Shown here: positions 1-64,000 of the stretch, in pieces
How the letters are laid out: each line of letters opens with the position of its first letter
Numbering within the stretch: the stretch's first letter is position 1
DNA from: Thermithiobacillus tepidarius DSM 3134
Lineage (GTDB): Bacteria; Pseudomonadota; Gammaproteobacteria; Acidithiobacillales; Thermithiobacillaceae
Assembly (NCBI RefSeq): GCF_000423825.1
Contig: NZ_KE384096.1
Span: forward strand, 124,001 to 188,000
Direction of reading: 5' to 3'
Length of the DNA: 64,000 bases
Position numbers and translations under genes: made by a program
Notes under the pieces: generated by a model
Told to the model about the DNA's origin: nothing
What the model saw: the letters and a program-made list of their open reading frames with translations, nothing else
The model's database searches: none

Positions 1-102
1 GATGCGGGCGTCGCGCCTGGCGAATTCGCGCGCGGTGGCGCGACCGACGCCGGCCGAGGCGCCGGTGATGACGACCACTTCGGGTGCTGTCGATGGCTTC
101 AT
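1..102 (-). CDS. Short-chain dehydrogenase/reductase, N-terminal fragment (cut by window edge)
   Basis: Only the first 34 codons are inside the window, starting at the ATG at 102 with a purine-rich ribosome site (GGGAGGAGC) upstream. The peptide begins with a beta strand followed by TGASAGVGRATA, the glycine-rich TGxxxGxG turn that binds NAD(P) in classical short-chain dehydrogenases; the segment then continues into the first helix. The catalytic Tyr/Lys would lie beyond the edge, so substrate and cofactor preference cannot be judged. It is the last visible gene of the minus-strand run GMC oxidoreductase, glucosidase, SDR, which suggests a shared carbohydrate or alcohol oxidation role (inference). 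Confidence 0.75.
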   Translation of the reverse strand, partial: MKPSTAPEVVVITGASAGVGRATAREFARRDARI

Positions 103-208
103 GGGCTAGGGCTCCTCCCGATGGCGATGATCGCCGCAAAACAGAGGGCATTGTGGCCGCTGGCGCAGCCGGTGGAAACGGCGGAAGGGCGGATGCGGCC
201 GGACGGGC

Positions 209-2461
209 TCAGCTCGGCACCGTCACGACTTGCAGCTCGCCGTCCACGTGCAGCGCCCGCGCCTGCAGGGTGCCGTCGGCCGCGCGCTCGAAGCGCAGGT
301 CCACCGTCGCCGCGCCGACCCGCAGCCCGTGCAGCTCCAGGCGGTGAATGAAATCCGGCAGCAGCGGCCGCACGATGCGCAACTGCCGGGCGAAGCCGTC
401 GGCCTGCAGGCCGAGCATGTGCTGCAGCATGTGGAGCACGGATGCTGCCGCCCAGGCCTGGGGGTGGTCGGCCACCGGATAGCGCACCGGCACCTGGTAG
501 TCGTCGCGGCGGAAGCCGGCGAAGAGCTCGGGCAGGCGGTAGGCGTGGAAATGGGTGGCCGCGCTGAAGATGCCGTCGAAGATGCGCAGCGCCTCCTGGT
601 CGAAGCCGTAGCGTCGCAGGCCGGCCAGGATCAGAGCGTTGTCGTGGGGCCAGACGGTGCCCAGATGGTAGGCGATGGGGTTGTAGCGCAGCTCCGTGGT
701 CGCCAGGGTGCGGATGCCCCAGCCGCTGAACATGTCCGCGGCCAGCAGCCGGTCCTTGACGAGGCGCGCCTTGTCCGCGTCCGCGATCCCGGCCCACAGC
801 GCGTGCCCGGGGTTCGAGGTGATCACCGTCGCGGGTTGCTTCCCCGCCTGCAGGGCCAGGGCGTAGAACTGCTTGTCCGCCAGCCAGAAGTCCTTGTTGA
901 AGCGGACGCGCAGTGCTTCCGCCTCCTGCTCCAGTCGCTGCGCCCGCCCCGCGTCGCCGCTGCGCCGGTAGAGCTCTGCCAGGTGCCGCTTGGCCATGAA
1001 GACGTAGGCCTGCACCTCCACCAGGGCGATGGGCGGGCGGGCCAGGCTGCCGTCGCGGTTGACGATGGCGTCGCCCGAATCCTTCCAGCCCTGGTTGATC
1101 AGACCCTTGCCGGTGCTGCTCTGGTATTCCACGTAGCCGTCGCCGTCCAGGTCGCCGTAGCGTCCGATCCAGGCCAGCGCCAGCTCGACCTGGGGCTGCA
1201 GCTCCCCGAAGAGGTCGAGGCTGCCCGTCCAGGCGGCGTGCTCGCCCAGGAGGATGAGAAAGAGCAGGGTGGCGTCGATGCTGCCGTAGTAGGGCGTGTA
1301 AGGGATCTCGTTCAGCCGGGCCATTTCGCCGACCCGCAGCTCGTGCAGGATCTTGCCCGGCTGCTCGTCGCGCCAGGCGCTTACCTCACGGCCCTGGTAC
1401 TTGGCCAGCAGGCGCAGGGTCTGCGCCGCGATGTCCGGCTGGAAGGCCAGGGTTTGCAGGGCGGTGAGCGCGCTGTCGCGCCCGAACAGGGTGACGAACC
1501 AGGGCACGCCTGCGGCGAAGTAGGTATCGCCGTCCAGCGTGCTCTGCAGCACCTGCAGGTCGCCCAGGGCGCGCTCGACGATGCGCTCGACCAGCGGGGA
1601 CGGGCAGCGGACCTGCGTGTACTGCCTGAGCCACTGTCTGGCCGTCGCGCGCTGGTAATCCTGCACCTGGCGGATGCTGTGCCGGGAGTGGACGCGATCC
1701 TGCAGCTCCCGCACGCTGGGCGCTTCGGCCACCGTCAGGGAAACCATCAGGGTGTTGTCCTGCTGCGGCGGCAGGCTGAGGTGCAGGCGGGCGGTCTGCG
1801 TCTCGCGGCTGAGCAGCGCCTCGGAAAATCGCACGAACAGGGCCCGGCACAGACCATCGGCGCCTTCGTAAAGGAAGCGCAGGACGTCGTTCTGCCATGC
1901 GGGCGGCTGTCGGATGCCGTATTTCTCCGGCAGCATGCCGCGCACCGCGAAGACGTCTTCGAAGCCGGCGTGGAAAGTGAAGGCAAGCTGAAAATCCACC
2001 GGCTGCAACTGATAGTTCCGGAAGGTGATCAGATCGTAGAGACTCAGCGTCTGGCCATCGAGGATCCGCTCCCACTTGATGCCGAGCGTCCGCTTCTGCA
2101 GCATCTCGCCGCTTTGCATGCGCAGATTCGGATTGGCGTACTCCAGCACCGCCATGAAGCCGGCCGCGGCGCTGGCCACCAGAACGTCCGCCTTGGCGCC
2201 TTCCATCACCCATTCATAGCCGTTCAGATAGCGGCAATCGTGATAGTACAGCCCGAAGCCGTGTTCACCGCCGAGCGGCACCTGGCCGTCGCGTTCGCTG
2301 AGGAAAAAAATCTCCTGATCCTTGATGACGATGGCATCGGCAATGCTGGGCACATGCGAGGGGGTGCCGTGGGTGAGGACTTCCTCCTTGCGCTGTTGCT
2401 CCTGCCGCAAAGAGAGCGGCGGCAGGCGATCCGGCTGGGTGGGTGGCCTCGGATCTGGCAT
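209..2461 (-). CDS. Amylo-alpha-1,6-glucosidase / glycogen-debranching-type protein
   Basis: A 750-residue protein with no signal peptide, so probably cytoplasmic. The N-terminal about 280 residues resemble the GDE_N_bis domain (FLSERDGQVPLGGEHGFGL and LYYHDCRYL near residues 54-80). The C-terminal half is an alpha/alpha toroid of the GH15/GDE_C type with FVTLFGRDSALTA around residue 322 and GTVWPHDNALILAG around residue 602. The family hydrolyses alpha-1,6 branches or related glucosides. True eukaryote-type debranching enzymes also carry a transferase domain that is absent here, so the substrate may be another glucoside. The ATG at 2461 is preceded by GAAGGAA. The upstream neighbour is a GMC oxidoreductase and the downstream one an SDR. 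No GlgB/GlgX/GlgP gene is in view. Confidence 0.9.
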   Translation of the reverse strand: MPDPRPPTQPDRLPPLSLRQEQQRKEEVLTHGTPSHVPSIADAIVIKDQEIFFLSERDGQVPLGGEHGFGLYYHDCRYLNGYEWVMEGAKADVLVASAAAGFMAVLEYANPNLRMQSGEMLQKRTLGIKWERILDGQTLSLYDLITFRNYQLQPVDFQLAFTFHAGFEDVFAVRGMLPEKYGIRQPPAWQNDVLRFLYEGADGLCRALFVRFSEALLSRETQTARLHLSLPPQQDNTLMVSLTVAEAPSVRELQDRVHSRHSIRQVQDYQRATARQWLRQYTQVRCPSPLVERIVERALGDLQVLQSTLDGDTYFAAGVPWFVTLFGRDSALTALQTLAFQPDIAAQTLRLLAKYQGREVSAWRDEQPGKILHELRVGEMARLNEIPYTPYYGSIDATLLFLILLGEHAAWTGSLDLFGELQPQVELALAWIGRYGDLDGDGYVEYQSSTGKGLINQGWKDSGDAIVNRDGSLARPPIALVEVQAYVFMAKRHLAELYRRSGDAGRAQRLEQEAEALRVRFNKDFWLADKQFYALALQAGKQPATVITSNPGHALWAGIADADKARLVKDRLLAADMFSGWGIRTLATTELRYNPIAYHLGTVWPHDNALILAGLRRYGFDQEALRIFDGIFSAATHFHAYRLPELFAGFRRDDYQVPVRYPVADHPQAWAAASVLHMLQHMLGLQADGFARQLRIVRPLLPDFIHRLELHGLRVGAATVDLRFERAADGTLQARALHVDGELQVVTVPS

Positions 2462-2672
2462 GGCATTTCCTTCGCGGAGCGCGGACCCGCAAGGTTGATG
2501 GAGGATCGGCGCACGAGCGCTGCGCCGAGGTGCGGCTTCTCTGCTCGCTTGGAGATTGCTCCGCGGCTGAAGTTCGGTTGTCTTGTCCCGACCAAAGGCT
2601 GACTTGCTCCTGGCGGTGGGGCAGGCCGGCCTCGCTCCGGGATGGCGTTTGGCTTGCGGAAGCGCTGGCGCC

Positions 2673-4232
2673 TCAGGCCATGACGCGCTTCACGTGGTCC
2701 GCCAGGCGCACGGCCAGGGCCACGATGGTGAAGGTGGGGTTGGCGTAGCCGTAGGTGGGAAACACCGAGCTGCCCGCTATGTAGAGGTTGGAAATCCCGT
2801 GCACCCGGCAGTCGGCATCCACGACGCCCCGCCTCGGATCCTGGTGCATGCGGGTGGTGCCCATGTTGTGGTCGCCGAAGCGCATGGCCTGCAGCCACAG
2901 GGGGTTGTCCGCGTCCTCGTCGAGCTTCATCCGGCCCAGGCCGGCACGTCCGACTTCCAGGCCAAGCAGGCGCACTCCCCGCTGCATGTTGAGCCGGTCG
3001 CGCTCGCTCATCCGGAAATGGAGCTGGACGCGCTGTTGGCCGAGGTTGTCGCGTTCGTGGCTGAGGGAAACGCGGTTGTCCGGATTGGGTTCCAGTTCGG
3101 CGCAGTACTCCAGCTTGAGCTGCAGGGGACCGAAGAGCCGGCGGTAGATGGCGCCGGCCACGCCATCGAGATCGGTCATGACATTGGCGACATGCTGCCC
3201 GAAATCCTCGGTCAGGCGGCCGTGGCGCAGATCCTTCAGGATCGCCCGGAACGAGCCGATGCCCTCCGAGTACTTGGACCAGAACTGGGGATAGAGCCAC
3301 AGGCTGTAGTTGGCCAGCCGCTCGCGCCGCAGCGCCGACGGGGTGGGCGTCAGATAGGCGACCACCGGCGTCTTGCGCACCGTGTGCGTTTCGTACAGGC
3401 CGGTCGTCAGGCGCGGGTTGGACAGCGCGACCACGTTTCTGGAGAAGAGATACACGTGATCCGCGAAGTAGCGTCCCACCAGGTCGTGCTGGTTGCCCAG
3501 CCCGGTGCGCTGCACCTGGTTCGACAGGAGCAGCAGGCGCGCATTCTCGATGCCGCCGGTGGCCAGGATGAACTGCCTGGCACGGACCCAGAAACGCTTG
3601 CCGTCGAGGCTGGCCACCCGCAGGCGGGTGACGGCGCTCGCCGTGGCGTTGGTCTCGATGTTCACCACGTTGGCGTGCAGCAGGGTGCGGATGTTGAGGG
3701 CCCGGCGGATCTCCTCGCGGTAGGCCTGGCCGAAGCGGGTCGGCGGGCTGTTCTGGAAGACGCGGCTCACCATGCGGTCGCCGACGAGCGGGAGCGGCGG
3801 CCGCTCTTTGGACTGCCAGGCTTCGGCCTCGTAGGCGTAGGGGCCGAGCTGGCAGATGGATTGGGCCCGGCGGTAGAATGGGTCGAGCTCCGCCTTGCCG
3901 AAAGGCCAGCCGCTGTGCGGAATCCAGGGCCGGGCTTCGAAATCCAGCTCGTCCAGCGGTCGGCACAGGCCGCCCCAGTGGTTGGTGCTGCCGCCGAAGT
4001 AGCGCAACCGGCAGGCATCCAGGGGCGTGTAGGGCAGACCCGAGGTTTTGCCCTGATAGAGCGCCTGGGTCTGGGCCTCGTAGTTCAGTCCGCCGCTTTC
4101 CAGCAGGCAGACGCTGAAGGGCTGGCCGATGAACTCGCGCGCCAGGGTGATGCCGGCGGCGCCGGCGCCGATGATGCAGACATCCGCTTCGATGCTTCCG
4201 TCCTGCGCTACCGTACGCGCGTCCACCAGCAT
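2673..4232 (-). CDS. GMC family FAD-dependent oxidoreductase
   Basis: A 519-residue flavoprotein. The Rossmann FAD-binding motif is at the N-terminus (ADVCIIGAGAAGITLA, about residues 16-31). The GMC signature GGSTNHWGGLCRP follows near residue 75, and a GMC C-terminal domain ends the protein (HNMGTTRMH, then NLYIAGSSVFPT and ANPTFTIVALA). The family oxidises alcohols or sugars such as glucose, gluconate or choline. No Tat signal or cytochrome partner is visible, so this looks like a cytoplasmic member with unknown substrate. The ATG at 4232 follows GGGAGGAGC. A gap of 211 bases separates it from the glucosidase gene downstream, so cotranscription is possible but not shown. Confidence 0.93.
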   Translation of the reverse strand: MLVDARTVAQDGSIEADVCIIGAGAAGITLAREFIGQPFSVCLLESGGLNYEAQTQALYQGKTSGLPYTPLDACRLRYFGGSTNHWGGLCRPLDELDFEARPWIPHSGWPFGKAELDPFYRRAQSICQLGPYAYEAEAWQSKERPPLPLVGDRMVSRVFQNSPPTRFGQAYREEIRRALNIRTLLHANVVNIETNATASAVTRLRVASLDGKRFWVRARQFILATGGIENARLLLLSNQVQRTGLGNQHDLVGRYFADHVYLFSRNVVALSNPRLTTGLYETHTVRKTPVVAYLTPTPSALRRERLANYSLWLYPQFWSKYSEGIGSFRAILKDLRHGRLTEDFGQHVANVMTDLDGVAGAIYRRLFGPLQLKLEYCAELEPNPDNRVSLSHERDNLGQQRVQLHFRMSERDRLNMQRGVRLLGLEVGRAGLGRMKLDEDADNPLWLQAMRFGDHNMGTTRMHQDPRRGVVDADCRVHGISNLYIAGSSVFPTYGYANPTFTIVALAVRLADHVKRVMA

Positions 4233-4361
4233 GACGCTCCTCCCTGGCCGCCCTGCACCCCACCCGGTTGTTGTTTTATGCGGCCCAATGGCCTTTGGAC
4301 TTTTAAAATAGCAAAGCCTTCCGTCTAGGGGAGTCGAACGGAGGGCGGAGTGGCGGCGCTG

Positions 4362-5198
4362 CTAGAGCTTGCCCGTGAAGCGCATGGAGAGGTCCAGGCT
4401 GCGCACGTTGCGGGTCAGGCTGCCCACCGAGATGTAGTCCACGCCGGTATCCGCCACTGCGCGCACCGTTTCCAGGGTCACGTTGCCCGAGGCTTCCAGG
4501 GGCACGCGCCCGGCTACCAGCGCCACCGCCCGGCGCAGCTCGCCGAGAGAGAAGTTGTCCAGGAGAATGAGATCCGCACCCGCTTCCAGCGCTTGCGCCA
4601 GCTCGTCGAGGTTTTCCACCTCGACTTCGATGCGGGTGAGCAGCGGAGCGAGGCTGCGGGCGCGTTCCACGGCAGGCGGGATGCCGCCGGCGGCGCTGAT
4701 GTGGTTTTCCTTGATCAGCACGCCGTCGTAGAGCCCCAGGCGGTGGTTGTGGCCGCCGCCGACCCGCACCGCGTATTTCTGCGCCAGGCGCAGGCCGGGC
4801 AGCGTCTTGCGGGTGTCGAGAATGCGCGCGCGGGTGCCGGCCACCGCGTTGACGTACTGCCGGGTGACGGTAGCCACCCCGGACAGGGTCTGCAGGAAAT
4901 TGAGGGCAGTGCGCTCGCCGCTCAGCAGGGTGTTGCTGTAGCCGTTCAGCTCGCACAAGACCCGTCCAGCGTCCACCATCTCGCCTTCCTCCACATGCCA
5001 GGTGATTTCCACCCAGCCCGGCAACTGCTCGAAGACCGCCTGCACGTAGGGACGTCCGCAAATGACTCCCGGCTCCTTGGTCACGATGCGGGCGTGGCCG
5101 AGCTGGCCGGGATCGATCAGCGCGGCGGAGAGATCACCGGCGCCGATGTCTTCGGCCAGGGCGTGGGCAACGCTGTGCGGAAGATCCGCTGGAATCAT
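4362..5198 (-). CDS. nadC: Quinolinate phosphoribosyltransferase (nicotinate-nucleotide pyrophosphorylase)
   Basis: NadC makes nicotinate mononucleotide from quinolinate and PRPP in de novo NAD synthesis. The 278-residue length is normal. Family motifs are present: DTRKTLPGLR at 128-137, GGGHNHR at 147-153, IKENH at 162-166, then LILLDNFS and the C-terminal GVDYISVGSLT phosphate-binding loop. The ATG at 5198 overlaps the stop of nhaA (ATGA), so the two are probably translationally coupled. nadA and nadB are not in this window. Confidence 0.97.
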   Translation of the reverse strand: MIPADLPHSVAHALAEDIGAGDLSAALIDPGQLGHARIVTKEPGVICGRPYVQAVFEQLPGWVEITWHVEEGEMVDAGRVLCELNGYSNTLLSGERTALNFLQTLSGVATVTRQYVNAVAGTRARILDTRKTLPGLRLAQKYAVRVGGGHNHRLGLYDGVLIKENHISAAGGIPPAVERARSLAPLLTRIEVEVENLDELAQALEAGADLILLDNFSLGELRRAVALVAGRVPLEASGNVTLETVRAVADTGVDYISVGSLTRNVRSLDLSMRFTGKL

Positions 5199-6553
5199 GC
5201 AACCTCCGGCTTGCGCTTGGGAGCGCTCAGGTACAGCCAGGTCAGGCCGATGACGGCGGCAATGGCCGAGGCCAGGAGAATGCCCAGCTTGGCCTCCTCG
5301 GCCAGGAGCGGGTCGGCGAAGGCGAGCTGGCTGATGAAGAGCGACATGGTGAAGCCGATGCCGCCCAGCCAGGCCGCTCCCAGGATGTGCCGCCATTCCA
5401 CGCCGCCGGGCAGCTTGCCGATGCCCGCCTTGACTGCCAGCCAGCTGGCGCCGCTGATGCCCAGGAACTTGCCCAGCACGAGTCCGAAAATCACGCCCAG
5501 GGTCACCGGCTGGGTCAGGCTCTCGCCCAGCCGGATCTCGGCGAAATTGATGCCGGCGTTGGCCAGGGCGAAGAGCGGAATGATGACGAAGGTCACCCAG
5601 GGGCTCAGGCTGTGCTCCATGCGCTGCAGGGGCGCCTGCACCGCATTGGCGGCCTGCTCCACGCTTTCGGCGATGGTGGCCATGCGGTGGTTGCTCAGGG
5701 GATCGTCGGGCGTGTCCGGATTGATGGTTTCCGAGTGGAAGGCATCCTTGAGTTCGTCGAGGCGCTGGTCGAAAAGCCGCGGATGGAAAGCGGGGCGGGC
5801 CGGAATGGTGAAGGCCAGCAGCACGCCGGCGATGGTGGCGTGCACGCCGGACTGCAGGGTGGAAAACCACAGCAGGGCGCCGAAGATGGCATAAGGCAGC
5901 GGGTGGCGGATGCCGCCCCGGTTGAGCAGCACCAGCGCGAGCAGGATGGCCCCGGCCCAGGACAGGGCCTGCAGGTTCAGGTCGCTGGTGTAAAAAACGG
6001 CGATTACCAGCACCGCACCGAGGTCGTCGGCGATGGCCAGCGCGGTCAGGAAAATGATGAGATTGCGCGGGATGCGCCAGGCCAGCAGCACCAGGATGCC
6101 GACGGCGAAGGCGATGTCCGTGGCCATGGGGATGCCCCAGCCCGCCATGGTCGGACCGCTCGGGTTGAAGCCATAGTAGATGAGGGCGGGCACGATCATG
6201 CCGCCGAGCGCGGCGACTACCGGCAGGGCGGCGTCGCGCAGGGAGGACAGCTCGCCGACCAGAATCTCGCGCTTGAGTTCCAGGCCCACCAGCAGGAAGA
6301 AGAGGGCCATCAAGCCATCGTTGATCCAGTGATGCAGGCTTTGCTGCAGTTGCCAGGGGCCGAAGGCGATGTTCGCCTGCTGCTCCCAAAGGTGGTGAAA
6401 AGCGGAGCCCCAGGGCGAGTTGGCGATGAGCAGGGTCAGCACCGTGGTGCCCATGAGGATGATGCCGCCTGCCGTGGTGCGGCGCAGGAACTGCTCGAAA
6501 GGCGTCAGGATGCGGCCAAACAAGGGCTCCAGCGGGTAAGGCTTCAGCTCCAT
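5195..6553 (-). CDS. nhaA: Na+/H+ antiporter NhaA
   Basis: An inner-membrane electrogenic sodium/proton antiporter for pH and salt homeostasis. The essential aspartates are in ATDIAFA (144-150) and AIADDLGA (173-180, with the paired aspartates 176-177). It is 452 residues with the long cytoplasmic segment typical of the larger NhaA branch. I chose the ATG at 6553 because AAAGGA lies 6-8 bases upstream. A second in-frame ATG at 6571 overlaps the valS stop but has no better site and would add six residues. The gene sits between valS and nadC with overlaps on both sides. Confidence 0.97.
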   Translation of the reverse strand: MELKPYPLEPLFGRILTPFEQFLRRTTAGGIILMGTTVLTLLIANSPWGSAFHHLWEQQANIAFGPWQLQQSLHHWINDGLMALFFLLVGLELKREILVGELSSLRDAALPVVAALGGMIVPALIYYGFNPSGPTMAGWGIPMATDIAFAVGILVLLAWRIPRNLIIFLTALAIADDLGAVLVIAVFYTSDLNLQALSWAGAILLALVLLNRGGIRHPLPYAIFGALLWFSTLQSGVHATIAGVLLAFTIPARPAFHPRLFDQRLDELKDAFHSETINPDTPDDPLSNHRMATIAESVEQAANAVQAPLQRMEHSLSPWVTFVIIPLFALANAGINFAEIRLGESLTQPVTLGVIFGLVLGKFLGISGASWLAVKAGIGKLPGGVEWRHILGAAWLGGIGFTMSLFISQLAFADPLLAEEAKLGILLASAIAAVIGLTWLYLSAPKRKPEVA

Positions 6554-6570
6554 CGGGGTTCCTTTGTCCA

Positions 6571-9360
<2,790 letters not shown>

Positions 9361-9402
9361 GCGTAATCTTGATCTTGTTGCTGAGGCGGCCCGGGGGCCG
9401 GG

Positions 9403-10035
9403 TTAGAAAGAGGCGTCGCTGGCGTGCTGCTGGGCGCTGCCGCCCGCCGGCGCGGATTTCGGGCGCAGCATGGCGGCGAATTCCTCCACCAGGCATTGGT
9501 GCAGCTCCTGCGGCAGCTCGGCGCGCATCTGTTCCAGCACCTGGCCGCGCATCTGCTCCTCGCTCGTCTGCAGGGCCTGCTGCACCGCCTGGATCAGCTC
9601 GTCGTGGGCGCTGCGCAGGTAGGTGGCGAAATGCGCCTCCATGCTCGCCAGGATGCGCTCGCTCACGCGCGGCAACAGGGCCTCGATCAGGGATTGGATC
9701 AGCAGCGAGCGCAGGGCCTCGTCCGCCTGCAGGCCCAGGCCGGCGCCGCCCGGCGTTCCCCGCGGCGCGGCCGGCGGCATGGCGGCCTCCGGCGCGCTGC
9801 CGGCACCAGCACCCACCGCCGGGGGAGGGGGCGCGGCCGGGTCGCGGGGCTGCCCGCTGCCGGTTTCCGGCAACGGATTCGCGGCGGCTTCGGGCGGGTT
9901 CTCGCGTACCACGTCGGTCAGGCGCAGGGGCGGCGGCAAGCCGCTGTCCAGCCCCGCCGACGGGGCCTCGGGGGCGGGTGAAGCGGCAGTTGAGGCAGGA
10001 GTATCCGTCTCCGACTTGCGGCGGAACCAGTCCAT
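9403..10035 (-). CDS. Uncharacterised Pro/Ala-rich protein with helical C-terminus, between holC and valS
   Basis: I do not recognise this 210-residue protein. A short basic start (MDWFRRKSE) is followed by roughly 90 residues rich in Pro, Ala and Gly, likely disordered. Then comes a strongly helical C-terminal half (LRSLLIQSLIEALLPRV around residue 110, then several Leu/Glu/Gln amphipathic helices) and a short tail. There is no signal peptide or membrane segment. The general architecture recalls PopZ-type polar scaffold proteins, but I see no decisive motif. The ATG at 10035 has GAGGAA about 7 bases upstream. An in-frame TTG at 10050 overlaps the holC stop and is less likely. It is cotranscribed with holC and valS by position. 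Confidence 0.75.
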   Translation of the reverse strand: MDWFRRKSETDTPASTAASPAPEAPSAGLDSGLPPPLRLTDVVRENPPEAAANPLPETGSGQPRDPAAPPPPAVGAGAGSAPEAAMPPAAPRGTPGGAGLGLQADEALRSLLIQSLIEALLPRVSERILASMEAHFATYLRSAHDELIQAVQQALQTSEEQMRGQVLEQMRAELPQELHQCLVEEFAAMLRPKSAPAGGSAQQHASDASF

Positions 10036-10046
10036 GGGCGTATTCC

Positions 10047-10472
10047 TCAAGCGGGCAAGGGGTGAAGGGTCAGGCTGTAACCACGGCTGGCGAGCGCCCG
10101 ATAACGCCGCCGGGCCGCTTTTACAGCTTCCGGGTCCGGCAGGATAAAGTCAACCACGCGCTCGAAGCCGGCGAGATCGTCGGGGAGGGTCGGCACGGTC
10201 AGCACCAGCACGCGCCGCGGCGGCAGCGCCTGGACTTCGGTCGCCAGGCACACGGGTTCGTCGCTCGGGGCGAGGCCGTGGGGAACGAAGCTGCCCTGGT
10301 TGAAGGTCCAGAGCAGGTCATCCAGGGTCCGGGCGGCCTCGGCGGAGGCGCAGAGCACGCCGGCGCCGCCGGTGACCTGATACACTTTCTGGATCACGCG
10401 GCAGATCGCCTGCAGCTGCCGGCCCTCCTCGCTGAGTGTTTCCGCCAGCTGGTAGAAGGTGGCCTCCGCCAT
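10047..10472 (-). CDS. holC: DNA polymerase III chi subunit
   Basis: HolC (chi) links the clamp-loader complex to single-stranded DNA-binding protein, and in E. coli it also pairs with the helicase YoaA. The 141-residue protein starts MAEATFYQLAE and has the family pattern of an N-terminal ATFYQL strand, central LLWTFNQGSFVPHG and VDFILPDP near the C-terminus. It lies 5 bases after the pepA stop, the classical pepA-holC arrangement. A YoaA homologue is encoded at 15837, so both partners are in the window. Confidence 0.95.
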   Translation of the reverse strand: MAEATFYQLAETLSEEGRQLQAICRVIQKVYQVTGGAGVLCASAEAARTLDDLLWTFNQGSFVPHGLAPSDEPVCLATEVQALPPRRVLVLTVPTLPDDLAGFERVVDFILPDPEAVKAARRRYRALASRGYSLTLHPLPA

Positions 10473-10477
10473 GCGGG

Positions 10478-11983
10478 CTATTCCTTGTCCTTGGCTTCGT
10501 TGGCACGCTGGATGAGGTAGGTCGCCAGGAGAGGCACGGGACGGCCGGTGGCGCCCTTCTTCTCGCCGCCTTTCCAGGCCACGCCGGCAATGTCCAGATG
10601 GGCCCACTTGTAGTCGTCGGCAAAGCGGGACAGGAAACAGGCGCCGGTGATGGCCCCGCCCTCGCGCCCGCCGACGTTGGCCACGTCGGCGAAGGGGCTC
10701 TTGATCTGTTCCTGGTAGTCATCCCACAGTGGCAGCTGCCAGGCGCGGTCGCCGGACTCCTGGCCGGCCTCCAGCAGGTCCTTGATCAAGCGATCGTTGT
10801 TGCCCATCAGCCCGGCGGCATGATGGCCCAGGGCGACCACGCAGGCGCCGGTCAGGGTGGCCACGTCGATCACGACGTCCGGGTTGAAGCGCTCGGCGTA
10901 GGTGAGGGCGTCCGCCAGGATCAGGCGGCCCTCGGCGTCGGTGTTGAGGATCTCGACGGTCTTGCCGGCCATGCTCTGCTGGATGTCGCCGGGTTTGTTG
11001 GCCTTGCCGTCCGGCAGGTTCTCCGTGCTCGGCACCACCGCCACCACGTTCAGGGGCAGCTTCAGCTCGGCGGCCACCTGAATGGTGCCCAGCACGCTCG
11101 CCGCGCCGCACATGTCGTATTTCATCTCGTCCATGTGCGCCGCGGGCTTGAGGGAGATGCCGCCGGCATCGAAGGTGAGCCCCTTGCCCACCAGCACCAC
11201 GGGCTTCTCATCGGCACCGGCCCCCTGGTACTCTAGCACGATGAGCTTGGGCGGCTGGGTGGAGCCGGCGGCCACGCCGAGCAGCAGGCGCATGCCCAAC
11301 TGCTCCATGTCCTCCCGCTCCAGCACCGTGGCCTTGAGCTGATATTTTTCGGCCAGGGCCCGGGCCTGCTCGGCCAGATAGCTGGGGGTGCAGACATTGC
11401 CGGGCTCGTTGGCCAGGTCCTTGGCCAGGCGGACGCCCTCGGCGATGGCCGTGGCGCGGGCCACGGCCAGTTCGCTGTTGCGCAGGTCCGAGCGCCGCGG
11501 CACGGCCAGGGTGATCTTGCGCAACGGGCGGCGGTCCTCCTCGCGGTCGCTCTTGTACTTGTCGAAGCGGTACAGGCTTTCGATGGCGGCCTCCACGGCG
11601 TGCTGGACCTTCCATTCCAGCTCGCGGCCGCGCACGTTCAGCTCCGGCAGGTAGAGGACCGCCTCCATGGAGCCGGTCTCGTTCAAAGTTTTGATGGCGG
11701 TGCCGATCACTTTGCGGTAGCTTTTGTCGCGGAAGTCGCGTTCCTTGCCGCAGCCGATCAGCAGCACGCGGTCGGCGAGGATGTTCGGCACGTTGTGCAG
11801 CAGCAGGGTCTGGCCCAGATGGCCTTCGATGTCGCCGCGGCGCAGGATGCTGGACAGGTAGTGGTCCGCGTAGCGGTCGATTTCCAGGCCGGGCTGGGAC
11901 AGCCGGCGGGGTTCGAAGACCCCGATAACCAGACAGGCGGTGCGCTGCTTCTCCGGACTGCCGCTTTTTATATTAAATTCCAC
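10478..11983 (-). CDS. pepA: Cytosol (leucyl) aminopeptidase PepA
   Basis: A hexameric dinuclear-metal M17 leucyl aminopeptidase that in some bacteria also acts as a DNA-binding architectural protein. The metal and catalytic region GKGLTFDAGGISLKP is near residue 264 and the family signature NTDAEGRLILADAL near 346-359. With the GTG at 11983 (CAGGAG six bases upstream) the protein is 501 residues, beginning VEFNIKSGSPEKQR, which matches family N-termini. Upstream in-frame starts give a poor fit. It is divergent from lptF. Confidence 0.97.
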   Translation of the reverse strand: MEFNIKSGSPEKQRTACLVIGVFEPRRLSQPGLEIDRYADHYLSSILRRGDIEGHLGQTLLLHNVPNILADRVLLIGCGKERDFRDKSYRKVIGTAIKTLNETGSMEAVLYLPELNVRGRELEWKVQHAVEAAIESLYRFDKYKSDREEDRRPLRKITLAVPRRSDLRNSELAVARATAIAEGVRLAKDLANEPGNVCTPSYLAEQARALAEKYQLKATVLEREDMEQLGMRLLLGVAAGSTQPPKLIVLEYQGAGADEKPVVLVGKGLTFDAGGISLKPAAHMDEMKYDMCGAASVLGTIQVAAELKLPLNVVAVVPSTENLPDGKANKPGDIQQSMAGKTVEILNTDAEGRLILADALTYAERFNPDVVIDVATLTGACVVALGHHAAGLMGNNDRLIKDLLEAGQESGDRAWQLPLWDDYQEQIKSPFADVANVGGREGGAITGACFLSRFADDYKWAHLDIAGVAWKGGEKKGATGRPVPLLATYLIQRANEAKDKE

Positions 11984-12170
11984 GAAAAGCTCCTGGACGT
12001 TTGATCGTTGTGGCAAAACTGCAATTGTTCGCGTTTGGAATGGTTTTGCCTATTTTATGGGCATGCCCGGAATTTTTGCAAGGCGCATCCGGCCGGGAGG
12101 GCCGCTGCGGGTGAATGCATGGATAGATGCCTGACAGCAGCCAGGTTAGAGCGCAGGAGGAGTGCCGCCC

Positions 12171-13298
12171 ATGGGCAGAGTTAGCCGCCAGATCGTGCGG
12201 GACGTGCTCGGCTATGCCGCCATGATGGCCTTCATCGTGCTGGCCCTCCTGGCCGTCGCCAAGGTCAGCCAATACCTGAAGCGGGTGGCCTACGGGGAGC
12301 TGCCCTTCAGCGCCGTGCTCTCGCTCATCGGCCTGGGCCTGCCGGCCCTGGTGTCCACGGTCCTGCCCATCGCCATCTTCTTCGGCGTCTATCTCACCTT
12401 CAATCGCATGTACCGCTACAACGAGATGACCGCCCTGGCCGCCGCGGGCGTGGGGCCATCCCAGTTGCTGCGTCCGGCCATGGGCGCCATGCTGTTGCTC
12501 TTCGGCGTGCAGATCTTCACCTCCTTTTACTGGGCGCCACAGGCGGAGCGGGCCATCATCCAGCAGGCAAATCATTACGCCCGACTGGCGGGCCTGGCCA
12601 TGATGCAGCCGGGTTCCTTCAACCGCCTGCCGGGCGGCCGCATCCTGTATCTGGGGGCGCCCTTGCCGTCCCAGCCGGACCGCTACCAGGGGGTGTTCAT
12701 CTATGAGAACGGCGGGGACGGCGGACGGGACCGGGCCATCACCACCGCCGCCTGGGGACAGGTAAGCGCCAACGATGAGGGCAGCCTCGATCTCATCCTG
12801 CTGGACGGCCGCCGCTACATGGGCACGCCCGGCGTGCAGGGCTTCAAGATCCTGGCCTTTGCCCGTTATCGCGTGCATCTGCCCCCGCCCAAGCTGAGCG
12901 GTCAGGACAGCGGCTCGGGGCGCATGTCCGCCAAGACCAACGCGGATCTGCTGGCCATGCTGCAGGGTCCGCAGGCGCGCGCCGCCTGGGCGGAGCTGCA
13001 GTGGCGCCTCGGCTGGCCCGCGCTCCTGCCGCTCCTGACCCTGCTGGCCATCCCGCTGGCCTACGCGCCGCCGCGCGGCGGGCGGGCGGGGGGCATTCTG
13101 ATCGGTGTCCTGTTGCTGCTGATCTTCAATAATCTGCTGCTGCTGGCCAAGAGCTGGGTGGTGCGCGGCCAGATGCCCGTCTTCCCCGGCATCTGGTGGG
13201 TGCACCTGATGCTCCTCGCCCTGGCCGGCTATACCTTCTATCGCCGGAGCCGGGGCCTGGAGTGGTGGCCGTTGCGCTTCATGCGGAGGTGGTTATGA
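12171..13298 (+). CDS. lptF: LPS export ABC transporter permease LptF
   Basis: With LptG and LptB this inner-membrane permease extracts lipopolysaccharide and feeds it to the Lpt bridge. The 375-residue protein has the YjgP/YjgQ pattern: a TM pair at the N-terminus, a periplasmic beta-jellyroll domain (about residues 125-255) and C-terminal TM helices. I chose the ATG at 12171, ten bases after AGGAGG. A GTG nine bases earlier is too close to that site. The stop overlaps lptG by ATGA. Confidence 0.95.
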   Translation: MGRVSRQIVRDVLGYAAMMAFIVLALLAVAKVSQYLKRVAYGELPFSAVLSLIGLGLPALVSTVLPIAIFFGVYLTFNRMYRYNEMTALAAAGVGPSQLLRPAMGAMLLLFGVQIFTSFYWAPQAERAIIQQANHYARLAGLAMMQPGSFNRLPGGRILYLGAPLPSQPDRYQGVFIYENGGDGGRDRAITTAAWGQVSANDEGSLDLILLDGRRYMGTPGVQGFKILAFARYRVHLPPPKLSGQDSGSGRMSAKTNADLLAMLQGPQARAAWAELQWRLGWPALLPLLTLLAIPLAYAPPRGGRAGGILIGVLLLLIFNNLLLLAKSWVVRGQMPVFPGIWWVHLMLLALAGYTFYRRSRGLEWWPLRFMRRWL

Positions 13299-14422
13299 AT
13301 GCTGCTTCGTTCCAGGTGCGGCGGCCGGGCGAGTTCCGTTCGGGTCGGCTGATCACCCGCGCCGACATTTATCTGGCGCTGGGCGGGGCACGCTATTCGC
13401 TGGGCATGCTGGTGGGGCTTCTGGGGCTCTTCGTGCTGGCGCAGGTGGTGGATCAGCTCCAGGATCTCGGGCAGGGCAACTATGGCCTGGGCACCCTGGC
13501 CAAGTACGTGCTGCTGAGCATGCCCAAGATGGCCTATGAGCTGATTCCCCTGGCCGTGCTGCTGGGGGCGATGGCTTTTCTGAGCACTTTGGCCAGCCAT
13601 TCGGAACTGGTGGCCCTGCGCATGGCCGGCTGGAGCCTGCCCCGGCTGGCGCGGCCGCTGTGGGGCATGGCCGCCGCCGCCGGCCTGCTGGTGCTCGTGC
13701 TCGGCGAATGGGTGGTGCCCTACAGTTCGCCGACGGCCGAGGCCATGCGTGCCAACGCCTTGCATCCGGGGCAGGAGCTTCAGTACGTGGGCGGCGAGAT
13801 CTGGCTGAAGGAGGGGCCGGGCATCATCCGCATCGAGGCGGTCGAGAACGAAGGCACGGTGCTGCGGCGCGTCATGGTCTTGCAAAGTCCCAGCTTTTCC
13901 GGCCTGGACGGCGGCTATACCGCCGCCAGCGCCTATTATCGCAACGGTACCTGGCACTTGCGCGACGTGCGCCGCGTGCACATCCTGCCCGATCGTCTGC
14001 AGGTGACCACCCACCGGGAAATCCCCTGGTCCACGGCGATCCAGCCGAAGACCCTGCGCAGTTTCGTGCAGACCGCCGATGTCATGACCTTGCCGGAGCT
14101 GCGCTACGCCCGCCAGGGCGTGCAGACGGAGGGCTTCAAGTCCAACCAGCTGGCGCTGGCCTGGTGGCGGCGCGTGACCTATCCCTGGGTGCCGCTCATC
14201 ATGGTGGCGGTGGTCCTCCCCTTTGCGGTGCGCAGCACCCGCGGCGGCGGCGTGGCGGCCCGGCTGCTGACTGGTCTGTCCCTCGGGCTCAGCTTCCACT
14301 TCGTCAACCAGATGAGCGGCTACATCAGCGTGGCCGGCGGCATTCCGCCCTGGTTGTCCGCCGTCGGCCCGCTCGTGGCCTTTACGCTGCTGGCTTGGTT
14401 TTTGCTGGCCAAGGCGCCATGA
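13295..14422 (+). CDS. lptG: LPS export ABC transporter permease LptG
   Basis: Partner permease to LptF, with the same length of 375 residues and the same architecture (N-terminal helices, periplasmic domain about 110-255, C-terminal helices with a PFAVRSTRGGG loop). The start at 13295 overlaps the lptF stop and has GCGGAGG upstream. Its last 41 bases overlap, on the opposite strand, the 3' end of the RDD-family gene. Confidence 0.95.
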   Translation: MNAASFQVRRPGEFRSGRLITRADIYLALGGARYSLGMLVGLLGLFVLAQVVDQLQDLGQGNYGLGTLAKYVLLSMPKMAYELIPLAVLLGAMAFLSTLASHSELVALRMAGWSLPRLARPLWGMAAAAGLLVLVLGEWVVPYSSPTAEAMRANALHPGQELQYVGGEIWLKEGPGIIRIEAVENEGTVLRRVMVLQSPSFSGLDGGYTAASAYYRNGTWHLRDVRRVHILPDRLQVTTHREIPWSTAIQPKTLRSFVQTADVMTLPELRYARQGVQTEGFKSNQLALAWWRRVTYPWVPLIMVAVVLPFAVRSTRGGGVAARLLTGLSLGLSFHFVNQMSGYISVAGGIPPWLSAVGPLVAFTLLAWFLLAKAP

Positions 14423-14858
14423 AGATCTGGCTTTCCGAATAGCGGTCGTGCCAGGTCATGCGCCGGGGATCCCACAGCATCCACAAAAAGCCGAGCCCGG
14501 CCAGCAGGCCCGAAGGGATCGCCACGAAAAAGCGCAGCAGCGCCTGCCAGGGCGTGATCCCCCCTTGGCCGTCCGCGCTCAGCACCCGGATGCGCCAGGC
14601 GCGCATACCCGTGGTCTGGCCGCCATGCATCCAGAAATAGGAATAATAGGTGTAGGCCAACCCGAACAGCACCGTCTGGAACAGGGCCCGGCCGAAGCCG
14701 TATTGAATGGCTCTGCCGAACAGGGAATAGGCGATGGCCGCCACTAGCAGGAACACGCCGCTGAGGACGATGTAGTCGTAGAGAATGGCCATGAGGCGCC
14801 GCCAAAGGGGAGCGACTTCAGGCAGCGGGGGCGGGGTGCGGGAAGCGGTGCGCGGCAT
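14382..14858 (-). CDS. RDD family membrane protein
   Basis: A 158-residue inner-membrane protein with three hydrophobic segments (about residues 22-47, 57-77 and 108-128). It has the RDD-family pattern: an Arg-rich start before the first helix (WRRLMAILYDY), a GMRAWRIRV strand and a HDRYSES-type end. RDD proteins are poorly understood; some are linked to ion exchange or stress. It converges on lptG and the two reading frames share 41 bases at their 3' ends. Confidence 0.9.
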   Translation of the reverse strand: MPRTASRTPPPLPEVAPLWRRLMAILYDYIVLSGVFLLVAAIAYSLFGRAIQYGFGRALFQTVLFGLAYTYYSYFWMHGGQTTGMRAWRIRVLSADGQGGITPWQALLRFFVAIPSGLLAGLGFLWMLWDPRRMTWHDRYSESQIFMAPWPAKTKPAA

Positions 14859-14898
14859 GGGAAACCTGCTTGCATGTCAGTCGAAAGTCGGATGCGGG

Positions 14899-14907
14899 AT
14901 TATAGCA
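14899..14907 (-). promoter_or_regulatory. Extended -10 promoter element for the RDD gene
   Basis: Read on the minus strand this is TGCTATAAT, a perfect -10 hexamer with the TG extension. No convincing -35 is present at the usual distance. The likely start of transcription would be roughly 30-35 bases before the ATG at 14858. Confidence 0.4.
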
Positions 14908-15083
14908 CCGAACGCCACTTGCGCACGTTTCTGCAAGATCCGCACGGCGCGGTCGCCGTCGCGGTTTTTTCCGGCGTTGTTTGCTGCTTTATTTAATGCT
15001 TGCAAGCGGCCGGGGTCTCGTGTAATTTGCCTATTTGGCGGATGTCTGCTACGCAGATAATAAAAGCAAGCTGCGACAAAAAA

Positions 15084-15092
15084 TGCTATAAT
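15084..15092 (+). promoter_or_regulatory. Extended -10 promoter element for the cold-shock gene
   Basis: TGCTATAAT is an extended -10 with a consensus hexamer and only a weak -35 region. Transcription starting about 7 bases later would give a leader of roughly 72 bases before the cold-shock ATG. That is shorter than the leader of E. coli cspA but long enough for structure-based control (inference). Confidence 0.55.
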
Positions 15093-15171
15093 TGCTTTTG
15101 CTGCTGCGGCAGTCTACGCCAGGGCGCAGGCCCGGGTGAGTTATTGTTTTTCTTTAATGAGGATTTGCATC

Positions 15172-15375
15172 ATGGCAACAGGTACGGTCAAGTGGTTCAA
15201 CGATAGCAAGGGCTTCGGTTTCATTTCTCCCGATGACGGCAGCGAGGACGTTTTCGTCCATTTCTCCGCCATTGCCATGGAGGGCTTCAAGACCTTGGCC
15301 GAAGGTCAGCGCGTTAACTACGAAGTCGTCCGGGGACCGAAAGGGCTCCAAGCTGAGAAGGTGACTCAAGCCTAA
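15172..15375 (+). CDS. Cold-shock domain protein (Csp family)
   Basis: A 67-residue single cold-shock domain that binds single-stranded RNA/DNA and acts as an RNA chaperone. RNP1 is KGFGFI (13-18) and RNP2 is VFVHF (27-31); the start [10 protein letters not shown] is canonical. The ATG at 15172 has TGAGGA at good spacing. It is followed by a strong intrinsic terminator at 15397. Family members are too similar for a specific csp letter. Confidence 0.97.
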
Positions 15376-15396
15376 GCTGCCACACCGTATCAGTTT

Positions 15397-15425
15397 AAAA
15401 GCCCGGCTTTGGTCGGGCTTTTTTA
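15397..15425. terminator. Intrinsic terminator, probably bidirectional, between csp and the convergent small gene
   Basis: A stem of AAAAGCCCG and CGGGCTTTT (15397-15405 with 15414-15422) has a short loop and is flanked by an A tract on one side and a T tract on the other. It can work in both directions. The minus-strand gene's stop codon lies inside its T tract. Confidence 0.85.
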
Positions 15426-15809
15426 TTGCTTTGCGGGATGCGGGCCGGCACCGGTCGCGTCCGCCTCGCGGCCATCCTGCACTCCCGGTGCCTGACTCTG
15501 GTCTAAGCGGGACAGCAGCTTGAAGCCGCCGATCACCCCCCTGATCCTTTCCTGCACGCCAGCCGGCCAGTCCGCGGCCGGCACGCGCCAGGTGCGGACC
15601 TGGGTGTGGGGTGCCAGCGGCAGGGGATGCGGCGGCTCTTCCAGCTGGATGACCAGGTCCGGCCACTGCCACGGCGGCGGGGAGCAACCGTCGGCGGCCC
15701 GGGCTTCGAGCCAGGCATCCCCCAGCTCTTGCGCCCAGCGGGCGGCCTGTTGCGCTTTTCCGGGATCTTGCGGATGCACGAAGAGCACCCGGGCGCGGCG
15801 TTTATACAC
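15423..15809 (-). CDS. Small protein resembling a low-molecular-weight phosphatase fold without the catalytic cysteine
   Basis: A 128-residue protein from a GTG at 15809, eight bases after CGGAG. It starts with RARVLFVHP followed by a helix (QQAARWAQELG). Later it has PDLVIQLEE, then HTQVRTWRVP, then a C-terminal helix VQERIRGVIGGFKLL. That order of elements recalls the LMW tyrosine phosphatase/ArsC fold (VLFVCxxN, DVVITM, then a W/PDP segment and final helix). The CX5R phosphate loop is replaced by HPQDPGK, so catalysis is unlikely. The match is by eye and uncertain. The gene is divergent from yoaA, with 27 bases between starts, and converges on csp. Confidence 0.5.
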   Translation of the reverse strand: MYKRRARVLFVHPQDPGKAQQAARWAQELGDAWLEARAADGCSPPPWQWPDLVIQLEEPPHPLPLAPHTQVRTWRVPAADWPAGVQERIRGVIGGFKLLSRLDQSQAPGVQDGREADATGAGPHPAKQ

Positions 15810-15836
15810 GTTCAGTGCTCCGGACTGGGATGAGGC

Positions 15837-17831
15837 ATGCAGAAAAGTATGCGCGATTCGGATTTGACAGTACAGAAGCAGCGGCGCGGCGCCGTGCGGG
15901 CGCAGGAATTGGCCGAGCTGCTGGGCGAGGGCGGCCTGCTGGCACGGACGCTGCCGGGCTTCGCGCCGCGTCCACAGCAGCTGGCCATGGCCGAACGCGT
16001 GGCGGAGACCCTGGAGCGGGGCGGGGTGCTGATTGCCGAGGCCGGCACCGGCACGGGCAAGACCTTCGCCTATCTCCTGCCGGCGCTCCTGTCCGGCCGC
16101 AAGGTGCTGATCTCCACCGGCACCAAGGCCCTGCAGGATCAGCTCTTCAGCAAGGACCTGCCGCTGCTCAAGTCGCTGCTGGACATCCCGGTGCGGGTCG
16201 CCTTGCTGAAGGGGCGCGCCAACTACCTGTGCCGGCACCGGCTGGATCTGCATGCGCCGGAAGCGGCGGCGCGGCCGATCCTGGCCGGCGACATGCGCCG
16301 CGTGCTGCGCTGGGCGGGCCTGACCCGCAGCGGCGACACCGGCGAGCTGGCGACGGTGGCGGAGGACGCGCCGGTCTGGCCGCTGGTGACTTCCACCGCC
16401 GACAACTGCCTGGGCAGCGACTGCCCCGCCTTCAGCGACTGCTTTCTCACCGAGGCGCGCCGCGCCGCCCAGGAGGCCGACGTGCTGGTGGTCAACCATC
16501 ACCTGCTCTTCGCCGACATGGCGCTGAAGGCCGAGGGCGTGGGCGAGATCCTGCCGCGGGTGGATGCGGTGATCTTCGACGAGGCGCACCAGGTGCCGGA
16601 GATCGCCAGCCAATTCTTTGGCAGCGGCCTGAGCTCCCACCGCTTGTTGGATCTGGCGCGCGATGCCGAGCGCGAGGCGCGTGCGGAGGCAGCCGATACC
16701 CCGGAGCTGGCCGCGCTCGCTGACGGCTTCGGCCAGACGGTGGCCGACTGGGCGCTCGGTTTCGGCCGCGTGGAGCGCCGGAGCGACTGGCTGGACCTGC
16801 TCGGCCAGGCGGGCGTGGCGGAGGGTTTCGCCCGCGTGCGCGACGGCTTGGCCGCGCTGGCCGAGGGACTGCGCGCCGGGGCCGAGCGCGGCAAGGGCCT
16901 GGAGAGCTGCCAACGGCGTGCCCTGGACCTGCTGGCGCTGGTGGATTTCTTCGCCCGCCACGAGGACCGCAGCTTCGTCTACTGGTTCGAGCTGCGCGGG
17001 CGCGGCGTCTATCTCAATGCCACGCCCATGGACATCGCCGAGCGCTTCCACGGCCTGCTGGGCCAAGGCCGGCAGGCGCTGGTGTTCACCAGCGCCACCC
17101 TGGCGGTCAACGGCGATTTCAGCCATTTCCAGGAGCGGCTCGGCTTGGCGGAAGCGGAGACCGCCTGTTGGGACTCCCCCTTCGACTACCGGCGTCAGGC
17201 GGTGCTCTACGTGCCGCAGAACTTGCCCGAGCCGCGCGACCCCGGTTTTAATATGGCGGTGCTGCAAGCGGCGCTGCCGGTGCTGGAGGCGGCCGGCGGC
17301 CGGGCCTTCATGCTCTTCACCAGCCATCGCGCCCTCAACGAGGCGGCCGGCTGGCTGGCGGCGCGGGTGCCTTATCCGCTCTTCATCCAGGGACGGGCGC
17401 CCAAGGGCCAGCTCCTCGAGCAGTTCCGCGCCGCCGGCAACGGCATTTTGCTCGGCGCCGCGAGCTTCTGGGAGGGGGTGGACGTGCGCGGCGAGGCCCT
17501 GTCCTGCGTGATCATCGACAAGCTGCCCTTCGCCGCTCCGGACGATCCGGTGCTGAAGGCGCGCAGCCGTTATCTCCAGGAGCAGGGCAAGGACCCGTTC
17601 TGGGATTACCAGCTGCCCCAGGCGGTCATCGCCCTGAAGCAGGGGGTGGGGCGGCTGATCCGCGATCCCCGGGACCGCGGGGTGATGATGATTTGCGACC
17701 CGCGCCTGCTCAGCAAGGGTTACGGCCGGGTCTTCGTGGACAGCCTGCCGCCCATGCGGCGCACGCGCCGGCTGGAAGTGGTGCAGGCGTTCTTTGCCGC
17801 CGACGCGGCGCCGTCGGACGGCGCGGCCTGA
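15837..17831 (+). CDS. yoaA: Fe-S cluster ATP-dependent helicase, YoaA/DinG family
   Basis: An XPD-like superfamily 2 helicase, 664 residues. Walker A is EAGTGTGKT (68-76) and the Walker B box is DEAH (249-252). The four iron-sulfur ligands are visible as C133, C192, C197 and C203. The length and the position immediately before tsaB favour YoaA over DinG; in E. coli yoaA and tsaB are adjacent and YoaA works with HolC in damage tolerance at replication forks. The start is taken at the ATG at 15837; another at 15849 is possible because the GAGG site is very close to the first. Confidence 0.92.
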   Translation: MQKSMRDSDLTVQKQRRGAVRAQELAELLGEGGLLARTLPGFAPRPQQLAMAERVAETLERGGVLIAEAGTGTGKTFAYLLPALLSGRKVLISTGTKALQDQLFSKDLPLLKSLLDIPVRVALLKGRANYLCRHRLDLHAPEAAARPILAGDMRRVLRWAGLTRSGDTGELATVAEDAPVWPLVTSTADNCLGSDCPAFSDCFLTEARRAAQEADVLVVNHHLLFADMALKAEGVGEILPRVDAVIFDEAHQVPEIASQFFGSGLSSHRLLDLARDAEREARAEAADTPELAALADGFGQTVADWALGFGRVERRSDWLDLLGQAGVAEGFARVRDGLAALAEGLRAGAERGKGLESCQRRALDLLALVDFFARHEDRSFVYWFELRGRGVYLNATPMDIAERFHGLLGQGRQALVFTSATLAVNGDFSHFQERLGLAEAETACWDSPFDYRRQAVLYVPQNLPEPRDPGFNMAVLQAALPVLEAAGGRAFMLFTSHRALNEAAGWLAARVPYPLFIQGRAPKGQLLEQFRAAGNGILLGAASFWEGVDVRGEALSCVIIDKLPFAAPDDPVLKARSRYLQEQGKDPFWDYQLPQAVIALKQGVGRLIRDPRDRGVMMICDPRLLSKGYGRVFVDSLPPMRRTRRLEVVQAFFAADAAPSDGAA

Positions 17832-17849
17832 CAGGACGACATTCCATAC

Positions 17850-18524
17850 ATGACGACGCTCCTAGCCATCGAAACCGCCACCGAGGCCTGCTCCGTGGCC
17901 TTGCTGCACGGCGGCGAGGTCACGGAGCGTTTCGAGGTCGCGCCGCTTGGCCATGCCGCGCTGGTGACCGCCATGATCGACCAGGTGCTGGCCGAGGCCG
18001 GCGTGCGCCTGGGCATGCTGGACGCCATCGCCTTCGGCCGCGGGCCCGGCTCCTTCACCGGCGTGCGGGTGGCGGTTAGCGCCGCCCAGGGGCTGGCGCT
18101 GGCGCTGGACCGGCCGCTGATCCCCGTGTCCAGCCTGCAGGCGGTGGCCATGGAAACGGATTATCCTCGGGTGCTGGCCGCCTTCGATGCGCGCAAGGGC
18201 GAGGTCTACTGGGGAATCTATGTACGTGCCGCCGGTCAAATGCCGACGTTGCAGGGCGAGGAGTGCGTCGCCGTGCCGGAGCGGGTGCCTGTGCCGGCCG
18301 GCGACGCCTGGTTCGGCGTGGGCACCGGCTGGGGTGCTCACGCCGATGCGCTGTCGGCCCGGCTGGCAGGCCGTCTGCAAGGCATGGCGCCCGCGGCCCT
18401 GCCCCGCGCCGCCGCCGTGGTCCGCCTCGCTTTGCCGCGCTGGCTGGCGGGGGAGGCGGTGGATGTGGAGCAGGCCCTGCCGGTGTACATTCGCCCTTCC
18501 CAGGCTGAGGAGAATCGTTCCTGA
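17850..18524 (+). CDS. tsaB: tRNA threonylcarbamoyladenosine synthesis protein TsaB
   Basis: TsaB (YeaZ) is the non-catalytic scaffold partner of TsaD in making t6A37 on ANN-decoding tRNAs. It is 224 residues with the ASKHA fold start LAIETATEACSVAL and the GRGPGSFTGVRVAV segment near residue 63. The stop overlaps the rimI ATG (TGATG). yciO, a paralogue of the TsaC/Sua5 family, is at the window end. Confidence 0.97.
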   Translation: MTTLLAIETATEACSVALLHGGEVTERFEVAPLGHAALVTAMIDQVLAEAGVRLGMLDAIAFGRGPGSFTGVRVAVSAAQGLALALDRPLIPVSSLQAVAMETDYPRVLAAFDARKGEVYWGIYVRAAGQMPTLQGEECVAVPERVPVPAGDAWFGVGTGWGAHADALSARLAGRLQGMAPAALPRAAAVVRLALPRWLAGEAVDVEQALPVYIRPSQAEENRS

Positions 18525-18994
18525 TGGAGCTGCGTCCCATGCGGATGGAGGACCTCGATGCGGTGGCGCGGCTGGAGGCGGCCATCTGCATCACGCCGTG
18601 GAGCCTGGGCATTTTTCGCGATTGCCTGCTCAGCGGCTACGAGGGGTGGGTCTTCGCGACGCCCGAGGGCATGATCGTGGCCTACGGCGTCCTCTCCGCG
18701 GCGGCCGGCGAGGCGCATCTGCTGAACCTCGGCGTCGCCCAGACCCACCGCGGCCAGGGCTTGGGACGGCGGCTCACCGAGCACCTGATCGGACGGGCCC
18801 GGGCGCTGCACGCCCATATTCTCTTTCTGGAGGTGCGGGTAAGCAACCGGATCGCCCAATCGCTGTACAAAAGCGCGGGCTTTCGCCAGATCGGCATGCG
18901 CAAGGGCTACTACCGGGATCTGAGCGGCCGCGAGGATGCCCTGGTCCTGGCCCTGCGCCTGGAACGCGCCGAGCGGCGCCCGCTGGCGGAATAG
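18524..18994 (+). CDS. rimI: Ribosomal protein S18-alanine N-acetyltransferase
   Basis: A GNAT-fold N-terminal acetyltransferase of 156 residues with the acetyl-CoA loop RGQGLG (76-81) after LNLGVAQTH, and the C-terminal ALYKSAGF-like [18 protein letters not shown] pattern of RimI. It overlaps tsaB, a common pairing in proteobacteria. Confidence 0.95.
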
Positions 18995-19028
18995 GCCGTC
19001 GATCGACTCACTGTATCTGGAATCCCTC

Positions 19029-20657
19029 ATGACCATGGACAACGCAGCACGGATCGCCAAGGGCGATCGCATCGCCGCCGAGGCGGCCAGCCGGCGCACC
19101 TTCGCCATCATCTCCCACCCCGACGCGGGCAAGACCACGCTTACCGAAAAGCTGCTGCTCTTCGGCGGCGCCATTCAGCTGGCCGGCACCGTCAAGGCCC
19201 GCAAGGCCAGCCGCCACGCCACTTCCGACTGGATGGAGATCGAAAAGCAGCGCGGCATTTCCGTGGCCAGCTCGGTGATGCAGTTCCCCTACCGGGAACA
19301 CGTGATCAACCTGCTCGATACGCCCGGCCACCAGGACTTCTCCGAGGATACCTACCGGGTGCTGACCGCGGTGGATTCGGCGCTCATGGTCATCGACGCG
19401 GCCAAGGGCGTGGAGGCGCAGACCATCAAGCTGCTGGACGTCTGCCGCCTGCGCGACACGCCCATCATCACCTTCATCAACAAATTGGACCGCGAGGCGC
19501 GCGATCCCATGGAGCTCCTGGACGAGGTGGAGTCGGTGCTCAAGATCCAGTGCGCGCCCGTGACCTGGCCCATCGGCATGGGCAAGCGCTTTCGCGGCGT
19601 CTACCACCTGCTGCGCGACGAGATCCTGCTTTTCGAGGCCGGCCGCGCCGAGCGCAACCAGGAACTGGAACTCATCCGCGGCCTCGACAGCCCGCGCCTG
19701 GACGAGCTCTTCGGCGACCAGGCCGCGGAGCTGCGCGAGGAGGTGGAGCTGGTGCGCGGCGCCTCCCACGGTTTCGAGCTGGGCGCTTTCCTGGCCGGCA
19801 AGCAGACGCCGGTCTTCTTCGGTTCGGCCATCAACAACTTCGGTGTGCGCGAAGTGCTCAACGCCCTGGTGGACTGGGCGCCCGGTCCGCAGCCGCGCGA
19901 TGCCACGGCGCGCCTGGTGAACCCCGCCGAGGAGAAGTTCAGCGGCTTCGTCTTCAAGATCCAGGCCAACATGGACCCGGCCCACCGCGACCGCATCGCC
20001 TTCCTGCGCGTGTGCTCGGGCAGGTTCGAGCGCGGCATGCGCATCCGCCACCTGCGACTGGGCCGCGACATCCAGGTCTCCAACGCTATTACCTTCATGG
20101 CGCAGGAGCGCGAGCAGGTGGAAGAGGCCTACGCCGGCGACATCATCGGCCTGCACAATCACGGCAACATCCAGATCGGCGACAGCTTCAGCCTGGGCGA
20201 GGAACTGCAGTTCACCGGCATTCCCTATTTCGCGCCGGAGCTGTTCCGTCGGGTGCGCATCCGCAATCCCCTCAAGGTCAAGCAGCTGCACAAGGGCCTG
20301 CAGCAGTTGGCGGAAGAGGGCGCCACCCAGGTGTTCAAGCCCCTGAACGGCGGCGATCTGGTCCTCGGCGCGGTGGGCGTGCTGCAATTCGAGGTGGCCG
20401 CCCACCGCCTGCAGACCGAATACGGCGTGGACGCCGTGTTCGAGCCGGTCAACATCTACACCGCGCGCTGGATCAGCTGCGCCGATGCCAGGATGCTGGC
20501 CGACTTCGAGAAAAAGCTCGCCGACAACCTGGCCTACGACGGCGCCGGCAATCTGGCCTATCTGGCCAGCTCGCGGGTCAACCTGGATCTGACCCAGGAG
20601 CGCTGGCCTCAGGTGCAGTTCCACGCCACGCGGGAGCACGCCGGGCGGGTCGGCTGA
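19029..20657 (+). CDS. prfC: Peptide chain release factor 3
   Basis: A GTPase that recycles RF1/RF2 from the ribosome after peptide release. The protein is 542 residues. The G1 motif is HPDAGKTT (30-37), G3 is DTPGHQDF near residue 98 and G4 is [10 protein letters not shown] near residue 152. Starts at 19029 and 19035 are both possible ATGs two codons apart; there is no strong ribosome site, so I chose the first. rimI lies 34 bases upstream. Confidence 0.97.
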
Positions 20658-20746
20658 GCCGCCGCATCGGTCCAAGGACGGTCTCCGCGGCTGCCCGGCA
20701 GGCTATACTTAAAGGAGCCGGGCAGGCGCTCAAGGAGGTACCGACC

Positions 20747-21166
20747 ATGCAAGTCAAAGAAGTCATGCAAACCGATCTGGTGACGCTGGCGCCCGATGCG
20801 TCGCTGGTGGACGCCGCCTCGAAGATGCGCGCGTCCGACGTGGGCTGCCTTCTGATTGCCCGGGACGGGCAGCTGGAGGGCATCCTGACGGACCGCGATC
20901 TGGTCATTTCGGCCATTGCCGATGGCAAGGACCCCCGCAGCACCCGGGTCAGCGAGGTGATGCACACCGACGTGGTCACCGCCAGCGCCGATACCGATCT
21001 CAAGGATGCCGCGCTCCTGATGGCGCAGCACAAGGTCCGCCGCCTGCCCATCCAGAGCAACGGCAGGCTCGAAGGCCTCATTTCGGTGTCCGATCTGTCC
21101 CACGTCCTGCGGGAGGAGCTGGATGCCTTCTTCTCGCTGCAGGAAAGCGATTACCACTTCCACTGA
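20747..21166 (+). CDS. CBS-pair domain protein
   Basis: A 139-residue soluble protein made of two CBS motifs (about 1-62 and 68-125). It has the typical VKEVMQTDLVTLAPD, GCLLIARDG and GILTDRDLV segments, then a second copy with VSEVMHTDVVTA and GLISVSDLS. CBS pairs usually bind adenine nucleotides and regulate a partner; here there is no fused domain. The ATG at 20747 has AAGGAGG eight bases upstream. A TATACT box at 20704-20709 could serve as a -10 element. Confidence 0.93.
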   Translation: MQVKEVMQTDLVTLAPDASLVDAASKMRASDVGCLLIARDGQLEGILTDRDLVISAIADGKDPRSTRVSEVMHTDVVTASADTDLKDAALLMAQHKVRRLPIQSNGRLEGLISVSDLSHVLREELDAFFSLQESDYHFH

Positions 21167-21365
21167 CACGTTCTTTCGCCGCGCCTGCCTGGTGCGCGGT
21201 CCCCTGCCGGCTGTCAACGGCTGCTCCATGTCTCTCCCTCCAAAGTTCGGCTGCGGCCGGCGGCGCAGGCGCGGGCCGGAATTTTTCCCGGGTCGCGCTG
21301 CCTAATTTTCAAAGCATGACGACTGGCCTCGCTGCCGGGAAAAGCCCGGGCAAAAGGAGCAGAAG

Positions 21366-21515
21366 ATGATGGAGTACGCTTGGCTGTGGTGGACGCTGTT
21401 GCTGCTGGTGACATTCGTCGGCATCGTGGCATACGTGTATCGCGGCAGGGCCAAGCGCCGCTACCAGGAGGATGCCCGCATCCCGTTCCAGGAGGACGAC
21501 GTCAACAAACGCTAG
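21366..21515 (+). CDS. CcoQ/FixQ-like small membrane protein (cbb3 oxidase subunit type)
   Basis: A 49-residue protein starting MMEYAWLWWT. One transmembrane helix (about 5-25) is followed by a basic stretch (RGRAKRRY) and an acidic end containing DARIPFQEDD. The helix-basic-AxxPFxxDE layout is that of CcoQ/FixQ, the small subunit of cbb3 cytochrome oxidases. No ccoN, ccoO, ccoP or ccoG/S is in view, so it is isolated. GCAAAAGGAGCAG provides the ribosome site; a second ATG at 21369 is equally possible. A similar tail could arise in another single-span protein, so the call is moderate. Confidence 0.6.
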   Translation: MMEYAWLWWTLLLLVTFVGIVAYVYRGRAKRRYQEDARIPFQEDDVNKR

Positions 21516-21652
21516 CCACCCTCATTTCCGGGCCGCACGCTTTTTCGCATCCCTTTTCGAGACTTCCAGCTTCCGGCCGCGGTATGGGCGGCGTCCCGCG
21601 ATGCGGCGCGGAGCGGGAGATTGCATCATCCAGTCCAGCAAAAGGAGCAGTT

Positions 21653-21970
21653 ATGGCGAATCTTGAGCATCAAGAAAGCACGACTCCCGTCCCCGGCCCC
21701 ATTCGCGGCTCCATCTACGGCGTCAAGGCCCTGTCCGAAGCGCTGGCAGGGCTCACCTTTCCCGTCGAAAAAGGCCGGCTCCTGGCGGTCGCCGGCGAGC
21801 GCGAGCTCGAATACCGGCCCGGGGAGCGGGTGCCGCTGCGGGAGCTGATCGAGGAGTCGGAGCAAGCGCACTACGAATCCATGGCCCAGGTGGTCACCGT
21901 GGTCAGCGAGGCCCTGGAGCGCCGCGGGATCACGGACATGGACGCCCAGAAGGGCACCATCCACAACTAA
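21653..21970 (+). CDS. DUF2795-like small protein
   Basis: A 105-residue soluble protein. The central part (about 24-82: LSEALAGLTFPVEK, then VPLRELIEESE and YESMAQVV) fits the DUF2795 pattern, where a short hydrophobic stretch with FP is followed by a helix and a YxSxxDV-like motif. The function of that domain is unknown. The start at 21653 has the same 13-base leader GCAAAAGGAGCAG as the preceding small gene. Confidence 0.72.
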   Translation: MANLEHQESTTPVPGPIRGSIYGVKALSEALAGLTFPVEKGRLLAVAGERELEYRPGERVPLRELIEESEQAHYESMAQVVTVVSEALERRGITDMDAQKGTIHN

Positions 21971-21984
21971 GGCCATCCTGTCCG

Positions 21985-22025
21985 GGCCAGCACGGCGTGG
22001 CGTTCCGGCCATTTCCGTGCTGGCC
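21985..22025 (+). terminator. Hairpin after the DUF2795-like gene, possible terminator
   Basis: An exact 11-base stem (21985-21995 GGCCAGCACGG with 22015-22025) encloses a 19-base loop. The following bases are only moderately T-rich, so termination strength is uncertain. Confidence 0.45.
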
Positions 22026-22089
22026 TACTTTGCCGTCTTTCCACAATCTGTTAGCATTTTCTTTTATTCCCTATTGAACTGCCCATCGC

Positions 22090-23661
22090 ATGCAAGCCGA
22101 CCTCAAATCGCTGGAGTTCGACGGCATTCGCCGCCTGCTGGAAAAGCTGTGCGCCACGCCCTTCGGCGCGGAAGCGGCCCGGAACATCGAGCCTGCCCCG
22201 AATCTCGCGATTGCCCGCCAGATGCAGGCGGCGGTGACGGCGGCGCGCCAAGGCCTGGATGCAGGCGACGGGCCGCACATGCCCGAGCTGCCCGACGTGC
22301 GGGCGGCCCTGCGCCAGGCCAGCAGCCCGGGTGCGGCGCTGCCGGGCACGGCGTTGCTGAATCTGCGCCAGGTGATCACGGCGGGGCAGGCGTTGCGTCC
22401 CTTCGTGGAAAAGCGGCCGGCCCTCTATCCGGGCGCCGTGGAGCACCTGAGCGGAGCCGACGGGCTGCTGGCGCGCTTCGAGGCCGCCATCCTGCCGAGC
22501 GGCAGGGTGCGCGAGGATGCCAGCCCGGCCCTGGTCGCCCTGCACAATGAACTGAAGCAGTTGCGCAGCGACGTGCAGGCGCAACTGAAAAGCCGCATGC
22601 GGCAGCCGGACATCGCCGGCGGCATTCCCGATTCCGACAAGATCCATTGGCATGGACAGCGGGCCGTGCTGGCGCTGCCCGGCGAGCTGGCGGACAAGCT
22701 CAAGGGCGTGCGGCGCGGCATGGGTCCCGGCGGCCGCGACTACCTGGTCGAGCCCATGGAAGTGCTGGCCCTCAACAATCGCCTGGAGACGGTGGGCGGC
22801 AAGCTGGACGCGGAAAACCAGATCGTGCTGCGCGAGCTCACCGATCAGATCCGCGCCCAGCTGCCGGCCCTGAACCAGCTCATGGATGCCCTGACCTGGC
22901 TGGATCTGGCGCTGGCGGCGGGGCAGCTGTCCCTGCACCTGAACGCCACGCCGCCGGAGCTGGTGGACGCGCCCATCGTCGAGCTGCAGGGCGCCTACCA
23001 TCCGCAGCTGCTGCTGGCCTTCGCCAACCGCCACGGTCCCATGCCCCGGCCGCTGGACATCCGCATCGACGATGCGCGGCCGGTGCTGGTGATCACCGGC
23101 CCCAACACCGGCGGCAAGACGGTGGTCCTCAAAACCGTCGGTCTCTTGACCGCCATGGCCCACAGCGGCCTGCACCTGCCGACCGAGGGCGCCTCGCGCA
23201 TCGGCAATTTCAGCCGCATCATCGTGGACGTGGGCGATCACCAGAGCATCGCCCATCATCTATCCACCTTCGCCGGCCACGTGGAGGTGCTCAAGCGGTT
23301 GCTGGCCGAATCGGACGAGCGCACCCTGGTGCTGCTGGACGAGCTGGGCACGGGCACCGATCCGGAGGAGGGCGCCGCCCTGGCCATGGCGGTGCTGGAC
23401 GAGCTGGCGGCGCGCGGGGTGCACGGCATCGTGACCACCCACTTGTCGCCACTGAAGACCTTCGCCGCCCAGCATCCGCGCCTGGAGAACGCCTCCATGC
23501 GCTTCGACTACGAGCGCCTGGAGCCGACTTATCAGCTGGAAGTGGGCACCCCGGGCCGCTCCCTGGGGCTCATCGTGGCACGCCAGCGCGGCTTGGCCGC
23601 GACTTTGGTGGAGCGTGCCCACCAGTACCTGACCCAGATCGCGCCCGGCCACGAATCCTAG
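22090..23661 (+). CDS. Short MutS2-type ATPase lacking the Smr nuclease domain
   Basis: A 523-residue protein with the MutS2 N-terminal clamp/lever region and a C-terminal ATPase: Walker A TGPNTGGKT (about 336-344), signature region around VDVGDHQSIAHHLSTF and Walker B LLDELGTGTDP near residue 415. Canonical MutS2 runs to about 780 residues with a KOW and Smr domain. This one stops soon after the ATPase (ending QIAPGHES). MutS2 acts on branched DNA or collided ribosomes; without Smr it cannot cut by itself. No clear ribosome site precedes the ATG at 22090. Confidence 0.88.
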   Translation: MQADLKSLEFDGIRRLLEKLCATPFGAEAARNIEPAPNLAIARQMQAAVTAARQGLDAGDGPHMPELPDVRAALRQASSPGAALPGTALLNLRQVITAGQALRPFVEKRPALYPGAVEHLSGADGLLARFEAAILPSGRVREDASPALVALHNELKQLRSDVQAQLKSRMRQPDIAGGIPDSDKIHWHGQRAVLALPGELADKLKGVRRGMGPGGRDYLVEPMEVLALNNRLETVGGKLDAENQIVLRELTDQIRAQLPALNQLMDALTWLDLALAAGQLSLHLNATPPELVDAPIVELQGAYHPQLLLAFANRHGPMPRPLDIRIDDARPVLVITGPNTGGKTVVLKTVGLLTAMAHSGLHLPTEGASRIGNFSRIIVDVGDHQSIAHHLSTFAGHVEVLKRLLAESDERTLVLLDELGTGTDPEEGAALAMAVLDELAARGVHGIVTTHLSPLKTFAAQHPRLENASMRFDYERLEPTYQLEVGTPGRSLGLIVARQRGLAATLVERAHQYLTQIAPGHES

Positions 23662-23726
23662 GATTCGGAAGCGGTCGGTGATTTGGATCAAGATAAAGTT
23701 GTACTGGGTATATTGACGTAACCCTG

Positions 23727-23744
23727 CCGAAACAGTAGTTTCGG
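23727..23744. promoter_or_regulatory. Inverted repeat upstream of ilvB
   Basis: CCGAAAC-AGTA-GTTTCGG is an exact 7-base inverted repeat in the 124-base gap before ilvB. It lacks a T tract, so it is more likely an operator or leader hairpin than a terminator. A TATATT at 23709-23714 just upstream could be a -10 element. Confidence 0.35.
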
Positions 23745-23785
23745 AAGTTTGGGGTTCAGCAACGCACTTACGGGAAGTCACAACC

Positions 23786-25552
23786 ATGGCGAGTACATTC
23801 TCCAAGTCTCCAAACAGTTTTGGCACCGCGCTGCACGGCAAGTCCGGCCAGGACGTGCAGGAATTGACGGGTGCGGAGATCGTGGTACGTTGCCTGGCGG
23901 AGGAGGGGGTCGAATTCGTGTTCGGCTATCCGGGCGGCGCCGTGCTCAACATCTACGACGCCTTCTTCCAGCAGGACCGGGTCAAGCACGTGCTGGTGCG
24001 TCACGAGCAGGCCGGCGTGCACGCCGCCGACGGCTATGCCCGGGCGACCGGCAAGGTCGGGGTGGCGCTGGTGACTTCCGGCCCCGGCGCCACCAACGCG
24101 GTGACCGGCATCGCCACCGCCTACATGGACTCCATTCCCCTGGTGGTCATCACCGGCCAGGTACCGGTGCCCCTGATCGGCAATGACGCCTTCCAGGAGG
24201 TGGACACGGTGGGCATTACCCGGCCGTGCACCAAGCACAATTTCCTGGTGAAGGACGTGAGGGATCTGGCGGAGACCATCAAGGCCGCCTTCTACATCGC
24301 CTCCAGCGGCCGGCCCGGCCCGGTGGTGGTGGACATCCCCAAGGACATCACCATCCACAAGGCGCCGTTCCACTACCCGGAAGCCGTCAACCTGCGCTCC
24401 TACAAGCCGACGGTGAAGGGCCATCCGGGCCAGATCCGCAAGGCGGTGCAGCTCATGCTGTCGGCCAAGCGCCCCATGATCTACACCGGCGGCGGCGTGG
24501 TGCTGGGCGAGGGCAGCGCGGAGCTGACGCAGCTGGTGCGCCGCCTGGGCTATCCCTGCACCAACACGCTCATGGGCCTGGGCGCCTACCCGGCCACGGA
24601 CCCGCTCTTCGTGGGCATGCTGGGCATGCACGGCACCTACGAGGCCAACATGGGCATGCACCATTGCGACGTGCTCATCGCCATCGGCGCGCGCTTCGAC
24701 GACCGCGTGACCGGCAACCTGGAGAAGTTCTGCCCCGAGGCGAAGATCATCCACATCGACGTGGACCCGGCGTCCATCTCCAAGAACGTGAAGGTGGATA
24801 TCCCCATCGTGGGCGAGGTCAAGCAGGTGCTGGCGGAGATGAACCAGGTGCTCGACCAGATGGACGCGCGCCCCGATGCGGAGGCGCTCGCCGCCTGGTG
24901 GGAGCAGATCAATGAGTGGCGCGCCCGCGAGTGCCTGCGCTACGAGTGGTCCGACGAGATCATCAAGCCGCAATTCGTGATCCAGAAGCTCTACGAGCTG
25001 AGCCAGGGCGGTGCCTACGTGACCTCCGACGTGGGGCAGCATCAAATGTGGGCGGCGCAGTACTATCAGTTCGACCGGCCGCGCCGCTGGATCAATTCGG
25101 GAGGGCTCGGCACCATGGGCTTCGGCCTGCCCGCGGCCATGGGCGCGCAGCTGGCCCATCCCGACGAGACGGTGATCTGCGTGACCGGCGAGGCCAGCAT
25201 CCAGATGAACATCCAGGAGCTGTCCACCTGCCTGCAGTATCATCTGCCGATCAAGGTGGCGCTGCTCAACAACCGCTACATGGGCATGGTGCGCCAGTGG
25301 CAGGAGTTCTTCTACGGCAGCCGCTATGCCATGAGCTACATGGACGCCCTGCCGGACTTCGTGAAGCTGGCGGAGTCCTACGGCCACATCGGCCTGCGCG
25401 CCGAGAAGCCGAGCGACGTGGAGCCGGTCATCCGCGAGGCGCTCAAGCTCAAGGACCGGCTGGTGTTCATGGACTTCCGGGTGGACCCCGCCGAGAACGT
25501 CTATCCCATGGTCCCCGCCGGCGCGGGCCTGTCCGAAATGATCCTGGTGTAA
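23786..25552 (+). CDS. ilvB: Acetolactate synthase large subunit
   Basis: ThDP- and FAD-dependent acetohydroxyacid synthase catalytic subunit, the first common step of valine, leucine and isoleucine synthesis. It is 588 residues. The N-terminal ThDP-activating glutamate is in VRHEQAGVHAADGYAR (about 72-87). The C-terminal ThDP motif is VTGEASIQMNIQEL near 466, followed by LLNNRYMGMVRQWQ. The first about 20 residues are a variable extension. The ATG at 23786 has GGGAAG upstream. The gene is one base from ilvN. Confidence 0.98.
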   Translation: MASTFSKSPNSFGTALHGKSGQDVQELTGAEIVVRCLAEEGVEFVFGYPGGAVLNIYDAFFQQDRVKHVLVRHEQAGVHAADGYARATGKVGVALVTSGPGATNAVTGIATAYMDSIPLVVITGQVPVPLIGNDAFQEVDTVGITRPCTKHNFLVKDVRDLAETIKAAFYIASSGRPGPVVVDIPKDITIHKAPFHYPEAVNLRSYKPTVKGHPGQIRKAVQLMLSAKRPMIYTGGGVVLGEGSAELTQLVRRLGYPCTNTLMGLGAYPATDPLFVGMLGMHGTYEANMGMHHCDVLIAIGARFDDRVTGNLEKFCPEAKIIHIDVDPASISKNVKVDIPIVGEVKQVLAEMNQVLDQMDARPDAEALAAWWEQINEWRARECLRYEWSDEIIKPQFVIQKLYELSQGGAYVTSDVGQHQMWAAQYYQFDRPRRWINSGGLGTMGFGLPAAMGAQLAHPDETVICVTGEASIQMNIQELSTCLQYHLPIKVALLNNRYMGMVRQWQEFFYGSRYAMSYMDALPDFVKLAESYGHIGLRAEKPSDVEPVIREALKLKDRLVFMDFRVDPAENVYPMVPAGAGLSEMILV

Positions 25553-25553
25553 G

Positions 25554-26039
25554 ATGCGTCACATCATCTCCGTCCTTCTGGAAAACGAGGCCGGTGCCCT
25601 GTCGCGCGTGGCCGGTCTCTTCTCGGCGCGCGGCTACAACATCGAGGCCATGACCGTGGCGCCCACCGACGACCCCAGCGTGTCGCGCATGACCCTGGTG
25701 ACGCACGGCTCGGACGACATCATCGAGCAGATCCTGAAGCAGCTGAACAAGCTGATCGAGGTGATCCGCGTGCATGACCTGACCGAAGGGCCGCACATCG
25801 CCCGGGAAATGATGCTGGTCAAGGTGCATGCGGTGGGTGCCGATCGCGAGGAGGTCAAGCGCCTGTCCGACATCTTCCGCGGCAACATCATCGACGTGAC
25901 CGATCGTTCCTACACCATCGAGCTGACCGGTTCCAGCGACAAGCTGGACGCGCTGCTGGAGGCGCTGGATCCCGGCATGATCATCGAAGTGGTGCGCACC
26001 GGCACCAGTGCCATCAGCCGCGGCGCCAAGGGCACCTAG
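25554..26039 (+). CDS. ilvN: Acetolactate synthase regulatory subunit
   Basis: A 161-residue small subunit (IlvH/IlvN type) with an N-terminal ACT domain (MRHIISVLLENEAGALSRV, RGYNIEAMTVAPT) and a second alpha/beta domain. It confers feedback inhibition by valine and activates the large subunit. It starts one base after ilvB with no good ribosome site, suggesting translational coupling. Confidence 0.97.
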   Translation: MRHIISVLLENEAGALSRVAGLFSARGYNIEAMTVAPTDDPSVSRMTLVTHGSDDIIEQILKQLNKLIEVIRVHDLTEGPHIAREMMLVKVHAVGADREEVKRLSDIFRGNIIDVTDRSYTIELTGSSDKLDALLEALDPGMIIEVVRTGTSAISRGAKGT

Positions 26040-26133
26040 CCGGCCGGCCGCAGGAAACCCCATCTCCCCCCGGCATCCGCAGGCAGCGGCGGAGCAGGGC
26101 GGGGGATTGTCTTTTTATCGCTGTTCGTTTTGA

Positions 26134-27162
<1,029 letters not shown>

Positions 27163-27189
27163 GCACCGTCGGATGTGCTCGGCTGAACC

Positions 27190-27219
27190 GGGGACCGCTG
27201 CGGCGGTCCCCGTTGTTTT
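27190..27219 (+). terminator. Intrinsic terminator after ilvC
   Basis: A nine-base GC stem (27190-27198 with 27203-27211) around a TGCG tetraloop is followed by GTTGTTTTG. It marks the end of the ilvBNC unit and separates it from psd. Confidence 0.85.
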
Positions 27220-27306
27220 GATCGGCCGCCGTTTGCGATAGGATTAGGCTCTCAGGCGCCCGGCCGGCGTCGCGATCGGCTGCAGTCATTGACCCGTTTA
27301 ATTGGA

Positions 27307-28020
27307 ATGCGCATGCGAAATATTTCCGGTTCCCACAAATGGATCGCCCGCGAAGGCTGGCCCTTCATTCTGCTGTTTGCCGCCGCCACGCTGCTGGCGG
27401 GTTATTTTTTCGGGGTCTGGTGGGCCCTGCCGTTCTTGCTGCTGACCGTGTTCAGCATCAACTTCTTCCGCGATCCCCAGCGCCCGGTCAGCAATGATCC
27501 GCGGGCGGTGGTCTGCCCGGCGGACGGGCGGGTCATCCGCGTGGAGGAAACCGAAGATCCTTATCTGGGGCGCCCGGCGCTCAAGATCAGCATCTTCATG
27601 AACGTCTTCGACGTGCACGTGAACCGGATGCCGGTCACCGGCAAGGTGCACGAGCAGTGGTACTATTCCGGCAAGTTCTTCAACGCCGCCTTTGACAAGG
27701 CCTCCCTCGAAAACGAGCGCAACGCCCTGTGGGTGCGCACCGACGACGGCCGCGACGTCACCGTGGTGCAGGTGGCGGGCCTGGTGGCCCGGCGCATCCT
27801 CTGCTACGTGCGCGCGGGCGATCCGGTGAAGGCCGGCGACCGCTTCGGCTTCATCCGCTTCGGCTCGCGGGTCGACACCTATCTGCCGCTGGGCACGCGG
27901 GTCAGCGTCACGGTGGGCGACCGCGTGCGCTCGCGCATGGATGTGATTGCCTACTTCGACGATGTGGATGCCGCGCTTGCGCCGGCGGACACGGCCGGCG
28001 CCATGCGTCCGGCGCTGTGA
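27307..28020 (+). CDS. psd: Phosphatidylserine decarboxylase (short, archaeal-type proenzyme)
   Basis: Makes phosphatidylethanolamine from phosphatidylserine at the inner membrane. About 237 residues, with an N-terminal hydrophobic region (two helices near 20-50) and core motifs NFFRDPQRP and VCPADGRV. The self-cleavage site giving the pyruvoyl cofactor is FGSRVD near the C-terminus. The start is uncertain: ATGs at 27307 and 27313 and a TTG at 27289 are in frame, none with a strong ribosome site. psd-pssA after ilvC is a known arrangement in Pseudomonas-like genomes. Confidence 0.95.
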   Translation: MRMRNISGSHKWIAREGWPFILLFAAATLLAGYFFGVWWALPFLLLTVFSINFFRDPQRPVSNDPRAVVCPADGRVIRVEETEDPYLGRPALKISIFMNVFDVHVNRMPVTGKVHEQWYYSGKFFNAAFDKASLENERNALWVRTDDGRDVTVVQVAGLVARRILCYVRAGDPVKAGDRFGFIRFGSRVDTYLPLGTRVSVTVGDRVRSRMDVIAYFDDVDAALAPADTAGAMRPAL

Positions 28021-28036
28021 GTGGTGCCAGCGGAAC

Positions 28037-28798
28037 ATGAACCAGGGAGATCGCCCAGTGGACCAACCCCGTCGCCGCGGCGTGTACGTGTTGCCCAACC
28101 TCTTCACCACGGCCAGCCTCTTTGCCGGTTTCTACGCGGTCATCAAAGCCATCGCCGGGGACTACCAGCTGGCGGCCTCGGTCATCTTCATCGCCATGAT
28201 CCTGGACGGGTTGGACGGCCGCATCGCCCGGCTCACCAACACCCAGAGCGACTTCGGCGCCGAGTACGACTCCCTGGCCGACGTGATCGCCTTCGGCCTG
28301 GCGCCTTCGGTGGTGCTCTACCTGTGGGGCCTGTCCGGCTTCGGCAAGCTGGGCTGGCTGGGCGCCTTCGTCTTCACCGCCTGCGGCGCCCTGCGCCTGG
28401 CGCGCTTCAATACGCAGGTGCACGTGGCGTCCAAGAGCCATTTCCAGGGCCTGCCCATTCCCGCCGCGGCGGCCACCCTGGTGGGGCTGGTGTGGGTGGC
28501 GGAGAGCCCGGAGATCTCCGGCTTCCTCGATACCTTCGCCCATCCCATCGCCCTGGTGCTGGTCTACATGCTCGCCCTTTTCATGGTGAGCAACTTCCGC
28601 TACAAGAGCTTCAAGGATTTCGACCTGCGCGGGCGCGTGCCCTTCGTGCTGGCCGTGCTCGGCGTCCTGGCGCTGGCCCTGATCGCGCTGCACCCGCCGC
28701 TGGTGCTCTTCCTGGCCAGCCTGGGCTACGCCCTGTCCGGGCCCATCCTCACCCTGATCCAGCGCCAGCGCCGCCGGGAGCAGCGCCGGACGGACTGA
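28037..28798 (+). CDS. pssA: CDP-diacylglycerol-serine O-phosphatidyltransferase
   Basis: A CDP-alcohol phosphatidyltransferase of 253 residues with several membrane spans. The signature DGx2ARx8Gx3Dx3D is present (DGRIAR, then FGAEYDSLAD). It supplies phosphatidylserine to Psd, encoded just upstream. The ATG at 28037 is used; a GTG at 28058 has a better ribosome site (AGGGAGA seven bases before) and would shorten the protein by seven residues. The stop is three bases before the next gene. Confidence 0.96.
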   Translation: MNQGDRPVDQPRRRGVYVLPNLFTTASLFAGFYAVIKAIAGDYQLAASVIFIAMILDGLDGRIARLTNTQSDFGAEYDSLADVIAFGLAPSVVLYLWGLSGFGKLGWLGAFVFTACGALRLARFNTQVHVASKSHFQGLPIPAAAATLVGLVWVAESPEISGFLDTFAHPIALVLVYMLALFMVSNFRYKSFKDFDLRGRVPFVLAVLGVLALALIALHPPLVLFLASLGYALSGPILTLIQRQRRREQRRTD

Positions 28799-28801
28799 GC
28801 C

Positions 28802-29233
28802 ATGAGCGAGCTGGAACGGCAGTACAAGTCCCTGTCCATCGGCGAACGCATGGACCTGGCCCTCAGCGCCGATCTGCCCGAGGCCTATCGGCCCTTTCTG
28901 CTGCGCGATCAGTGGATGCAGATCAAGTGCTACTTCGCCCGCCGCCTGGACCTGCGTCCCGACGAGGTGACCGCCCTGCTCGACGACCAGGATCACGTCA
29001 TCCGCCTGTGCATCGCCAAGCGCCACGATCTGACGCCGGAGCAGGTGGCGCGCTGCGTGACCGACCGCGACCCCAACGTGCGCTACTTCGTCGCCCGCAA
29101 CCCGCTGCTCAGCGAGGCGCAACGGCAACGGCTGCTGGAGGATGAGGACGAACTGGTGCGCGCCGCGGCCAGGAAGGGACCGCGGGAGCTGCGGGTGCGG
29201 CAGCGGCCAGGGCAGGCGGAGGTGATCAGGTAG
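28802..29233 (+). CDS. Leucine-rich-repeat-variant-like helical repeat protein
   Basis: A 143-residue protein of short alternating helices (LRPDEVTALLDDQDHVIRLCIAK-like units repeated about every 24 residues near 49-120). The pattern resembles LRV/HEAT-type repeats in which each unit starts LxPEQ and ends with VRxxVARNP. Such proteins are scaffolds; a few near nitrogen-fixation genes carry an iron-sulfur cluster, but the Cys pattern here is too sparse to claim that. It follows pssA by three bases. Confidence 0.75.
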   Translation: MSELERQYKSLSIGERMDLALSADLPEAYRPFLLRDQWMQIKCYFARRLDLRPDEVTALLDDQDHVIRLCIAKRHDLTPEQVARCVTDRDPNVRYFVARNPLLSEAQRQRLLEDEDELVRAAARKGPRELRVRQRPGQAEVIR

Positions 29234-29695
29234 TCAGGTGCCCGGAGGCAAAGCCTCGCACCGATCCCCCGCTCCGCGCCCGCTCGTTTCCCCCGGCCCT
29301 GCGCGACGCAATGGCGAAGGGCTATCGTCCCTTTCCCGAACGCCAGCATCCCAACCGCACCGGCGCAGCATGTGAACGTGCCGGCGTCTTCTATTGGAAA
29401 CGGGCGGGCTGAGGGCAGCCGCCGACGATGCCCGGGTGCCGCTTCAGGCCGCGCACCGGCGCGCAGGAGCGAGCTTGCTCGCGATCCTCCATGCTGGTCC
29501 TGCCAAGAGCGCACCCCCCCCGCCATGCCATAAGAACGGTTTCAGCCCTGAGCCGGGCTGTTGGGGCATGCGCAGCCCCCGCTGCGGTGCGGCATCCCGC
29601 GCCCGTTCCTGCAACGCACGGCGCCATGCACGTCCGCCGCCCCGGGCGGGTATGCGGCCTGTGCCGCTCCACTTCCCGACGCTCCCATCCCGCCC
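29234..29695. other. Gene-free gap containing a REP-like element
   Basis: About 460 bases with no credible gene on either strand. Short frames in the gap lack ribosome sites and family resemblance. The one recognisable element is a REP-like palindrome at 29461-29490. Base composition is uneven, with a run of C near 29515. Confidence 0.6.
29461..29490. repeat. REP-like palindrome
   Basis: The sequence contains AGGAGCGAGCTTGCTCGC, with inverted halves GCGAGC and GCTCGC around TT and a flanking AGGA/TCCT. It matches the style of Pseudomonas REP sequences (GTAGGAGCGAGCTTGCTCGC). A related copy lies at 50372. Confidence 0.65.
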
Positions 29696-30766
29696 TCAGT
29701 GCCTGTGCCGGTGGTGGAGATCTGGCAGGTGGGGGTGGCTGTGGGTGAGGGGCTCGTGGCGGTGCGGATGATTGTGGGGTTCCGGGCCTTCGCTGCCGTC
29801 GTGGACGTGCTGGTGGTGGACGTCGTGGCGGTGCAGGTGGCTGTGCACGAGCGGCTCGTGGATGTGCTCGTGCTCGTGCCTCTCGCTCAGCACGAGATAG
29901 GTGGCCAGCAGCATGAGCGCCAGGGCAGTCAGGAAGCCGGCGCTCGGCGCTTCGTGCAGCAGAAGCACCGAAAGGCCGGCGCCGAGAAAGGGCGCGGTAC
30001 TGAAGTGGGCGCTGGCGCGGGCACTGCCCAGGTGACGCAGGGCATAGACGAAAAGCACCAGGCTGATGCCGTAGCTGAACAGGCCGAGGAGCATGGCGCC
30101 GGCCAGCGCGGGCGCGGCGGGCAGGGCGGCGCCGCCGGCGAAGGCCAGGCCGAGGGCTGTGCCGCCGGCCGCCAAGCCCTTGATCATGGCGATCTGCATG
30201 GGATCGCTGGCGGCGATCCGGCGGGTGAGATTGTTGTCCAGGGCCCACAGGAAACAGGCGCCGGCGACCGCGAGCGCCTGGGGTGAGAGGCCGATGGGAA
30301 CATGGGGATCGTAGGCGAGCAGCAGCCCTGCCGCCAGCATGAGCAGCGCGCCGAGCCATACCCGGCCGCCCACCGCCTCGCGGAAGAGCAGCGCGGCCAC
30401 GAGAGTGGTGAGTACCCCTTCCAGATTGAGGAGCAGGGCGGCACTGGAAGCTTCGGTGCCGCGCAGGCCCCAAAGCAGCAGGATGGGTGCCGCGATGCCG
30501 CCCGCCAGCACCGCGCCGGCCAACCAGGGGTAGTCCTGCCTTGGCAACGGCGCTTCGCGCGTCAGCGCCGCTCCGGCACCCGGCAGGATGCGGCGCAGCA
30601 TGTGGATCGCGAGTAGCCCCACGCCGCTGCCCAGGTAAAGCAGCCCCGCCAGCATGAGCACGGGCATCGTGCCGACGAGCAGCTTGGCCAGCGGCGTGCT
30701 GGCGCCGAAGAGGGCGGCGGCCAGCAGGGCGAAGAAGGCGTAACGCTGGACGGCGAGATCGATCAT
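29696..30766 (-). CDS. DMT (EamA) family transporter with histidine-rich C-terminus
   Basis: A 356-residue inner-membrane protein with two EamA repeats (about ten helices to residue 290). A cytosolic or periplasmic tail from about residue 293 to the end contains some 23 histidines in about 63 residues (for example HEHEHIHEP, HSHLHRHD, HHQHVHDG, HRHEPLTHSHPH). The tail suggests metal binding, probably zinc, nickel or cobalt (inference). The gene lies directly after the metal-efflux operon. The ATG at 30766 has GAGGGT upstream. Confidence 0.9.
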   Translation of the reverse strand: MIDLAVQRYAFFALLAAALFGASTPLAKLLVGTMPVLMLAGLLYLGSGVGLLAIHMLRRILPGAGAALTREAPLPRQDYPWLAGAVLAGGIAAPILLLWGLRGTEASSAALLLNLEGVLTTLVAALLFREAVGGRVWLGALLMLAAGLLLAYDPHVPIGLSPQALAVAGACFLWALDNNLTRRIAASDPMQIAMIKGLAAGGTALGLAFAGGAALPAAPALAGAMLLGLFSYGISLVLFVYALRHLGSARASAHFSTAPFLGAGLSVLLLHEAPSAGFLTALALMLLATYLVLSERHEHEHIHEPLVHSHLHRHDVHHQHVHDGSEGPEPHNHPHRHEPLTHSHPHLPDLHHRHRH

Positions 30767-30812
30767 TTTACCCTCATTCCGGGTGCAATTGGCGGAAACG
30801 CCCGCGCGAAGC

Positions 30813-32069
30813 TCAATCTCCGTCGTGGTCCTGCGCCTCCATGTCCCAGATCATGTGGGCGTCCACCAGCAGCCGGTAGCGGGCACGCAAGGCGTTGAGG
30901 CGTGCCTGATGGGCGGCCAGGGCGGCGGCCTGGGCTTGGCGGCGGGCCAGGATCAGGTCCTGCAGGCTGGCCTCGCCCAAGGCATAGGCACGCTGCATCA
31001 GGCGGGCGTTGGCCTGGGTTGCCGCCGCCGCGGCCTCGGCGGCGCGGGCGCTGTCGTAGTTGCCGCGGGCATTGGCGACGGTCGCCGCCACATCGGCCTC
31101 GACCATGCGGGTCTGCGCGGCCAGGTTCTGGCGCGCGCTTTGCGCCACGCTGGCCGCTCGCGCCGCCTCCAGACCGCGGCGGCTGCCGGGAATGGGGATG
31201 CTGACGCTGGCGCCGACGATGCGTTCCGCGCCGCCGAATTCCGACGCCGCATGGACGCCCAGGGTGGGATCGGGCAGGCGCTCGGCGCGGGCGCGGGCGG
31301 CCAGCGCCTGGGCGCGGGCCAGTTGCGCCGCCGGGATGCGCAGCTCATGGCTGTGGGCCAGGATGCGCTCGCGCCAGAAGGCCGCGCCTTCCCGCAGGGG
31401 AACCGGTTCGCTCAGCGGCACCGGCGTGGGTTGAATGCCGGGAAAACGGGCCTGCAGCAAGGCCAGGGCGGCGGCCGCCTGGGTGCTGGCCTCGCTCTCG
31501 GCGCGCCTGAGATCTTCCAGTTCCGCGCGCGCCAAGTTCACGTCCAGCTGTGCCGCGTCGCCGGCGCGAAAACGTTTCTCCAGGGCGCGCAGGTTTTCCT
31601 CGGCGCCCTGACGCCGGGCGACCAGCAGGTCGCGGGTGCCCACCGTGCCCAGCCAGTCCAGCCACAGGCGCAGCAGCTCGCGGCTGGCTTGGTGCAGGGC
31701 ATCGCCGTAGCGCGCCTGGGCCTCCGCCACGGCTTCCTGGCCGATGCGGCGGTCCAGGGCTGCCTTGCCGGGCAGGCGGACGGGCCGTTCCAGGTCCACC
31801 AGCCATTCGCCGTAACTGGGCCCGTCGCGCAGGGTGCGGGACTGGCCGGTGATGCGGGTGCTGAACTCGTAGGGGCCGACCTTCAGAATCCTGGCCTCCG
31901 TGCGAGCGCTCTCCAGGGCGGCGCGCGCCGCGGCCACCGTGGGATCGCTGTCCAATGCCTGGCGCGCGAGCGGGGTGGGCGGCAGGTCCGGCGGGGTGGG
32001 CAGCTCCTGGGCCCGGGCGATGAGCGCGCCGGCGCCGAGCAGCAGGCCGATGGCAAGCTGTCTGATCAT
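30813..32069 (-). CDS. Outer-membrane efflux channel (TolC/CzcC type)
   Basis: A 418-residue outer-membrane channel of the RND tripartite pump. The signal peptide is MIRQLAIGLLLGAGALIARA, cleaved near residue 20. The body is long alpha-helical coiled coil with the two repeats typical of OEP domains (ARILKV, then a second half from about residue 230). The ATG at 32069 overlaps the stop of the DUF3240 gene (ATGA), with GGGGGAG upstream. Confidence 0.9.
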   Translation of the reverse strand: MIRQLAIGLLLGAGALIARAQELPTPPDLPPTPLARQALDSDPTVAAARAALESARTEARILKVGPYEFSTRITGQSRTLRDGPSYGEWLVDLERPVRLPGKAALDRRIGQEAVAEAQARYGDALHQASRELLRLWLDWLGTVGTRDLLVARRQGAEENLRALEKRFRAGDAAQLDVNLARAELEDLRRAESEASTQAAAALALLQARFPGIQPTPVPLSEPVPLREGAAFWRERILAHSHELRIPAAQLARAQALAARARAERLPDPTLGVHAASEFGGAERIVGASVSIPIPGSRRGLEAARAASVAQSARQNLAAQTRMVEADVAATVANARGNYDSARAAEAAAAATQANARLMQRAYALGEASLQDLILARRQAQAAALAAHQARLNALRARYRLLVDAHMIWDMEAQDHDGD

Positions 32070-32374
32070 CGGATCTCCCCCATGGCTTCGACCGCGCTCA
32101 GCCAGTAGAAGATGCCGGCGCCCGGCAGCTCCGTCCGCAGGCGGTCGAGCAGGGCATTCGCCGCCTCGCGGCTGACGATGAGCTGCACCTGCATGCGTCG
32201 GCTGCGGCCGAGCACCTGTTCCGCGGTGCTCCAGCGGGTGGGATCGGCGCCGTGGCCGGCCACCTGGATGCTGGTGAAGGCACTGGTCTCCGGAGAGACC
32301 AGCAGCAGGTCCAGCAAGTTCTCCTCCGCTTCCGGGGAGACGATCAGGTTCAGGCAGCACAGTTGCTCAGCCAT
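32066..32374 (-). CDS. DUF3240 family small protein of the metal-efflux operon
   Basis: A 102-residue soluble protein with the DUF3240 pattern: an LNLIVSPEAEENLLDLLL strand-helix start, a GHG turn (VAGHGADPTRWSTAEQV), then RMQVQLIVS and a final YWLSAV. The fold is ferredoxin-like or PII-like, often encoded beside heavy-metal RND pumps; no function is established. Its start overlaps the pump stop by eight bases and its stop overlaps the channel gene, so it is translated with the pump. GGAGG precedes the ATG at 32374. Confidence 0.85.
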   Translation of the reverse strand: MAEQLCCLNLIVSPEAEENLLDLLLVSPETSAFTSIQVAGHGADPTRWSTAEQVLGRSRRMQVQLIVSREAANALLDRLRTELPGAGIFYWLSAVEAMGEIR

Positions 32375-35300
32375 GGCGGGCCTCCTTCGGATGGGCGAAG
32401 CGCAGGTAGAGGATGGGCAGCAGGATGAGGGTGAGCAGGGTGGCCGTGATCAGGCCGCCGATCACCACGATGGCCAATGGGCGCTGGATTTCCGAACCGG
32501 GACCGGTGGCGAAGAGCAGCGGCACCAGGCCGAAGGCGGTGATGGAGGCGGTCATCAGCACCGGGCGCAGACGCCGCTTGGCGCCGGTGACCACCACCTC
32601 GCGCAGGTCCATGCCGGCGGCGTGCAACTGGTTGAAGTAGCTCACCAGCACCACGCCGTTGAGCACGGCGATGCCCAGCAGGGCGATGAAGCCCACCGAG
32701 GCCGGCACCGACAGGTACTCGCCGGATGCCCACAGGGCGACGATGCCGCCCACCAGGGCGAAGGGGATGTTGCTGAGCACCAGCAGGGCTTGGCGCACCG
32801 AGCCGAAGGTGGAGAAGAGCAGCAGGAAGATGAGTCCCAGCGAGACCGGCACCACCAGGCTCAGGCGCTTGGCGGCGCGCTGCTGGTTCTCGAACTGGCC
32901 GCCCCAGGTGATGTGATAGCCGGTCGGCAGCTTCATTTTTTGCGCCACCAGCCGCTTGGTCTCGTCCACGAAGCCGACCAGGTCGCGCCCGCGCACGTTG
33001 GCGATCACGACGCTGTAGCGGTTGCCCATCTCGCGCTCGATCTTCACCGGCCCGTCCGACCGCTCCAGCGTGGCAATGCTGCTCAGCGGGATGCTGGTGC
33101 CGTCCGGCCGGGTCAGACGGGTGGCGGCGAAGGCGGCGGGGGACATGCGGATGTCCTCGGCGCCGCGGATGAGCAGCGGCGTGCGGCGCACACCCTCGAT
33201 GACGATGCCGGCCCGGCGGCCGTCGATTTCGGCGCGCAAGGCGTCCTGGATGGCATCCGCCGACAAGCCCTGGCGACCGGCGGCGAGCCGGTCGATGAGC
33301 ACGCGCAGGTACTGCACGCCTTCGTTGCGCACCGTGTAGACGTCCTCGCTGCCCGGAATGCCGCGCAACAGAGTGTCCAGTTGCGCCGCCAGCGCGTTGA
33401 GCTGCTGCAGATCCGGTCCGAAGATCTTGGCGGCCACGTCCCCGCGCACGCCGATGATCATCTCGGACACACGCATCTCGATGGGCTGGGTGAAGTTGTA
33501 CTGGACGCCCGGGAACTGGTCCAATACCCGGCGCAACGCATCCAGCAGGGCCTGCTTGCTGTCGACCCGCCACTGATCGCGCGGCTTGAGCACCAGGAAG
33601 GTGTCGGTCTGGTTCAGGCCCATGGGATCGAGGCCGATCTCGTCCGAGCCCACGCGCGCCACGATGCGCTCCACCTCCGGGACCTGCGCCAAAATGGCGC
33701 GCTGGATGCGCAGGTCCAGCGCGGCGCTTTCCTCCAGGCTGATGGAGGGCAGCTTCTCGACGCCGATCACCACCGTGCCCTCGTCCATGGTGGGCATGAA
33801 GGTCTTGCCCACGCGGGTGTAGAGCACGGCGGCGATGATCAGCAGCACGACCGCTCCGAGGCCGATTAGGCGCGGGCGCCGCAGCGCGCCTTCCAGGGCC
33901 GGTCCGTAGGCGCGCAGCAATTGCCGCACCAGCCACGGGTCCTCGTGCCCGATCTTTTTCAGCAGGAAGGAGGCCAGGACCGGAATCACCGTGAGCGAGA
34001 GCAGCAGGGAGCCGGCCAGGGCGAAGACGATGGACAGCGCCACCGGGATGAAGAGCTTGCCTTCCAGCCCTTGCAGGGTGAGCAGTGGCAGGAAGACGGT
34101 GATGATAATGAGAATGCCGGCGGTGACCGGAACCGTCACCTCGCGCACCGAGCGGTATACGAGATGCAGGCGCGGCACCTTGCCGGCGTACTTGTCGTGG
34201 GCCAGATGCTGCACCACGTTCTCCACCACCACCACGGCGGCGTCCACCAGCATGCCGATGGCGATGGCCAGCCCGCCGAGACTCATGAGGTTGGCCGACA
34301 GGCCGAAGACGCTCATCAGAATGAAGGTGATCAGCGCCGCCAACGGCAGCACCAGCGCCACCGTGAGCGCGGCGCGCAGGTTGCCCAGAAAGAGGGTGAG
34401 TAGGATCAGTACCAGCACCACCGCTTCCAGCAACGCCTTGGAAACGGTGCCAACGGCCTGGTTGACCAGATCGGCGCGATCGTAAAAGACCTCCACGCGC
34501 ACGCCGGGCGGCAGGGCGGTCTGCAGCTCCGCCAAGCGCGCGCGCACGCCCTCGACCACCTGACGCGCGTTGGCGCCGCGCAAGCCGAGCACCAGGCCTT
34601 CCACCGCCTCGCCCTTGCCGTTTTCGGTGACGGCGCCCAGCCGGGTGATGTGGCCGATGCGCACCAATGCCACGTCGCCCACCCGCACCGGCACGCCGTC
34701 GCGCACCGCCACCACCACTTGGCGCAAGTCGTCCAGGTTTTGGACACGGCCCTCGCTGCGCACCAGCAGCATTTCCTCGCCCTCGTTCAGGCGGCCGGCG
34801 CCGTCGTTGCGGTTGTTGTTCTGCAGTGCGGCCTCCAGCTCGGCGCTGGAGATGCCAGTGGCGGCCATCCGGACCCGGTCGGGCACCACCTCGAAGGTGC
34901 GCGCCACGCCGCCCAGGGCATTGACGTCGGCAACGCCGGGCACGCTGCGCAGCGCCGGGCGGATCACCCAGTCCAGCAGGGTGCGTCGTTCCATTTGGCT
35001 CAGCCCACCGCCTTCCACCGTGAACATGAACATCTCGCCAAGCGGCGTGGTGATGGGCGCCAGGCCGCCGCTGATGCCGGGCGGCAGTTCGCCGAGGATG
35101 CCGTTCAGGCGCTCGGCCACCTGCTGGCGGGCCCAATAGATGTCGGTGCCGTCCTCGAAGTCCAGGGTGATGTCCACCAGGCCGTACTTGCTGACCGAGC
35201 GCAGCATGCGTTGGCGCGGGATGCCCAGCATTTCCATCTCGATGGGCTGAGTGATGCGGGTTTCCACTTCTTCCGGCGTCATGCCGGGTGCCTTCATGAT

Positions 35301-35447
35301 GATCTTGACCTGGGTGCTGGAGACGTCCGGAAAGGCGTCGATGGGCAGGCTGCGGAAGGCCAGCCAGCCGCCAATGGCCAGGAGCACGGTCGCCAGCACG
35401 ATGAAGAGCCGCTGGCTGAGCGCGAATTGGATCAGGCGGGCCAGCAT
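32367..35447 (-). CDS. Heavy-metal efflux RND pump (CzcA/CusA family)
   Basis: An inner-membrane, proton-driven metal transporter of 1026 residues with twelve predicted helices and two large periplasmic domains. The charged TM4 motif reads GMLVDAAVVVVEN, intermediate between the CzcA and CusA forms, so the substrate (divalent Zn/Co/Cd/Ni or monovalent Cu/Ag) cannot be fixed by eye. N-terminal residues LPIDAFPDVSSTQVKI fit the HME-RND branch. Start ATG at 35447, one base after the membrane-fusion gene. Confidence 0.93.
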   Translation of the reverse strand: MLARLIQFALSQRLFIVLATVLLAIGGWLAFRSLPIDAFPDVSSTQVKIIMKAPGMTPEEVETRITQPIEMEMLGIPRQRMLRSVSKYGLVDITLDFEDGTDIYWARQQVAERLNGILGELPPGISGGLAPITTPLGEMFMFTVEGGGLSQMERRTLLDWVIRPALRSVPGVADVNALGGVARTFEVVPDRVRMAATGISSAELEAALQNNNRNDGAGRLNEGEEMLLVRSEGRVQNLDDLRQVVVAVRDGVPVRVGDVALVRIGHITRLGAVTENGKGEAVEGLVLGLRGANARQVVEGVRARLAELQTALPPGVRVEVFYDRADLVNQAVGTVSKALLEAVVLVLILLTLFLGNLRAALTVALVLPLAALITFILMSVFGLSANLMSLGGLAIAIGMLVDAAVVVVENVVQHLAHDKYAGKVPRLHLVYRSVREVTVPVTAGILIIITVFLPLLTLQGLEGKLFIPVALSIVFALAGSLLLSLTVIPVLASFLLKKIGHEDPWLVRQLLRAYGPALEGALRRPRLIGLGAVVLLIIAAVLYTRVGKTFMPTMDEGTVVIGVEKLPSISLEESAALDLRIQRAILAQVPEVERIVARVGSDEIGLDPMGLNQTDTFLVLKPRDQWRVDSKQALLDALRRVLDQFPGVQYNFTQPIEMRVSEMIIGVRGDVAAKIFGPDLQQLNALAAQLDTLLRGIPGSEDVYTVRNEGVQYLRVLIDRLAAGRQGLSADAIQDALRAEIDGRRAGIVIEGVRRTPLLIRGAEDIRMSPAAFAATRLTRPDGTSIPLSSIATLERSDGPVKIEREMGNRYSVVIANVRGRDLVGFVDETKRLVAQKMKLPTGYHITWGGQFENQQRAAKRLSLVVPVSLGLIFLLLFSTFGSVRQALLVLSNIPFALVGGIVALWASGEYLSVPASVGFIALLGIAVLNGVVLVSYFNQLHAAGMDLREVVVTGAKRRLRPVLMTASITAFGLVPLLFATGPGSEIQRPLAIVVIGGLITATLLTLILLPILYLRFAHPKEARHG

Positions 35448-35448
35448 G

Positions 35449-36570
35449 CTATTCGCCTCCGCCGCTGTCGCCCTGCCAGGCCGCTTTCAATGCCGCCACG
35501 CCGGCCACGGCCACTTGTTCGCCCGCCTTGAGCGGACCGCGCACGCGCACCCTCTGGTCGGCGCTGCCCAGCACGGTCACCGGGCGCGCGGTGAAGCCGG
35601 CGCGGGTGCGCACGAAGACATAGGCTTGACCTCGATCGCGCACCACCGCAGCCAGCGGCAGATCCCAGGCATCCGGGCCGCTCGCCAGGGGCAGGGCCAC
35701 CTGCACGAACTCACCGGGCCGCAGCTGCGCGGTGCCGCTTTCCACCACGGCACGCAGGGCGACGGTCTGGCTGCCGCCGGCCACCGCGGGGCTGAGGCTC
35801 AGGATGCGAGCGCTGGCTTCCCGGCCGGGCACCAGCACGCGGGTGCCGGGCTGCCAGCGGGCGGCCTCCTGGACCGGCACCTGGATGTCGAGCCACAGCT
35901 CCTTCAGGCTGGCCAGGCGCAGCAGCGGATCGGCCGCGGCCACCCGCTGGCCCAGCCGGGCCTCCAGCGCCAGCACGGTGCCCGCCTGCCGGGCGCTCAC
36001 CGTGACGTTGTCCTGCAGCTTGCCGCTGCGCTCCACCTGGGTGATGGCGGCGGCGCTCAGACCGGCCAGGCGCAGGGCGGCGCGGGCTTGCTGCAGTGCG
36101 GCTTCGGCCTCGCTCAGGTTGGCCTCGGCCTCCTGCACCCGCCGCAGCGGGGTGATGCCTTCCCGGTTCAGGTTGCGCTCGCGGCTGGCGGTTTGCCGCG
36201 CCAGGCGGGCGCGGCTGGCGGCTTGCTGCAACTGCAGCTGCAAGGGGCCGAGCTCGGGACTGGACAGCTGCAGCAAGGGCTGGCCGGCGCGCACCGGCTG
36301 ATTGGGCTGCACCAGCACGCGGGTCACGAGTCCTCCCACCGGAGCGCTCACTACCTGCTCCTGGCTCGGCGGCAGGACCACCTGTGCCGGGAAAGTGGTG
36401 CGGATGGCGCCGCCGGAAGCCTGCAGGGTGGCGACCCGGATGCCCAGCGCCTGCATCTGCCGGGCACTGACCGGGAATTCAGCCGCAGGCGCTGCCTGGG
36501 CCGGGATCGAAATCATCAAGGCACAGAGGCCAACCCAGAAGGCGGCACGGCCGGGGCGGAATGCAAGCAT
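35449..36570 (-). CDS. Periplasmic adaptor (membrane-fusion) subunit of the metal RND pump
   Basis: A 373-residue membrane-fusion protein with a signal peptide (cleavage near residue 26, AQA). A lipoyl/barrel-sandwich domain is formed by VVSAPVGGLVTRV and NVTVSARQAGTV flanking a coiled-coil hairpin (about 105-165). Beta-barrel and membrane-proximal domains follow. It joins the inner-membrane pump to the outer-membrane channel. The ATG at 36570 has GGAGAA upstream. Confidence 0.9.
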   Translation of the reverse strand: MLAFRPGRAAFWVGLCALMISIPAQAAPAAEFPVSARQMQALGIRVATLQASGGAIRTTFPAQVVLPPSQEQVVSAPVGGLVTRVLVQPNQPVRAGQPLLQLSSPELGPLQLQLQQAASRARLARQTASRERNLNREGITPLRRVQEAEANLSEAEAALQQARAALRLAGLSAAAITQVERSGKLQDNVTVSARQAGTVLALEARLGQRVAAADPLLRLASLKELWLDIQVPVQEAARWQPGTRVLVPGREASARILSLSPAVAGGSQTVALRAVVESGTAQLRPGEFVQVALPLASGPDAWDLPLAAVVRDRGQAYVFVRTRAGFTARPVTVLGSADQRVRVRGPLKAGEQVAVAGVAALKAAWQGDSGGGE

Positions 36571-36650
36571 GGATATTCTCCGCGCAAGTTGGAAGAAGCG
36601 ATGCCGGACGGACCGGGATCGTGATGCACGCCAGGCCTACAAGGCCTAGC

Positions 36651-37079
36651 TTAGACCAACAGGGCGGCGGGTGGGGCGCGGGTGGAGGGTGGGGAGCCTG
36701 GATCGGGGTGGCCGGCGGGTACTGCGTCCTCGCCCGCGAGGACACGCGGGGCTGGCGTCACGATCCGCAGGGCGATCAGCAGGAAGAACAGATCGGGGGC
36801 CGGCACCGGCAGGAGCTGCGGATCTTCCTTGATGGCGCTGCCGAGGCCGATGGTCTGCACCTCATGCTGGTCCGGGCTCCATTGGTGCAGCTGGGTGTTT
36901 TCCGCTGCCGGAGCGGCTAGGGCCAGAGACCATCCTTCCGCCGCGGCGTTTTCCGTCCAGTGCAGATGCACGCCCTTGCTGCCGTAGGACGCCAGCGGGT
37001 GGGCATGCAAGAGGGGCGCGGCCAGCTGCAGAGCCAGCAGGAGCAGCACCAGCAGCGTGGAGGGGATGGACAGTCGCAT
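36651..37079 (-). CDS. Small exported protein heading the metal-efflux operon
   Basis: A 142-residue protein with a leucine-rich signal peptide (MRLSIPSTLLVLLLLALQLA, cleavage near 26, HA). A His-containing stretch follows (HPLASYGSKGVHLHW; later HQWSPDQHEVQ), then a possible second hydrophobic segment at about 95-107 and a Pro-rich tail. I cannot assign a family; CzcI-like small secreted regulators occupy the same position in some czc operons. It ends 80 bases before the adaptor gene. No ribosome site precedes the ATG at 37079, and the likely promoter would give a leaderless message. Confidence 0.7.
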   Translation of the reverse strand: MRLSIPSTLLVLLLLALQLAAPLLHAHPLASYGSKGVHLHWTENAAAEGWSLALAAPAAENTQLHQWSPDQHEVQTIGLGSAIKEDPQLLPVPAPDLFFLLIALRIVTPAPRVLAGEDAVPAGHPDPGSPPSTRAPPAALLV

Positions 37080-37085
37080 GGGCTT

Positions 37086-37114
37086 ACAATAAGAAATGGC
37101 AAATGAAAACACAA
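37086..37114 (-). promoter_or_regulatory. Candidate promoter of the metal-efflux operon
   Basis: Read on the minus strand: TTGTGT (37109-37114), 17-base spacer, TATTGT (37086-37091). The start of transcription would fall at or next to the ATG at 37079. Each box matches the sigma-70 consensus at four of six positions. Confidence 0.4.
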
Positions 37115-37259
37115 GCATGCCGCTGATGCGCTGCAAGTCCAGGGAAATGCGCTCGCAATGCGGTCTTGGAAATGCGGCTTCTTGCTGCAACGTCTGGGGG
37201 TGGAGAGGGCGGGGGAGTGACTCGGGCACGGTGGTACATGGGTGGAGGCCGGTGGAGCC

Positions 37260-38891
37260 TCAGGACCGCCCCAGCTTGAACTGATTGACCAAATCCTGCA
37301 GTGTCCGGGCGGTGGCGGCCAGATCGCCGACGGCCTGGCTGGTGCGCTGGATGTCGCGGGTGGTGGCGTCGGTGATGCTGGCGACCTGCTCGATGTTGCG
37401 GGCGATTTCGGTGCCGACCGCGGACTGCTCCTCGGCGGCGGTGGCGATCTGGTGCATCATCTCCGTCACCGCGCGCACGGCCCGATCGATCTCCTGCAGG
37501 GCGCGGCCCGCTTCCTGGCCGTAGCCGACGCCTTGGGTGACCTCGCTGCGGGCCTGGGTCATGGCGGTCACCGCATGCGCCGTGCTGGCTTGCACCGTCT
37601 GCACGATGCTGGCGATATCGGTGGTGCTGGCGGCGGTGCGCTCGGACAGCTTGCGCACCTCGTCGGCCACCACGGCGAAGCCGCGGCCCTGCTCGCCGGC
37701 CCGTGCCGCCTCGATGGCGGCATTGAGCGCCAGCAGGTTGGTCTGCTCGGCGATGTCCTTGATGACATTGGTCACCTCGCCGATGCGCTGGATGGCGGTG
37801 TCGAGCTCGCCGATGGTCTTGGCGGAGGAACTCACGGTGCTGTCGATGCGGTTCAGGGCCGCGATGGTCTGCTGGCCGGTGGCATTGCCGCCTTTGACCA
37901 ATTCCGCCGCCTGATTCGCCGCGTTGGCGGCGCTGCTGGCGTTCTGCGCCACTTCCTTGACCGTGGTGCTCATCTCCTCCATGGCGGTGCTGATCTGGAA
38001 GATGCCGTCGGCCTGCGCCTTGGCGTCGCGGCTCACGCTGGCGGCCATGTCGTTCAGCTGCCCACTGGCGCCGGCGGTCTGCACCGAAGCATCGCGCACC
38101 TGGGCGACGATGCCGTGGATCTTGCGGATGAAGTCGTTGATGGAGCGCGCCAGGCTGCTGATCTCATCGTGGCCGTCCTCGGGCACGCGGCGGGTGAGAT
38201 CGCCGTCGCCCTGGCGCAGCTCGTCGATGGCGCCCAAGACCACCTGCAGCCGCCGGGTGATGTTGCGCACCACCCACAGCACCAGCAGGCCGCCCAGCAG
38301 CATGGCGGCGACAGCCAGCGCGATGCTGAGGGTCATGATGGTCTGCGCCTGATCGAGCACCTCGTTCTTGGTTGCTTCCACGGCGTCGCGCTTGGCCTTG
38401 ATGATGTCCAGCAGGTTCTGGCGCACTACGCGCCACAGGGGAGTCTCGATTTTATTGAGGGTGCGGACCGCCTCCTGCGTGTCCGTCGCCGCCAGCTGGA
38501 TGATGCGCATCTTGACTTCCATGTCCCGCTGCCAGGTCGCGCCGGTTTCCTGCAGCAGTTTGTGCGTTTCCGGATCGTTCAAGCTCAGCCTGAGCGCCTC
38601 TTGATGCGCGGCGCTGAAGCCCTTGGCGGAATCGTTGAAGTTGTCGTAGGCCTTCTTGTTCAGCGGGTCGAAGATGATGTTGCGCAAGGCTTGGCCGCTT
38701 TGCAGGCCTTGGGCGTACATGCTTTCCAGCGCCTGCAGCAGGGCTTGGTCCTGGTTGATGAAGCTCACGAAGTGGGCACTGCTGTTGCGCATGCCGCTCA
38801 GGGCCACGAGGATGGCCACCAGGAAGAGCGCAAAGGCCGCGCCCGTGGAGAAGATCAATTTGCCTTTGATGGTTTTAGCGTTGGTCAACAT
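37260..38891 (-). CDS. Methyl-accepting chemotaxis protein (transmembrane)
   Basis: A 543-residue chemoreceptor. One TM helix is near the N-terminus (about 10-33) and a second near 188-210 encloses a 150-residue helical periplasmic sensor. HAMP follows, then a signalling domain with the tip [20 protein letters not shown]. The ligand is unknown. I chose the ATG at 38891 (MLTNAKT) because AAGGAAGGA precedes it; a longer frame begins 13 codons upstream with a poorer site. Confidence 0.94.
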
Positions 38892-38979
38892 GGTTCCTTC
38901 CTTGGATTCGCTAAATTTCTTGATAATCATTCCGTTTTGGATGGCTGTGCGGGTACGAATGGCGTAGCCCGTTGCGCCG

Positions 38980-39942
38980 CTATTTGCCCACCCTGGCGGC
39001 GTGGTTCAGAATGGGCCGCAGAACCTCTCCCAGCTCCTTGGGATTGAACTTGGGCACGTAGGCGTCCACGCCGACCGCCTTGCCGACATTGACGTTGGCC
39101 TCGCTGGACAGGGATGAGTGCATGACCACCGGAATGCCCCGGAAGCGCGGGTCGTTCTTGATGTGCTTGGTCAGCACGTAGCCGTCCATCTCCGGCATCT
39201 CCACGTCGGTGAGCACGGCCTGGATCATCTCGTACATGGGCGTGCGGGTCGTCTCGGCGCGCGCTGCCAGCTGCTGCAGCTTGTCCCAGGCCTCCTGGCC
39301 GTTGTGGGCGCTGATGTAGTGGACGCCCAGGTGGGTCAGGGTGGTTTCGATTTGCTTGCGCGCCACCGGCGAATCATCGGCGAAGAGCACGGTGCCGCCG
39401 TTTTCGATGGGCCGCAACTCGTCGAAGAGGCGCGGGTCCATGCCGATCTGGATGGTGTCCGCCAGCACCTTTTCCACGTCCATGATCATGACGATGCGCC
39501 CGTCCTTCAGCTCGGTGACGGCGGTGACCAGCCCACCCATCCGTGCCGTGATCATGGGCGGCGGCACTTTGATCTGTCCCCACTCCAGGCGCAGGATGTT
39601 TTCCACGTTGTGCACCAGAAAGCCCTGGGTATGCTTGTTGTACTCTGTCACGATCATGATGCGGGGCTGGCTCTCCGGCCGTACCCCGCAGAACTTGGCC
39701 AGGTCCACCACGGGCACCAGTTGGCCGCGCAGGCTGACCATGCCTTCCACCGCCGGCGGCATCTCCGGCGCCTGGGTGATTTCGGGGATGCGCATGACCT
39801 CGCGCACCTTGAAGACATTGATCCCGAAGGTTTCCTCTCGGCCGGAATTCAAATCCCGGCCCAAGTTGAAGAGCAGGATTTCCAGCCGGTTGGCACCGGC
39901 CAGCCGGGTACGCTCATCGACTGACTGCATCAAACTCGCCAT
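38980..39942 (-). CDS. cheV: Chemotaxis coupling/response protein CheV
   Basis: A 320-residue fusion of a CheW-like coupling domain (about 12-165) with a receiver domain (about 183-318). The receiver has the acidic pair in VLFADDSP (188-189), the phosphate-accepting aspartate 246 in [11 protein letters not shown] and the conserved lysine in YVPKF (298). It couples receptors to CheA and is tuned by phosphorylation. CheA is not in this window. The ATG at 39942 is used; a GTG five codons earlier is possible. Confidence 0.93.
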
Positions 39943-40020
39943 GGTTGCTGGCTCCACTGGATGTTGCGCGTGAAAAGTGAGGAGTGAAACGTGATGCGTG
40001 CTGCGCCGCCCGACGCCATG

Positions 40021-41391
40021 TCACGGATCACGCGGTTGCAGGCTGCCGCGCAGCATGCCCAATAGTTTTTGCACCTGGGCGGAGTGGTCCAGCAGACTAT
40101 CGAGCCGGCGCTTGGCTTCCTCCAGGCGTCCGTTCTGCACGTGCTTCAGGATCTCGCTGCCCAATTCGTGCACTTTCCGGTGCTGGGGCTCGAGATCCAC
40201 AAAGGCCTTGAGCTGCCCGTAGCGGATCTTGCCCGGTCCGTAGTACCACTTGCCCAGGCGGCAGCCGTGCTGGTCCTTGAGCGCCGGCATCTCCTCGGCG
40301 GGGCCGGCGGCGACCCTGCCGACCACCTCCTTGACCCACAGCAGGTGGTCTGCCTGGGTGACCAGCAGGAACAGGTCATCGAAAGGCCACTCGGCGAAAT
40401 GCCCCATTTCCTGCGCGGCCAGGCTGCTGATGCTGTCGATGACGCCCTGCAGGTCGTGCAGCGACTCCTCGTGCTGCTGCACGATGCGGGACAGCTCGGC
40501 CAGGCTGTGCGCCATGTCCGTGGCCACGCTGCTCTGCTCCTCGGCGGCGGTGGCGATCTGGTGGACCCGGTCGTTGACGTGGGTGACCGCCTGATTGGCC
40601 TCGGACAGCACGATGGCCACGTTTTCCAGGGATTCCTGGCTGGAGCCCAGATGCTCCAGGCCTTCGTGAATGGTGCTCTCCACCGTGCGGGACTGCTGGC
40701 CGATGGTCATCGTGACCAGGTCGATTTCCTGGGCGGCCTGGGCCGATTTTTCCGCCAGCTTGCGCACCTCGTCGGCGACCACGGCGAAGCCGCGGCCCTG
40801 CTCGCCGGCGCGCGCCGCCTCGATGGCGGCATTGAGCGCCAGCAGATTGGTCTGGTCGGCAATGTCCTTCATCTTGGTGGTCAGCTCGGTGATGGTCTGG
40901 GTGCTACGCACGAAGTCGCCGACCGCCTGCGCCATCACGCGCACCGCCGATTCCACCAGGTCCATCTCCCCGACCAGCTTGGACAGGGCCTCGTTGCCAT
41001 GGCGCGTCTGCTCCAGGCTGTTGGCGGACTCGCTGGCGGCCAGGGCGGCGTTGCGGGCAATCTCGTTGGCGGTGGCGGACATTTCCTCCACCGCCGTGGC
41101 CACGCCCGAGATCTTGCTGAAGTCCTCGGCAAAGCCGGCGGCAAAATCCGCCACCGAGCGGCTTGCCTGGGTGGTGGCCGCGATGATCTGCACGCCTTCC
41201 TCGGCCACGCCGACCAGGCGCTGATGCCAGCCTTCCAATTGCTCCAGCGGGTGGCGCACGGCCGACCAGGCTTCCGGGTGCGCCTTCTGCAACTGCCGCA
41301 TCTGCTCGAAGTCGGCCTGCAGATAGGCGCTGAGCAGGCCGATCAGGTGCTGCGTGCCCGCCATCCTTTGCAAGGGGCTTAACTTGGCCAT
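40021..41391 (-). CDS. Soluble chemoreceptor with C-terminal CZB zinc-binding domain
   Basis: A 456-residue cytoplasmic receptor with no membrane segments. The signalling domain (about 75-330) contains the tip [20 protein letters not shown]. The C-terminal CZB domain has its likely zinc ligands at H349, C377, H404 and H408 ([31 protein letters not shown]). CZB domains sense zinc or oxidants such as hypochlorite. GGGAG precedes the ATG at 41391. The metal-efflux operon lies a few genes away. Confidence 0.93.
40754..40854. repeat. Direct repeat, copy A (receptor tip, soluble receptor)
   Basis: 101 bases identical to 41861-41961, covering the receptor hairpin tip codons. Confidence 0.8.
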
Positions 41392-41484
41392 GGTCACTCT
41401 CCCGAACGTTGGCGTGCTGCTGTGAGCTGTCGGTGAATGGTGTCACCCGGTATGCATCCGCTGCGGCGCATCGGCGCCTGGATG

Positions 41485-43110
41485 CTAGCTGCGGAATTTG
41501 GCCACCAGGTCCTTGACGGTGCTGGCCATGGTCTGCAGCTCGTCGGTCTTGCTGCGCGTTTCCTGAATCGCGTTGTTGATGTTCTGCGTGCCCTGGGCGA
41601 TTTTCTCGATGCTGTTGGAGATCTCCGAGGCCACGCTGCTCTGCTCCTCGGCGGCCGTGGCGACCGCGGCGATCTGATCGGTGACCTGGGCGGTGGCATT
41701 GTTGATCCGATCCAGGGCCTGGCCGGCGTCACGGGCGTAGCGCGTGCCTTCCTCCACCTGCTGACGACCGGTCTCCATGGCCTGCACGGCGGCCTGGGTC
41801 TCGTTCTGGATGGCCTGGATCATGCCGCCGATCTCGCCGGTGGCGTTGGCGGTGCGCTCGGCCAGCTTGCGCACCTCGTCGGCGACCACGGCGAAGCCGC
41901 GGCCCTGCTCGCCGGCGCGCGCCGCCTCGATGGCGGCATTGAGCGCCAGCAGATTGGTCTGCTCGGCGATCTCATTGATGGTGGCGATGATGCTGCCGAT
42001 GCGCTGGGAGGATTCGCCCAGCTTGCTCACCGTGCCGGCTGCGTTGTGCATGGCGGCGGCCACCTGGTCCATGCCGGTGAGGGTGCCGCGGATGACCTGG
42101 GCGCCGCTCTGGGCCTCCTGGCTGGTGCGGCGGGCGGCCTCGGCGATCTCCTCGGCGCGGCGGGCCACCTCCATGGCCGTGGCGGACATTTCTTCCATGG
42201 CGGTGCTGACGTGCACGGTCTGGCCGCTTTGCTCCTCCATGTCGCGGGCCAGGGTTTCCGTTGCGCCTTTCTGTTGCCGGGCAGCGGTGAGCAGCCTGTC
42301 CGCGTTGTTCTGCATCTCGCGGGTGAGAACACGCAGCTGTTCCGCCATCTGGTTGGCGGCCTTGGCGATATCGCCCAGTTCGCCGGCGGTCTCCACGGGC
42401 ACCTCCACCCGCAGGTCGCCGCGCGCCACTTTCTGCAGGGCGTCGCGGACGCGGCTGAGATTGCGGATCAGACCCTTGATGAGCAGCATGCCCAGGAGCA
42501 CGACCACGCCCACGGAGATGCCGCCGCTGACCAGGAGGAAGAGCCGGGTCTGCTCGGCCATCCGGGTGGCGGCGGTGGATTCTTCCAACGCGCGCTGCGT
42601 CTCGTGCCGCAGGAAGTTTTCGGCTGCCTGGATGTGCCGGTTGTAGGCGGGAACGGTACGGCTTTCCAGGAGCGTGCGTGCCTCGTCGAAGCGGCCGGCG
42701 CGGGCCAGGGCGCGGGTCTGGTCGACGACGGCACGGCTGTTGTCGCGGGCCTGGATCAGAGCCTTGAACTGGGCGGTTTGCTCCGGCGTGTGGGCCAGGG
42801 CTTTCAGCTCCTTGAGCGCCTTGGCGTAGTTGGGCCGGTTGCCGTTGATGCGCGCTTCCATGCGTTGGGTAACGACCGGGTCGCGGCTGTAGACCATGGC
42901 TTCCAGTGCCGAAAGGGTGGAGTTGGCCCGGCGCTCGATCTCCGCCAAGTGGATCGTGGCGAGCTGTCGCTCCTGAGCCTGGACGATGTTCTCTTGCAGC
43001 TTTGCCGAGGTGAAGATGGCGATTGCCGCGCCCGCGGTCATCGCGCACGCGGCAAACAGAACGCCGATGCTCAAACGTGTTTTGAACGCCATGCGGTTAA
43101 AGCTGAACAT
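41485..43110 (-). CDS. Methyl-accepting chemotaxis protein (transmembrane, helical sensor)
   Basis: A 541-residue receptor with TM helices near 8-32 and 186-208, a four-helix-bundle-type periplasmic sensor, HAMP and a signalling domain with tip [20 protein letters not shown]. The start is the ATG at 43110 (MFSFNRMAF) with AGGAAAG upstream. A 101-base segment of the tip is identical to that of the neighbouring soluble receptor. Confidence 0.94.
41861..41961. repeat. Direct repeat, copy B (receptor tip, third receptor)
   Basis: 101 bases identical to 40754-40854. The corresponding segment of the first receptor (about 37650-37747) is similar but differs at several sites. Confidence 0.8.
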
Positions 43111-43528
43111 GAGCTTTCCTGTCCTTGTGTTCGATTGATGATGAAAGGCCGCTCCTCTATCAGCACAAAACGTGCCAAGTGACTGTTCGCTGCGCCAATG
43201 GCGGCCCGGGTGTAAAGTGATAACGGCACACGTGCCCAAAACTTTAGCCGCGCCGCCGGGCCGGCCGCAGCCGCCGATCGCGCTTTTGACGCCGGGGTTT
43301 CGCCGGTCAGCATCGTCAAGAAAATGGCGCGGGGCGCGGGTGCCTGTGCCAGACTTGGGTAGCCGGTGCATTCCAGGTATGCTTTCGAACAGCCGACAGC
43401 GCTGCGCCGGCAGCCCCTGCAAAAACCTTTCCAGGCCTCGCTGGTCCAAAGGTGAGTAGCTTGCTGGACTTTTTGTCTGCTTCTATCTATTTGGCCCGGA
43501 GAGGGTCCTGATCTCAAAAGGACTGCTT
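43111..43528. other. Gene-free gap between receptor and CbiM-like gene
   Basis: 418 bases with no convincing gene. The frames here have no ribosome site or family resemblance. It should hold divergent promoters; a weak TTGCTG (43461-43466), 17 bases, TATCTA (43484-43489) could serve the CbiM-like gene. I looked for a cobalamin riboswitch B12 box and a c-di-GMP riboswitch core and saw neither. Confidence 0.5.
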
Positions 43529-44188
43529 GTGCACATCGAAGATGGTCTCCTGACTCCCTTCTGGCTCGCCCTGGGCTGGGTGCTGGTACTGCCGGTGCTC
43601 CTGCTGGCCGCCCGAAACGTGCGTTGGCAGTTCCTCAGGGAGCGCGGTACCGTATTCGGCCTGGCGGCGCTCTTCGTGTTGGCGCTATGGTCGGTGCGCG
43701 CGGGCATTTACCCCGGCCTCAACGTGCATCTGCTTGGCGGCATGCTGCTGACGCTGATGTTCGGGCCATGGCCGGCCATGCTCGTCCTCGCGGGCCTGGT
43801 GGCGCTCCTGGCCGGCTTCGGCGTCGGCGGGTGGTGGAGCCTCGGGGTGAACCTGCTGGCCCTGGCGGTCGTGCCGGTGCTGGCGGCCTACGGCATCCTG
43901 CGGGTCGTGGAAAAGCATCTGCCCAGCCATTTTTTCATTTATATTTTCGTGGTGGCCTTCATCGGCAGCGCCCTCACCATCGCGGCCTTGAGTGCCGTCG
44001 TTACTTTCTTTCTGCTCATCTCGAATGCCTACACTTTGCATTTCCTGATCGACAACTGGCTGATTTCCATGATTCTGGATGCCTGGGGCGAGGCCCTCAC
44101 CACCGGCATGCTGATCACCCTGATGGTGGTGTACCGTCCCTACCTGGTCAGCACCTTCGACGACAATCGTTATTTGAAAGGGAAGTAG
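43529..44188 (+). CDS. CbiM-like energy-coupling-factor permease
   Basis: A 219-residue inner-membrane protein starting MHIEDG, close to the MHIPDG N-terminus that forms the metal site in CbiM/NikM components. About six helices follow. The characteristic GxNVHLLGGMLLTLMFGPWPA region is near residue 65. It belongs to a proteobacterial branch often seen without CbiN, CbiQ or CbiO, as here; the transported ion is unknown. GTG start at 43529 with AAAGGA seven bases before. Confidence 0.88.
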   Translation: MHIEDGLLTPFWLALGWVLVLPVLLLAARNVRWQFLRERGTVFGLAALFVLALWSVRAGIYPGLNVHLLGGMLLTLMFGPWPAMLVLAGLVALLAGFGVGGWWSLGVNLLALAVVPVLAAYGILRVVEKHLPSHFFIYIFVVAFIGSALTIAALSAVVTFFLLISNAYTLHFLIDNWLISMILDAWGEALTTGMLITLMVVYRPYLVSTFDDNRYLKGK

Positions 44189-44214
44189 TTGCTTTTTTAA
44201 TCACGAGGCTGTGC

Positions 44215-44958
44215 ATGCGTCTTGCCCCATCTCCCGCAGTTCTGATTTTCCTGCTGTTCCTGACCGCTCTGCCCACCGCCCAGGGGGCGGACCGGGGGGC
44301 CGAGCGGGTGCGCTCCGCCCTGCAGGCCCGCTTCCCCGACGCACAGATCGACATGCCGCATCCTTCCTCGATTCCGGGTTACTATGAAGTGACGGTCGGC
44401 AGCCAAGTGCTCTATGCCAGCCACAATGGCCGCTATCTCATCGTCGGCGACCTGATCGATCTGCAGCAGGACGCCAACCTGTCCGAGCTCAAACGCATGG
44501 CGCTGCGCCGCGACATTCTCGACAGCATCGACCCGTCGCAGATGGTGGTGATGGGGCCCGCGGGGGCGGGCCGCCACCTGACCGTCTTCACCAACGTGGA
44601 CTGCCAGTTCTGCCGCAACATGCACAAGGAGCTGAAGACACTCGCGGCCGGCGGCGGGGTGCAGGTGCGCTACGTGCTCCTGCCCGAAGGCCGCGCCGAC
44701 TCGGGCACCTATGCCAAGACGCTGTCCGTGCTGTGCGCGCCGAACCGGCTGCTGGCCCTGGACAAGGCCATGGCCGGCGGGCAGTTGCCCCGGCGCCAGT
44801 GCGCCGTGCCCGTCAGCCTCTTCCTGAATACCGCCCGCAAGCTGAACGTGCGCGGCCTGCCGACCACCGTGCTGGACAATGGCATGATGCTCTCCGGCTT
44901 TGCCTCGGCGCCCCAGTTGGAGCGCATCCTGCAGGTTTCGCCGGCCGTGGACGAATAA
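44215..44958 (+). CDS. DsbC-like periplasmic thiol:disulfide interchange protein
   Basis: A 247-residue exported protein: signal peptide to about residue 24, N-terminal cystatin-like dimerisation domain (about 30-90), then a thioredoxin domain with the active site C130-Q-F-C133 and the cis-Pro in RGLPTTV (216). A second cysteine pair (C174, C196) probably forms a structural disulfide as in DsbC. GAGG precedes the ATG at 44215. It is 26 bases from the CbiM-like gene. Confidence 0.9.
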   Translation: MRLAPSPAVLIFLLFLTALPTAQGADRGAERVRSALQARFPDAQIDMPHPSSIPGYYEVTVGSQVLYASHNGRYLIVGDLIDLQQDANLSELKRMALRRDILDSIDPSQMVVMGPAGAGRHLTVFTNVDCQFCRNMHKELKTLAAGGGVQVRYVLLPEGRADSGTYAKTLSVLCAPNRLLALDKAMAGGQLPRRQCAVPVSLFLNTARKLNVRGLPTTVLDNGMMLSGFASAPQLERILQVSPAVDE

Positions 44959-44985
44959 GCCGCGCTCGGCTGCCGACCCGCGGGC

Positions 44986-47544
44986 ATGATCTCCCACACG
45001 CACACCCTGATCCTGACGGGCACGGCCCGCTTGGCCCGGCATTTGCGCGCCCGGGGCCGGCAGGCCGCGCCCGAGGGCGGCAAGGCCGCCGTGCTGCCGC
45101 TGGAGGAGTGGCTGCGGCAGAGCTGGCTGCCGTTGGCGGAGGGGGAGTCCCTCCTGACACCGGTCCAGGGGCTTTTCCTGTGGGAAGACATCATTGCCGC
45201 GGATGCGCAGCTGGCGGGCACGGATCTGCTGGACCGCGCCAGCCTCGCCTACCTGGCCGAAGAGGCTTTTCAGCTTCAGTGCGCCTTTGGAGCGCCCCCC
45301 GCCGCCTTGCTCGGGACGCCCGAATGCCAAGCATTTCAGCGCTGGGCCGCCCGCTTTCAAGTCCGCTTGCGCGACGGCGGCTGGCGCCACCCCGCCCAGA
45401 TTCCCGGACGCCTGCGGCTCGCCGTGGCGGCGCGACGCCTGCCGCTGCCCGGGCGCATCCTCCTGGCCGGGTTGGATGAGCTGTCGCCGGCGCTGGAAAT
45501 GCTGCTGCAGTCGCTCGCCGATGCGGGCGTGTCGGTCGGCACTTGGCGGGAGGAGGCCGCGCCGGCCGTGCCCACGCTGCTGGCTTTTGCCGATCGCGAG
45601 CAGGAGGTGCGCGGTGTGGCGGCGCGCATTCGCGAGGGCTTCGCTGCTGGACAGCGGGTCGGCGTGGTCGTGCCCGACCCGGCGGCGTATCGCCCTCTCA
45701 TCGAGCACATCTTCCTGGAGACCTTCGATCCCGAGGCGCTGTTCCTGACCGCGGAAAACGGCGGGCAGCCGCGTCCCGTGCCCTTCGACATCACCCAGGG
45801 ACGCCCCCTGGAGCGGGCGCCGCTCATGCTGCAGGCCTTCCGCATTCTCGAGCTGTCCCTGCGGGGGCTGGAAGCGCGGATGGCGGCGGAACTGCTGCTG
45901 GCGCCTTTCCCCCGTGGTGACGGCGAGCGTTGCGGACGGGCGCAAGCGGAAGCGCGGCTGCGCGGCGGCGCGGCGCGCCTGGATCTCTTCGCGTTGGCCC
46001 AGCACTGCCTGCTGATGGCGCCCGGCTTCGCCCAGCGCCTGCTGCAGCTGCACCACATATTGCGGCAGGCGCCGGCGCGGGCGAGCTGCCAAGCCTGGTC
46101 CATCCATTTCTCCGCCTGCCTGGAGGCGATGGGCTGGCCCGGCGACGGCCTGGACCGCGGCGAGGAACTGGCTTTGGCGCGCTGGCAAGAAGCGCTGGCG
46201 CATTTCGAGGGCTTGGCCCCGCTGGCGGGCTCCCTGTCCCGGCGCCAGGCGCTGAGCTGGCTGCGGCGGGTCTGCCGGCACATCGTCCACCAGGTCCCCG
46301 CCGATTCGGACGACGTGCAGGTCATGGGCTTGCTGGAAGCGGCGGGCCTGCGCTTCGACCGGCTTTTCGTGCTGGGCATGACGGATCAGGCGATGCCGGC
46401 GGCGGTGCGGCCCCATCCGCTGCTGCCGGCGTCTTGGCAGCGTCAGCGGGGCCTGCCCCACGCCAGCCCCGAGCAGGAGTTGCACTTCGTGGGTGCGCTG
46501 TGGCAGCGCCTCCTGCGGGCGGCTCCGCAAGTGGTGTGCAGCTATCCCCGTATGGACGGCGATGTGGAGCTGGGCCCCAGTCCCTTGCTCGCCGGCCGGG
46601 AGATCACCCGCGTGGAGGCGCCGCAGCGGTCCTTCTGGCAGGGCTGGAGCCCCGCCGGCGCCCTGGCCGCGTCGCCGGACGACGCGGTGCTGCCCGCCCG
46701 CCGGCGCGAGGGTGGGCCGGCCCTGCTGCAGGCCCAGGCGAACTGTGCGTTCCAGGCGCTGATCCGCCACCGGCTGGCGGCTTTCCCGCTGGAGGACTTC
46801 CAGACGCCGCCCACTGCCCGCGATCTGGGCACGCTCGTCCACCGCGCCCTGCAGCACTTCTGGAAGGCGACCAAGAGCCAGCAGACCCTGCTGGCCATGA
46901 TGGCCGGCGGCACCCTGGACGATGCGCTGGTCCAGTGCATCCGCAAGGCGCTGGACGAGGCCGGATTCGACATCGACGCGGTGCACCGGCGAGCCTTGGC
47001 CGACAGCCTGCAGCAGCTCCTGGCGCGCTGGATGGCGCTGGAGAGCGAGCGGCCGGCCTTCGTGGTGGAGGCGCTGGAGCAGACGGTGGAACTGCAGGTG
47101 GGAAGACTGCGCCTGCGCATGCGGCTGGATCGGGTGGACCGCCAAATATCCGACGCCGCCCGCATCGTAGTGGACTACAAGACCGGCGCGCAGGCCAGCA
47201 GCAAGGATTGGCTCGGGCCAATGGGAGACCCGCAGATGCCGCTCTACATCTGGGCCGTGGATGCGGCGGCGGGAGTGTACGGCAAGCTGAACCGGGAGCG
47301 GACCCTGGCCTGGGACGGCTGGGGACAGGATGCCTTCTGGCCCGGATTGGCCAGCCTGGCGGACTGGGAGGCACAGCGCACCCAGTGGCGCCGGGAGCTG
47401 GAGGCGCTGGCGGCCGCCTTCGTGGACGGGCCGGTGCGGATGCTGCCGCGGCATGGCGCCAAGACCTGCGTCCGCTGCGGCAGCCAGGTTTTCTGCCGGG
47501 TCCAGGAGCGCGGCCTGGCCGAGCCGGCGATGGACGAGGACTAG
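44986..47544 (+). CDS. AddB-like PD-(D/E)XK nuclease of a recombination helicase pair
   Basis: An 852-residue protein with an inactive helicase-like N-terminal part and a C-terminal RecB-type nuclease. The catalytic core IVVDYKTG is near residue 730 and an upstream HRALQHFW is near 620. A likely 4Fe-4S site is built from one cysteine near 588 (QANCAFQ) and the C-terminal group CVRCGSQVFC (about 830). This is the AddB-like family annotated as probable DNA repair protein. It is three bases from the helicase gene. Confidence 0.88.
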   Translation: MISHTHTLILTGTARLARHLRARGRQAAPEGGKAAVLPLEEWLRQSWLPLAEGESLLTPVQGLFLWEDIIAADAQLAGTDLLDRASLAYLAEEAFQLQCAFGAPPAALLGTPECQAFQRWAARFQVRLRDGGWRHPAQIPGRLRLAVAARRLPLPGRILLAGLDELSPALEMLLQSLADAGVSVGTWREEAAPAVPTLLAFADREQEVRGVAARIREGFAAGQRVGVVVPDPAAYRPLIEHIFLETFDPEALFLTAENGGQPRPVPFDITQGRPLERAPLMLQAFRILELSLRGLEARMAAELLLAPFPRGDGERCGRAQAEARLRGGAARLDLFALAQHCLLMAPGFAQRLLQLHHILRQAPARASCQAWSIHFSACLEAMGWPGDGLDRGEELALARWQEALAHFEGLAPLAGSLSRRQALSWLRRVCRHIVHQVPADSDDVQVMGLLEAAGLRFDRLFVLGMTDQAMPAAVRPHPLLPASWQRQRGLPHASPEQELHFVGALWQRLLRAAPQVVCSYPRMDGDVELGPSPLLAGREITRVEAPQRSFWQGWSPAGALAASPDDAVLPARRREGGPALLQAQANCAFQALIRHRLAAFPLEDFQTPPTARDLGTLVHRALQHFWKATKSQQTLLAMMAGGTLDDALVQCIRKALDEAGFDIDAVHRRALADSLQQLLARWMALESERPAFVVEALEQTVELQVGRLRLRMRLDRVDRQISDAARIVVDYKTGAQASSKDWLGPMGDPQMPLYIWAVDAAAGVYGKLNRERTLAWDGWGQDAFWPGLASLADWEAQRTQWRRELEALAAAFVDGPVRMLPRHGAKTCVRCGSQVFCRVQERGLAEPAMDED

Positions 47545-47547
47545 TGC

Positions 47548-50301
47548 ATGATCGCGGATCAGACGACGCGCAGCGAAGTGCTGGACTGCAGCCGTTCCTT
47601 CCTGGTGCAGGCGCCGGCCGGCTCGGGCAAGACCAGCCTGCTGATCCAGCGCTTTCTCGCGCTTCTCGCCCGCGTCGAACGGCCCGAGCAGGTGCTCGCC
47701 ATGACCTTCACCCGCAAGGCGGCCGGGGAGATGCGCGAGCGCATCATCCAGGCGCTGCGAAGCGCGGCGGGGGCGCCGCCGGCGGAGGCCCACGCCCTCG
47801 TCACCCACCGGCTGGGCCAGACGGTGCTGCAGCGGGATGCCCAGCTCGGCTGGCGGCTGCTGGACAATCCCGGGCGCCTGAACGTGATGACCATCGACAG
47901 CTTCTGCAGCACCATCACCCGTGCCATGCCCCTGCTGGCCCAGTTCGGTGCGCAGCCCGAAACCATCGATGATGCTGCGCCCTTGTACACCCAGGCGGCG
48001 CAGGCCACCCTGGCGCTGGCCGCCGACGACCCGGATCTGCAAAAGGCCCTCTACGTGCTGCTGTTGCAGGTGGACGGCCGGCGCGACGCGCTGGAGCAGG
48101 TGATCGCCGTCATGCTGGCCCGCAGGGAGCAATGGCAGGACTGGGTGGTGGCCGGCGCCGCCCGGACGGCGGACCTGCGCCTCCTGCTGGAAGCGGGACT
48201 GAGTGCCGCCGTCGAACGCGCGCTGGCGCCGCTCAGGCAGCGTCTCGACGGGCGCCTGCTGGACACCCTGGTCCAGGTGGCCGCCTGCAGCCGCGAGCAG
48301 CTGCTGGCCCGGGACAAAACCTGCCCGTGGGAGGCCGTTTGCACGACGGGGCCCCATGCCCTGGCCTACTGGCAGGCGGCGGCGGAGCTGCTGCTGACCA
48401 GCCAGGGCACTTGGCGCAAGCAGATCGGCGAGGCCATGGGGCTGCCCGCCAAAAGCCCCGGTCAACTGGCGCTCAAGGCACTCATCGCCGGGCTCGCCGA
48501 TGATCCGGCCTTGGCGGAACGCCTGCACGCCTGCCGCTCCCTGCCGCCGCCGCAGCTGGCCGAGTCCACCTGGGAGGTGCTGGAAGCCATGCTGCAGATC
48601 CTGCGCCTGTCGCTCGGCCAGCTCTGGCTCGTGTTCCAGCAGGCCCGGCAGATCGACTACACGGGGGTAGCGCTGGCCGCCGTGCAGGCGCTGGGCACGG
48701 CCGAGGAGCCGTCGGAGCGGCTGCTGGCTCTGGATGCCCAGATCCAGCATCTGCTGGTGGACGAGTTCCAGGACACCTCCATCCTGCAGGGCAACCTGCT
48801 GGGCCTGCTCACCGCCGGCTGGCAGCCGGGCGACGGCCGTACCCTGTTTGCCGTGGGCGATCCCATGCAGTCCATCTATCGCTTCCGCAAGGCCGAGCTG
48901 AATCTCTTTCTGCAGGCCTGGGAGAGCGGCCGCATCAAGCACGTGCCGGTCACCACGCTCAATCTGGCGGTGAATTTCCGCTCCGAATGCAGTCTGGTGG
49001 ACTGGTGCAACGCCGTGTTCCGGGAAGCTTTTCCGGATGCCCACGATCTGGAGCGGGGCGCCGCGGCCCATTTCGAGAGCGAAGCGCATCGCGGCGACAG
49101 CCATGACGCGCACGTGACGCTGCACTATTGGTCGGCGCCGGATCCCGTGGACGAGGCGCGGGTGGTGGCGGCGGAGGTGCAGACCGCCTTGGCCGAATCC
49201 GCCGGCAAGGTGGCCATTCTGGTGGCCAGCCGCAGCCATGCCCAGCCCATCATGGCCGCCCTGCGCGATGTCGGCGTGCCGTACCGGGCGCAGGACATGG
49301 ATCCGCTGCTGAGCCGGCCGGTGGTAGGCGACCTGCTGGCGCTCACGCGCGCCCTGCTGCACCCGGCCGACCGCCTGCACATGCTGGCGGTACTGCGCAG
49401 CCCTATGGTGGGCCTGTCCCTGGCGGATCTGCTGGCCCTGACCGAGCACGAATCGCTGGAGACGGAACAGGGCCGCCCGCCCGCCGTGATCGAGCGCCTG
49501 CTGGAGGATGCCGGGCCTTTGAGCGCGGATGGCCAGCTTTGCCTGCAGCGCTTCCTGCCCGTATGGCGGGCGGCGCTGGCGCGCCTGGGACGCAGCCCCG
49601 TGGAGAGGTTGGTGCGCTCCCTCTGGCTCAGCCTGGGTGGACCTTTGTGCACCGACGCCACCGGCTGGCAGGACGCGGAGCGCTTTTTCGCCCAGCTGGC
49701 ACGCCTGGAAGGGGAGCAGCGCCTGACCCTGGAAAACCTGGACCAGGCGCTGGAGCGGCTCTATGCGGCGGCGAACGCCGATCCGGCGCTGCGGGTCGAG
49801 ATCATGACCATGCACAAGGCCAAGGGCCTGCAGTTCAATACCGTGATCCTGCCACAGCTCAGCCGCAAGCGCGGCCAGGACGACCTGCCGTTGCTGCTGC
49901 TGGAGGAGATGCTCGACGGCAGCATTCTCATCGCGCCGCGTCCGGCGCGCGGGCGCAGCCACGAGGACGACCGGTTTTACCAATGGTTGCTGCGCCGGGA
50001 GCGCCAGCGTCTGCACGAGGAGCGCAAGCGCCTCTTCTACGTGGCCGTCACCCGTGCCGAGCGCAAGCTCGTGCTGTGCGGCGTGGCGGCGGACAAGAAC
50101 GGGGTGCCGGAGCCGCAAGGCGAACTCTTCAAATACGTCTGGTGCGACGACCTGCCCATGCGGCGCATCGGCCATGCGGCGGGCGGCGGGGCCATGGCGG
50201 GCGCCGGCCAGCCGCAGCGGGTCCGGCCGGACTGGCAGCGGCCGCCGCTGCCCGAGACCTTGCCGGTGTCATGGAAGCGGGCGGTGGGGGAGGAGGATTG
50301 A
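47548..50301 (+). CDS. AddA-like UvrD/RecB-type DNA helicase lacking the C-terminal nuclease
   Basis: A 917-residue superfamily 1 helicase. Walker A is APAGSGKTS (22-30), motif II VDEFQDTS (about 404-411), motif III around VGDPMQSIYRFRKAE and motif VI RLFYVAVTRA (about 830). Most AddA/RecB-like partners carry another 150-250 residues with a second nuclease; this one ends at PETLPVSWKRAVGEED. It is immediately downstream of the AddB-like nuclease, so the two should form the end-processing complex for double-strand break repair (inference). Confidence 0.9.
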   Translation: MIADQTTRSEVLDCSRSFLVQAPAGSGKTSLLIQRFLALLARVERPEQVLAMTFTRKAAGEMRERIIQALRSAAGAPPAEAHALVTHRLGQTVLQRDAQLGWRLLDNPGRLNVMTIDSFCSTITRAMPLLAQFGAQPETIDDAAPLYTQAAQATLALAADDPDLQKALYVLLLQVDGRRDALEQVIAVMLARREQWQDWVVAGAARTADLRLLLEAGLSAAVERALAPLRQRLDGRLLDTLVQVAACSREQLLARDKTCPWEAVCTTGPHALAYWQAAAELLLTSQGTWRKQIGEAMGLPAKSPGQLALKALIAGLADDPALAERLHACRSLPPPQLAESTWEVLEAMLQILRLSLGQLWLVFQQARQIDYTGVALAAVQALGTAEEPSERLLALDAQIQHLLVDEFQDTSILQGNLLGLLTAGWQPGDGRTLFAVGDPMQSIYRFRKAELNLFLQAWESGRIKHVPVTTLNLAVNFRSECSLVDWCNAVFREAFPDAHDLERGAAAHFESEAHRGDSHDAHVTLHYWSAPDPVDEARVVAAEVQTALAESAGKVAILVASRSHAQPIMAALRDVGVPYRAQDMDPLLSRPVVGDLLALTRALLHPADRLHMLAVLRSPMVGLSLADLLALTEHESLETEQGRPPAVIERLLEDAGPLSADGQLCLQRFLPVWRAALARLGRSPVERLVRSLWLSLGGPLCTDATGWQDAERFFAQLARLEGEQRLTLENLDQALERLYAAANADPALRVEIMTMHKAKGLQFNTVILPQLSRKRGQDDLPLLLLEEMLDGSILIAPRPARGRSHEDDRFYQWLLRRERQRLHEERKRLFYVAVTRAERKLVLCGVAADKNGVPEPQGELFKYVWCDDLPMRRIGHAAGGGAMAGAGQPQRVRPDWQRPPLPETLPVSWKRAVGEED

Positions 50302-50371
50302 GCGGGGGAAGTGGGGCTGAGTTGGGCTCAGCTCAACAGGTCTTGGGGTGTCCGCGGCTGGGCCAAAGGCC

Positions 50372-50393
50372 GTAGGAGCCAACTCGCTCCTAC
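50372..50393. repeat. REP-like palindrome
   Basis: GTAGGAGC and GCTCCTAC (50372-50379 with 50386-50393) form an 8-base inverted repeat around CAACTC. It lies 70 bases after the helicase stop and resembles the palindrome at 29461. Confidence 0.6.
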
Positions 50394-50461
50394 CCTCCCG
50401 TGAGCCCGCGCGGTCCAGCGCGTTGCCGGGGCAGCGCTGGCGCAGTGGCCAGGCGGGTGCC

Positions 50462-52147
50462 TCAGCCTTCGGCGCTCAGGCCCTTTGCCGCTCCTTCCTC
50501 CAAAGCCCTGCCGCCGTCGAAGCGCAGCACCCGGTCAGCCAGGCGGACGGTGCGTGGGCGGTGGGCGATGATGAAGATGCTCTTCTGGCCGTGCAGGGCG
50601 GCGATGGTCTGGGCGATCTTTTCCTCGCTGTCGGCGTCCAGGGCGCTGGTGGCCTCGTCCAGCACCAGCACGGGTGCGTCGCGGTACAGGGCGCGGGCGA
50701 TGGCGAGGCGCTGCTTCTGGCCGCCTGACAGGCTGCCGCCGCGCGGTCCGACCGGCGCCTCCAAGCCGCCGAGGGGTTCCAGGAATTCCCAGGCATGCGC
50801 CTGCTCCGCCGCCCGGCGGGCCCGCTCGCGGTCGGGCGCGGCATCGCCGTAGGCGATATTGAAGAGGGCGCTGCCCTCGAAAAGCACCGGGTCCTGGCCC
50901 ACGAAGGCGAAGAGCTGCCGGTAGCGGGGCAGGGTGGCGGGATCGAGCGTGGCCCGGCCCAGGCGGATATGGCCGCTGCTGGGCGGCACCAGGCCGAGCA
51001 GCACGCGGGCGAAGCTGGTCTTGCCGCTGCCCGAAGCGCCGGTGATGGCCACCGTCTCGCCCGGCATGAAGCTCAGGTTCAGATCGACGAGACTCCATTC
51101 CGCCGCGCCAGGGTAGCGCAGGGACAAGTGCTCGCAATGCCAGTCCTGCCACTGGAGCGCCGGACCGCCGGACGCGAGCGCTTCCGCCGGCTGGTCGATC
51201 CAGGCGAAGAGGCGGTCGGCGGCGCTCAGGCCCTGCTGCAGTTGGTTGTTGGCGGCGGAGAGACGGCGCAGGGGCTCGTAGACCATGATGAGCGCGGTCA
51301 GAAAGCTGAAGAAGGCGCCGGTGCTCATCTCGCCCTGGATGACCGAGCGCCCGCCCAGGAAGATGATGATGGCGATGCCGAGAGCGCCCACGAACTCCAT
51401 GAAGGGCAGGGTCGCCTTCTGCACCCGCCAGATGTGCATCATGGTGGTGAAGTAGCGCTGGGCATGTCCAGCGAAGCGCCGCTGCTCGAAATCCTCCACG
51501 CGGTGGACCTTGATCACTTCGATGCCGTCTAGGGTCTGGGCGAAGTGGTCGAGCAGCTGGCCCATGTGCTGCTGCTGGCTGCCGCCGCGCCGCCGCAGGC
51601 TCTCGCCGAAGCGGATCAGCGGATAGAGGGCGAGCGGCAGGGTCAGGAAGCTCACCAGCGCCAACTGCCAGTTCTGGTACAGGACCACGCCCATGAGAGC
51701 GATGATGGTGAAGCCCGACAAAAAGAAGCTGGCCAGCACGCTGAGGCCGCTTTGCAGCAATGTCAGGTCCAGGCTCATGCGCGACAGCACCTCGCCGCGC
51801 TTGACGCGCAGGTGCGTCTCCAAGGGCAGGCGCAGGGTATGGCTGTAGAGGGCTTCCTTGAGCTGCAGCAGGATGCGCTCCTCGATGCCCGCCATGATCA
51901 TGTTCTGGGCGTAGTCGGCCAGTCCCTTGACCAGGTAGATGCCCAGCACGCCCAGCGGCAGATAGACCAGCATGCGCGCGTCGCGGGCGATGAAAATCTG
52001 GTCCAGCACGGGCTTGATCATGTAGGCGCCCAGTGCCGCAAAGCCGCCGGAGACGGCCATCAGCAGCACGGCCAGCACCAGTCGCCCGCGGTACGGCCGC
52101 AGGTAGCCGAGCAGGCGCCGGAAGACGGGGGAGCGGAAAGGGTTCAA
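50462..52147 (-). CDS. msbA: MsbA-type lipid exporter, ABC half-transporter
   Basis: A 561-residue fused membrane-plus-ATPase protein. Six helices lie within about 15-300, then the nucleotide-binding domain with Walker A GASGSGKT, signature LSGGQKQRL and Walker B VLVLDEATSALD. It flips lipid A or other lipids across the inner membrane. The only start in the fdxA-msbA gap is a TTG at 52147, and it has no good ribosome site; the real start may be an even rarer codon. fdxA ends 63 bases upstream. Confidence 0.9.
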   Translation of the reverse strand: MNPFRSPVFRRLLGYLRPYRGRLVLAVLLMAVSGGFAALGAYMIKPVLDQIFIARDARMLVYLPLGVLGIYLVKGLADYAQNMIMAGIEERILLQLKEALYSHTLRLPLETHLRVKRGEVLSRMSLDLTLLQSGLSVLASFFLSGFTIIALMGVVLYQNWQLALVSFLTLPLALYPLIRFGESLRRRGGSQQQHMGQLLDHFAQTLDGIEVIKVHRVEDFEQRRFAGHAQRYFTTMMHIWRVQKATLPFMEFVGALGIAIIIFLGGRSVIQGEMSTGAFFSFLTALIMVYEPLRRLSAANNQLQQGLSAADRLFAWIDQPAEALASGGPALQWQDWHCEHLSLRYPGAAEWSLVDLNLSFMPGETVAITGASGSGKTSFARVLLGLVPPSSGHIRLGRATLDPATLPRYRQLFAFVGQDPVLFEGSALFNIAYGDAAPDRERARRAAEQAHAWEFLEPLGGLEAPVGPRGGSLSGGQKQRLAIARALYRDAPVLVLDEATSALDADSEEKIAQTIAALHGQKSIFIIAHRPRTVRLADRVLRFDGGRALEEGAAKGLSAEG

Positions 52148-52210
52148 GGAGGCGGTCTGGGAAGGCGGCGTCGCGGGCTGGTCCGGGACGTTCCGATCAG
52201 CCTGGCCCGA

Positions 52211-52534
52211 TCAGCGTTCCAGCAGGTCGATCTTGTCCTTGACCTGGGCCCACTCGTCGGCATCCGGCAGGGCGTCCTTCTTTTGGATGATGGGCTTCCA
52301 CTGCTTGGCCAGCTCCGCGTTGATGCCGAGGAAGACTTCCTGGCCTTCGGGCAGGTCGTCGTCGCGGTAAATGGCGTTGATGGGGCACTCGGGCTCGCAC
52401 AGGGTGCAGTCGATGCACTCGTCGGGATCGATCACCAGGAAATTGGGGCCCTCACGGAAACAATCCACCGGGCACACGTCCACGCAATCGGTGTACTTGC
52501 ACTTGATACAGGCTTCGGTGACCACGTACGTCAT
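52211..52534 (-). CDS. fdxA: 7Fe ferredoxin (3Fe-4S plus 4Fe-4S)
   Basis: A 107-residue FdxA with cysteine spacing for both clusters: [17 protein letters not shown] near the N-terminus and [12 protein letters not shown] at 39-50. A C-terminal helical extension follows. It is a low-potential electron carrier in the cytoplasm. The ATG at 52534 has GGAGG eight bases upstream. Confidence 0.97.
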
Positions 52535-52629
52535 GAGATCCTCCAAAAACAGGGTGTGAATGCTGCGACAGGCGGCGCCCCGCGCAGGATGAGGCAAAGC
52601 TAAGCCTTTCGCAAGCTCCGATCAAGCCC

Positions 52630-52635
52630 TATAAT
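52630..52635 (+). promoter_or_regulatory. Candidate -10 element (TATAAT) for ilvD
   Basis: A perfect -10 hexamer in the fdxA/ilvD gap. The -35 region 17 bases upstream (TTTCGC) is weak. The message would have a leader of about 160 bases before ilvD. Confidence 0.45.
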
Positions 52636-52804
52636 TGTCATTTTCTGTCATGGGCCGTCCGGGCACGCCGCTGAAGATGCCACTGCCGGCGTTCAGCGTT
52701 TCGTTTGCCCGAGGCGATGAGAATGACAAGGATTTAGTTTATCCTCTTTTCCCGACCGGGGTCGACTGTCTCGCTCCCGAACCGCAACCCACAAAGGTGT
52801 TTCC

Positions 52805-54481
52805 ATGCGTTCCGACACGATCAAGAAGGGCTTTGAACGTACCCCGCACCGCGCCCTCCTGAAGGCCTGCGGCCTCACCGATGCCGATATGGACAAGCCC
52901 TTCATCGGCGTCTGCAACTCCTACATCGACATCATCCCCGGCCACGTGCACCTGCAGGAGTTCGGGCGCATCGTCAAGGAAGAGATCCGCAAGGCCGGCG
53001 GCGTGCCCTTCGAGTTCAACACCATCGGCGTGGACGACGGCATCGTCATGGGCCACGACGGCATGCGCTACTCGCTGCCCAGCCGCGAGATCATCGCCGA
53101 CTCCCTGGAAACGGTGGTGCGCGCCCATCACCTGGACGCCCTGATCTGCATTCCCAATTGCGACAAGATCGTGCCCGGCATGCTCATGGGCGCCATCCGC
53201 TGCGACGTGCCGACCGTCTTCGTGTCGGGCGGGCCGATGGAGGCCGGGCATCTGTCCGACGGCACGCCGGTCGACCTCGTGACCGCCTTCGAAGCCGTGG
53301 GCCAGTACAAGCTCGGCAAGATTACCGACCTGCGCCTGAAGGAGATCGAAGACAAGGCCTGTCCCACCTGCGGCTCCTGCTCCGGCATGTTCACGGCCAA
53401 CTCCATGAACTGCCTGATGGAGGCCTTGGGCGTCGCATTGCCAGAAAACGGCACCATCCTGGCCACCAGCCCGCGCCGCCGCGATCTGGTGCGCCAGGCC
53501 GCTCAGCGCATCGTGGCGCTGGCCAAGGCCGGCGGCCCCACCATGCGCCAGTTGGTGGACTTCGAGGCCATCGACAACGCCTTCGTGCTGGACATGGCCA
53601 TGGGCGGCTCCACCAATACCGTGCTGCACACGCTGGCCATCGCCCGCGAGGCGGGCATCGACTATCCCCTGGAGCGCCTGAACCAGTTGTCCGAGCAGGT
53701 GGCCTACCTGGCCAAGGTGTCGCCGGCGCTGTCCACCGTGCACATCGAGGACATCGGCCGGGCCGGCGGCATCAGCGCCATCATGCACGAGGTGCATCGC
53801 CGCAACCCCGAGGTGCTGCATCTCGACAAGATGACGGTGAGCGGCGAGACCCTGCGCGCCATCGTCGAGCGCGCCGAGGTCAAGGACGAGCAGATCATCC
53901 GGCGCGCGGAGAATCCCATCTCCGCCACCGGCGGCCTGCGGGTGCTCTTCGGCAACCTGGCGCCCGAGGGCTCCATTATCAAGGCCGGCGCGGTGGCGCC
54001 CAACATGCGCAAGTTCGCCGGGCCGGCGAAGATCTACGACAGCATGGAGTCGGCCAGCGAGGGCATCCTGGACGGCGAGGTCAATGCCGGGGATGTGGTG
54101 GTGATCCGCTATGAGGGCCCCAAGGGCGGCCCCGGCATGCCCGAGCAGCTGGCGCCGACCGCCAACATCATGGGCATGGGCTTGGGCGAGAGCGTGGCGC
54201 TCATCACCGACGGCCGCTTCAGCGGCGCCACCCGCGGCGCCTGCATCGGCCACGTCTCGCCGGAGGCGGCCGAGGGCGGTCCCATCGGCCTGCTCCGGGA
54301 CGGCGACATCATCGAGATCGACATCGATGGCGGCAGCCTGAACGTGCGGCTCTCCGACGCCGAGCTCGCCGCTCGGCGCGAGACCTGGCAGCCGGTGGAA
54401 AAGCCGCTCAGCTCCTCATGGCTGCGCCGCTACCGCAAGCTGGTGACCAACGCCTCCAAGGGCGCGGTGCTGGAGAGCTGA
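52805..54481 (+). CDS. ilvD: Dihydroxy-acid dehydratase
   Basis: An iron-sulfur dehydratase of 558 residues, the third step of valine/isoleucine synthesis. Cluster and active-site residues are visible in [13 protein letters not shown] (about 35-47), [11 protein letters not shown] (115-125) and [18 protein letters not shown] (186-203). The partner steps ilvBNC are encoded 25 kb away. The stop is directly followed by the ATG of the NYN-CSD gene. Confidence 0.98.
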
Positions 54482-55402
54482 ATGCCGAACAGCAGCGGCC
54501 CCACTCGGCTGGGCGTCTATGTGGATGCCGAGAACATCAAGTGCAACGGTGGTTTCTCCCTGCGCTACGACGTGCTGCGGCGCTTCGCGGCACGGGAGCA
54601 GGCCAAGCTGCTGCGCCTGAACACCTACCTGGCCGTGGATCAGCAGCGCGGACGCGAGGACCCCGAGTATGGCGAGCGCATCCGCGGCTACCAGCAGGCG
54701 GTGCGCGATTCCGGGTGGAAGATCATCGAAAAGCCCGTGCGCTGGTACCAGAACGAGGACGGCACCTGGATCTCGAAGGCCAACGCCGATCTCGATCTGG
54801 CGGTCGACGCCATGCTGCAGTCGGATCGCCTGGACCAGGTTCTGCTGGTCACTGGCGACGGCGATTTCCTGCAGGTGGTCAAGGCGCTGCAGAACAAAGG
54901 CTGCCGGGTGGAACTGCTGGCTTTCAAGAACGTGTCCCGCGCCCTGCAGCATGAAGTGGACGCTTTTTATTCCGGCTATCTGATTCCCGGGCTCCTGCCC
55001 ATGCGCGACGCGCGCATCCCGTGGGGCGAGCTCGGCTCCCGGGTGCGCGGTGTCTGCACCAGCTGGGAGGGCAGCCGCGGCTTCGGCTTTCTGCGCTTCC
55101 TGAAGGACATTACCGCGGAGATGTGGATCACCGACAGCCGCAACCCGGAATCGCCCTACCAGACCGCTTTCCTGCATCATTCCGATCTGCCCGGCCATCT
55201 GGACCCGGCGGACCTGCCCAGCCGCGACATAATTTTCGAGTTCGATCTGGAGCCGAGCGAGCGGGAGAAGGGCGGCTTCGTCGCCCGGCGCTGCGCCGTG
55301 GTGCACCGCTACGACGGCAAAGGCGACAGCCGCGGCGAGCGCAACGGCACGGATGCCGCGGAGCGCGGCCAGGAGAACGCGGGCAAGCCGACCGCCGTCT
55401 AG
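54482..55402 (+). CDS. NYN ribonuclease-like domain fused to a cold-shock-type domain
   Basis: A 306-residue protein. The N-terminal NYN/PIN-like domain (about 10-160) has the acidic set D15 (YVDAENIK), D103/D105/D109 and D126/D128 (VTGDGDFLQ), as in LabA-type nucleases. The C-terminal about 85 residues (186-270) look like a cold-shock domain with RGFGFLRF (199-206) and FLHHSD (230-235). It would bind and perhaps cut RNA. The start abuts the ilvD stop (TGA then ATG), so it is in the ilvD operon. Confidence 0.85.
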   Translation: MPNSSGPTRLGVYVDAENIKCNGGFSLRYDVLRRFAAREQAKLLRLNTYLAVDQQRGREDPEYGERIRGYQQAVRDSGWKIIEKPVRWYQNEDGTWISKANADLDLAVDAMLQSDRLDQVLLVTGDGDFLQVVKALQNKGCRVELLAFKNVSRALQHEVDAFYSGYLIPGLLPMRDARIPWGELGSRVRGVCTSWEGSRGFGFLRFLKDITAEMWITDSRNPESPYQTAFLHHSDLPGHLDPADLPSRDIIFEFDLEPSEREKGGFVARRCAVVHRYDGKGDSRGERNGTDAAERGQENAGKPTAV

Positions 55403-55412
55403 CGGCCCTGCC

Positions 55413-56678
55413 TCAATACCAGAGCGCCAGCAGGAGCACGCCCGCGCCGGCGCTCAGGGCCATGCTGCCCATGCCCCACAGGAGATAGGGCCGCAGCCGC
55501 CGGTCGCCGAGCCCCACTCCCAGCCCCGCCTTCACCAGCGTATTGCTGAGTCCCGCCAGCAGGGCGCCGCCCACCGCGACGCCCAGCACCAGACGCCCAT
55601 TGATGCTCAGATCGGCCATGGACAAGGTGATGGCATCCACGTCGGCGATGCCGGAGGCCAGGGACAGGGCATAGACGCCCGCCTGTCCGTAGTAGTCGAG
55701 CGCCAGTTGCGCCGCGGCCAGGGTGATCGCGTAGATCGCCGCGAAGCTGAGCGCCTGGGTGAGCTCGAAGGGATTGCGCAGGGGCACGTCCGCGCTTTCC
55801 TGCACCTGATGCTGGGTGCGCCAGAAAAACAGCGCACCCAGCAGAGCGGCGGGCAGCACGAAGAGGGCCAGCACCTGCCCCATGCGCGGATTGATGGCCC
55901 AGGCCACCGCCGCCTGGCGCAGGAACATCATGGCGGAGGCGAGAATGATGCCGCTGGCCAGGCCGGCCGAAAACTGCGGGTTGCTCTTGCTGAGCCGGGC
56001 AAAGCTCATGGTCACCGCGGTGGAGCTGACCAGGCCGCCGAAGAGGGCGCTGATCAGCACGCCCTTGCGCGCGCCGAGGAGCTTGGCGCCGAAATAGCCC
56101 AGAAAAGACAATCCGGAGACCAGCACCACCATCAGCCAGATCTTGCGCGGATTGAACTGCAGAGCGGTGTAGTTCTGGTCCGGCAACAGGGGAAAGACCA
56201 CCAGGGCCACCAGGGCGAAGCGGATGATGGCGGCCAGCTCCTCCCGGCCGATGTTGCGGGCGATGAAGCCGTGCAGCGGCTCCTTGCTGGCCAGCAGCAG
56301 GGTGACGATGACGGCGATGATCATGGCGGCCAGCAGGTAGCCGAAAGCCGTGAGCCCGCCCAGCAGGAAAGCCGCCAGGGCGGAGTACTCGGTGGTCAGG
56401 CCGAGAGAGGGCTTGCCGAAGTTGGCGAGCAGGTAGCTGCCCAGGAGCAGAAACCCGAAAAGCGCCAGGGTAGTCAGGAAGACCGGCAACGGAAACCAGT
56501 AGGCGCTGACGAAGCCGAGTACGGTGATGAGCGGAAAGGTGCGTACCCCGATGGGGCGCTCGTTCGCGGGATGCGGACTGGCTTCGCGCTCGAGGCCGAT
56601 CAAAAGCCCGATGGCGAGCGCCACCAGGAAGGGAAAAACCCAGGCCGGCAGGAAATCGAATAGGGCCAGATCAGGCAC
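55413..56678 (-). CDS. MgtC/SapB plus DUF4010 membrane protein
   Basis: A 421-residue protein with roughly twelve membrane helices. The N-terminal third has the MgtC/SapB pattern (LAIGLLIGLERE near residue 20, VRTFPLITVLGF near 47) and the rest is DUF4010. The role is unknown; related MgtC proteins help growth at low magnesium. GTG start at 56678 with CGGAG six bases before. It follows argA on the same strand. Confidence 0.88.
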   Translation of the reverse strand: MPDLALFDFLPAWVFPFLVALAIGLLIGLEREASPHPANERPIGVRTFPLITVLGFVSAYWFPLPVFLTTLALFGFLLLGSYLLANFGKPSLGLTTEYSALAAFLLGGLTAFGYLLAAMIIAVIVTLLLASKEPLHGFIARNIGREELAAIIRFALVALVVFPLLPDQNYTALQFNPRKIWLMVVLVSGLSFLGYFGAKLLGARKGVLISALFGGLVSSTAVTMSFARLSKSNPQFSAGLASGIILASAMMFLRQAAVAWAINPRMGQVLALFVLPAALLGALFFWRTQHQVQESADVPLRNPFELTQALSFAAIYAITLAAAQLALDYYGQAGVYALSLASGIADVDAITLSMADLSINGRLVLGVAVGGALLAGLSNTLVKAGLGVGLGDRRLRPYLLWGMGSMALSAGAGVLLLALWY

Positions 56679-56723
56679 GCGGACTCCGGGTGTCGTTCAT
56701 GCGGATGCCTCCTGCCGCAAGGC

Positions 56724-58046
56724 TCAGGCCAGCGGCTTGACGAAAACCTTGCTGCGCCGCTGGAAGTTGTACAGTTGCTGGCGCGGCATGGGCAGGGCAT
56801 CGATGTCGGCGGGCTGGAAGCCCCGTTCCGCGAACCAGTGCGCGGTCTGGGTGGTGAGGACGAAGAGCCCGCGCAGGCCCTGCTGGCGGGCCTTCTGCAC
56901 GATGTACTGCAATACCTGGTCGCCGCGTCCCTGGCGGCGGTAGTCGGGGTGGACCGCCAGACAGGCCAGCTCGCCCAAGCCGTCCGCCGCATAGGGGAAG
57001 AGGGCGGCGCAGGCGATCACCTGGCCGTCGCGCTCCACCACCACGAAGTGCCCGATCTCCATCTCCAGCAGTTCGCGGCTGCGCTTGACCAGCACGCCGG
57101 CCGCCTCCAGCGGCTCGATCAGCTCGATGATGCCGCCCACGTCGTGGATGGTGGCCGGGCGGATGTTCTCGAAGGGGTCGCTGGAGATGAGGGTGCCGCA
57201 ACCGTCGCGGCTGAAGAGTTCCAGCAGCAGGGCGCCGTCCAGCAGGCGGCTGATGAGGTGCACCCGCGGCACGCCCCCGGCACAGGCGCGCAGGGCGCTG
57301 TGCAGGTGCTGCTTCAGATCGTCCGGCAATGCCGGGTGCCGGTCGAGATAGCCCTGGGTTTCGGAGATGGTGAGCTGGCGCAGGATGCCGCCGGCATCGT
57401 CGGGCAGGCCGCTGTGCTCGGTGAGGAAGATGAGCTTGGCCGCGTTCAGCGCCAGCGCCGCCTCGGTCGCCAGCTCCTCGGCGTTGATGTTGAAGATCTC
57501 GCCGGTCGGAGAGTAGCCGATGGGAGAGAGCAGCACGATCTCGTCCAGGTCCAGGTGATGCTGCACCGCCGGCGCGTCCACGCGCCGCACCCTGCCGGTG
57601 TGCTGGAAATCCACGCCGTCCAGCACGCCCAGCGGCTGAGCGAGCACGAAGTTGCCGCCGCTGATGCGCACCCGTGCGCCTTCCATGGGCGAGTTAGCCA
57701 GGCCCTGGGACAGGGCCGCCTCCACCTCCAGGCGCACTTGGCCCACCGCCGCCTTGACGTGCGGCAGGACGGCCAATTCCGTGATCCGGCGACCGCCCAC
57801 GCGCTGGCTGCTCAGCCCCGCCTGGGCCAGCAGGGCATCGATCTGGCCGGCGGCGCCGTGCACCAGCACCACGTTGATGCCCAGGCTGTTCAGCAGAGCC
57901 AGGTCGTGGGCCAGCCGGTGCATGTGGCCGTCCGCCACTACCTCGCCGCCGAAGGCGATGACGAAGGTCTGGCGGCGGAAGCGGTGGATGTAGGGAGAGG
58001 ATTCCCGGAACCAGTGAACGAAGTTGTGAAGATCCTTGGTGGGCAT
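56724..58046 (-). CDS. argA: N-acetylglutamate synthase
   Basis: The first step of arginine synthesis, 440 residues: an amino-acid kinase-like domain (about 25-285; VIAFGGEVV, GINVVLVHGA) that binds arginine for feedback, then a GNAT domain with the acetyl-CoA loop RRQGRGDQ near residue 360. The ATG at 58046 begins directly after the argE stop. Confidence 0.95.
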   Translation of the reverse strand: MPTKDLHNFVHWFRESSPYIHRFRRQTFVIAFGGEVVADGHMHRLAHDLALLNSLGINVVLVHGAAGQIDALLAQAGLSSQRVGGRRITELAVLPHVKAAVGQVRLEVEAALSQGLANSPMEGARVRISGGNFVLAQPLGVLDGVDFQHTGRVRRVDAPAVQHHLDLDEIVLLSPIGYSPTGEIFNINAEELATEAALALNAAKLIFLTEHSGLPDDAGGILRQLTISETQGYLDRHPALPDDLKQHLHSALRACAGGVPRVHLISRLLDGALLLELFSRDGCGTLISSDPFENIRPATIHDVGGIIELIEPLEAAGVLVKRSRELLEMEIGHFVVVERDGQVIACAALFPYAADGLGELACLAVHPDYRRQGRGDQVLQYIVQKARQQGLRGLFVLTTQTAHWFAERGFQPADIDALPMPRQQLYNFQRRSKVFVKPLA

Positions 58047-59234
58047 CTAGCGGGTCTCACCTGTGTCGTTGTCGTTGTTCAGGCAAAAGCGGCGAATCAG
58101 CGCCTGCAGCAGCGCGACGGTGGGCCGCACCCGCGCCAGCTCCAGATACTCGTCGGGCTGATGGGCGCAGGCGATGTCGCCCGGCCCCAGGATCACGGTG
58201 TCCATGCCCAATCGCTGCAGATAGGGCCCTTCGGTGCCGAAGGCCACCGCCTCGGCGGCGTGGCCCGTGAGGCGCTCCGCCGCCTGCACGATGGGCGCGG
58301 CGGCCGGGGTATCCAGCGGCGGATTGCCGGCGAAGAGCGGCTGGCAGAGCAGGGTCAGGCCGCTGTCCGCCACGGCTTGGCGCGCCGTGGCGTAGAGCTC
58401 CTCGCGCAGGGCGTCCATGTCCATGCCCGGCAACGGGCGCAGGTCGATGTGCAGCTCGCACTCGCCGCAGATGCGGTTGGGGCTGTCGCCGCCGTGGATG
58501 TGGCCCAGGTTCAGGGTGGGGTGGGCCACTTCGAAAAGCGGATTCCGGTGGCGCTGAGCCAGCTCCGCGCGCCATGCCATCAGGGCGCCCATCAGCCGCT
58601 GCATGCCGTCCAGGGCATTGTTGCCGAGCGCCGGATTGCTGGAATGGCCGCTGCGGCCGATCAGGCGCAGGGATTCCATCATGATGCCCTTGTGCAGGCG
58701 CACCGGCCGCAAGCCGGTGGGCTCGCCGATCACCGCATGGCGTGCCCGGGGCCGGCCCAGGGCCTGCAGGGTGCGGGCGCCAGCCATGCTGGATTCCTCG
58801 TCGGCGGTGGCCAGGACGATGAGGGGCTGACGCAGGTCGGCGGCGCGCAGGTCGCGGACCGCCTCGATCACCAGGGGAAAAAAACCCTTCATGTCGGCCA
58901 CGCCCATGCCGTACCAGCGGCCGTCGGCCTCGGTCAGGCGCAGCGGGTCCGTGCGCCAGCGATCCACGTCAAAGGGCACCGTGTCCGTGTGTCCGGCCAG
59001 CACGAGGCCGCCGGGCCCGCTGCCCAGGGTGGCGATCAGGTTGAGCTTGTCCGGCTGTCCGGTGCAGGGCACCTGCTCCACGGCGAAGCCCAGATCCTCG
59101 AACCAGGCGGCCAGCAGCTCGATGACCCCGGCGTTGGACTGGTCCCAGTGGGGCTCCGGACTGCTGACCGAAGGGCTGGCGACCAGGGCCGCCAGCATCT
59201 CGCCCACGGACAGGGCAGGCAGGCTAGTCGCCAC
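58047..59234 (-). CDS. argE: Acetylornithine deacetylase
   Basis: An M20 metallopeptidase of 395 residues in arginine synthesis. Metal-site motifs: VLAGHTDTVPF near residue 78, GRWYGMGVADMKG near 105 and the catalytic ATADEESS near 143. GTG start at 59234 with GGAGG six bases before; it overlaps the bolA stop by 11 bases. argE next to argA is sensible. Confidence 0.95.
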   Translation of the reverse strand: MATSLPALSVGEMLAALVASPSVSSPEPHWDQSNAGVIELLAAWFEDLGFAVEQVPCTGQPDKLNLIATLGSGPGGLVLAGHTDTVPFDVDRWRTDPLRLTEADGRWYGMGVADMKGFFPLVIEAVRDLRAADLRQPLIVLATADEESSMAGARTLQALGRPRARHAVIGEPTGLRPVRLHKGIMMESLRLIGRSGHSSNPALGNNALDGMQRLMGALMAWRAELAQRHRNPLFEVAHPTLNLGHIHGGDSPNRICGECELHIDLRPLPGMDMDALREELYATARQAVADSGLTLLCQPLFAGNPPLDTPAAAPIVQAAERLTGHAAEAVAFGTEGPYLQRLGMDTVILGPGDIACAHQPDEYLELARVRPTVALLQALIRRFCLNNDNDTGETR

Positions 59235-59523
59235 GCCGCGCCTCCGCCTCGGCGGGGGTCAGGGTGGTCATGGCCAGGGCATGGATCTCCTGCTGCATGG
59301 GCGCCAGGGCCTGGTAGACCAGCCGGTGGCGCGCCACCGGGTTGAGCCCTTCGAAGCGGGCGGAGACGAGGTGCAGCTGATAGTGGCCGCCGCCGCGTTC
59401 ACGCACGCCGGCATGGCCGGCATGCTTGTGGCTCTCGTCCACGATGCTCAGCTCCAGCGGCTGCAGCGTCTCACGGAGCAGTTGTTCCATGCGCGCCGTG
59501 GCCGACAGACCGGCGCTGCTCAT
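59224..59523 (-). CDS. bolA: BolA family protein
   Basis: A 99-residue BolA protein with the conserved ESHKHAGH segment and [17 protein letters not shown] helix. BolA proteins bind glutaredoxins and iron-sulfur clusters, and some bind DNA. The ATG at 59523 overlaps the yciI stop (ATGA). GAAGG lies upstream. Confidence 0.95.
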
Positions 59524-59819
59524 GGCAGCACCTTCTTGAAGGGCTGCACGCTGACCTCGGCGTAGACGCCGCGGGCCAGGTAGGGATCGGCGGCGGCCCA
59601 GGCCTGGGCGTCATCCAGGCTGTCGAACTCCGCCACGATCAGGCTGCCGCGGAAGCCGGCGCTGCCGGGGTCCTCGGCGTCGACGGCCGGCAGGGGGCCG
59701 GCCAGCAGCAGACGGCCGGCTTCGTTCAGCTGATGCAGGCGCGCCAGGTGATCGGGTCGCGCCGCCTGGCGCAAGGGCAGGGAATCGGCATTGTCCTTGG
59801 CGATGATGGCATAGTACAT
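59520..59819 (-). CDS. YciI family protein
   Basis: A 99-residue YCII-domain protein with [10 protein letters not shown] start, [21 protein letters not shown] and a final [12 protein letters not shown] motif. The His/Asp pair in RPDHL is typical. Function is unknown; the family includes putative hydrolases or dehydrochlorinases. The start is one base after the yciB stop. Confidence 0.93.
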
Positions 59820-59820
59820 G

Positions 59821-60408
59821 TCAGGGCTCCCTCTGCTTGGTCTGGTGGTCGGCGTCGGCGCCGAGCTTGACGTGCTCGTGGGCTTCCGCCGCGCGGGCGA
59901 TCAGCACGCCCTGGAAGAGCATGAAGGCGAGCGTGATGCCCAGGAGGCCGAAGAGCTTGAAATTGACCCAGATATCCGTGGGAAAGTAAAAGGCCACGTA
60001 GAGGTTGAGCACGGCCAGAAAGGCGAAGAAGATCACCCAGTAGCTGTTCAGGCGCTGCCAGAAGGGGCGCGGGATCTCGCGGTCCAGTTGCTTGCCCACC
60101 AGTTTTTCCACGATCAAGGTGCCGCGCAGCTGGGCCACCAGGAAGACGCCGGCGAAAAGGGCGTAGAGCAGGCTCGGCTTGAGCTTGATGAAAAGCTCGT
60201 CGTGCAGCCAGATGGTGGCGCCGCCGAAAACCACCACCAGCGCCGCGGAGACCAGCGCCATCGGTTCCACCCGCCGGTACCAGAGATACTGGCCGAAGAT
60301 GAGCAGCACAGAGGCGACGATGGCGACGGCGGTGGCCTCGTAAATGCCTTGCGCTTTGTAGACGATGAAGAAAATCAGTACGGGCAGAAAATCTGCGAGC
60401 TGTTTCAT
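59821..60408 (-). CDS. yciB: Septation-related inner-membrane protein YciB (IspZ family)
   Basis: A 195-residue protein with five predicted helices and the family pattern [14 protein letters not shown] and [12 protein letters not shown] near the end. It affects envelope elongation and septation. The ATG at 60408 has a weak site. It heads the minus-strand run yciB-yciI-bolA-argE-argA. Confidence 0.93.
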
Positions 60409-60471
60409 GGGCAATCACTTTGCTGAATACGGGAATCACGCCCGGCGCCGGTCAGGGACGGAGCGCATGCT

Positions 60472-60500
60472 TTGACGTCACGATCCGGGGAAAATACCAT
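60472..60500 (+). promoter_or_regulatory. Candidate promoter of the DUF815-SAP pair
   Basis: TTGACG (60472-60477), 17 bases, TACCAT (60495-60500). The -35 is 5 of 6 and the -10 is 4 of 6; the start would be about 35 bases before the ATG at 60543. Confidence 0.5.
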
Positions 60501-60542
60501 AAAGTCACGCGCTAGGTCGCATTCTGAAGGTTAGTACAGCCC

Positions 60543-61442
60543 ATGCAGCACGTCGAGTTTCTCGCCCATCTGCAGCAATTGCTCGCTTCGCTCCAGTCGC
60601 CGGCGGACAGCGGCTCGGTCGACTTCGGCCGCTGCCTGGCCGCCCGCTGGCGCGCCGGGCCGGGCGGCGCTTATCTGCAGGGCATCGAGCAGGTGCAGAC
60701 GGTGCGCGCCGAGGATCTGCTCGGCATCGATCGCGCCGGCCAACTCCTGGACCGCAACACCCGGCAATTCGTGCATGGACTGCCCGCCAACGACGTGTTG
60801 CTCTGGGGCGGCCGCGGCACCGGCAAATCCTCTCTGGTCAAGGCCATGCTGACTCGCTACGGCCCCGAGGGCCTGCGTCTCGTCGAGTTGGACAGGGACG
60901 GCCTGCTGCATCTGCCCGACGTGCTTGCCGCCCTGCGCCGGGCGGATCCGGACGCGCGCTTCCGCTTCGTGCTGTTCTGCGACGATCTGTCCTTCGAGGA
61001 CAACGAGCCGGCCTACAAGGCGCTCAAGTCGGTGCTGGACGGCGGCGTGGAGGCGCGCCCGGCCAATGTGCTCATCTACGCCACCAGCAACCGCCGCCAC
61101 CTGATGCCGCGCCACTTCGCCGAGAACGACGAATACCAGCGGGCCGGGGACGAGATCGTGCCCGGCGAGACGGCCGAGGAGAAGCTCAGTCTGTCGGACC
61201 GCTTCGGCCTGTGGATCGGCTTTTACCCCTTCGACCAGGACACTTACCTGGCCATCGTGGCGCGCCACCTGCGCCAGGCCGGCGCCATGGCGGTTGATTG
61301 GGAGGCGGCGCGGGCGGAAGCCCTGCGCTGGGCTTTGGCGCGCGGCTCGCGCAGCGGCCGCGTGGCCCGGCATTTCGTCAATGACTACGTGGGACGCCTG
61401 AAACTCGGTGAAGCAGGAGGAGTGCACGATGAAAATGGCTGA
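60543..61442 (+). CDS. DUF815 family AAA-like ATPase
   Basis: A 299-residue P-loop protein with Walker A GGRGTGKS (89-96), Walker B CDDLSF (146-151) and IYATSNRRHL as sensor-1 region. The family is conserved but unassigned. The last 14 bases overlap the next small gene, which has its own AGGAGG. The two are surely cotranscribed. Confidence 0.92.
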   Translation: MQHVEFLAHLQQLLASLQSPADSGSVDFGRCLAARWRAGPGGAYLQGIEQVQTVRAEDLLGIDRAGQLLDRNTRQFVHGLPANDVLLWGGRGTGKSSLVKAMLTRYGPEGLRLVELDRDGLLHLPDVLAALRRADPDARFRFVLFCDDLSFEDNEPAYKALKSVLDGGVEARPANVLIYATSNRRHLMPRHFAENDEYQRAGDEIVPGETAEEKLSLSDRFGLWIGFYPFDQDTYLAIVARHLRQAGAMAVDWEAARAEALRWALARGSRSGRVARHFVNDYVGRLKLGEAGGVHDENG

Positions 61443-61617
61443 CATCAGGACCATGGCCGCGGCTCTCGGCATCAAACCCGGCCGCATGAACAAGACCACG
61501 CTCATCCGGACCATCCAGAGCCGCGAGGGCAATTTCCCCTGCTTCGCGACGGCGACCACCGCCTATTGCGACCAGGCGAATTGCCTGTGGCGCGCCGACT
61601 GCCTGCCGATGAAATGA
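61429..61617 (+). CDS. Small SAP/Rho-N-like protein with four cysteines
   Basis: A 62-residue protein. The N-terminal 30 residues (ADIRTMAAALGIKPGRMNKT) look like a SAP or Rho-N helix-loop-helix used in nucleic-acid binding. The C-terminus has four cysteines at 38, 47, 52 and 58, which could hold a metal or iron-sulfur cluster. The ATG at 61429 is eight bases after AGGAGG and overlaps the DUF815 gene. I think the protein is real but its function is unknown. Confidence 0.82.
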   Translation: MKMADIRTMAAALGIKPGRMNKTTLIRTIQSREGNFPCFATATTAYCDQANCLWRADCLPMK

Positions 61618-61665
61618 GCCGCAGCCGGGCGGCCCGGGACGGACCGCCGCGGGTGCCGGCCAGGC

Positions 61666-62409
61666 TCAGTGCATGGCGCCGGCCGCCTTTTGCTGGTAGG
61701 TGCGCATGATCTCCACCAGCGCCGGCGGGAAGCCGCCTTGGCTGACTTGGCGCAAGCCCTCGTCGAAGAAGGTGGGAGCGTCCTGGGGCAGGTGCTCCAG
61801 GATGAGCTGAAAGGCCTTTTCCATCTGGGCCGGGTTCTGGGCCCGGGTGGCGCTGATGCCGTGGTTCAGCAGCAGGATGCGCCAGGGGCGACCTGGGTCC
61901 GCCTGATCCAGATCGGCGGCGAAATTGTCCTGGGCCGCCCGGATCACCTGCTCCATGAGCTGCGCCACGCGCAACAGGGTTTCCGGCTCCTGGTTGGCGT
62001 TGGCCAGCGCCGCCAGGCCGTTGACCACCGGTTCCAGGGTGCGCAGCCTGCCGCCGTGGCGGATCACCCAGGCCGCCGCGCCCACGGCGGCGACGTCGAA
62101 GGCCTTCTTGGATTGGCGTTCGTGCAGCCGGTCGGCCCAGGTGCTCAGATCCATGAGAAAGCCGATCGCGTAGTCGCCGAGCTGTTCCGGATCGTCCTCG
62201 GGCAGGGCCGGATCCCAGCTTTCCGCGGCATCCAGCTTCTGCATCACCGCGAACATCTGTCGCACCCCGTCCATCAGCATGACCGGCGTCACCTGGTTGC
62301 CCGTCGGGATCTGGGCCTGGGCGAAGGCGGCGAGCACGCTGCGCGTGGCCTGCTCGAAGCGGGCCAGGCTGCCTTCCAGGCTGACATTCAAGGGATCTGT
62401 TGACGCCAC
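61666..62409 (-). CDS. Uncharacterised cytoplasmic protein
   Basis: A 247-residue soluble, mainly helical protein I do not recognise. The GTG at 62409 (VASTDPLNV) has GGAGG eight bases before. Segments include WADRLHERQSKKAF near residue 115 and PWRILLLNHGI near 195. It is divergent from the PHP phosphatase and converges on the DUF815-SAP pair. Confidence 0.72.
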   Translation of the reverse strand: MASTDPLNVSLEGSLARFEQATRSVLAAFAQAQIPTGNQVTPVMLMDGVRQMFAVMQKLDAAESWDPALPEDDPEQLGDYAIGFLMDLSTWADRLHERQSKKAFDVAAVGAAAWVIRHGGRLRTLEPVVNGLAALANANQEPETLLRVAQLMEQVIRAAQDNFAADLDQADPGRPWRILLLNHGISATRAQNPAQMEKAFQLILEHLPQDAPTFFDEGLRQVSQGGFPPALVEIMRTYQQKAAGAMH

Positions 62410-62525
62410 GGGCGAATCCTCCTTTCTTGGGATGGGCAAAAGCTTTCGCCTATTGTACCTTCGCTCTGGTAAAATGAGATAAGTAAAATTCGTCGCACTC
62501 CGCTTTTCGCAATCAAAGGGAAGAT

Positions 62526-63404
62526 ATGGCAGCCAGCGCACAGATGGCAGTCGGGCAGCGGCTGGCCATCGATTTGCACAGCCACTCCACGGCGTCCGAC
62601 GGCAGCCTGAGCCCGACCGCACTCGTCGAGATGGCCGCCGCCGCAGGACTGCGGGGCTTGGCCCTGACCGACCATGACAATACCGCCGGCCTGGCCGAGG
62701 CGGGCACGGCGGCGATCCGGCACGGCCTTCGCCTCATTCCGGGGGTGGAGGTGTCGGTCACCTGGAACAGCCAGGTGATCCACGTGGTGGGCGTGAACAT
62801 CGATCCCGCCAACGCGGATCTGCAGCAGGGGCTCGCCCGCCTGCGCGAGTTCCGCGAGTGGCGGGCCGAGGAGATGGACCGCCGGCTGGCCGGGCACGGC
62901 ATTCACGGCGCCCTGGACGGGGCGCGCCGTTTCGCCAAGGGCGAGATCGTCGGCCGCACCCATTTCGCCCGCTGGCTGGTGCAGGAAGGCCACGCGCCCG
63001 ATGTGCGGCGCGTCTTCGAGCGGTTCCTGGTGCGCGGCCGTCCGGGCCACGTGCCGGGACAGTGGGCGGGACTGGAAGAGGCGGTCGGCTGGATCCGTGG
63101 GGCCGGCGGCCAGGCCATCGTCGCCCATCCCGGCCGCTACAAGCTGAGTGCCAGCAAGCTGTGCCAGTTGCTGCGCGAGTTCAAGGCGGCGGGCGGCGAC
63201 GGCATCGAGGTGATTTCCGGCAGCCAGGCGGTGAGCGATGCCCCGTACTTCGCGCGTCTGGCCCGTACCCTGGGGCTGCTCGCCTCCGCCGGCTCCGACT
63301 ACCATGGCCCGGAGCAGGTCTATCTGTCTCTGGGCCGTCTGCCCCTGCTGCCGCCGGACACCACGCCCATCTGGCATGACTGGGATCTCGCGGATGAAGG
63401 TTGA
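62526..63404 (+). CDS. rnm: PHP-domain nucleotide phosphatase/RNase (YciV/Rnm family)
   Basis: A 292-residue PHP-domain enzyme. Metal motifs: DLHSHSTASDGSL (17-29), LTDHDNTAG (near 47-55), an early GVEVS loop, IVAHPGRY (around 200) and SDYH at the C-terminus. Relatives act as 3',5'-nucleotide phosphatases or 5'-3' RNase AM that matures 5S/23S rRNA. AAAGGGAA precedes the ATG at 62526. yciO follows by 25 bases, as in E. coli. Confidence 0.93.
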   Translation: MAASAQMAVGQRLAIDLHSHSTASDGSLSPTALVEMAAAAGLRGLALTDHDNTAGLAEAGTAAIRHGLRLIPGVEVSVTWNSQVIHVVGVNIDPANADLQQGLARLREFREWRAEEMDRRLAGHGIHGALDGARRFAKGEIVGRTHFARWLVQEGHAPDVRRVFERFLVRGRPGHVPGQWAGLEEAVGWIRGAGGQAIVAHPGRYKLSASKLCQLLREFKAAGGDGIEVISGSQAVSDAPYFARLARTLGLLASAGSDYHGPEQVYLSLGRLPLLPPDTTPIWHDWDLADEG

Positions 63405-63429
63405 GCCACTCGGCGCATCAATCGGAGAT

Positions 63430-64000
63430 ATGACGCAAACCTTCCAGGTCCATCCGCAAAACCCGCAGCCGCGCCTGATCCAGCAGGCGGCATCCGCCAT
63501 TCGCGACGGGGCGCTGGTGGTTTATCCCACGGACAGCACCTATGCCCTGGGCTGCGCGATCCACGCCAGCGCCGCCCAGGAGCGCTTGCGCGTGATCCGG
63601 CAGCTGGATGTCCAGCATGATCTGAGCCTGCTTTTTCCCGACATTTCACGTCTGTCCGAGTATGCCAAGGTGGACAATGCCGCCTTCCGGCTGCTGAAAC
63701 AGGCCACGCCGGGGCCCTTCACCTTCATCCTGCAGGCGAGCCGGGACGTGCCGCGCAAGCTGGCGGACCCGAAGAAGAAGACCATCGGCATGCGTATCCC
63801 GGACAATCCCATCTGCAGCGCTCTCTTGCAGGCGCTGGGCGAGCCGCTCATGAGCTCGACCCTGATCCTGCCCGGCGACGCGCATCCGCTGGGCGATCCG
63901 GAGGAGATCCGCGAGCGCCTCGACCGGCGGGTGGACTTGATTCTGGATGGCGGTGCCGGCGGCCTGGAGCCGTCCACCATCATCGACCTGACCCAGTGGC
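63430..64000 (+). CDS. yciO: YrdC/YciO-family L-threonylcarbamoyladenylate synthase-like protein (cut by window end)
   Basis: The first 190 codons are present and open to the window end. The YrdC-type fold is shown by VVYPTDSTYALGC (residues about 31-43), LSLLFPDIS, then PGPFTFILQA and KKKTIGMRIPDNP near 116-128 and the SSTLI segment. YciO members are similar to TsaC but less active on t6A. The ATG at 63430 sits two bases after GGAG, a tight spacing. Confidence 0.92.
   Translation, partial: MTQTFQVHPQNPQPRLIQQAASAIRDGALVVYPTDSTYALGCAIHASAAQERLRVIRQLDVQHDLSLLFPDISRLSEYAKVDNAAFRLLKQATPGPFTFILQASRDVPRKLADPKKKTIGMRIPDNPICSALLQALGEPLMSSTLILPGDAHPLGDPEEIRERLDRRVDLILDGGAGGLEPSTIIDLTQW

Follow-up and report, generated by a model that had tools for sequence, protein, structure and literature searches.

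Near-identical tips of two neighbouring, otherwise dissimilar chemoreceptor genes in Thermithiobacillus tepidarius suggest recent gene conversion

Conversion between the tufA and tufB genes of Salmonella leaves tracts that are mostly contiguous and is blocked by large sequence differences, as described in the available part of that study (PMC5485169). The tuf genes are near-identical over 1185 nt, whereas the two chemoreceptor genes of Thermithiobacillus tepidarius DSM 3134 that we consider here, termed R2 and R3, resemble each other only over a tip of about 100 nt; 1.1 kb apart, they have about 21% of their residues in common outside it. Copies of rRNA operons within a genome likewise stay alike through concerted evolution, a likeness that the R2 and R3 tips show too, but the block in R2 and R3 is short, protein-coding and set within divergent genes (PMC6002687). 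Among chemoreceptors, a possible parallel is offered by Tlp2, Tlp3 and Tlp4 of Campylobacter jejuni, paralogues that like R2 and R3 combine identical signalling parts with diverged sensory parts (PMC9769880); there the whole signalling domain is identical, whereas in R2 and R3 it is the tip alone, and the genes are neighbours. The accessible text of that paper invokes domain duplications, and its sole mention of gene conversion concerns loss by pseudogene formation. Recombination inside a chemoreceptor gene, as proposed for R2 and R3, is also described for mcp2-1 (TP0488) of Treponema pallidum Mexico A, a mosaic gene ascribed to exchange between subspecies in the available portion of the report (PMC3447947). 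TP0488 is a single locus, exchanged between subspecies and changed partly in its sensor domain, in contrast to two genes of one genome with a common tip. In the accessible parts of two further papers, gene conversion is tied to tpr genes rather than to receptor tips (PMC6197692, PMC3373638), and conversion between chemoreceptor tips did not appear in the titles or abstract openings of the open-licence matches listed.

R2 and R3 lie within the 64-kb stretch of DNA that was analysed as a whole (hereafter the window), in which the initial annotation had reported two identical segments. Letter comparison revealed that positions 40754-40854 and 41861-41961 are identical over exactly 101 nt at an offset of 1107, with neither end extendable. 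The second-longest exact direct repeat of the whole window reaches only 32 nt, and a repeat scan of the same 64 kb found no inverted repeats of at least 30 nt. Both copies are on the minus strand inside chemoreceptor genes, the first in R2 (40021..41397) and the second in R3 (41485..43110). R2 carries an MCPsignal domain (PF00015, 2.9e-39) and a C-terminal CZB domain (PF13682, 2.7e-14; 53.7 bits against a curated cut-off of 29.4), which make it a CZB-type chemoreceptor with a predicted zinc-binding domain; it is probably soluble, judging from the absence of HAMP or sensor matches in Pfam, and its candidate starts are GTG 41397 and ATG 41391. R3 is a membrane chemoreceptor with 4HB (PF12729), HAMP (PF00672) and MCPsignal (PF00015) domains, and its likely start is ATG 43110, giving 541 aa, with the longest listed open reading frame starting at 43449. 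The repeat comprises codons 1-34, minus the last base, of a 34-residue tip peptide (residues 182-215 in R2 and 384-417 in R3, the latter numbered from the likely Met at 43110), and the hairpin tip that it encodes matches residues 374-407 of E. coli Tsr. This hairpin-tip region makes the trimer contacts as well as the contacts with CheA and CheW.

The same cluster holds a third chemoreceptor gene, R1 (37260..38930, minus strand), identified from Pfam matches as having HAMP and MCPsignal domains, and, between R1 and R2, a gene for a CheV-like protein with a CheW and a receiver domain (38980..39957, minus strand; PF01584, PF00072). PF00015, the methyl-accepting chemotaxis protein domain with its conserved tip, is found in all of R1, R2 and R3, and the genome (G000; 43 contigs) holds seven receptors above the family cut-off plus one weak match. 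The R1 tip (37644-37745) uses the codons of R2 and R3 at 29 of 33 positions and has S in place of A at the last residue; the earlier remark that the first receptor differs at several synonymous sites thus holds, at 4 of 33 same-residue codons. Set against its own orthologue in the related genus, the R1 tip has merely 22 of 33 codons equal. R1 may have participated in the same tip exchange as R2 and R3.

Comparison of R2 with R3 along their length revealed that all 34 tip residues are identical, against 67 of 319 aligned residues elsewhere, in agreement with the initial description of the receptors as unlike outside the repeat. Codon choice at identical residues is divided in the same way, with the same codon at 33 of 34 positions in the tip and at 42 of 65 outside it, which rules out low synonymous divergence gene-wide; in a second alignment the outside count was 43 of 64 (Fisher p = 0.0003 versus the tip).

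Evaluating these genes further, we compared them with the one other genome of the family, which belongs to a different genus (G001), was the sole further family member among 31 genomes searched for the taxonomic order, and has the orthologues of R1, R2 and R3 in the same arrangement (locus L039). A contig scan with the left part of R2 returned no third family member, only two distant receptors (Kapaibacterium and Flavobacterium), and conspecific strains did not turn up, so that the comparison is one of two genomes of the family. Outside the tip, orthologues share 56-62% protein identity, with R2 and R3 each at 56% to their counterparts. In the tip, R2 and R3 differ from one another at one codon and their counterparts in G001 at four, while orthologues differ at seven (R2) and six (R3), and five codon changes of G001 are common to its R2 and R3. 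Informative quartet sites in the tip group R2 with R3 by genome in five cases, by gene in one and crossed in none, and the sole gene-grouping site falls on the base that directly follows the repeat; outside the tip, 26 sites group by genome, 218 by gene and 14 are crossed. The repeat is thereby a contiguous tract with abrupt ends, orthologue-grouping sites returning at the base after it and no more than four codons before it. When the 21 receptor pairs of each genome are ranked by their longest uninterrupted stretch of matching synonymous codons, R2/R3 comes first in the one and its orthologous pair in the other (permutation p = 0.00041 and 0.00055, 100000 shuffles). Five control quartets drawn from R1, R2, R3 and the C33 receptor gave two to three paralogue-grouping, zero to three orthologue-grouping and zero to two crossed sites in the tip. 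At identical-residue columns all five lean towards paralogues (two to three sites against zero to one), and over all tip columns this holds for three, with one balanced and one tilted the opposite way. This lean, which hints at genome-wide codon bias or wider conversion, is smaller than the R2/R3 signal.

On these grounds, we hold that the identical 101 nt probably arose when one of two neighbouring chemoreceptor genes, which differ strongly elsewhere, was recently converted by the other (ectopic, intrachromosomal gene conversion), and give this reading a probability of about 0.85. The initial annotation had suggested recent gene conversion from synonymous identity, and its suggestion is supported, most strongly by tips that group by genome between flanks that group by gene. 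Such a pattern would be one of concerted evolution, with conversion confined to the conserved tip. The hairpin tip would serve as template because it is the sole part of R2 and R3 that is near-identical in both protein and DNA; if the DNA were broken or gapped at or close to one tip, repair would draw on the tip 1.1 kb off, and the tract would halt where the genes diverge. The block observed is free of differences and has orthologue-like sequence on either side. The same pair is homogenised in both genera but with different codons, and the process would therefore have recurred or continued after the genera split. A likely consequence would be that receptors of one CheA/CheW array retain matched contact surfaces. 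The conversion mechanism itself is already known; a tract of about 100 nt limited to the tip of very different neighbours, and observed in two genera, clearly adds a new instance of it.

The explanation most in need of weighing is that 34 residues fixed by protein constraint in a GC-rich genome came by chance to be spelled with the same codons. Several observations lend this some substance. Elsewhere in the class, genomes have stretches of about 100-120 nt with up to 90-93% identity to the tip, and tip codons for T, I, V, E and D are more alike between genomes than flank codons, those for N, K and F less so, showing that site-specific codon preference exists in tips. Tip codons are also somewhat more alike than flank codons in 15 of 17 genomes with at least five receptors, and between genomes the composition-standardised codon likeness is 0.623 in the tip versus 0.600 in the flank; part of the R2/R3 codon identity is thus background. 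Nonetheless, codon bias is insufficient to account for 33 identical codons, because their chance probability ranges from 3e-9 when codon usage is that of nine genes in the window (R3 included in part), through 1e-7 when usage is taken column by column from 92 GC-rich receptors (24 genomes) and 2e-6 with the five other receptors of the genome as null, to 4e-5 with all seven, the most conservative null since it contains the repeat itself; corrected for 21 pairs, this last value is about 9e-4. Nor is the identity common to all receptors of the genome, as codon bias would have it: the other 20 pairs differ at 3 to 13 same-residue tip codons. We surveyed shared runs in 236 receptors of 52 genomes (957 within-genome and 24312 between-genome pairs, each with at least 28 comparable codons). 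Left out of the tip surveys, and likewise of the codon nulls above and the neighbour tests below, were tips lying at most 180 nt (upstream) or 240 nt (downstream) from a locus end and tips with more than nine residues off consensus, and in 12 genomes 143 of 156 matches remained after these exclusions and unretrieved loci. The longest run among the within-genome pairs is that of R2/R3, followed by one of 60 nt. Between genomes, runs of at least 60 nt occur in 7 of the 24312 pairs, all between near relatives within a sister family (f2). With the GC3 of R2 and R3 at 0.91, the relevant between-genome maximum is 49 nt, exceeded by none of the 2234 pairs at a GC3 of at least 0.88; at a GC3 of 0.80-0.88 it is 57 nt (5255 pairs). 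We therefore regard chance coincidence of codons as improbable.

Three further explanations fare worse. That the segment is common by descent, through a recent tandem duplication or domain swap, would suit two adjacent genes on the same strand, yet it is very hard to reconcile with 67 of 319 shared residues outside the tip when R2 and R3 each have 56% identity with their orthologues in the other genus. R2 and R3 showed no resemblance in their flanks beyond that between unrelated receptors, and an in-frame, in-place swap of only 101 nt amounts to gene conversion as meant here. Selection on the nucleotides themselves, whether through translation, RNA structure or an overlapping antisense frame, is just as improbable. 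Long open frames on the plus strand do overlie R2 and R3 (40069-41382 and 41437-43182; 437 and 581 aa), and the tip-over-flank codon excess of this genome (0.14) is the largest of the 17 genomes with at least five receptors. The sequence measures 68% GC, however, a composition at which open antisense frames are expected, and these frames more probably reflect GC-rich coding sequence than constitute genes. An Rfam search of 36500-44500 returned no match at the gathering threshold, and the related-genus tips, differing at seven and six codons with five changes common, were evidently free to change, but jointly. Finally, a short-read assembler might have collapsed two similar tips; the assembly consists of 43 contigs, and short reads are often 101 bases long. 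This would be still more surprising, as the R1 tip keeps its differences despite 32-nt segments in common with R2 and R3, and the pattern recurs independently in the related genome, where four codon differences persist.

Returning to gene conversion as the preferred reading, its direction can be approached through protein polarity at two tip positions. Relatives of R2 were sought with the part of R2 downstream of the tip across 274 genomes, and among the six best outside the family position 19 is A in all six and position 31 is K in five; in the sister family f2, R2-like receptors carry H and K there (7 of 7 aligned). Both R2 genes of the family instead have Q at 19 and R at 31, the same as R3, a combination found in 12 of 14 receptors counted across both family genomes. 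The four weaker R2 relatives vary at these positions, and the polarity is not strict because one of them (G063) has Q and R as well. We lean slightly towards the simplest reading, with R3, or an R3-like receptor, as donor and R2 as recipient, and with convergence a possible alternative reading of Q and R in R2.

To place this pair in a wider setting, we evaluated adjacent receptor pairs in other genomes. A first look at genomes with at least five receptors contrasted 39 adjacent with 1027 distant pairs (Mann-Whitney p = 4e-5). Tip codon identity was then regressed on genome, on codon identity in the flank and on protein identity in both tip and flank, which controls in part for local codon habits. 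In a first set of 13 genomes, the 18 adjacent pairs less than 8 kb apart had a mean residual of +0.121, and without the two family genomes the remaining 11 pairs had +0.128 (0 of 4000 permutations). A second set comprised 7 of 15 searched genomes, picked for near receptor genes before their tips were examined, together with E. coli K-12. Receptors used were 11 of 11 in G336, 8 of 8 in G361, 6 of 6 in G269, 8 of 8 in G265, 16 of 17 in G161, 17 of 18 in G230 and 5 of 7 in G051; the pairs of G037 and G241, which lie 4-6 kb apart, did not enter the set. At less than 8 kb this second set of eight genomes showed no excess (17 pairs, +0.011, 1325 of 4000), and for E. coli tap-tar the tip codon likeness was slightly under expectation (-0.048). 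A 2.5-kb limit, which the trend with distance in the first set had prompted and which was imposed only later, gave 122 of 4000 permutations in the second set with recent duplicates and 17 of 4000 (four of four pairs positive) without pairs of flank identity of at least 0.6. For pairs in the other high-GC genomes of both sets, outside the two family genomes, that lie less than 2.5 kb apart and have flank identity under 0.6, all eight residuals were positive (mean +0.151, 0 of 4000), and pairs 2.5-8 kb apart showed no excess (13 pairs, -0.006, 2381 of 4000).

Genomes of the sister family f2, which have few receptors each and lower GC3 and were absent from the main neighbour regressions, showed no excess among their eight pairs less than 2.5 kb apart (mean +0.001, five of eight positive, 1860 of 4000); with f2 included, the 16 pairs under 2.5 kb have a mean of +0.064, 11 being positive (5 of 4000). 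As an afterthought, the lower GC3 of the f2 pairs and tips with two to three residue differences would hinder recombination. The neighbour pattern is consistent with conversion between close neighbours in some genomes. It is considerably more doubtful that adjacent receptor genes in many, mainly GC-rich, bacteria repeatedly convert their tips alone, as the sole DNA alike enough, and thereby keep kinase-contact surfaces matched; this general rule is not proven, and we hold it slightly less probable than before because the f2 pairs show nothing. Other adjacent pairs with excess tip codon likeness are found at L172 (G151), L186 (G191), L119/L220 (G363) and L136/L209 (G291), with residuals of 0.13-0.27; apart from the pair of G291, which is also alike in its flanks (0.74), these are candidates for the same process.

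That chemoreceptor tips are so strongly conserved is usually credited to purifying selection. If neighbours copy tips from one another, part of this conservation would instead be concerted evolution, receptor phylogenies built from tip sequences would be misled, and synonymous tip sites would record which receptors had exchanged DNA. Were the process general, gene neighbourhood would shape which receptors cooperate in one array while their sensing parts diverge. R2 and R3 would offer a simple test of whether recombination keeps array-sharing receptors compatible, and a natural example of conversion over about 100 bases between genes that are hardly alike as DNA elsewhere.

The surroundings of the receptor cluster hold further genes. 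Heavy-metal efflux functions adjoin the receptors at 32367-36570 on the minus strand, with a CusA/CzcA-family pump and its adaptor subunit. About 2 kb past the cluster on the other side, the plus-strand stretch 44986-50301 encodes a nuclease of the TIGR03623 'probable DNA repair protein' subfamily, above cut-off, and an AddA/RecB-like helicase whose best match is below cut-off; together these are likely double-strand break repair enzymes.
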